The notes beneath the pieces are model-generated. The model was given only the letters and a program-made list of their open reading frames with translations. It did not search any database and was not told the DNA's origin. Both the position numbers and the translations under genes were made by a program. From contig JAGLJW010000006.1 of assembly GCA_023142215.1 (NCBI GenBank), positions 1 to 32,373 of the forward strand: a stretch of DNA of 32,373 nucleotides. The letters are read 5' to 3'. Below are positions 1-32,373 of the stretch, piece after piece. Numbering within the stretch: position 1 is the stretch's first letter; the number at the start of each line of letters is the position of its first letter. The DNA is from Candidatus Parcubacteria bacterium (lineage in GTDB: Bacteria > Patescibacteriota > Patescibacteriia > Patescibacteriales > UBA12075).

Positions 1-710
1 ATACATTCACTATCCAATTTTTTTAATATACATTCCTGCCCAAGATTCCAATATATTAATCTTTTATTTTTAGAATCATACTTTAATATACTTTCATAAT
101 TTACAGGACAATTCGTATCAGCTAAACTCTTTCCATCACCTTGAATTACTATTGAAAAAATTCCATCTCTTGTTTTATTTTTATTATAAGTACAGGATTC
201 TCCAAAATTTTTCTTAATAAAATTTCCAAGCTCATCATCATTATCAACATTTACTACTCTCAGATGCCAAGGTGTTAATATTTCACTTTCATCTCTATTG
301 ATAATGTTATATGAATTCAATTCTTTTTCACATGATTCTTTATTATAAAAATACTGTTCTCTTAAATAAAAATTGCCATTTTTGGAAAAGACATCATACG
401 GAACAAAAAATGAATTCTTAGTTTCAACGTTACATTCTTTATAATTTCCATCCCAATATTTTATATAGGCTACAGCATATACAGGGTATTTAAATTCAAA
501 TCCATATTCCTCACTACTATAAGTTTTCCAATCATCATAATCAACGTTGTTTTGATTTTCCTGAGTTGAACTAGATACTTTTTGTGTTATAGTAGAATTA
601 TCTATTGGCTTTGTTGTGTTATTAATTTCGCTATTATTAGACACTTCTTCCTTTTTACAGCCAGTCAATAGTATTGATAAACTCAGAATTATAATTATTA
701 AATATTTCAT
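1..710 (-). CDS. Lipoprotein, C-terminally truncated by window edge; paralog of 854..1627
   Basis: Reverse-strand reading from CAT at 708-710 gives MKYLIIIILSLSILLTGCKKEE..., a lipobox (LTGC) nearly identical to the next gene; open to the window start. Confidence 0.8.
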   Translation of the reverse strand, partial: MKYLIIIILSLSILLTGCKKEEVSNNSEINNTTKPIDNSTITQKVSSSTQENQNNVDYDDWKTYSSEEYGFEFKYPVYAVAYIKYWDGNYKECNVETKNSFFVPYDVFSKNGNFYLREQYFYNKESCEKELNSYNIINRDESEILTPWHLRVVNVDNDDELGNFIKKNFGESCTYNKNKTRDGIFSIVIQGDGKSLADTNCPVNYESILKYDSKNKRLIYWNLGQECILKKLDSEC

Positions 711-853
711 TTATTTTGTCTTAATCTTTAATATTTCTAAATATATATTATATTTTTAATATTGTCAATGTTAGCAAAAAATCACAAAAAACAGCTAATC
801 AAAAATACAAAAATTTACATTTTATACCTCCTCTTGATTTATTTGATTTTCTA

Positions 854-1627
854 TCATTCAATTTCTATATTTTCTAAAATTATATAAAATAATTTTTTGT
901 AATAGTCCCTTTTCTCACTCATATTGTTCCATACTACATCAAAATGATACATTTTATTATTTTTTATAATATATGCATCTGGATATTTACCACAAGATTT
1001 ATTAGTATCATCAATAACTAAAAATTTATTATCATCTTTCATAACAAATCTTGCTTCACATTCTCCTGTTTCTGAAGACTCATGACAAACTTCCATGATA
1101 CTATTAAATGTTTTTTCTTTCTTCTTGTAAATTACAATTCTAAAACTCATACCTTCTTTAGGAGGAAAAGGACCCCCAAGTGTGCATGATGTATGTACAT
1201 CTTTTGCTGTATTTTTAATATCGATAGCACTAATTAAATTATTATCTTCGTCCCAATACCTATAATCATTCCACGTTTTCCCAGAATCTTTATCAATAAA
1301 AACATTCCACTCTTTTGGATATTTAACAGAATAACCTAATTCTTTATTTTTATATGTTTTCCAATCACTGATATCAAGTTTTGTTTTATATTCATTTGGT
1401 GTAATTTCTTTTGATTCTTCTATTTTTATATCAATAATCTTATCTTCAATATCTTGATTTTCATTTTCAATAGTAGAAGATGCTTTCACTGTGTCTTGTT
1501 GTTTTATGGTATTATTATCTGATATTTTTGGTTTATTATCATCAATATTATTAATTATTGGCTCTTCTTTTTTGCAACCAGTTAATAATATTGATAAACT
1601 TAAAATTGTAATTATTAAATATTTCAT
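854..1627 (-). CDS. Putative lipoprotein of unknown function
   Basis: 257-aa ORF; signal peptide and lipobox LSLSILLTGC. Confidence 0.85.
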   Translation of the reverse strand: MKYLIITILSLSILLTGCKKEEPIINNIDDNKPKISDNNTIKQQDTVKASSTIENENQDIEDKIIDIKIEESKEITPNEYKTKLDISDWKTYKNKELGYSVKYPKEWNVFIDKDSGKTWNDYRYWDEDNNLISAIDIKNTAKDVHTSCTLGGPFPPKEGMSFRIVIYKKKEKTFNSIMEVCHESSETGECEARFVMKDDNKFLVIDDTNKSCGKYPDAYIIKNNKMYHFDVVWNNMSEKRDYYKKLFYIILENIEIE

Positions 1628-1781
1628 TTGTTTTATTTTAATCTTTAATATCTCAAATATATATTATATTCTTAAATTTGTCAATATTAGCAATATATTA
1701 GCAAACTTATAACCATATTTCACATTCTTTGAAAATTTACTATGATATAAACAAAAATTAATTTTAGATTAAAGAACATTT

Positions 1782-1798
1782 TTAATCTTTTCTTAATC
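1782..1798 (+). promoter_or_regulatory. Candidate OmpR/PhoB-type direct-repeat box upstream of the response regulator
   Basis: TTAATC-N5-TTAATC (11-bp period) about 50 bp upstream of the ATG at 1848. Confidence 0.4.
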
Positions 1799-1847
1799 AT
1801 GTTAATATACAATTAAAATATTATTAATTTATTAAAATATAAAAAAT

Positions 1848-2543
1848 ATGACAATATTAGTTGTTGAAGATGAAATCAAAATTTCACGCTTCATTAAAAA
1901 AGGTTTAGAGATGGAACACTATACTGTAGAAATTGCCTATGATGGACAAGACGGTTATGAAATGGCAGAATTAAATTCTTATGACCTTATAATTCTTGAT
2001 ATTATGCTTCCTAAAATGAGTGGAATTGAAATGTGTAGAAAATTACGATTAGCAAAAGTTGACACTCCTGTAATCATGCTTACCGCCAGAGATACTATAG
2101 AAGACAGGGTAAAAGGTCTTGATGCTGGAGCTGACGATTATTTAACTAAACCATTTGCATTTGGAGAATTAGTTGCCAGAATTAGAGCTTTGTTACGAAG
2201 AGAAAAAACAGTGAAAACAACCGAATTACAAATTGATGATTTAAAACTAAATCCAGCAACTCATGAAGTATATCGTAATAACAAAGAAATTCAATTATCA
2301 TCTAAAGAATATAGGCTCCTTGATTATATGATGCGTAGACCTGGATATGTCTGTACTAGAACCATGATTGGGGAACATATTTGGGGTTATAATTTCAAAG
2401 ATGACTCTAATGTTATTGATGTGTATATTAGTTATTTACGAAAAAAAATTGATCAAGGATTTAGAAATAAATTGATTCACACCATCAGAGACGTTGGATA
2501 CAAAATCAAAGATAAGACTGTTAAAAAAGTTGTAAAAAAATAA
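1848..2543 (+). CDS. OmpR/PhoB-family DNA-binding response regulator
   Basis: Receiver (VVEDE, DIMLP, TAR, KPF) plus winged-helix C-terminus ending VRDVGYKI-like (HTIRDVGYKI). Confidence 0.95.
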   Translation: MTILVVEDEIKISRFIKKGLEMEHYTVEIAYDGQDGYEMAELNSYDLIILDIMLPKMSGIEMCRKLRLAKVDTPVIMLTARDTIEDRVKGLDAGADDYLTKPFAFGELVARIRALLRREKTVKTTELQIDDLKLNPATHEVYRNNKEIQLSSKEYRLLDYMMRRPGYVCTRTMIGEHIWGYNFKDDSNVIDVYISYLRKKIDQGFRNKLIHTIRDVGYKIKDKTVKKVVKK

Positions 2544-2573
2544 ATTTAATTGTTTATATTTTTTAAAATTAAA

Positions 2574-4178
2574 ATGACTTCAATTTTTAAAAAAACCATA
2601 GATAAGTTCAGAAATCAATATGAACAAATATTTGATACTATTCAGGATGGAATTTGTGTGATTAATAAGAATCGTAGAATTGTAAATTGTAATAAAACTT
2701 TTGCATTGGAAGTAAATATGCCAACTGAAGAAATAATCGGAAAAAAATGCAACGAAATTTTACCAAAGTACGACGATAATCTTTTTAAGCTTCACTGTAA
2801 AAATCAACAGTGTGAAATTGAATGTCAATCATCAAAAATTATTAACAACGAAATTCCTAAAAGTTTTATATTGGAAAAAATAGATAAGAATAATAAAAAA
2901 CATTATCACAGAATAAATATTTTTCCTGCTAAAGATAATAAAGGAAATATTTTTCAAACCGTCTTAATAATTAAAGATATTACTGAAAGAGAAACTGCAT
3001 TAAAAAAAATCAAAAAAATAAATAAATTCAATAGTCTTATTTTAGATAATGCTCCTGTAAGTATAATGACTTTAAACAAAAAAGGAGATATTACTAGTGT
3101 TAATAAATATATTAAACAAATAACAGGAAGTGAATTTCCAAAAAATAGCAATATCTTTAAAACACACTTAATTCAAAAAGAGGGATTAATAAAAAATTAT
3201 AAAAAACTCTTAACGAATGGTACTCCTTTTTCAAAAGATAACTGCGTTTATCATAAGCATGATGCAAATAAAACAAAAAAATATTTAAATATAGTTGCTG
3301 TGCCACTTTTAAGTGGCAATAAAAAAGTTGATGGAGCACTTTCCATGGCGGTTGATAATACTGAATCAGTATTGACTAAAGAAAAAATAGAAGAATTAAA
3401 TCGTGATTTAGAACGAAAAGTAATTCATAGAACTAAACAACTTGATAATGTTAACAAAAAACTCAAAACTGTTCTTGAATTAAAATCAAAATTTATATCT
3501 GATGCATCACATGAACTTCGCACTCCGCTAACAATAATTCAAGGAAATCTTGATTTAACAATTCAAGAGATATTAAATAAAAACCGAAAAGTTCCTGAAA
3601 TGTTTACTTTGATAAATAAGGAAATAAAAAGAATGACTGGTATATTGAGCGATTTAACAACTTTAACAAACGCTGACGCTGATAGTGAAATTATAAACAA
3701 TGAAGACATAAATTTAGAATCACTAATCAACACAGTCGGCAATGCTCTTACTGCGGTAGCTAACAAGAAAAATATTGAAATTAAATATAGGAAAAGTCCA
3801 AAAAATTTAATTGTAAAAGGAGATGAGGTGCAACTAGAAAAGCTCTTGTTTAACATTATGAGAAATTCTATAAAATATACCGACAAAAATGGCTGGATAA
3901 AATTCTGGACAGAGCGTGGCGATTCAGAAGCTAGAATTGTAATTAAAGATAATGGAATCGGTATTCCTGAATCAGACCTACCTTATATCTTTGAACGTTT
4001 TTATCGAGTTGATAAAGCTAGATCAAGAAGTGAGGGTGGTACAGGGCTTGGATTGTCAATCTGTAAATGGATTGCTGAAGCACATAAAGGATATATTAGC
4101 GTTGAAAGCAAACAAGATATCGGCTCAAAATTTACCCTTCATTTACCTTATAATTTTAGGAAGCATGGAATATTATAA
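2574..4178 (+). CDS. PAS-domain sensor histidine kinase
   Basis: Tandem PAS-like region, H-box SHELRTPL, N-box, G-boxes DNGIGIP / GGTGLGLSI; the ORF track starts at 2550 but ATG 2574 (MTSIFKK) is more plausible. Confidence 0.93.
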   Translation: MTSIFKKTIDKFRNQYEQIFDTIQDGICVINKNRRIVNCNKTFALEVNMPTEEIIGKKCNEILPKYDDNLFKLHCKNQQCEIECQSSKIINNEIPKSFILEKIDKNNKKHYHRINIFPAKDNKGNIFQTVLIIKDITERETALKKIKKINKFNSLILDNAPVSIMTLNKKGDITSVNKYIKQITGSEFPKNSNIFKTHLIQKEGLIKNYKKLLTNGTPFSKDNCVYHKHDANKTKKYLNIVAVPLLSGNKKVDGALSMAVDNTESVLTKEKIEELNRDLERKVIHRTKQLDNVNKKLKTVLELKSKFISDASHELRTPLTIIQGNLDLTIQEILNKNRKVPEMFTLINKEIKRMTGILSDLTTLTNADADSEIINNEDINLESLINTVGNALTAVANKKNIEIKYRKSPKNLIVKGDEVQLEKLLFNIMRNSIKYTDKNGWIKFWTERGDSEARIVIKDNGIGIPESDLPYIFERFYRVDKARSRSEGGTGLGLSICKWIAEAHKGYISVESKQDIGSKFTLHLPYNFRKHGIL

Positions 4179-4214
4179 TAAATTTAATTTAAGTTTTTTA
4201 AATATAATAAAAAA

Positions 4215-4240
4215 GCCAACCTTTTACTATTGAGGTTGGC
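4215..4240. terminator. Bidirectional hairpin terminator between convergent genes
   Basis: GCCAACCT...AGGTTGGC with A/T-rich flanks. Confidence 0.7.
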
Positions 4241-4252
4241 GTACAATACTTT

Positions 4253-4723
4253 TTACGCAAGAATTGCAGAAATAATCGCTTCTGCAACTTTTTTTCCATC
4301 AACCTTAGCTACAGCTTTCAATTTCCACATTTTAGAACTTTTTTGCAATACCTGGATAGAATAAACAAGCTTATCTCCAGGAACAACTTTCTTGCGGAAT
4401 TTAGCTTTATCAATTCCACTGAAATATGCTTTTTTTCCTTCAAGCGCATTATTATTACTTAAAGAATACAAAACAGCGGCCGATTGAGCCATTCCTTCAA
4501 TAATTAATACTCCTGGCATTACTGGTTCATCAGGAAAATGACCCTGCAAAAATGGTTCACCAATCGTAACACACTTAGTGCACATTATGCTACCATTTGG
4601 ATTAAATTCAATTACTCGGTCAATCATCACGAATGGAGGGCGGTGTGGAATTAATTTCAAAATATCATTGATGTCCAAAATTTCATTAGGCTTTGTTTCA
4701 CGAATACCAGGAATATCACGCAT
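4253..4723 (-). CDS. fabZ: 3-hydroxyacyl-ACP dehydratase FabZ
   Basis: IPHRPPFVMIDRV, GHFPDEPVMPGVLIIEGMAQ motifs; upstream AAGGAG. Confidence 0.95.
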   Translation of the reverse strand: MRDIPGIRETKPNEILDINDILKLIPHRPPFVMIDRVIEFNPNGSIMCTKCVTIGEPFLQGHFPDEPVMPGVLIIEGMAQSAAVLYSLSNNNALEGKKAYFSGIDKAKFRKKVVPGDKLVYSIQVLQKSSKMWKLKAVAKVDGKKVAEAIISAILA

Positions 4724-4782
4724 TTTTCTTCTCCTTTTCTTATTTTTTTTATTGCCTATATTGGCATGATAAAAAGATCAAT

Positions 4783-5340
4783 TTATTTCAAAATATCAAC
4801 TTGGGCATATTTTACACCTAATTCTCTTGCCTCTGTTTTTTCTATCATCCAAACATCAACTCTACTTGTATATCTTTTATTCATTCTGTCTCTAACAACA
4901 AAAACTCTATCACCAAACAATTCTGGGATTTGTACTTTTGTACCAAAACGTAAAAAATTGGCTGCTATTGTATCTTCTATACCATGTTCACAAACATTAA
5001 AACCATTAGCCGTAATACACGGCGTACTGTCACATTGTGCAACTTCAGAATTATAAGCTGTAATTGTATAATAAGCACTTCTTAAAATTTTCGAATCAGC
5101 ACCTTCGGGCAATGTATTTGGGAAACTTAGTTTTGAATAATCATTTTTCAATCCAAAATTTGTAATTAAATTAATAAATTCTTTTGAATTATTAACGTCA
5201 CTAGCAAATATTGGAGCTGGAAAAAATACATTATCAAACAAAAAAATACAAATCAAAATAAATACTATTTTTTTAATGGTTTCTTTCTTTAAAAACCTAA
5301 ATGTATAAATAAGCATAATAAATTTATAATTTAAAAACAT
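4783..5340 (-). CDS. 3D-domain (RlpA/MltA-like beta-barrel) exported protein
   Basis: N-terminal hydrophobic segment; C-terminal AYNSEVAQCDSTPCITANG...VVRDRMNKRYTSRVDVWM. Confidence 0.75.
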   Translation of the reverse strand: MFLNYKFIMLIYTFRFLKKETIKKIVFILICIFLFDNVFFPAPIFASDVNNSKEFINLITNFGLKNDYSKLSFPNTLPEGADSKILRSAYYTITAYNSEVAQCDSTPCITANGFNVCEHGIEDTIAANFLRFGTKVQIPELFGDRVFVVRDRMNKRYTSRVDVWMIEKTEARELGVKYAQVDILK

Positions 5341-5543
5341 TAATTAAGGTAAATAAAAATCCCTGTATTTTAATACAGAAGATTTCAGTTCTTCCTTTTT
5401 AGCATACTTTTCAAAAAAAGTCAACATTGACAAGCTAAATATATACTAAAAATTACTAGAATTAGCTATATTTCTTTATTTTTTATAACGCTAATTTCAT
5501 ACAAAAAAGGACGGTTTTTTATTCCATCCTTTTTTTAAATATT

Positions 5544-6122
5544 TTAATCAAAAATCTCAACATTAAACTCTTTTAGCACCTGCACAAGCTTGAATAATGG
5601 CAATCCAACAACATTATTATAATCACCATCAATCTTTTTAACAAAAATTACACCGAGTCCTTGAACTCCAAAAGCGCCAGCTTTATCTAATGGTTCACCA
5701 GTTTTGATATAATTATCAATTTCTTGCTCTTTAAGATTTTTAATAAATACTTTTGTAGTAACAGCTTTGGAAATTTCCTTTTTTGTACTCGCATCAATTA
5801 CTGTAAAACCTGTAATCACTTTTAAAGTTTTACCACTAATACTTTGTAATGTTATTTTTGCCTGTTTTGACGTATGAGGTTTTCCAAGTACTTTTTTATC
5901 AAGAGTAATAAATGTATCGGCTGCAATTACCAAACCTGTTTTAATATTTTTAATCACGGCTTTTGCTTTGCCTCTTGATAAATACTTCGCCAATTCGGTT
6001 GGTTTCATTTTTAAAGTCATATCCTCTTTATAATTAGAAGAACAAACTTTAAACTCTAATCCAATTTGCTTTAGCAATTGCTTTCTTCTTGGAGAAGTTG
6101 AAGCTAAATAAATTTTTTGCAT
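5544..6122 (-). CDS. maf: Maf-like nucleotide pyrophosphatase
   Basis: LASTSPRRKQLLKQIG, AADTFITLDKKVLGKP, TGEPLDKAGAFGVQG motifs. Confidence 0.95.
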   Translation of the reverse strand: MQKIYLASTSPRRKQLLKQIGLEFKVCSSNYKEDMTLKMKPTELAKYLSRGKAKAVIKNIKTGLVIAADTFITLDKKVLGKPHTSKQAKITLQSISGKTLKVITGFTVIDASTKKEISKAVTTKVFIKNLKEQEIDNYIKTGEPLDKAGAFGVQGLGVIFVKKIDGDYNNVVGLPLFKLVQVLKEFNVEIFD

Positions 6123-6140
6123 AATTTTAATATTCTTTCT

Positions 6141-6167
6141 GAACTGTTTCCAAAATGGAAACAGTTT
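6141..6167. other. Intergenic hairpin
   Basis: AACTGTTTCC-aaaat-GGAAACAGTT followed by T-tract on the + strand. Confidence 0.5.
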
Positions 6168-6335
6168 CTTTTTTGGAAGTTTGATAAATTATTATTTCCC
6201 CTTTATTTTGTTGTTTTGTTTTCATATATTATGCTTCTTTCAAAAATTCTATCTAGCCCAATTCCAGCTCTTTAAACAAGTCCAATTTTTTCTAAAATTT
6301 ATCTTTTAAAATTTTTTTATGTAATGTCATAAAAA

Positions 6336-7295
6336 TCAAAATGGATAATCCAATGCTGTCCAATCCCATAATGGCTTTGGCAAATTATTTTCCAATACAA
6401 CTTTTGGAATGTAATAATTCTTTTCGTATTTTTTCAATCCAACCGTTTTACAGCCAAAGGAACCTCTAATATAATGACTTTTGTGATTATCCCAAATAGC
6501 TTCAAATCTAAAACCAAACTGTGCGTAAAACATAACTACAACTGCACTAACTGCGGTAACTGCATTTATTAAGGTTGCGAACTGAAGATTGTTTTCTCTA
6601 TCATGTTTCGTTTTATTGTACGCGTCATACCAACTTAAAGATTTAGTTGGTTTGTTCACATCCCAGTCTATAAACGGCATCAGACCACAGAAAGATGGGT
6701 ACGCCACAAGATCCATTTGGTATCCATCTAAAAACATTGGCTCTTTCAATTTAACAAAATTATTTGTCGTAAATGCTCCATTTGAAGAATATTTATTTTC
6801 TCTCAAAACTGCCGTCCATGATGATTCTACTTCCATACATGCCAACAATAAAATTTCTCTTATTTTATGTCCATAGGTTAACAAATTTGACTCTGTTGGT
6901 TCAACCGTCTCAAATAATTCTTCTAATTTATTGAGTAATATTTTTAGTGAAACAAAAGATTGGTTTATTTTTTCTTGCGATATAGCTTTGTAAAAATTAC
7001 CATTGCAAACAAGAGGCCTCCATATTCTCTTATAAAAAGTTCCTGGTATATATTTTGATTCTACGGAATTAGTATCGCCGAAACTTTTTTCAACCCAGTC
7101 TCTAATATTGGAAATGGATGAATTGGGTATTTTTATAAAATGAATACTCCCACCATGATTAATGCCCGAGGCAAAAAAGGCATTTTCACTTTCAAATGCA
7201 ACTCCCTGTTCGTGTTGAAAGTTGAAACATTGATCAAAAAATAAACCTTGTTTTGCTTTTGGGTAATATTTATTTTGGAAATAAAATACTTTCAT
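6336..7295 (-). CDS. Conserved hypothetical protein
   Basis: 319-aa ORF ending in TGA; no family confidently recognised. Confidence 0.8.
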   Translation of the reverse strand: MKVFYFQNKYYPKAKQGLFFDQCFNFQHEQGVAFESENAFFASGINHGGSIHFIKIPNSSISNIRDWVEKSFGDTNSVESKYIPGTFYKRIWRPLVCNGNFYKAISQEKINQSFVSLKILLNKLEELFETVEPTESNLLTYGHKIREILLLACMEVESSWTAVLRENKYSSNGAFTTNNFVKLKEPMFLDGYQMDLVAYPSFCGLMPFIDWDVNKPTKSLSWYDAYNKTKHDRENNLQFATLINAVTAVSAVVVMFYAQFGFRFEAIWDNHKSHYIRGSFGCKTVGLKKYEKNYYIPKVVLENNLPKPLWDWTALDYPF

Positions 7296-7298
7296 ATA

Positions 7299-7624
7299 TT
7301 AAATGTTAACCTCCGCCACTTTAGTCGTATCATTCCAAAAAATATCCACGACCTTAACAGCAATTTTAATTTTACCTTTTGGAATTTCTTTAGGTGATGT
7401 AGTAAGCTCAAGGGTTCTATCTTTTTTAGTTCTAAAAGATTGCCATTCATTTTCAAAAATATAATTTCCAGTCCATTCTTCTTTTTCTTCCTTGTCTTTA
7501 TTAATAACTTTTATTATTTCTTTTTTACTTTCAAAATCAAAACCAACTGACCAATAATCAATCCGGTCTGTCCTTTTTTTTCTACAGCTTTTTTATCAAA
7601 TACCTCTCGAGGTATTACTTTAAA
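7299..7624 (-). pseudogene. C-terminal remnant of a DNA methyltransferase-like protein
   Basis: ATG-less reading ...VIPREVFDKKAVEKK/(frameshift)/RTDRIDYWSVGFDFESKKEIIKV...KIKIAVKVVDIFWNDTTKVAEVNI*; the ending resembles C-termini of adenine-specific methyltransferases. Confidence 0.5.
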
Positions 7625-7678
7625 TAATTAAACTACCAACACGGATCATCATTGCATAATTGCCTGTTGATATTATCT

Positions 7679-9601
7679 TTAAATTTTAATTACAACTGGT
7701 AAAACCATTGGTCTTCTTTTGGTCTGAGAAAATAAATATTGTCCAATTTCATTTCTGATTTTGTTTTTAATATGATCATCATCAATAGCTTTCATTCCAC
7801 CACCTGCTCCCATTTGAGCAATTTCCTTAGCTTTCATTCTAGTAGTTTCAATTAATTTCCTATTTTCTTTCATATATACAAAACCTCTGGAAATAATATC
7901 TGGATTGCCAATAGTCTTTCCCGTTTTAGAGTCAATTGTAGTAATAACTACAATCATTCCGTCATCAGCCATTACTCTTCTGTCGCGTAAAACAATATTT
8001 GAAATATCGCCAACTCCAAGTCCGTCAACAAAAACATAGTCAGCTGGAATCTTTTTATTTGTTAATTTTGCTACAACTTTATTTTTCAACTTTTCCAATT
8101 CAACAGTTTGACCATTATCAGCTACAAAAATATTTTCTTCTGGTATTCCAACTTGCTTAGCTAGAGATGCATGAGCCTCAAGCATAAAACGATTTGCTTC
8201 AATTGGCATAAAAAATTCTGGCTTTAATAATCTAAGCATCAATTTTAAATCCTCTTGTTTCGCATGACCGCCAGCATGAACATCCATCATTTTGTAATGA
8301 ATAATATTACCACCTTGTCGCACTATCATATCCTTTAAAGACTGAATAGTTCTCTCATTTCCTGGAATAACAGACGATGAAAATATAATAGTATCACCTT
8401 TTTTAATTCTAATAGTACGGTGCTCACCATTTACAACACGCATTAAAAAAGCATTTGATTCACCTTGTGCACCAGTTCCAATAACTACAACTTTACTATC
8501 AGGTGTCCTTTTTATATCCGGATCTCTCATTAAAATACGAGGATTAAATTTTAAATAACCAATCTTGTGAGCAATTTCAACATTATCATTCATTGATCTG
8601 CCTTGTAAATAAATTCTTCTTCCATGTTTAGCAGCTAAATCAAAAAGTTTTTGTAAACGTGAAAGTTGAGAAGCAAAAGTTCCAATAATAATTCGTCCGC
8701 TAATGCCATCAAAAATATTATCAATTTCATCACCAATATGCGACTCTGAAACCTGATAACCAGGACTAATCGCATCTGTTGAATCAGACATTAGCAACAT
8801 TACACCTTCTCCTCCAATTTGGGCAATTCTATTTAAATCTGCTGGTTTATCATTTACGGGAGAATAATCTATTTTAAAATCCCCTGTATGAATAACTGTT
8901 CCTATTGGCGTATTCACAATTATTGCAAAACAATCAGGAATTGAATGATTAACACGTAAAAATTCCACTCTGAAATTTTTCCCCATTCGCACTTTACTAT
9001 TTTCATCAATTTCAGAAATAGCTAAACGTGGACACTTTCTATGTTCTTCACATCTTTTTTTAATCAATCCAGCAGTCAATTTACCAGTAAACATTGGAGG
9101 ATTTTTAAGCGGTCCCATTAAATGCGGAATTGCTCCAATATGATCTAAATGACCATGGGTAATAACAACACCTTTAATCCAAGATTCTTTTCCTTTCAAA
9201 TATTCTATATTTGGAATAATATAATCAATTCCTGGCATATCCTCTTCTGGAAATTGAATACCCATATCAATTATAATAATTTCTTGTTCGTATTCAATCA
9301 AGCTCATATTTCTACCAACTTCTTCAAGTCCGCCAAGTACAATTACTTTTAATTTACCTTTTTCAAAAATATTTTTAGTAGGAATTGTTTTTTTAACTAC
9401 TTGTCTTGTGCTGGTTGGCAAAAAACTTCTTTGTTTTGTTTTTATATCAGTTCTTATTTTATTGTAAGAAGCTGAAGTTTTATTAATTACTTTTTTTTGT
9501 TTGTCATCACTTCTAACTACAGCAGCACTATTCTGCTGAGCTTGTGATTTATATTTTTTTATCATTTTTAAAATAGTTAATAAATAAATCTGTGTTTTCA
9601 A
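7679..9601 (-). CDS. rnj: Ribonuclease J
   Basis: Metallo-beta-lactamase HGHLDHIGAIP, beta-CASP features, HVSGHA-like DVHAGGHA; ~640 aa. Confidence 0.93.
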   Translation of the reverse strand: MKTQIYLLTILKMIKKYKSQAQQNSAAVVRSDDKQKKVINKTSASYNKIRTDIKTKQRSFLPTSTRQVVKKTIPTKNIFEKGKLKVIVLGGLEEVGRNMSLIEYEQEIIIIDMGIQFPEEDMPGIDYIIPNIEYLKGKESWIKGVVITHGHLDHIGAIPHLMGPLKNPPMFTGKLTAGLIKKRCEEHRKCPRLAISEIDENSKVRMGKNFRVEFLRVNHSIPDCFAIIVNTPIGTVIHTGDFKIDYSPVNDKPADLNRIAQIGGEGVMLLMSDSTDAISPGYQVSESHIGDEIDNIFDGISGRIIIGTFASQLSRLQKLFDLAAKHGRRIYLQGRSMNDNVEIAHKIGYLKFNPRILMRDPDIKRTPDSKVVVIGTGAQGESNAFLMRVVNGEHRTIRIKKGDTIIFSSSVIPGNERTIQSLKDMIVRQGGNIIHYKMMDVHAGGHAKQEDLKLMLRLLKPEFFMPIEANRFMLEAHASLAKQVGIPEENIFVADNGQTVELEKLKNKVVAKLTNKKIPADYVFVDGLGVGDISNIVLRDRRVMADDGMIVVITTIDSKTGKTIGNPDIISRGFVYMKENRKLIETTRMKAKEIAQMGAGGGMKAIDDDHIKNKIRNEIGQYLFSQTKRRPMVLPVVIKI

Positions 9602-9746
9602 ATTTACAATTAACTTGTTAATAAGAGATTATCATTAAATAAATTAAATTTTAACGACAATCTCAATAAAACTATTATCAGAATTATTTAGCAACAGTTC
9701 TTCTATAGAGTTATTATTTTTTTAATTATTATAAGAAGTGGAATTA

Positions 9747-11639
9747 TTACCAAAATAATTTCTTTCCTGTTTTTAAATACCATTCATTGATACTTAAAAA
9801 TCGATCAGCAGGAGAAAAAATTTTAATTCCATCAAAACCTTTTAATTCTTTATCTTGAAGATAAATATAATTTTTTGAATATAAATAAATAATTGGAGAT
9901 TCTTCCATTATAATTTCTTGAAATTTTCCATACTTTTCTTTACGAATATTTTCATCCGAACTACTTCTAGCTTCTTCTAGCAATTTATCTACCTCGCCAT
10001 CCATAAATCCTAAATAATTCATTCCTTCTTGGATTTGAGATGAGTGCCAAAATAAATATGGATCTTCAATTATATTTCGTATTTCCAGAAATAATAAAAT
10101 ATCATAATCTTTCAAACTAATAATTTCACTTATTTGTTCAATAGCTACAAATTCCAAATTAACTTTAACTCCTATTTTTTCCCATGTACTTGCAACAAAT
10201 TCTGCAGTTTTTCTTTCTTCATCTCCATCTAAACTTACAAATTTTAATTTCAAAAATTTGCCATCTTTCTTCAACCAAGTTCCATGATCAAATTCACTAT
10301 CCTCTTTTTCTACCTCAACATCATCCGTAGAACTTGCATTATTATTCTTTTCATCTTCCGTGTTTACTAATTTCCACTTATCATCAACGAAAAGCTTTCT
10401 TGCTTGCTCTAAATTAAAATCATACTTTTTTACATTTTCATCATAAGCAAAACTGTCAGTAAAAAAAGGAGTTTTTTGTTCATTTACGTCAGCTAATAAA
10501 ATATTATTTATTATTTCATCTCTATTAATACTATAAGCTAAAGCTTGTCTGACAAGCTTTGAAGATAAAGGAACATTATCCTCACCAACTCTTGAATTAT
10601 TCAAATAAATTGAATAAACTTGTGGCAATTCTAACTTTAAATAACTATGAGTTTTTGGAGTAATAATATTTTCAAAATATCCTTTAGGTAAATAACTCAG
10701 ACTATCAACCTGCTGATCATTCAAGGCGGCTATTGCTTCTTCAAAACTATGAAAAAATTTAAACTTTAAATCGATAAAGGGCTCATTGCCATAATAATTA
10801 TCGTTAACTTCTAAGTCATATTCTTTTATAACACCATTTTCATTTTTACTAAAGTTTACAAATTTATATGGACCAGATCCTATTGGCTTAAGATTTAATT
10901 CAGCAAGCAACATTGCCTCAGCTGGAATTTGATCCCAAACTTTTTTTGGAATAATTCCAAAAGTTAATAAACTAAGAAAAGGTGAATAGCTATGAGTTAA
11001 AATGAATTTTAGCTCATAATCATTTACTTTTTCAATATTTACACCCGAAAAAGAAAATCTAAGCGGAGATTTATAATCTTCGTTTTTAAGTGTTTCAAAA
11101 GTAAAAATTATGTCATCTACTACTAAATTTTCTCCTGTATGCCATATCACATTCTGTTTAATTTTTATAGTATAAACTTTAGCATCTTCACTAACACTAT
11201 AATCATCAACTAAATCTTTAACTAATTTATTTTTTTTGTCCTGCTTAAAAAGTGAAGAATAAACTAAAGAAGAAATATCGTTATCTACATCGTTAATCTG
11301 AGAATATAAAGGATTTATATGTTTTGGCGATCCAACCAAGGCCTCTCTGTAAATACCTCCTCTTATTGGAACAAGTTCTAAATGATTTTTATAAAAATTA
11401 TTTACCCAAAAAAATACGCTAATAAATAAAACTAAAAAACTAAAGCGAATAAGTAACAATTCTTTCTTACTTAAATATTTTCCAACGTACTTAAATTGTT
11501 TCAAATTTGGAATTTTAGATTTATTTAATGAAAAAACCAATTTCTTTTCTAAAGAAACTTGTTGTTCTCTGTTTTTTGATTTAATCTTTGAAAATCTTTT
11601 TCCAGTGATGTCTTTTATTTTTTGAAATAAAAAATTCAC
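9747..11639 (-). CDS. ABC transporter solute-binding protein, family 5 (peptide/nickel type)
   Basis: GGIYREALVGSPKHINPLYS..., WHTGENLVVDDIIFTFE, IGSGPYKF, SSKLVRQALAYSINRDEII. Confidence 0.9.
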   Translation of the reverse strand: MNFLFQKIKDITGKRFSKIKSKNREQQVSLEKKLVFSLNKSKIPNLKQFKYVGKYLSKKELLLIRFSFLVLFISVFFWVNNFYKNHLELVPIRGGIYREALVGSPKHINPLYSQINDVDNDISSLVYSSLFKQDKKNKLVKDLVDDYSVSEDAKVYTIKIKQNVIWHTGENLVVDDIIFTFETLKNEDYKSPLRFSFSGVNIEKVNDYELKFILTHSYSPFLSLLTFGIIPKKVWDQIPAEAMLLAELNLKPIGSGPYKFVNFSKNENGVIKEYDLEVNDNYYGNEPFIDLKFKFFHSFEEAIAALNDQQVDSLSYLPKGYFENIITPKTHSYLKLELPQVYSIYLNNSRVGEDNVPLSSKLVRQALAYSINRDEIINNILLADVNEQKTPFFTDSFAYDENVKKYDFNLEQARKLFVDDKWKLVNTEDEKNNNASSTDDVEVEKEDSEFDHGTWLKKDGKFLKLKFVSLDGDEERKTAEFVASTWEKIGVKVNLEFVAIEQISEIISLKDYDILLFLEIRNIIEDPYLFWHSSQIQEGMNYLGFMDGEVDKLLEEARSSSDENIRKEKYGKFQEIIMEESPIIYLYSKNYIYLQDKELKGFDGIKIFSPADRFLSINEWYLKTGKKLFW

Positions 11640-11657
11640 AAATCGTTTTTATTATAA

Positions 11658-11873
11658 TTATTTATAAAACACTACAGCAAGAGAAGTTGCGAAAAAAAAT
11701 ACTGATAAAATTATAGTAAAAGTAAATAATTTCTTTTCAAGCCCTCTTTTAGTTAAATATACGTTACCACTTCCACCAAATAAACCAGAAACTCCTGCTC
11801 CTCTATTCTGAAGTAATATAACTAAAATTAACAAAAGCGCTATTCCTAATTGTGCTAGTTTAATATGTTCCAT
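11658..11873 (-). CDS. secG: Preprotein translocase subunit SecG
   Basis: ILVILLQNRGAGVSGLFGGSG motif, 71 aa, two TM segments. Confidence 0.92.
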   Translation of the reverse strand: MEHIKLAQLGIALLLILVILLQNRGAGVSGLFGGSGNVYLTKRGLEKKLFTFTIILSVFFFATSLAVVFYK

Positions 11874-11900
11874 AAGTTATTTGCTTTTCACGAATAAAAA

Positions 11901-12245
11901 CTATTTTACTGAATCAACAATAGCTTTTAAAACCTCCTTATTGTTAACAGCTAAATCTGCTAATACTTTTCTATCTAATTCAATTTTACTCTTTTTTAAA
12001 AGATTAATCAACTTTGAATAACTTAAATCATTTTCTCTAGCAAAAGCATTAATTTTAATTTGCCATAAACCTCTGTTTACTCTTTTTTTCTTTCTTCTAT
12101 CAACAAAAGCATGTGCACCAGCTTTTATTACTGCTGTACTAGCTAATCTAATTAAATTTTTTCTTCCCCATTTGTATCCCTTTACTTTCGCTAATAATGT
12201 CTTTCTTCTTTTTACATGGGTAGTTCCCCTTTTTACTCTAGGCAT
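11901..12245 (-). CDS. rplT: 50S ribosomal protein L20
   Basis: MPRVKRGTTHVKRRKTLLAKVKGYKWGRKNL...; infC-rpmI-rplT synteny. Confidence 0.98.
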   Translation of the reverse strand: MPRVKRGTTHVKRRKTLLAKVKGYKWGRKNLIRLASTAVIKAGAHAFVDRRKKKRVNRGLWQIKINAFARENDLSYSKLINLLKKSKIELDRKVLADLAVNNKEVLKAIVDSVK

Positions 12246-12266
12246 ATTTTAAATTATAAATTATAA

Positions 12267-12470
12267 CTAATTATATGGTGTTAATCGTTTAATAGTTTTT
12301 ACTAATGAATCATGAGTTTCAATATCACTCCTTTTGTTTCTTTTTGTATTTCCAGATTCTCTTGAATTAAAATGACCTTGCCCCGCTTTTCTTTGAGTCA
12401 TTTTCTTTTTAACACCTCCTGTTAATTTAAACCTTTTAGATGTTGCTTTGTGTGTTTTAATTTTCGGCAT
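12267..12470 (-). CDS. rpmI: 50S ribosomal protein L35
   Basis: MPKIKTHKATSKRFKLTGGVKKK... Confidence 0.97.
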   Translation of the reverse strand: MPKIKTHKATSKRFKLTGGVKKKMTQRKAGQGHFNSRESGNTKRNKRSDIETHDSLVKTIKRLTPYN

Positions 12471-12479
12471 ATCTTTAAC

Positions 12480-12639
12480 GGGTCTGTCGCCAAACTACAG
12501 TTTTGACATAAATTTTCAGATTTTGAGGAAATTTCTTCAAAAATCTTTTCGGCAATATAATAGTATTGGCTAAAACATTTTTGGAGAAATTTACCGAAAT
12601 CTGGGAATTTAGGTCATGCTGTAGTTTGGCGACAGATCC
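12480..12639. mobile_element. MITE-like long imperfect inverted-repeat element
   Basis: GGGTCTGTCGCCAAACTACAG ... CTGTAGTTTGGCGACAGATCC; the two ~75-bp arms are imperfect reverse complements; flanked by TTAAC / TTAAA. Confidence 0.7.
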
Positions 12640-12697
12640 TTAAAATTAATAAGAAATAAAAAACAGGAGAATCCTGATTTTTTAAAAAATTTAAAAA

Positions 12698-13258
12698 TTA
12701 ATCGCTTTTCTTGTTCACGAGTATCATTATAAACCTTCCTCCCTGCTTTGTCAAGTCTTGTTCAGGAATAATATTTAAATCTGGATTTTTATCTAAGGTT
12801 GCAACAAAATCCCTAATAACTTGAGCCGCTTTGGCAGGATGAGCTCGTTCTCTTCCTTTTAAAACTAAATCTATTTTAAGCTTATGTCCCTTAGCAAAAA
12901 ACTTTTCAGCTTGAGCTAAACGAAGATTTACATCATGTTGACTAATACGAACTGACAATCTAATACCTTTAGTCTCCACTTTTTTCTGTTGTTGTTTTTG
13001 TTTATGCGATTTTTTTTCTTGTTCATATTTAAACTGTCCATAATCCATAATCTTGCAAACAGGATAATCACCTTTTGGATTAACCTCCACTAAATCCATT
13101 AAAACATCGCTAGCTTTTTGTAATGCTTCCTCAATAGAAACTTTACCTAATTTTTCACCATTTTCATCAATTAAAAAAACTTTTTTAGCCCTAATTTGTC
13201 TATTAGCTAAAAATTGTTTTTCTTTTGTAGTTTTCGCTTTTCTCCAAGTTCTTCTCAT
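12698..13258 (-). CDS. infC: Translation initiation factor IF-3
   Basis: FLANRQIRAKKVFLIDENGEKLGKVSIEEAL..., MDYGQFKYEQ, synteny. Confidence 0.97.
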   Translation of the reverse strand: MRRTWRKAKTTKEKQFLANRQIRAKKVFLIDENGEKLGKVSIEEALQKASDVLMDLVEVNPKGDYPVCKIMDYGQFKYEQEKKSHKQKQQQKKVETKGIRLSVRISQHDVNLRLAQAEKFFAKGHKLKIDLVLKGRERAHPAKAAQVIRDFVATLDKNPDLNIIPEQDLTKQGGRFIMILVNKKSD

Positions 13259-13326
13259 ATTTTTAATACTTTATATAAAAGATACTATATATTATAAAAT
13301 AAATCAATACCAAATCTTAGTATATC

Positions 13327-14295
13327 TTAAACCTCACTAATCACATCAAATCCTTTTACGCTACCAGTAAGTGCAAATCCATATACGGATTGTTTTAGTT
13401 TGCTCTTCTTTAATTTACATGCAACTTGATTAAACGTAGCACCAGACCCAACAGCATCATCAATTAATAAAATATTTTTGTATTTATTGTTCTTATTTAC
13501 TAACATTGTATAATTAGCATTTTCAATACGATCTTGCAATTTATTAAGAGTTTTTTGTGGAGTAATAATATCAGTCTGTATTTTAACTACTTTGATTGTT
13601 GGTAGAATAATATCAAGATATTGTTCTAATACTTTCATTAATTGTAATTGTCGTTTTACAGTGGGAGGAATAAAGGCAATAGCATCAATTTTTTTAGTTT
13701 CTAATATTTTTTCAACTACTGGCTTTATTTCTCGTACTAATTCTTTTATCATCATTCTATCTTGACTTTGTTTAGCGTAAAGAAGAAGTTGCCCCAGTTT
13801 TGTTTTACCAAAAATCTCCCAAGCATAAAAATCTGCATAAAAAACATCATCAATACACAAATTTTGACCAAAAGTATCAATCATTTTTTTCTTTCCAGAA
13901 ATTATACTATTTTTTTTCAACAAAGAATATTTATTATAAATTTTTATATATTCATCAGCTTTTTTAATAGAATTAAAACCACGTTTTTCGCACCAAGAAA
14001 CAAAACCATCTACACCTTCTATTTTCTCACCATGAGGTGATATAAAGATAAAATTTTTATTTATAATACTTTGTACACTTTTAGTAAATGTAAATGTATT
14101 CTTAACCTTTTTCTGTTTTAATATATAAAATACATGCGGGGACGACCCAAGCTTCTTTAATATATTGTCCGTAAGTAATTGTTTTATGTGTCTATGTACC
14201 ATAGACAACGATAAATCCAAAGTATCAGAAAGTTGTTTAATGGATTGTTGCTCATTTTTTTTAATCAATTCAATGATTTTTTCTTTATTTGACAT
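13327..14295 (-). CDS. HTH-domain / ComF-like phosphoribosyltransferase fusion
   Basis: N-terminal winged HTH (IKQLSDTLDLSLSMVHRHIKQLLTDNIL), C-terminal PRPP motif ILLIDDAVGSGATFNQVA, IPPTVKRQLQLMK. Confidence 0.8.
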   Translation of the reverse strand: MSNKEKIIELIKKNEQQSIKQLSDTLDLSLSMVHRHIKQLLTDNILKKLGSSPHVFYILKQKKVKNTFTFTKSVQSIINKNFIFISPHGEKIEGVDGFVSWCEKRGFNSIKKADEYIKIYNKYSLLKKNSIISGKKKMIDTFGQNLCIDDVFYADFYAWEIFGKTKLGQLLLYAKQSQDRMMIKELVREIKPVVEKILETKKIDAIAFIPPTVKRQLQLMKVLEQYLDIILPTIKVVKIQTDIITPQKTLNKLQDRIENANYTMLVNKNNKYKNILLIDDAVGSGATFNQVACKLKKSKLKQSVYGFALTGSVKGFDVISEV

Positions 14296-14315
14296 AATTT
14301 TTTATAATTATTTAT

Positions 14316-14341
14316 ATAGTTCATAGTATACTATGAACTAT
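14316..14341. promoter_or_regulatory. 26-bp perfect palindrome, candidate operator of the HTH-PRTase gene
   Basis: ATAGTTCATAGTATACTATGAACTAT ~20 bp upstream of the start codon at 14295; an additional TATGAAC half-site overlaps the right edge. Confidence 0.6.
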
Positions 14342-14423
14342 GAACCAAGTCAAGCCCACACTATACCGACTTGAAATAACCATATGACATATATCTTTAT
14401 TGATCAATTAGTTTATTACTTAA

Positions 14424-14460
14424 ATAAAAAAGCGAAGTCCTTAAACAAATTAACTTCGCT
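14424..14460 (-). terminator. Rho-independent terminator of the VWA operon
   Basis: AGCGAAG...CTTCGCT followed by a T-run on the - strand. Confidence 0.75.
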
Positions 14461-14478
14461 AGTTGTAACAAACTTTTT

Positions 14479-15040
14479 TCAACAATCAAGTAAAAGCATT
14501 GCATTTTCAATTGCTTTTCCAAAATTATTTACAGGAACCTTAATTCCTAGTTTCTCTTTAGAAAAAAGTTTTTTTAGGAATTGCTCGTCTGCACCATCTG
14601 TTCCGATGCAAATAATTTTGATACCCTTGTTTTTCGCAACAATTGCAATTTTAAGAGTTTTGTCGGCATTATCAGGTTCACCATCTGTGGCTATAACAAT
14701 CATACGCTGACCATTTTTTGGCATTTTTTTTAATTGCCATGATAATAGCATTAACCATGTTAGTTGACCCCTTAGCCTTTACGTCAAAAATAGCTTCCAT
14801 TTCTACAAAACATGCTTTACTGGAAAATATAATCAAAGACACTTTTTTGTTTTTTGCAAAATCAAGAATTCCTTTTTTTGCTTGATTGAGTTTATCACCA
14901 TACATACTACTAGAACAATCCAGAAGCATAAAAATTGTACCAGAATTTACAGAATATTTTTTCTTCATCGCAGACAGCTTATCAACAACTGGAACAATTT
15001 TTCTATTAGGAGAAAATTCTACTAAATCAGTTAACGCCAT
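14479..15040 (-). pseudogene. VWA (von Willebrand factor A) domain protein, split by a frameshift in an A8 tract
   Basis: ORF 14678..15040 supplies MIDAS DCSSSMYG and GSTNM; ORF 14479..14751 supplies ATDGEPDNADKT; they join at T8 (14724-14731) if one base is removed. Confidence 0.75.
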
Positions 15041-16002
15041 TATACTGCCTCCTTTTTGGTAAAATTGTCATAAGCAGAATTTATTATTGCTGTTAGATTA
15101 TTAGAAACTTTTTCAGTCCCGTTCGGTGCTGTGTCTGGGTGAATTAATTTAAGTAAATTCATATAGGCCTTTGAAACTTTTTTATCTGAAGCATTAGATT
15201 TAATACCCAGAATATCATAAAAAATAATAACGTCTGATCTGTTTACTTGTGTCATTTCTTTAATAGCCAATAAATCTGAAATTGTTTCTTCTAATATTCT
15301 TTGGACAATTTCAAATTCAACTTTTCCAGACATGAAATTATTATAACTTTCATGCGATTTTTTTCTGATAGCATCAACTATCTCAGCTATATTCTTATCA
15401 ATCATTGGAATTAATTGAGAACTCTCTTCTTTAACTCTATGAATAAGCTGAGATAAACTTTTCTTCTGAGCTTTGGATATAATCCTCTGCTTAGATTTTA
15501 AAGTTAATTTACTCTCAACTTTATTTACATTGTTTCTTCTGCTACTCCAAATAAGATTTATTTGGATTAAGGCTTTGGGAGATAAAATTAAAATCCAAAA
15601 TATAACGTAAGCAATAAAAAAAGATAATTTTATTGATACTGCTGACAACATTACAATTAAAAACATAGATATTGTAATTATTATAGCTATCATTATCGTA
15701 TCTGGTATCATGCTTTTTGTTTTAACTTTGTCGTAACCACAACTTAACATAAATGTTGTTGCTATGCACATAATTACAACAACAACATGTTCTATGGTAA
15801 AATACTTGAATCCTTCGTCGCCGTAAAGTAAGCAATAAAATTTAACCATAACTATTACAACAATAATACATGCAACAATGCCACAAGCATGCCAGTACTC
15901 AGCATCTTTATCATTAATACAAATATCAACAATTAAAAATACTGCTCCAACAAAACCGAAATAAACCGCTTGTCTAATAATCTCACTAATCTCCATTTTC
16001 AC
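15040..16002 (-). CDS. Multi-pass membrane protein with C-terminal J-domain
   Basis: Several hydrophobic segments then IIFYDILGIKSNASDKKVSKAYMNLLKLIHPDTAPN (HPD motif); SD AAAGGAGG. Confidence 0.85.
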   Translation of the reverse strand: MKMEISEIIRQAVYFGFVGAVFLIVDICINDKDAEYWHACGIVACIIVVIVMVKFYCLLYGDEGFKYFTIEHVVVVIMCIATTFMLSCGYDKVKTKSMIPDTIMIAIIITISMFLIVMLSAVSIKLSFFIAYVIFWILILSPKALIQINLIWSSRRNNVNKVESKLTLKSKQRIISKAQKKSLSQLIHRVKEESSQLIPMIDKNIAEIVDAIRKKSHESYNNFMSGKVEFEIVQRILEETISDLLAIKEMTQVNRSDVIIFYDILGIKSNASDKKVSKAYMNLLKLIHPDTAPNGTEKVSNNLTAIINSAYDNFTKKEAV

Positions 16003-16029
16003 ATCCTCCTTTTATTGATTGTGAAAATT

Positions 16030-16371
16030 TTATGCCATCCATCCCTGTTTGACACATAACCAAGAAATCTTAATTCGTTTTCTGCAAAAAAATATGAGCA
16101 ATAATATCGTCATTATAGACCACACAATCAACAAACTATTCAAACAAATTACAATACACAATAAAAATTTAGTAAATACAAATACAAGAATTGTTATTGA
16201 CACACCAAATGCACCCACAAGAAAAAGTCCTATAATACAATCTGAGAAATATAATGGAATTTCAGATTCCCACGTGTGATATAAATTTATATCAGTAGAT
16301 ATATAACGCTTCCTATGTAATCCTGCCGTACCATTAAAAAAGATACTAAAAAATCTTCTTAGAAAAATCAT
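16030..16371 (-). CDS. Small membrane protein of unknown function
   Basis: 113-aa ORF with two or three hydrophobic segments; co-directional with the J-domain gene; SD-like GAGG. Confidence 0.6.
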   Translation of the reverse strand: MIFLRRFFSIFFNGTAGLHRKRYISTDINLYHTWESEIPLYFSDCIIGLFLVGAFGVSITILVFVFTKFLLCIVICLNSLLIVWSIMTILLLIFFCRKRIKISWLCVKQGWMA

Positions 16372-16618
16372 TTTTTCACCTCTTTTTTATTTTTTTAGTT
16401 TATTTTATTCAATTTTAATGAACAATCTTTATTACTCTAACAATTAGAACAAAATAATAAATATAATTTACTTTTCTATTCATTGATTTATTCTAACTTT
16501 GATTTTTAATAATAGTTCATTATTTAATTTTAGTCAAATTCTGTAAGCAAATTTTGCATAAGTAATTATTGCTCACTAACTCAATACGTCAACAAAAAAA
16601 ATAACTAATCTTGCTACT

Positions 16619-17314
16619 TCAATCAACAGAAGATAAATTAAAATCTATATAGCTCAATAATTCTTTTTTAAGATTTTGTTTTATCCAATTTTTTTGATTT
16701 TCTAATACTAATTCACCAAGACCTTGCAAAACATTTCTTTGATTTAAATTTTTTTCAACATATTCTCGGAGATATTTTAAATATGCTTCTTTTGATTTAC
16801 CAGATATCTTTTCAACTATATCTTTATTAAATTCATATCCATTTTTCCAAAAAAAATATAAATCAAAAAAATCTCTGCTCACTGCTGTTCTCCTGGTAGT
16901 TGTTGCCAAAAGTTTATGGGAAAAAGAATCTTCTATTGTCATGCATTTTACATCTATACCATAAAAATTTTTAAGCTCATATTTATTTTTATAAGTCTCT
17001 CTTTTAAAAATTTCTATTTTTAAATTTCGTTCACCGTTTTTATAATTCAATAAAGCAAATAATGTATAATTTTTGTTATAAACGTCATCAATTCTCCCGT
17101 GTAGCATTAAGATTTTTTCGATTCTTTTTAAAATTTGATTTTCATTTTCAAGATTTAATAAATCAAAATCTAAATCAACCGAAAACCTGTTTAAATTATA
17201 AAAAAAATATAACATTGTTCCACCTTTAAATCCTAAATCAAAACCTAAATCCGAATTATAAATATCTCGCAAGACTTCAAACATTATTTTTCTATGTATT
17301 TTTTGATTAAGCAT
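16619..17314 (-). CDS. AbiEii-family nucleotidyltransferase toxin
   Basis: LGFKGGTMLYFFYNLNRFSVDLDFDLL nucleotidyltransferase signature; adjacent AbiEi-like gene. Confidence 0.88.
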   Translation of the reverse strand: MLNQKIHRKIMFEVLRDIYNSDLGFDLGFKGGTMLYFFYNLNRFSVDLDFDLLNLENENQILKRIEKILMLHGRIDDVYNKNYTLFALLNYKNGERNLKIEIFKRETYKNKYELKNFYGIDVKCMTIEDSFSHKLLATTTRRTAVSRDFFDLYFFWKNGYEFNKDIVEKISGKSKEAYLKYLREYVEKNLNQRNVLQGLGELVLENQKNWIKQNLKKELLSYIDFNLSSVD

Positions 17315-17325
17315 AGTTTTTTTAC

Positions 17326-17359
17326 GGGTCTGTTACCAAACTACAGTTTTGGCAGACCC
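17326..17359. repeat. 34-bp minimal relative of the 12480 element
   Basis: GGGTCTGTTACCAAACTACAGTTTTGGCAGACCC; ends as inverted repeats; flanked on both sides by TTTAC (17321-17325, 17360-17364). Confidence 0.65.
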
Positions 17360-17919
17360 TTTACAAATTGTATTATTCCATCAATTTCTTTTTGTGTTCT
17401 TTTATTATAAATTTTAGAAATGTTTTTTAACTTTTTTATTTCTATTCCTCGTAAATTATCAAAATAATAGCCTGGTGTTAAATAAACCCGATCAGCAACC
17501 GCTCTTTCCATTGAAGCAATATTAAAAATACCTTTATTCTCAACACCTAAAGGATTAAACAATATTTCATCCTTTAATTTAAAATAATTAAATCTAATCT
17601 TATCAACTTCATATTGTATGGTATTATTAGATACGGAATAAACACTATTAGAATAATCTTGAAAAATAACAGATTTTTTCTGTAAAACAGTTTCTAAACT
17701 TATATATGAGGGTACTTTTATTTTAGACGCCAATTCAAATGTATTATATAAACTTTTTATAGAATATATTCCACGCTTTACTCTTATTAATTCCCCACGC
17801 TTAAAAAGACGATTTATTATAGTTTTCAGGTAATTTTTATCCTTGATTTTCCAAATTAATCGTAAATCATTCACGCTAAAAACTGTTTTATTTGTTCTTA
17901 TTAATTGTTTTAAATACAT
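17341..17919 (-). CDS. AbiEi-family antitoxin
   Basis: N-terminal wHTH (VNDLRLIWKIKDKNYLKTIINRLFKRGELIRVKRGIYSI) and NIASMERAVADRVYL; upstream of AbiEii. Confidence 0.85.
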   Translation of the reverse strand: MYLKQLIRTNKTVFSVNDLRLIWKIKDKNYLKTIINRLFKRGELIRVKRGIYSIKSLYNTFELASKIKVPSYISLETVLQKKSVIFQDYSNSVYSVSNNTIQYEVDKIRFNYFKLKDEILFNPLGVENKGIFNIASMERAVADRVYLTPGYYFDNLRGIEIKKLKNISKIYNKRTQKEIDGIIQFVKGLPKL

Positions 17920-17932
17920 ATTTCACTCAAAA

Positions 17933-17950
17933 GTTATCATTTTTGATTAC
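17933..17950. promoter_or_regulatory. Candidate AbiEi operator
   Basis: GTTATCA-tttt-TGATTAC imperfect inverted repeat 14 bp upstream of the abiEi start. Confidence 0.35.
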
Positions 17951-18005
17951 CTTCTAATGACAGTATAGCAATTATTTTTTATTTTGTCAAATTATCTAAA
18001 AGCAA

Positions 18006-19559
18006 TTATTTTTTATTACTTTCTAATAATATTTTACTGTTTAGCTTAAAAATACCCAAAATCGCAATAATTAACCAAAACATAATTGCTAAATCATTTT
18101 TAAAATATGGAACATCAACAAGTCCGTGAATTATTATTACAGTCATTGAGCCAGCTAAGCCAAGTAAAAATAATCTGTTGCTATTATTTTGTAAATTTTG
18201 AATTTTGAATTTTGAATTTTGAATATTTTTATAAATAATATAATAAAATTTTCCGATTATCCAAATAAATAAAATTACTCCAACTAATCCTAGTTCTGTC
18301 CAAAAGTTTAAAAAAATATTATGCGGATACATATACACCTCAACTGGTTGCCAATGTTCTGCTCTGTACTTATCATTATAAATAACAATTTTTCTTCTAA
18401 AATCTGGATCATTATCTTTGTTAAAAAATATTCCCTCTTGATGATATGGTAAAACATTCTTTTGATAGCCAGAAAGCCCTGTTCCAAAAATAAACCTCAC
18501 TGGACTATCAGTCATCATCCGCCAAGTCTCTCGCCATTGTTGTTTTCTTATTTCACCTGACAAATCATTTAAAAAAACTTTTTGAACTACCTTTTGCCTA
18601 ATGGTCTGCGGTGCAGAAATTCCAACTCCAAGCATTATAGCTAATAATAATACAATACATCTTACTTCTTTGTTTATAAATAATCCAAACAAAAATAAAG
18701 CAATAATCACAGCAACCAAAGCACCCTCAGAACGTGCAAAATATATTGCAAAAAAAGAAAGAATAATTGTAACACCTGTCATTGCGAGGAGTGAATACGA
18801 CGTGGCAATCTTGTTTTTCAACGCAACTAAACTTAAATTACAGCATTTTATTTGTAGTAAAAAAATATATCCAACCATTAACACAACAACAGGCGCAAGA
18901 TAAAGTCCAACCGCATTTGGATAACTAAAAAAACTCGTCACTCTCCTAGTCGCATTATTTGCCCAGAATTCATTTGCAATAAAATTACCAGTAAACTTTT
19001 GATAAATCGCAAACAAAGAAACAACAAAAGCAGACAAGATTAATGGATACATTATAAATTTAAAATTATCATCATTCGCATTTTTATCAATTCGCGGAAT
19101 TCGCATATAATTCGCGGAATTCGCATTATTATTAAAAACATTCAAAACTAAAATATAAAAAAGAAGTGGCTCAAAAAAATACGCTTTCCAAACTCCAAGT
19201 GCCTCATTACTAAAACCAGCAAACGCAACTGAAATATATGAAATTACTAAAAGCAAAGCAATCTCTACACTAAAAGGATAATTAATTAGCTTGTGGCTTG
19301 TAACTTGTAGCTTTTTAGCTTTTATCTTATATTTTATATTTTGAAAAATTGACTTATAATTCCGTGAAAACCAAACTGCAAATGAAATTAATATCATTAT
19401 TTCTAATAAAGTAAAAGGAATTCCAAATATTTTAAATCTAATTAAATAACTAGGTAAAGCAAAAATAATCAAAGAAACAGCTAATTTTAGATTATATTTT
19501 GCTAAAATTAAATAAAAAATTGAATATATGATTATACAAACTCCAAAAATACTTATCAT
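18006..19559 (-). CDS. O-antigen ligase (Wzy_C) family membrane protein
   Basis: Many TM helices; SFFSYPNAVGLYLAPVVVLM, YPHNIFLNFWTELGLVGV motifs. Confidence 0.88.
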   Translation of the reverse strand: MISIFGVCIIIYSIFYLILAKYNLKLAVSLIIFALPSYLIRFKIFGIPFTLLEIMILISFAVWFSRNYKSIFQNIKYKIKAKKLQVTSHKLINYPFSVEIALLLVISYISVAFAGFSNEALGVWKAYFFEPLLFYILVLNVFNNNANSANYMRIPRIDKNANDDNFKFIMYPLILSAFVVSLFAIYQKFTGNFIANEFWANNATRRVTSFFSYPNAVGLYLAPVVVLMVGYIFLLQIKCCNLSLVALKNKIATSYSLLAMTGVTIILSFFAIYFARSEGALVAVIIALFLFGLFINKEVRCIVLLLAIMLGVGISAPQTIRQKVVQKVFLNDLSGEIRKQQWRETWRMMTDSPVRFIFGTGLSGYQKNVLPYHQEGIFFNKDNDPDFRRKIVIYNDKYRAEHWQPVEVYMYPHNIFLNFWTELGLVGVILFIWIIGKFYYIIYKNIQNSKFKIQNLQNNSNRLFLLGLAGSMTVIIIHGLVDVPYFKNDLAIMFWLIIAILGIFKLNSKILLESNKK

Positions 19560-19625
19560 AAAATAAAATAAAAAATTAGACTTGACTTTATTATATAATT
19601 AACTTAATATAATATCAATCAAAGT

Positions 19626-19702
19626 CGGGATGTAGCTCAATCAGGTAGAGTGCTTCCTCACGAGGGAAGATGCAGGAGGTCCGAATCCTCCCATCCCGAC
19701 CA
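19626..19702 (+). tRNA. tRNA, probable Arg(ACG), CCA encoded
   Basis: Cloverleaf CGGGATG/CATCCCG, CTTCC-TCACGAG-GGAAG, GGAGG-TCCGAAT-CCTCC, A-CCA; U33 and U55 are both replaced by C. Confidence 0.75.
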
Positions 19703-19729
19703 AAGCTCTTTATATTAAATATTTTTTGT

Positions 19730-19806
19730 ACCCTTGTAGCTCAGATGGCTAGAGCACTTCCTTGGCAAGGAAGAGGTCATAGGTTCAAATCCTATCGGGG
19801 GTACCA
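19730..19806 (+). tRNA. tRNA-Ala(GGC), CCA encoded
   Basis: ACCCTTG/CGGGGGT acceptor, CTTCC-TTGGCAA-GGAAG anticodon arm, ATAGG-TTCAAAT-CCTAT T-arm, ACCA. Confidence 0.9.
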
Positions 19807-19830
19807 AAATATTTTTTTAGTTTTTATTGT

Positions 19831-19863
19831 GAGGCTTTTCCATATTGGAAAAGCCTCTTTTTT
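19831..19863 (+). terminator. Rho-independent terminator downstream of the tRNA pair
   Basis: GAGGCTTTTCC-atatt-GGAAAAGCCTC then a T-run. Confidence 0.85.
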
Positions 19864-19868
19864 AAACC

Positions 19869-20834
19869 TTAAGAAATTAACATATACAAGCCAGTTGTTA
19901 TTAAAGTTACACCGATAACTTTTTGAAGTAAAATTCCACCACCTAATTCTTCATTAATAATTTTTGGAAAACGAAAAGATAAAAATACTACCATCATTAT
20001 TAAAAATAAATATTGCATTCCCTGAAGAGAATTTATTAAAGCCACATTGCCAAGTGAAATAGCCCAATTAAGCATGATAAAAGCAATAGCCGCAAAAATT
20101 CTAACTGCTAAGAAAAAACCAAAACTTTTAGGCTTAACTGTTTGTTTCCGTTGCTCTTTGATTAAAGCTCGCCAATTGGGAACCATAAAAATTAAAATTA
20201 CTCCAATAAAACTACCAAGTCTTGACCACACAAATCCACCAATGAAAGGTTGTGTCATATAAATATGTTTTATCAGAACATAATAAACAGCAAAGAAAAA
20301 GGCAGACATAACTGAATTAAATAATAATCTTCTAGTCGGTCTATATCTAACATGAACACCACCTAATGCCTCGCCAAAAATTTCTCTTAATCTCTCTTTT
20401 ACTTCATTCCAAATATACATTTTAGTCTGTTTAACAGAAATCAAAATTCCGCCATGAATTAAAATCAAAAAAGCAAGCAACTGACGTTCACTTAAAGATT
20501 GACCTAAAAATAAATACGCAAGTATAAAAGAAAATATCGGCGTAAGAGCACCAACAATCGGCACAACTCTAGTTGCTTCAGATTGATGCAAAGCCTTATA
20601 CCAAAATACAAGCGTAACTAAAAATAAAAGACCAGCCAAAAGATCAATTCCTAATTCACGTAAATTCGGAACCCAAGGATCAAGCGGTAGAATTAAAAAA
20701 TTAAAAATACTCCAAATACCAACAAAAAAAGCATAGACTATTGAAGAATGAATTTTTTTAGAAAGCAAAAATTTATCAGCTACATACACGCCAGCATTTA
20801 TGAAATATGAAATTGTTGCAACTATTAACCACAC
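19869..20834 (-). CDS. EamA/DMT-family transporter
   Basis: ~10 hydrophobic segments; EATRVVPIVGALTPIFSFILAYLFLGQSLSERQLLAFLLI-like EamA signature. Confidence 0.88.
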   Translation of the reverse strand: MWLIVATISYFINAGVYVADKFLLSKKIHSSIVYAFFVGIWSIFNFLILPLDPWVPNLRELGIDLLAGLLFLVTLVFWYKALHQSEATRVVPIVGALTPIFSFILAYLFLGQSLSERQLLAFLILIHGGILISVKQTKMYIWNEVKERLREIFGEALGGVHVRYRPTRRLLFNSVMSAFFFAVYYVLIKHIYMTQPFIGGFVWSRLGSFIGVILIFMVPNWRALIKEQRKQTVKPKSFGFFLAVRIFAAIAFIMLNWAISLGNVALINSLQGMQYLFLIMMVVFLSFRFPKIINEELGGGILLQKVIGVTLITTGLYMLIS

Positions 20835-20837
20835 TTA

Positions 20838-20867
20838 CACGTAACACATAACTCATAACACATAACA
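20838..20867. repeat. Short intergenic degenerate repeat
   Basis: ACGTAACACATAACTCATAACACATAAC: iterated AACACATAA/AACTCATAA units. Confidence 0.6.
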
Positions 20868-20889
20868 AAATCTATTATAAATTATTAAC

Positions 20890-22218
20890 TTATATTTTTA
20901 AAATATTTGATTCACAAATTTCTTTATAAACTAAAGCGCTTTCTTTGATTTCCCTGTTTCCTGTTTCAGAATTTATTTTCACAAGTCCAAACTTTGGTGA
21001 CCAGCCTGCTAACCATTCAAAATTATCCAAAAGAGACCAATAAAAATATCCCTTAACATCAACCCCTTCCTGAATAGCCTTATGTATATAAAATAAATGA
21101 TTACGAATAAAATCTGCTCGTTTTTTATCATTTGCATCAGGAATTCCATTTTCTAATATTATTACTGGCTTATTAAACTTAGCTAAATACTTAAGAACAT
21201 AATAAATTCCTTTTGGATAAATTTCCCAGCCCATATCATTTACAACTTTATTTTCATTTTTCTTGAAAGGTGGATACCAAATAATTCTATCGTGAAAATA
21301 ATAATCTAGCCCAATATAATCCCAATGATTTTTAATCTTTTTTAAAAATCTATGGTTCCATGAATAATGAATTATTTTAGCTAATCCAATTTCAATTAAA
21401 TTCCATTTGTTAGATGGTTCTGTATAATTTATTAAACCAGTAATGCTTACTCGTGCATCCTCAAAATGTCTATGAATAATACCATAAGCTCCAGTGTGTG
21501 CTTTAACTAAATTATTAAAGGTTTTTAAAGCCTTAACTGGATTTTTTTTATTTGGTGGAAACTTGCCACATAAATATCCGTTCACAACATGAACCATTGG
21601 TTCATTTAAAGTTACCCAATAATCAACATAAAGACCTAATTCTTCTGCAACTATTTCTACAAAACTTAAATAATCTTTTACAGTTTTTTTATTTGACCAG
21701 CCACCCTGCTCTGTTATCCAGATCGGATTTGTCCAATGCCAAATTGTCAACACAACTACAAACCCTCGTTCTTTGGCACTTTTTAACATTTTCCTATAAT
21801 GCTTAATTGCCTCAACATCCCACATATCTTTCTTCGGTTCAATTCGCGCCCACTCAATACCAATCCTAATTGAATTTGTACCAATTTCAACTGCAGAATC
21901 AAAATCTTCTTCATATCTATGATAAGAATCACAAGCTTGACCAGCCACAAAATCTTTTAACTCATCACCTCTTTTCTCAATCTGCTTTTTTCTTTTGTCA
22001 GATTTTTCCCACTGACTCCAATCATTCTTAATTCCACCTTCAACTTGATAAGCGCTAGTAGATGTTCCCCACAAAAAATTATCAGGAAATTGATATTCTT
22101 TGTACTTTTTTTGAGCTTCAACTTGCTCCACAATTTTTTCCGAAAAACTTTCTTCAACTTGATTATTTTCACTTCTTAAATCAATCGGCTTATTTACTTT
22201 TATATTTTTCAATGACAT
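20890..22218 (-). CDS. Glycoside hydrolase family 1 (beta-glucosidase-like)
   Basis: FLWGTSTSAYQVEGG, acid/base VTLNEP, nucleophile VIILENG. Confidence 0.95.
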   Translation of the reverse strand: MSLKNIKVNKPIDLRSENNQVEESFSEKIVEQVEAQKKYKEYQFPDNFLWGTSTSAYQVEGGIKNDWSQWEKSDKRKKQIEKRGDELKDFVAGQACDSYHRYEEDFDSAVEIGTNSIRIGIEWARIEPKKDMWDVEAIKHYRKMLKSAKERGFVVVLTIWHWTNPIWITEQGGWSNKKTVKDYLSFVEIVAEELGLYVDYWVTLNEPMVHVVNGYLCGKFPPNKKNPVKALKTFNNLVKAHTGAYGIIHRHFEDARVSITGLINYTEPSNKWNLIEIGLAKIIHYSWNHRFLKKIKNHWDYIGLDYYFHDRIIWYPPFKKNENKVVNDMGWEIYPKGIYYVLKYLAKFNKPVIILENGIPDANDKKRADFIRNHLFYIHKAIQEGVDVKGYFYWSLLDNFEWLAGWSPKFGLVKINSETGNREIKESALVYKEICESNILKI

Positions 22219-22260
22219 ATTTTATAATTAATCCTTTTTATTATTATAGCAAATTTCGTC

Positions 22261-22301
22261 AAAAAAATATAACTTCCATAATATTATATTATGGAAGTTA
22301 T
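22261..22301 (-). terminator. Rho-independent terminator of the NadD-like gene
   Basis: Perfect 15-bp stem ATAACTTCCATAATA-tta-TATTATGGAAGTTAT followed by T-run on the - strand. Confidence 0.8.
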
Positions 22302-22394
22302 TTTGTAATACATTTTTTGTATTATTTAAAAATTTATTCATTTTACAATCCTTTCTTTGAGTACCTAAAAGCGTTCCGTCCTCCCTTTTTTTTA

Positions 22395-22991
22395 TTAGCA
22401 ATATAAATTATTACATTTAATATAATTCAACACCTTTCTACAAACCAGTTCATCAGTATTTTTACCATCTTTAATAAATATTCTAGCTAAAGTTCCTGAA
22501 CCAAACAAATCTGGTATTCTTAACAATTCTGAATTTGGTGGCAAATCATCATCATTAACTAAATAATCCAATCGTTCAATTACAAAAAAATTTAACTCTT
22601 TCCATATTTGATTTCCATTATACCAAACACGTTGAATCTCTGATTGACAATCTCGTCCACCAAGAATGATATCGCCACCAACAATATGCCAAATGTCATA
22701 TTCTTTAAAAAGATTTTTGTATCTCTTTTGTAAAAAATAAGTCGGTGTAAAAACTTTGTTATCTAAATCATAAAAATCAATTGCAATATCAGAAACATCA
22801 GTAAGTGCAATATTAAGCATCTGCTTTTTATGATACTCAGAAACGATATACATTGAAGATTTATCTTGACGAATACCACACGGTACAACAATAAAATAAT
22901 CAAAACGTTCTTTGATATAATTAATGATTTGCAAATGATGCCTACAGGGTGGATTAAAACTACCTCCAAAAATAGCAATTCGTTTATTCAT
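22395..22991 (-). CDS. NadD-like nucleotidyltransferase (adenylyltransferase fold)
   Basis: IAIFGGSFNPPCRHHLQIINYI; ...WHIVGGDIILG; SD GGAGG. Confidence 0.75.
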   Translation of the reverse strand: MNKRIAIFGGSFNPPCRHHLQIINYIKERFDYFIVVPCGIRQDKSSMYIVSEYHKKQMLNIALTDVSDIAIDFYDLDNKVFTPTYFLQKRYKNLFKEYDIWHIVGGDIILGGRDCQSEIQRVWYNGNQIWKELNFFVIERLDYLVNDDDLPPNSELLRIPDLFGSGTLARIFIKDGKNTDELVCRKVLNYIKCNNLYC

Positions 22992-23084
22992 TTCATATCC
23001 TCCAAATTTAAAATTTACTTTAAATAGATGTTATTATTTCAAGGAACATAACATTACAATTTAGTATTAAAATCATAATATTAA

Positions 23085-23113
23085 TTACACTATATCATAC
23101 TAAATAATTTGTG
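23085..23113 (-). promoter_or_regulatory. Sigma-70 promoter of the NadD-like gene
   Basis: On - strand TTGACA-N17-TATAGT. Confidence 0.65.
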
Positions 23114-23137
23114 TCAAATATACACTAAGTTACTTAT

Positions 23138-23160
23138 GTTATACGATACCATCGTATAAC
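23138..23160. repeat. Perfect inverted repeat
   Basis: GTTATACGAT-acc-ATCGTATAAC. Confidence 0.7.
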
Positions 23161-23343
23161 TTGAATATTTTAATAATTTATGGCTAATATTAAAATTAAT
23201 CTATTCTTTCCAAAAATAAAAAAGCCAATTCCTATAAACTTGAAATTGACTTGTTATGGAAACAAACTGACATTTTCAGTTCGTTTACAAGAATAGATTG
23301 AACAAAGTATTTTGAAAAATAAAATAATCTTCTATTAAATTTT

Positions 23344-23784
23344 TTATTTTTCAAGCATTGTTTTCCAATTTTTTACACTTGTACCATTTTCATCTTCAAT
23401 CATGATACAGTTACAACTACAAAAACATTTAATACTCCAATTTCCAGAAATTGAATCTAACGCCCCAATCACTGGATGATTATGAGGATTAGTATCGCTT
23501 ACAATATAAATTTCTGGAATTTCATTCTTAAGAGCTAGCAATGCAACAACTAAACCGATAGGCACAAATTCATTCGCATAGTACATTGCGCTCTCCTGCA
23601 ATTGACCATCTCGTCCTCCTAACATCATTACATCCGTCATCACGATATCAATTTTGTCGTTCTGGATAATATATCTTGCTTCAGAAAAATTCTTAGCAAT
23701 AATTAAATAATAATCACCAGCTAATTGTTTTTTGGCCATGCGTAAATTATCCTGATTATCATCTACTACCAATAATTTTTTCAT
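23344..23784 (-). CDS. Receiver-like (CheY-like) regulatory protein, shorter paralog
   Basis: MKKLLVVDDNQDNLRMAKKQL...MTDVMM; strong SD AAGGAG before the ATG at 23784, so the ORF-track start (23826) is probably too long. Confidence 0.75.
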   Translation of the reverse strand: MKKLLVVDDNQDNLRMAKKQLAGDYYLIIAKNFSEARYIIQNDKIDIVMTDVMMLGGRDGQLQESAMYYANEFVPIGLVVALLALKNEIPEIYIVSDTNPHNHPVIGALDSISGNWSIKCFCSCNCIMIEDENGTSVKNWKTMLEK

Positions 23785-23925
23785 ACTTTCTCCTTTTTCT
23801 TTAAGTTTACTCAAAAAAACCACCAAAACCTTTCAGTACAACTTCTTCATCTGCTATTTTTCTTCTCCTATTTGAATTTAAAGAACACTAAATTTAATTG
23901 TTTAATAAATGAATTTTAACACACA

Positions 23926-23941
23926 TTGACATTTATGTCAA
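23926..23941 (-). promoter_or_regulatory. -35 element embedded in a palindrome, promoter of the receiver-like gene
   Basis: TTGACATAAATGTCAA; reading - strand TTGACA-N17-TAAAAT. Confidence 0.5.
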
Positions 23942-23997
23942 TACACACTAAATTATTTTTAATAATTTATGGCTAATATTAAAATTAATTTATTCTT

Positions 23998-25296
23998 TTA
24001 TTTTTTAGCAATAAAAGAAATTTTGTAAAAAGAATTCTTAGTCGCCCATTTTTTTATTTTAACATCCTTAAATCCAGACTCTTTTAATAATTTTACTATA
24101 TCATCCTCTTTTGGAATATATCCTAAAAATATTTCTTCTCCTGAGATATTTAAATAAGTACCATCTTTTCTAATTTCTACTTGTGCTGTGTTAACACTTA
24201 AATCTTGTGCAAAGGTTTCTGGATGAAGCTGATTCTTGCCAAGCGCATAAGCCAACATATTTCTGCCTTGTAAAAGTATACTCCTTGCCATAGAATCATC
24301 AACTGCTTGGTAATCTTTTTCAAATTCTTTTATTTTCTTCACCATCTCTTGTGGATTATTTAGTAATTCAGGATCTAAATTTTCCGTCATATAATCATAA
24401 GATGATAAATCAGGAATATCTAAAACTAAAACACCATCATCTTTTAAAATTCTATAAGATTCTTTAGCTACTTTTTGTTTTGATTTATTTCCTAAAAGAT
24501 CACAGAAAATATGCCAATTAAACGTAACAGCATCAAAACTTTTGTCTTTAATAGGTAATTCTTTTAAATCTCCTTGAACACCCATTGTGCCACTATCTTC
24601 TTTTTTCATTTCTCCTAATAAAGCTTCCGATGAATCTAAATTTACAATATTATATCCTTTTTTTGAGAGAGGAATACTTAATCTACCCGCTCCGCCACCC
24701 GCATCAAGCACTTGATGAACATTATTCTTTTCAAAAACTTCTTCAAGAATTTCTAACTCTTTTTCAGTATCAGCAGTAATTTCTGACCTTTGCATTAATT
24801 TATCTTTGTAATTTTTATAAAACCCCTGCTTACTTTTTAATACTTTATCTCCATAAACATCTTCAATATTGGCTAACATTTCTGGCGTTGATGCAATACT
24901 TTTTATAAAATCAACCAAAGAAATAGGAGATTCAATTCCAATGTCTGCACCAGATTTCATAATCAACTCAAGAGTTTTTTCATCAAAATTAGATACAATA
25001 ATCACAGGCTGATGAGTAATATCAGGATTATTTCTTACTTTCGTAATTAATCTAACAGTTTTTTCGTTTGCATTGGGAATTACAATGGTATCCGTATCAT
25101 TTTTTAAAATTTGTTCAATTAATTTTTCTTCGTCTTCATTTAATGATAGAGAATCATTACCTAGTATTCTAAAACATTTATTCATTACTTTGCCTACCGT
25201 AGAATTATCAAATATAGCAACATTTATAGAATCAAATCCTTTCTTCTCTTTTGGTTTTATTTGTTCAGTATTTGCTTGTAAATTAATTTTTTCCAT
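23998..25296 (-). CDS. Receiver-like domain fused to class I SAM methyltransferase
   Basis: N-terminal INVAIFDN...PVIIVSNFDEKTLELIMKSGADIGIESPIS; C-terminal VLDAGGGAGRLSIPLSKKGYNIVNLDSSEALL; start at ATG 25296 preferred. Confidence 0.85.
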   Translation of the reverse strand: MEKINLQANTEQIKPKEKKGFDSINVAIFDNSTVGKVMNKCFRILGNDSLSLNEDEEKLIEQILKNDTDTIVIPNANEKTVRLITKVRNNPDITHQPVIIVSNFDEKTLELIMKSGADIGIESPISLVDFIKSIASTPEMLANIEDVYGDKVLKSKQGFYKNYKDKLMQRSEITADTEKELEILEEVFEKNNVHQVLDAGGGAGRLSIPLSKKGYNIVNLDSSEALLGEMKKEDSGTMGVQGDLKELPIKDKSFDAVTFNWHIFCDLLGNKSKQKVAKESYRILKDDGVLVLDIPDLSSYDYMTENLDPELLNNPQEMVKKIKEFEKDYQAVDDSMARSILLQGRNMLAYALGKNQLHPETFAQDLSVNTAQVEIRKDGTYLNISGEEIFLGYIPKEDDIVKLLKESGFKDVKIKKWATKNSFYKISFIAKK

Positions 25297-25311
25297 ATTT
25301 TCATTATAATA

Positions 25312-25356
25312 TACCAAAAATAAAAAAGCCAATTCCTATAAATTTGGAATTGGCTT
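25312..25356 (-). terminator. Terminator after the sigma4/alpha-CTD gene
   Basis: AAGCCAATTCC-tataaattt-GGAATTGGCTT then T-run on the - strand. Confidence 0.75.
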
Positions 25357-25361
25357 ATCAT

Positions 25362-26075
25362 TTAAAATTTCATACCGAAACTAAGATTCATCTCAGCTAA
25401 AATCAACTTAACTTCAGCTAAACTTTTCCTGCCAAAATTTAATATTTTCAGCATTTCAACCTCAGTTTTTTTTACTAACTCGCCAACTGTTTCAATTCTA
25501 GCGTTATGGAGATAATTATAAGAACGGATTGACATTTTTAATTCATTTATAGGAATAGAAAACTTAAATGAAGCCATTTGAAAAATAAAATGATTTTCTG
25601 CTAAATTTTGTACTCCTTCGTTTTTTAAGGCAGTAATAATTTCCTGATAAAATAACAGAAGTTCTATCTCTCTTTGCTCCAATCTTGCTTGTCTTTTATT
25701 AAAAGCTGATTTTGATAAATCAGGCAAAAGATCAATTCTAGATGGATGACGAAGTTTTTTCATTCCATTTTTAAATATTTGTCCAATTCTACTTGGAGAT
25801 TTATTTAACTTATCAGAAATCTCTCTATAATTCATTGCAGGTATACCATGTAACCCAAACTTTAAACGAACAACAAATTCTTCTATGTCAGGAAGTGATT
25901 TAAGAACTTCTTCTATTTTTTCAATTTCAGGTTGAGATAAAAATGAAAAAATTTCTTCTGTTCTTAAATTTAATCTAACAAGGATAGTATTATCTTTAAG
26001 ATAATTCACCTTTATTAATAATTTATCATATCCTGACAGCTCACTCATTGGGAAATATTTTAAATCATTTTTCAT
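25362..26075 (-). CDS. Sigma-70 region-4-like HTH fused to an RNA polymerase alpha-CTD-like domain
   Basis: [43 protein letters not shown] followed by [57 protein letters not shown]. Confidence 0.85.
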
Positions 26076-26222
26076 TTTTTTTCTCCTCTTGTTTGCTTTT
26101 CTATTGTAAAAAATAAAATATCTTTACAAATATAAATTCTACAATTCCCCTAGTTATTATTGAATTTTTTCTTTAATTTGAATTTACAAAAAATTCATAA
26201 ACTCAAGCAAAATAAAAAATTG

Positions 26223-26256
26223 TGAGGTCTAATGTTTTCAATATCATTAGACCTCA
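26223..26256 (-). terminator. Terminator of the long receiver gene
   Basis: TGAGGTCTAATG-N10-CATTAGACCTCA followed by AATTTTTT on the - strand. Confidence 0.7.
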
Positions 26257-26271
26257 TGTATTACTTTTGTA

Positions 26272-27180
26272 TTATTTTCCAAGCATTGTTTTCCAATCTT
26301 TTACATCTCTATCATCATCTTCAATCATTTTACAAGCATAACCACAAAAACATTTAATGCGCCAATTTCCAGAAATTGAATCCAATGCCCAAGCCATAGG
26401 ATGATCATGGTGATTAGTGTCACTTACAATATAAATTTCTGGAATTTCATTTTTGAGAGCTAAAAGTGCAACAACTAAACCAATAGGCACATAATCATCC
26501 ACATAGAACCTTATACTCTCAGGTGTTTGACCTGCTCGTTCTCCAGGCATCATCACATCCGTCATCAAAATATCAATCTTGTTATCTTGAATAACATCTC
26601 TTGCCTCAGAAAAATTCTTAGCAGTAATTAAATCATAATCACCAGCTAATTGTTTTTGAGCCATACGCAAATTATACCGATTGTCATCTACTACCAATAA
26701 TTTTTTCATACTTTCCCCTTTTTCCTTAAGTTCATTTCTAATTTTAACCGCTTTAAACGCTGATTTGATAATTTCATCTGTCCAACTTTTAATTGGAGTT
26801 GCATATCTATGTACATTGACTTCATAACTGCCTTCCATAAGATCAGCAAAAAGATGAGCAAAAGGATTTATCTTCTTAATCTCTTTAGCAATTTCTGCCA
26901 TACTTTTTTCAGGACTTGTTTTTCCACTTTCAGACAAACTCAGATTTGGATACTTCCAATCATTTGGATAATTCCAAGCATCTAAAATTACAATATCAGC
27001 ATCAATACATTCTTGTAAAAAATTTTCTTTTTTCTTTCCTCCAAGAAAACCGCCAAAACCTTTCAATACCACTTCTTCATCTGCCATTTTTTTATATTCA
27101 GAAAACAAAAGTCCACAATTGCCATAATATCGGTCATTCTTTCCTTCCGAAGACGCACAATGCAAAACAATTTTAACCAT
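26272..27180 (-). CDS. Unknown N-terminal domain fused to receiver-like domain
   Basis: N-terminal MVKIVLHCASSEGKNDRYYGNC...; C-terminal MKKLLVVDDNRYNLRMAQKQL...MTDVMMPG; possible internal start at 26709 with its own purine-rich SD (AAAGGGGAAAGT-ATG). Confidence 0.8.
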   Translation of the reverse strand: MVKIVLHCASSEGKNDRYYGNCGLLFSEYKKMADEEVVLKGFGGFLGGKKKENFLQECIDADIVILDAWNYPNDWKYPNLSLSESGKTSPEKSMAEIAKEIKKINPFAHLFADLMEGSYEVNVHRYATPIKSWTDEIIKSAFKAVKIRNELKEKGESMKKLLVVDDNRYNLRMAQKQLAGDYDLITAKNFSEARDVIQDNKIDILMTDVMMPGERAGQTPESIRFYVDDYVPIGLVVALLALKNEIPEIYIVSDTNHHDHPMAWALDSISGNWRIKCFCGYACKMIEDDDRDVKDWKTMLGK

Positions 27181-27352
27181 TTTTCTTCTCCTATTTGAAT
27201 TTAAAAAACATTAAACTTAATTGTTTAATGAATAAACTTTAATATCTATAAACATTTATGTCAATATATCCCGACTTAAAAATATATAGCTCCTAATATT
27301 AGATAAATTATAACCATAATTTGTTTAAAAAATGAGTTAAATCTTAAAAAAG

Positions 27353-27381
27353 TTGACAAAAAAACAGAAAAATGATACACT
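27353..27381 (+). promoter_or_regulatory. Sigma-70 promoter of the TrmB-like gene
   Basis: TTGACA-N17-TACACT. Confidence 0.75.
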
Positions 27382-27390
27382 AAAAAAGTA

Positions 27391-27406
27391 GTCGGAGATT
27401 ACCGAC
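27391..27406. promoter_or_regulatory. Candidate TrmB operator
   Basis: GTCGG-agatta-CCGAC, located at the expected transcription start region. Confidence 0.5.
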
Positions 27407-27421
27407 ATTCTCTTTAAATCT

Positions 27422-28153
27422 ATGCAATTAAATGAAGTTTTAGCTCAATTTGGGCTTCAAAACAAAGAAGATGATGTATATTTAGCATTATTAGAATTAG
27501 GTCAAGCAGGAGTATTTGAAATATCCGTTAAAGCAAGTATAAAAAGGACAACCACTTATGATGTTTTAGAAAACTTAAAAAGAAAAGGATTAGTTGGTCA
27601 AACAATAAAAGGAAACAAAAGATTATTTTATGCGGAAGAACCTGAGACTTTAAATAAATTATTAGAAGATAAAAAAAATAAACTCAACGAAATAATGCCA
27701 CTATTAAAATCTCTGTGCAATACAGCAGGAACAAAACCACGCATTAGATATTACGAAGGTAAAACTGGATTAAAAGAAGTGTATAAAGACACGCTAAATT
27801 ATAACACAGAAATAATGGCATTTGTTTCAGAAAATATTTCTAAGAAACTAGGAACTTTCTCTGATGAGTATATTAAGAAAAGAATAGAAAAAAAAATTTA
27901 TGCTCGTGTAATCGCGTCAGCAAATGATTTCATGAAAAATTATAAGAACAAAGACAAAGAATATCTTAAAAAAACTCGCCTAGTACCTAAAGAACAATTT
28001 CCCTTTTCAATTGAAATGAATATCTATGGCAACAAAGTTGGCTACATTTCTTTTCAAGAAGAAATAGCTATAATTATTGAAAGTAATGAAATTTCAAATA
28101 ATATGAAATTACTATTTGAACTAGCATGGAAAGGAGCAAAAAAAACTACATAA
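27422..28153 (+). CDS. TrmB-family transcriptional regulator
   Basis: QFGLQNKEDDVYLALLELGQAGVFEISVKASIKRTTTYDVLENLKRKGLV, then GKTGLKEVYKDTL. Confidence 0.9.
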   Translation: MQLNEVLAQFGLQNKEDDVYLALLELGQAGVFEISVKASIKRTTTYDVLENLKRKGLVGQTIKGNKRLFYAEEPETLNKLLEDKKNKLNEIMPLLKSLCNTAGTKPRIRYYEGKTGLKEVYKDTLNYNTEIMAFVSENISKKLGTFSDEYIKKRIEKKIYARVIASANDFMKNYKNKDKEYLKKTRLVPKEQFPFSIEMNIYGNKVGYISFQEEIAIIIESNEISNNMKLLFELAWKGAKKTT

Positions 28154-28169
28154 TAAATAAAAAATTTGT

Positions 28170-28209
28170 GCTACAAAAAAAACTTTCTTTTTCAAGAAAG
28201 TTTTTTTGT
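28170..28209 (+). terminator. Rho-independent terminator
   Basis: AAAAAAACTTTCTT-tttc-AAGAAAGTTTTTTT. Confidence 0.8.
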
Positions 28210-28213
28210 ATTA

Positions 28214-28237
28214 TGAGCAGGTAGAGGAAATCGAAAC
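28214..28237. repeat. Degenerate copy of the tRNA-Gly 3' end (21/24 identical to 30972-30995)
   Basis: TGAGCAGGTAGAGGAAATCGAAAC vs TGAGCGGGTAGAGGGAATCGAACC. Confidence 0.65.
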
Positions 28238-28336
28238 TTAAATAACCTATTTTGGCTAACTTACAATATTAGTCTAAAATACGATATTCATTTTAAAGTT
28301 AGGTAAAATATCAATCTCACAAAGTGTCTCAAAATG

Positions 28337-28385
28337 TCACTAAAAATCAATATTTTCACTCAATTTTCACTAAACTATCACTAAA
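28337..28385. repeat. Cluster of TCACTAAA-type short repeats
   Basis: TCACTAAA at 28337, 28367 and 28378, plus TTCACTCA at 28355. Confidence 0.5.
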
Positions 28386-28478
28386 CGTGATAATAAGCAG
28401 TATGGATGAGTGGAATTACAGAGGAAAAAGACACTTTCAGTTGAAATATTGAAAGTGCCTTTTTGTTTTTAAAATAAG

Positions 28479-28925
28479 TTAGTTGGTATTAGAGTTAATT
28501 ATATTGTATTTAATATCAAGAGGAAGTTCAGCAACAGTATTATATTTTTTAGTTTCTTCATTTTTTAGTCCAATTCTGTATGTGTATCTTCCTTCTCCTG
28601 AAATAATTAATCCATTAAACTGCATTTGAACTCTTATTTTGTTAACACCTTTTTTTATCTCAAATGGTTGAGTTATTTCTTTTATTAAATTATTCTGAGG
28701 GTCAATTATTTCAATTTTGATTTCCCCTTTTTCTTTTTCCTTTATGTCACTACGAACGATATAGCTTACCAAGTTATAACTTATTCCTTGTAAATTTATT
28801 TTATCTACTTGTTTTCCTTTTTTAATATCAATAGTTATTTCCTCTAAGGAATCAATTAAACTCAAAGCGTTAGTCTCCTGGTCTATAATTGATTTGTGAC
28901 ATAATATTGACCAAACATGTTTCAT
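28479..28925 (-). CDS. Hypothetical protein (beta-rich, possibly DUF6941-like)
   Basis: 148-aa ORF; MKHVWSILCHKSIIDQETNALSLIDSLEEI... Confidence 0.65.
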   Translation of the reverse strand: MKHVWSILCHKSIIDQETNALSLIDSLEEITIDIKKGKQVDKINLQGISYNLVSYIVRSDIKEKEKGEIKIEIIDPQNNLIKEITQPFEIKKGVNKIRVQMQFNGLIISGEGRYTYRIGLKNEETKKYNTVAELPLDIKYNIINSNTN

Positions 28926-28936
28926 ATTTTTATTGT

Positions 28937-29362
28937 TTATTTAGAATTAGTTATTTTAAAATTATTTCTTACACGAGCGTAGTTTGGATATTCCATTGAC
29001 TGATTTTCCTTGAATTCACTATTTTGAGTAGATGTAATAATGTAATAATTGGTTGAAATTATTTGTTCTCCTGTGATTAAATCTTCTCCATCTACAATCA
29101 ATTGTTTATTTAATGCTTTAAAAATTTTATACAATAGATTTATTCCCATATTGTAATTACCATTTTCAATATCTGAAATAATTCTTTGTGTTGTTTGAGC
29201 TGATTCTCTTAGTTTTTGTTGGCTCATTTTTTTCTCTGCCCTTGCTTGAAATATCTTGCTAGATAATCTTGTTTGAAACATGGCAACAGAAAAAGACTCT
29301 TTTAGTTTTTTTGAATTTTTAAGAGTAAATAATTCATTATATTTTTTTAAAAGGTTGTTCAT
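28937..29362 (-). CDS. XRE-family HTH protein, probable type II antitoxin
   Basis: RAEKKMSQQKLRESAQTTQRIISDIENGNYNMGINLLYKIFKALNKQL. Confidence 0.8.
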   Translation of the reverse strand: MNNLLKKYNELFTLKNSKKLKESFSVAMFQTRLSSKIFQARAEKKMSQQKLRESAQTTQRIISDIENGNYNMGINLLYKIFKALNKQLIVDGEDLITGEQIISTNYYIITSTQNSEFKENQSMEYPNYARVRNNFKITNSK

Positions 29363-29377
29363 ATTTTTAATATAACT

Positions 29378-29827
29378 TTAAATTTCATTTATTAATTCTT
29401 GGTAGAACTCAGGTAAAATTATTGCTTTCTCATTGTTAGATTTATAATCATCATAATACGACTGAGCAGTGTTTTTTTTCTTTTTTATTAAGTTGGCTAT
29501 TTTTCCAGTTGATTTATAGATGTCTGGTTTTGCATAACCAGTTAGAATAATTATTTTTTTATTAATGCTGTCTAGAAAATATGGGAATCTCAATAATGTA
29601 GAACTATTTTTTATACGAATTTCTATGTAGTCAAAGTCATGTTGCTTTTTTAGAATATGACTATCAGGAATTCCATTTTTTTCCTGAGCATGTTTCTATC
29701 TTGGTAAAATACATTTAACAAGTTCTGTATTTTGAAAATCTGGAGAGCTTCTATTTCTTTCTAACAGAAAATCTAAAGTTGGTATTTTCTTTAATCTAAG
29801 ATCAGAACAATACAAAAATAATTCCAT
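29378..29827 (-). pseudogene. RelE/HigB-like toxin gene interrupted by an in-frame TAG
   Basis: 29696..29884 and 29378..29593 are in the same frame; MELFLYCSD...LVKCILPR*KHAQEKNGIPDSHILKKQHDFDYIEIRIKNSSTLLRFPYFLDSINKKIIILTGYAKP... Confidence 0.65.
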
Positions 29828-29970
29828 AATTATGTAATAAAGTTTAATAATAACATTATACCTTATCAGGTGTAATGATGTCAATATGCTAGAATTCGGG
29901 AGTGTATAATAAATATAAAAAAGGACACTACATGCATGTAATATCCTTTGATTGTATTTTTACATAACTA

Positions 29971-30819
29971 CTAATCACTTAAGGCTTCAATTATTTGAAC
30001 CCGTTCTTTGTTGGAAATAAACTGCATCTTCCTAATAGCTCTGTTTATACTAATCTCAATTTTTGAAATAGTAAGACCAAATTGTTTAGAAAGTTCAGAG
30101 CGTTTCATAAACTCATGTCCGTTTAAACTATACTTATGCATAATGAGCTTTTTTTCTAGCTCGTTTAATTTTTCTAGCCTTTTATCAACCAATTTTGAAA
30201 GATCATTACGACTCAATATTTCTTCTGGACTCTTTGCTCCTTTGTTTATAATTATTTCTTTCAAATCACCCCCTTTGCCATCTCTTTCGTTCTTCTTATC
30301 TAAAAATAGGTTCTTCTTCATAAGATTCTGATAAAACAATACATCATTTTCATTCATGCTTATTAAACCTGCAATTTCTTCAGTAGTAGGAAACCTCTCT
30401 TTTCTCTTCTCGAAATCTCTAATAACCTTTCTCATCAACAAAAGTATTTCTTGGATATGACCGGGGGGTCTTATTTCATTTGAATTATCATAAATATATT
30501 CAAAAATTTTTTGCTTTATCCACCAAGTTGCATAAGTTGATAATTTACCTCTACTAGGATTCCACTTTTGAACAGCTCTTATTAAACCATTGTTTCCCTC
30601 TTGGATGACATCTAACAATCCATCTTTATCTCTAGTGTATTTTTTTGCCAGAAAAACTACTAACCGTAAATTTGCTTTAACAAGCTCATCTTCAGCATGT
30701 TTATCACCTTTCTCTATCTTACGGGCTAATTTAGCAGATTCGTCTTTAGATAGCATTTTAATTGCAAACACTTCTCTTAAGTACCTACCTAACATCGAGT
30801 TATCTTTAAACTCGTTCAT
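29971..30819 (-). CDS. RNA polymerase sigma-70 family factor
   Basis: LGRYLREVFAIKMLSKDE, NLRLVVFLAKKYTRDKDGLLDVIQEGNNGLIRAVQKW, LSTYATWWIKQKI, C-terminal HTH; SD AAGGAGAT. Confidence 0.93.
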   Translation of the reverse strand: MNEFKDNSMLGRYLREVFAIKMLSKDESAKLARKIEKGDKHAEDELVKANLRLVVFLAKKYTRDKDGLLDVIQEGNNGLIRAVQKWNPSRGKLSTYATWWIKQKIFEYIYDNSNEIRPPGHIQEILLLMRKVIRDFEKRKERFPTTEEIAGLISMNENDVLFYQNLMKKNLFLDKKNERDGKGGDLKEIIINKGAKSPEEILSRNDLSKLVDKRLEKLNELEKKLIMHKYSLNGHEFMKRSELSKQFGLTISKIEISINRAIRKMQFISNKERVQIIEALSD

Positions 30820-30973
30820 TTCTTCATCTCCTTATTGAAATTTATTATTAAATTAAAAATATTTTAAAATGATCAAAGCTATTTTAACTTTAACATGTTC
30901 TTAAATGGTTCAATCAAAAAAATAAACATTTATCTCTCCAAACTAAATACATAAGAGGCTTGTTTTCTACGTG

Positions 30974-31046
30974 AGCGGGTAGAGGGAATCGAACCCTCAT
31001 CCTCGGCTTGGAAGGCCGACATATTAAACCGTTATACTATACCCGC
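30974..31046 (-). tRNA. tRNA-Gly(TCC), CCA not encoded
   Basis: GCGGGTA/TACCCGC acceptor; TCGGC-CTTCCAA-GCCGA anticodon arm; T-arm GAGGG-TTCGATT-CCCTC. Confidence 0.92.
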
Positions 31047-31110
31047 GATATTCAAATTTTAACTATTAACCATAATAACAAATGAATCTTAATTGTCAAT
31101 TGTCATTTTG

Positions 31111-31185
31111 TCGGGGAGCCGGGATTCGAACCCGGGATCTCACGGTCCCAAACCGCGCGCCCTAAGCCAGCTAGGCCACACCCCG
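31111..31185 (-). tRNA. tRNA-Pro(TGG), CCA not encoded
   Basis: CGGGGTG/CTCCCCG acceptor; CGCGG-TTTGGGA-CCGTG anticodon arm; CCGGG-TTCGAAT-CCCGG T-arm. Confidence 0.9.
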
Positions 31186-31204
31186 AAATGTCCATTAAAA
31201 AAAT

Positions 31205-31891
31205 CTATCTAAAATACTTTTTCATTCCATCAATCCAACCTATCATTCTAAAAAAACATTTAACATTATATATTCTGATATGAGCAGTTCCAAATGGTAA
31301 AGATTTTTTATTTCTAATTCCTTTGCTACTTTTATTCAACTTAGCACAAGTCTTTATAAATTTATCCTTTGTTAAACCTGTGACTTCAGACCATCTAATT
31401 ACTGCTTTATCAATATTCACATTCGGATGAACAATTATCTGAATTTTAAATTTTTCTTCATACTCTTTGAAATATTTTCGAAAAAATTTCATCATTAAAA
31501 TAATCATCTCTTCGTCTGAATTCACAAAATCAACAACCTTCCATTTACTCCCATAAGCCCCTTTTTTATAACCTTCAGCCCAATATAGCGAAACCCCTAT
31601 TATAAATAAATCATCTTTGGCAAATATCTTAAATTCATTCTCTCCTATTAATTTAATCTCTTCAACTCTCTCTTTAGCTAAAATTGTTTGCCTTTTATTT
31701 CTTTGAATTAATTTTAAAGTACTCCTTTCATAAGATCTTTCTGATATCTTTTTTTTAGCTTTTTCGCTAATTTCAATATCTTTCAACCAATAACTTAAGG
31801 TGCTTTTAACAACACCAATTTCTTTAGTTATTTGACTATAACTGTTTCCGTCTTTTCTTAATTGTATTGCTAACTTCTTTTTTTGTTTCAT
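31205..31891 (-). CDS. HTH protein with possible LAGLIDADG-like homing endonuclease fold
   Basis: N-terminal resolvase-type HTH (YSQITKEIGVVKSTLSYWLKDI); LFIIGVSLYWAEGYKKG... and FFRMIGWIDGMKKYF resemble degenerate LAGLIDADG helices. Confidence 0.55.
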   Translation of the reverse strand: MKQKKKLAIQLRKDGNSYSQITKEIGVVKSTLSYWLKDIEISEKAKKKISERSYERSTLKLIQRNKRQTILAKERVEEIKLIGENEFKIFAKDDLFIIGVSLYWAEGYKKGAYGSKWKVVDFVNSDEEMIILMMKFFRKYFKEYEEKFKIQIIVHPNVNIDKAVIRWSEVTGLTKDKFIKTCAKLNKSSKGIRNKKSLPFGTAHIRIYNVKCFFRMIGWIDGMKKYFR

Positions 31892-31948
31892 AATATTGAA
31901 CCTATGAGATACTGATAGTATAACATAGGTTCAAATTTATGACAACTG

Positions 31949-32278
31949 TGCCGCGGGACAGATTTGAACTGTCGACACAAGGATTTTCCAAAATTTTTCT
32001 TGGATTTCTCACAAGGATCGGACTATATCATCTCCGGTAAACTAAATACTACGGAGTTGGGCGCTAATGCAAGATTATTGTTGGGACTCACTTGCTAGTC
32101 TCTACACCTTCCTTAAAACTTAAACCCTTTAAGGCTTGGCTCGGGATTGTCATACCGCGTAAAATCACTATGTGATCACATGGCTTAGATTTCCCCGAAT
32201 TCACCCAATTTGCACATTAATGTTTCCATTAAAGGGACCGAAATTCAGTCCTTTGCTCTACCCCTGAGCTACCGCGGC
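31949..32278 (-). tRNA. tRNA-Phe(GAA) interrupted by a group I intron (exons 32278-32247 and 31988-31949)
   Basis: Exons give GCCGCGG..CCGCGGC, AAGGA-CTGAAAA-TCCTT, GACAG-TTCAAAT-CTGTC after intron removal. Confidence 0.9.
31989..32246 (-). other. Group I self-splicing intron (~258 nt)
   Basis: Conserved-core strings on - strand: AATTCGGGGAAATCTAAG (P), AATCCCGAGCC (Q), GTGTAGAGACTA (R), GATATAGTCC (S); P1 U.G at the 5' splice site; last base G. Confidence 0.9.
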
Positions 32279-32351
32279 TTATCAACCATTAACATTTAAC
32301 TAAATAATTAAAAATCAAGGATCTTTACAAATAGTTAATTGTTAATTTTGT

Positions 32352-32373
32352 TGCGGGAGTTGGATTCGAACCA
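32352..32373 (-). tRNA. Partial tRNA (3' end only), identity undetermined
   Basis: - strand TGGTTCGAATCCAACTCCCGCA: T-arm and acceptor 3' strand at the window edge. Confidence 0.75.

Follow-up and report, generated by a model that had tools for sequence, protein, structure and literature searches.

The infC-rpmI spacer of the window, the 32,373-nucleotide stretch of Candidatus Parcubacteria bacterium DNA analysed here, contains a 160-bp near-palindrome that is very probably a non-autonomous transposable element of the DDE type, a MITE (miniature inverted-repeat transposable element), of a family that has spread through the Patescibacteria, in class ABY1 and its neighbours. We interpret it as a MITE and not as a conserved leader because it is multicopy, because 5-bp target-site duplications (TSDs) accompany it, and because the same spacer is empty in 24 relatives. 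The features are listed in Table 1.

Table 1. The hairpin element, its flanks and neighbouring features (positions in the window)
Feature	Position	Strand	Basis and remarks
rplT	11901-12245	-	NCBIfam TIGR01032; follows rpmI
rpmI (L35)	12267-12470	-	NCBIfam TIGR00001, 44.8 bits, just below the cut-off of 51.2; ATG 9 nt beyond the element
Left TSD, TTAAC	12475-12479	.	Sequence and family TSD statistics
Hairpin element, very probable MITE, full-length, 160 bp	12480-12639	+	Written in the arm order with the most stable RNA fold
Left terminal inverted repeat, GGGTCTGTCGCCAAACTACAG	12480-12500	+	Sequence read
Right terminal inverted repeat, reverse complement of CTGTAGTTTGGCGACAGATCC, with which the element closes	12619-12639	-	Sequence read
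Right TSD, TTAAA, 1 mismatch	12640-12644	.	Sequence and family TSD statistics
Terminator-like stem CAGGATTCTCCTG, then TTTTTT, just after infC	12664-12676	-	Sequence; comparison with relatives
infC (IF-3), upstream neighbour	12698-13258	-	NCBIfam TIGR00168
Promoter-like site TTGACA-17-TATAAT (12/12), inside the 3' end of infC	12726-12754	-	Match to the sigma-70 consensus only
34-bp deletion derivative, TSD TTTAC/TTTAC	17326-17359	+	Pattern and sequence match in the window

Hairpin, flanks and empty sites

The preliminary description had proposed a 160-bp hairpin in this spacer, and its coordinates and ends proved exact: the whole interval folds as a single end-to-end hairpin. The minimum free energy of positions 12470-12650 is -92.1 kcal/mol, compared with -30.9 kcal/mol (sd 3.5) for shuffled sequences (z = -17.6), and 0 of 200 shuffles were as stable. 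The element is smaller than the 500 bp that bounds MITEs, has no transposase gene, and ends in 21-bp terminal inverted repeats (TIRs) that are nearly identical, as is expected of a MITE. Comparison with the NCBIfam models confirmed its neighbours as infC and rpmI and identified rplT beyond (the rpmI score lying just short of the cut-off; Table 1).

The two flanks of the window copy agree at four of five positions, a pair that alone is little proof of the target duplication suggested from it. The 5-bp duplication is established at the level of the family. We compared the flanks of 79 two-ended copies from the own genome, from relatives of the order and from other Patescibacteria, and found the 5-mers to be identical in 32 copies (shuffled mean 1.74, maximum 8 in 5,000 shuffles) and to differ by at most one mismatch in 54 (shuffled mean 9.6, maximum 20). 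No excess was observed in the same 79 copies at lengths of 3, 4, 6 or 8; identical pairs numbered 0 at lengths 6 and 8, and one at length 7. The family is repeated, inserts at AT-rich sites and makes a 5-bp duplication.

The hairpin was absent from the infC-rpmI spacer in 24 of the 24 relatives with a readable spacer, which belong to other genera. The closest relatives by infC identity (G006, G009 and G011) have spacers of 39-47 bp, and that of the window, with the hairpin, measures 227 bp. To judge from these spacers, the infC-rpmI copy is a lineage-specific insertion of a MITE family that is mobile in evolutionary time. The preliminary description had reasoned that a sequence present once, and conserved at this position in relatives, would be a structured leader; the hairpin is neither, given its many copies and the 24 empty spacers, and the comparison of spacers favours a mobile element.

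Copies, deletion derivatives and the genes they touch

The own genome, an assembly of 92 contigs and 1.19 Mb with a completeness of 87%, holds at least two dozen related copies. Four other copies are full or near-full, with 93-96% identity, those on contigs C27, C7 and C15 being full-length (95-96%), and partial copies occur at contig ends. A search for the inner 18 bp of the left TIR, with up to three mismatches, located 46 places in this genome, and the reversed control pattern located 0. The copies form a size series of 183 bp (a diverged form), 160, 83/84, 73 and 37 bp, down to solo ends of 29-43 bp, in which the 83/84-, 73- and 37-bp forms are internal deletions of the element. Several of the deletion joints fall at short direct repeats (TTTGGC in the 37-bp form, AAATTT in the 83-bp form), as would be expected for slippage across a hairpin. 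The suggestion that the element is MITE-like, and that copies with variable centres would be found, is borne out by the multiple copies and their deleted centres, together with the TSDs and the empty site.

The window itself carries a 34-bp deletion derivative (Table 1), which overlaps the 3' end of a 192-aa ORF (17341-17919, minus strand), so that the last codons and the stop of this ORF are supplied by the element. In the solo-ended copies L013, L023, L046 and L050 (29-43 bp), the 5-mer that flanks the TIR recurs at or beside the truncated side, and these copies could have arisen by one-ended insertion or by a deletion reaching into the distal TSD.

Among the 23 own-genome copies examined, 20 are intergenic, often lying tightly between co-directional genes. 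The remaining three were flagged inside an ORF, one of them in a weak 82-aa frame, and both copies within solid genes preserve the reading frame. The first, a 160-bp copy (L004, 1501-1660), is in frame in a 594-aa membrane protein, to which it adds 55 residues counting the TSD; the second, a 37-bp copy (L041, 1498-1534), adds 14 residues, counted in the same way, to a ComEC protein with Competence and DUF4131 domains. In other genomes, ORFs broken by insertions of the element were found. Rickettsia palindromic elements (RPEs), which are palindromes of ~105-150 bp, present in many copies and found in frame in protein genes (PMC10969869, PMC2229807), resemble these elements in their long predicted stem-loops, in their high copy number within a small genome rich in A and T, and in the in-frame insertion seen for two own-genome copies; the likeness is one of features. 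Unlike RPEs, most copies here are intergenic, and the TSD, given as '?' for RPEs (PMC2229807), is a clear 5 bp.

The hairpin in the putative rpmI-rplT leader

Most of the relatives keep a short stem and a T-run directly after infC (CAGG...CCTGTTTTTT), and the window version of this terminator-like stem (12676-12664) is located downstream of the promoter-like site within infC. Together with the upstream sigma-70 consensus, the stem resembles an attenuator leader of rpmI-rplT. From the positions of the stem and the element, the insertion lies downstream of this attenuator-like structure, with 9 nt left between it and the rpmI ATG. The element has landed between the stem and the rpmI start codon, and, given that position, the rpmI-rplT transcript should carry a hairpin of ~160 nt that stops 9 nt short of the AUG. 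The preliminary description had anticipated a long hairpin in the operon mRNA; its position, which would be in the rpmI-rplT leader, agrees with this, but the mRNA strand is the weaker folder of the two, the element alone reaching -69.6 kcal/mol on that strand versus -89.3 kcal/mol on the plus strand, which is antisense to the operon. In the predicted fold of the leader, the rpmI start region (-15 to +15) is somewhat less open with the element than without it (mean unpaired 0.46 versus 0.65). The most likely consequence, according to this model, would be neutral to mildly reduced translation initiation, the insertion being tolerated rather than selected.

An alternative explanation is that the hairpin is a structured RNA with an action on the rpmI-rplT mRNA, such as a leader that responds to L20/L35 or a hairpin RNA with a regulatory role, and that the other copies are homologous regulators. 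The strong fold is what such an RNA would show. In addition, once the arms are put in a consistent order, the same strand has the more stable RNA fold in 63 of 63 elements (G-U pairs 248 versus 83), and in an alignment of 35 elements the pairs covary on both sides, with G-T exceeding A-C by 106 to 24 on the better-folding strand. The G-T excess, however, is confined to about 7 alignment columns, and A-C to 3; with so few columns, and with the common ancestry of the elements, the strand asymmetry may record conserved differences between the left and right ends. Furthermore, copies flanked by TSDs are found inside ORFs and next to genes that have nothing in common, the strand that folds better is the antisense one in this operon, and none of the 24 relatives read has the hairpin at this site, so that conservation at the same locus in relatives, the mark of a leader, was not seen. 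Rfam gave no match in the window, its L20-leader families included. We consider a structured RNA extremely improbable as an explanation of the family, and return to the reading of the hairpin as a MITE.

Transposase, terminal repeats and spread of the family

For a MITE of this kind, a transposase supplied in trans would bind the ~20-bp TIRs (GGG(T/A)CTGTCGCC...), cut, and insert the element at a target staggered by 5 bp. The hairpins fall into two classes by their TIRs, which are GGG(A/T)CTGTCGCC(G/A)AAT in class I, to which the window copy belongs, and TAGACYTGTTGC in class II; GAC(C)TGTYGC is common to both TIRs, and the cores of the two classes are homologous. Class II TIRs were traced to an intact element of ~1.02 kb in the genome G153, which is bounded by TAGACCTGTTGCGTATTAA and encodes a 299-aa transposase (DDE_Tnp_4, 2.7e-28; NF033581, the IS5-family model, below cut-off). 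A similar element is carried by G417, and the class II TIR TAGACCTGTTGC matches the ends of the elements L221 and L231.

One possible hypothesis is that IS5-family (DDE_Tnp_4-like) transposases mobilise the whole family, the class I TIRs being related to those of class II. The homologous cores beneath different TIRs, the class II TIR at the ends of L221 and L231, and the motif common to both TIRs argue for this view, and class II hairpins share their TIRs with the intact IS5-like element, which brings them close to IS5-family insertion sequences and their MITEs. The window copy, in contrast, has class I TIRs, and no DDE_Tnp_4 gene flanked by GGGACTGTCGCC was found among 381 genomes of the class. 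Nor did the 92 contigs of the own genome, at 87% completeness, yield a DDE_Tnp_4 or DDE_Tnp_1 gene. In addition, TSDs of the IS5 family are usually 2-4 or 8-9 bp long, and the 5 bp found here is outside these lengths. We view mobilisation by IS5-family transposases as a serious possibility, a little short of an even chance.

Several other candidates for the parent were rejected. The DDE_Tnp_1 genes of 16 carrier genomes are without class I TIRs. In G071 (contig C52; L084, 1196-2743), a pair of class I TIRs at a distance of 1548 bp surrounds a 374-aa gene, which is an IS110-family transposase inserted in a hairpin copy. TIR pairs at IS-like distances in Pectobacterium (L195), a viral contig (L210) and an archaeon (L123) were attributed to chance, and an IS4-type fragment at the start of a Magasanikbacteria contig (L215) has unrelated flanks.

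The Magasanikbacteria genome JACRFU01 (G455, L271-L291) contains, in about ten copies, a longer unit that has the hairpin arms as its ends. This unit was seen at contig ends only, the rest of its interior being absent from the assembly: at 9 contig ends on the left and 12 on the right, a TIR and one hairpin arm are followed by a common interior, in which the arms are joined to TATGGACATAATCTTATGAAACCG... with a 23-bp inverted repeat of its own. The start of a gene (MKPYQEFISANDLRSVG...) is found on the left, and the right side closes with a terminator-like sequence. A gene adjoining the unit apparently encodes a DEAD-box helicase. The 5-mers on the two flanks agree in five left/right pairs, where the control gives a mean of 0.72 and a maximum of 4 in 3,000, and because this is above the control, it seems that the longer unit has transposed as such. 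The arms of the hairpin probably represent the two long ends, left and right and slightly unlike each other, of a larger gene-carrying element that has lost its middle. The preliminary description had called for a parent with the same terminal repeats; what was found is the sister set of class II TIRs on an intact IS5-family element and this longer unit with class I arms, and no transposase with class I TIRs.

An origin from a Tn3-like transposon, as for TIMEs (Tn3-derived inverted-repeat miniature elements), is suggested by the 5-bp TSD and by the GGG with which the TIRs start, since TIMEs also duplicate 5 bp, are non-autonomous and have stable transcript folds (PMC4133298). TIMEs, however, are 262 bp long with 38-bp Tn3 TIRs and are usually single-copy, whereas the element here is 160 bp long with a TIR of ~20 bp, none of the 38-bp Tn3 type, and a high copy number, and the sister TIR class resides on an IS5-like element. 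We think that a Tn3-like origin is very unlikely. Correia/NEMIS and RUP elements are, like the hairpins, short intergenic repeats that are A+T-rich, carry TIRs and are believed to depend on mobilisation in trans (PMC2229807), but have 5'-TA termini in place of the GGG start and 5-bp targets of class I.

Homologous hairpins were found in 32 of 98 genomes of the same order. In a pattern search of 85,000 genomes, recurrence among the matches listed was seen only in Patescibacteria (Magasanikbacteria, Falkowbacteria, Kerfeldbacteria, Liptonbacteria, Azambacteria and other Parcubacteria); the matches listed in other phyla are single and look like chance. Some genomes hold a hundred or more related hairpins, and the highest count, 225 TIR ends in ~0.9 Mb, was that of JACRFU01. 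Phage and plasmid collections yielded nothing similar to the element, and pattern scans of viral contigs gave 2, 0 and 1 matches (L210, the chance pair above, L211 and L332). At L134 (3303-3588), near a contig end, three class I elements are nested head-to-tail, each truncating the previous one.

A literature search found no account of MITEs in Patescibacteria, and to our knowledge these bacteria, with their small and streamlined genomes, are not known for them. What is notable in this MITE family is its host group, its copy number and its conserved hairpin core. Conservation reaches further for the core than for the TIRs, an unusual pattern in a MITE that counts against this reading and poses a testable puzzle, namely what the transposase recognises. 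A bolder view, which we regard as unlikely though not far-fetched, is that of a Patescibacteria-wide hairpin superfamily whose asymmetric core would be kept across orders as a ssDNA or RNA fold needed for transposition and whose TIRs would be swapped to follow different transposases, reaching more than 100 copies per Mb and repeatedly adding in-frame peptides and leader hairpins in ultra-small bacteria. A hundred or more copies in one genome of ~0.9 Mb, with assemblies breaking at the copies, would help to explain the many contigs in assemblies of these bacteria. Finally, the filled and empty infC-rpmI sites offer a natural setting in which to test what a hairpin in the leader does to a core ribosomal operon.
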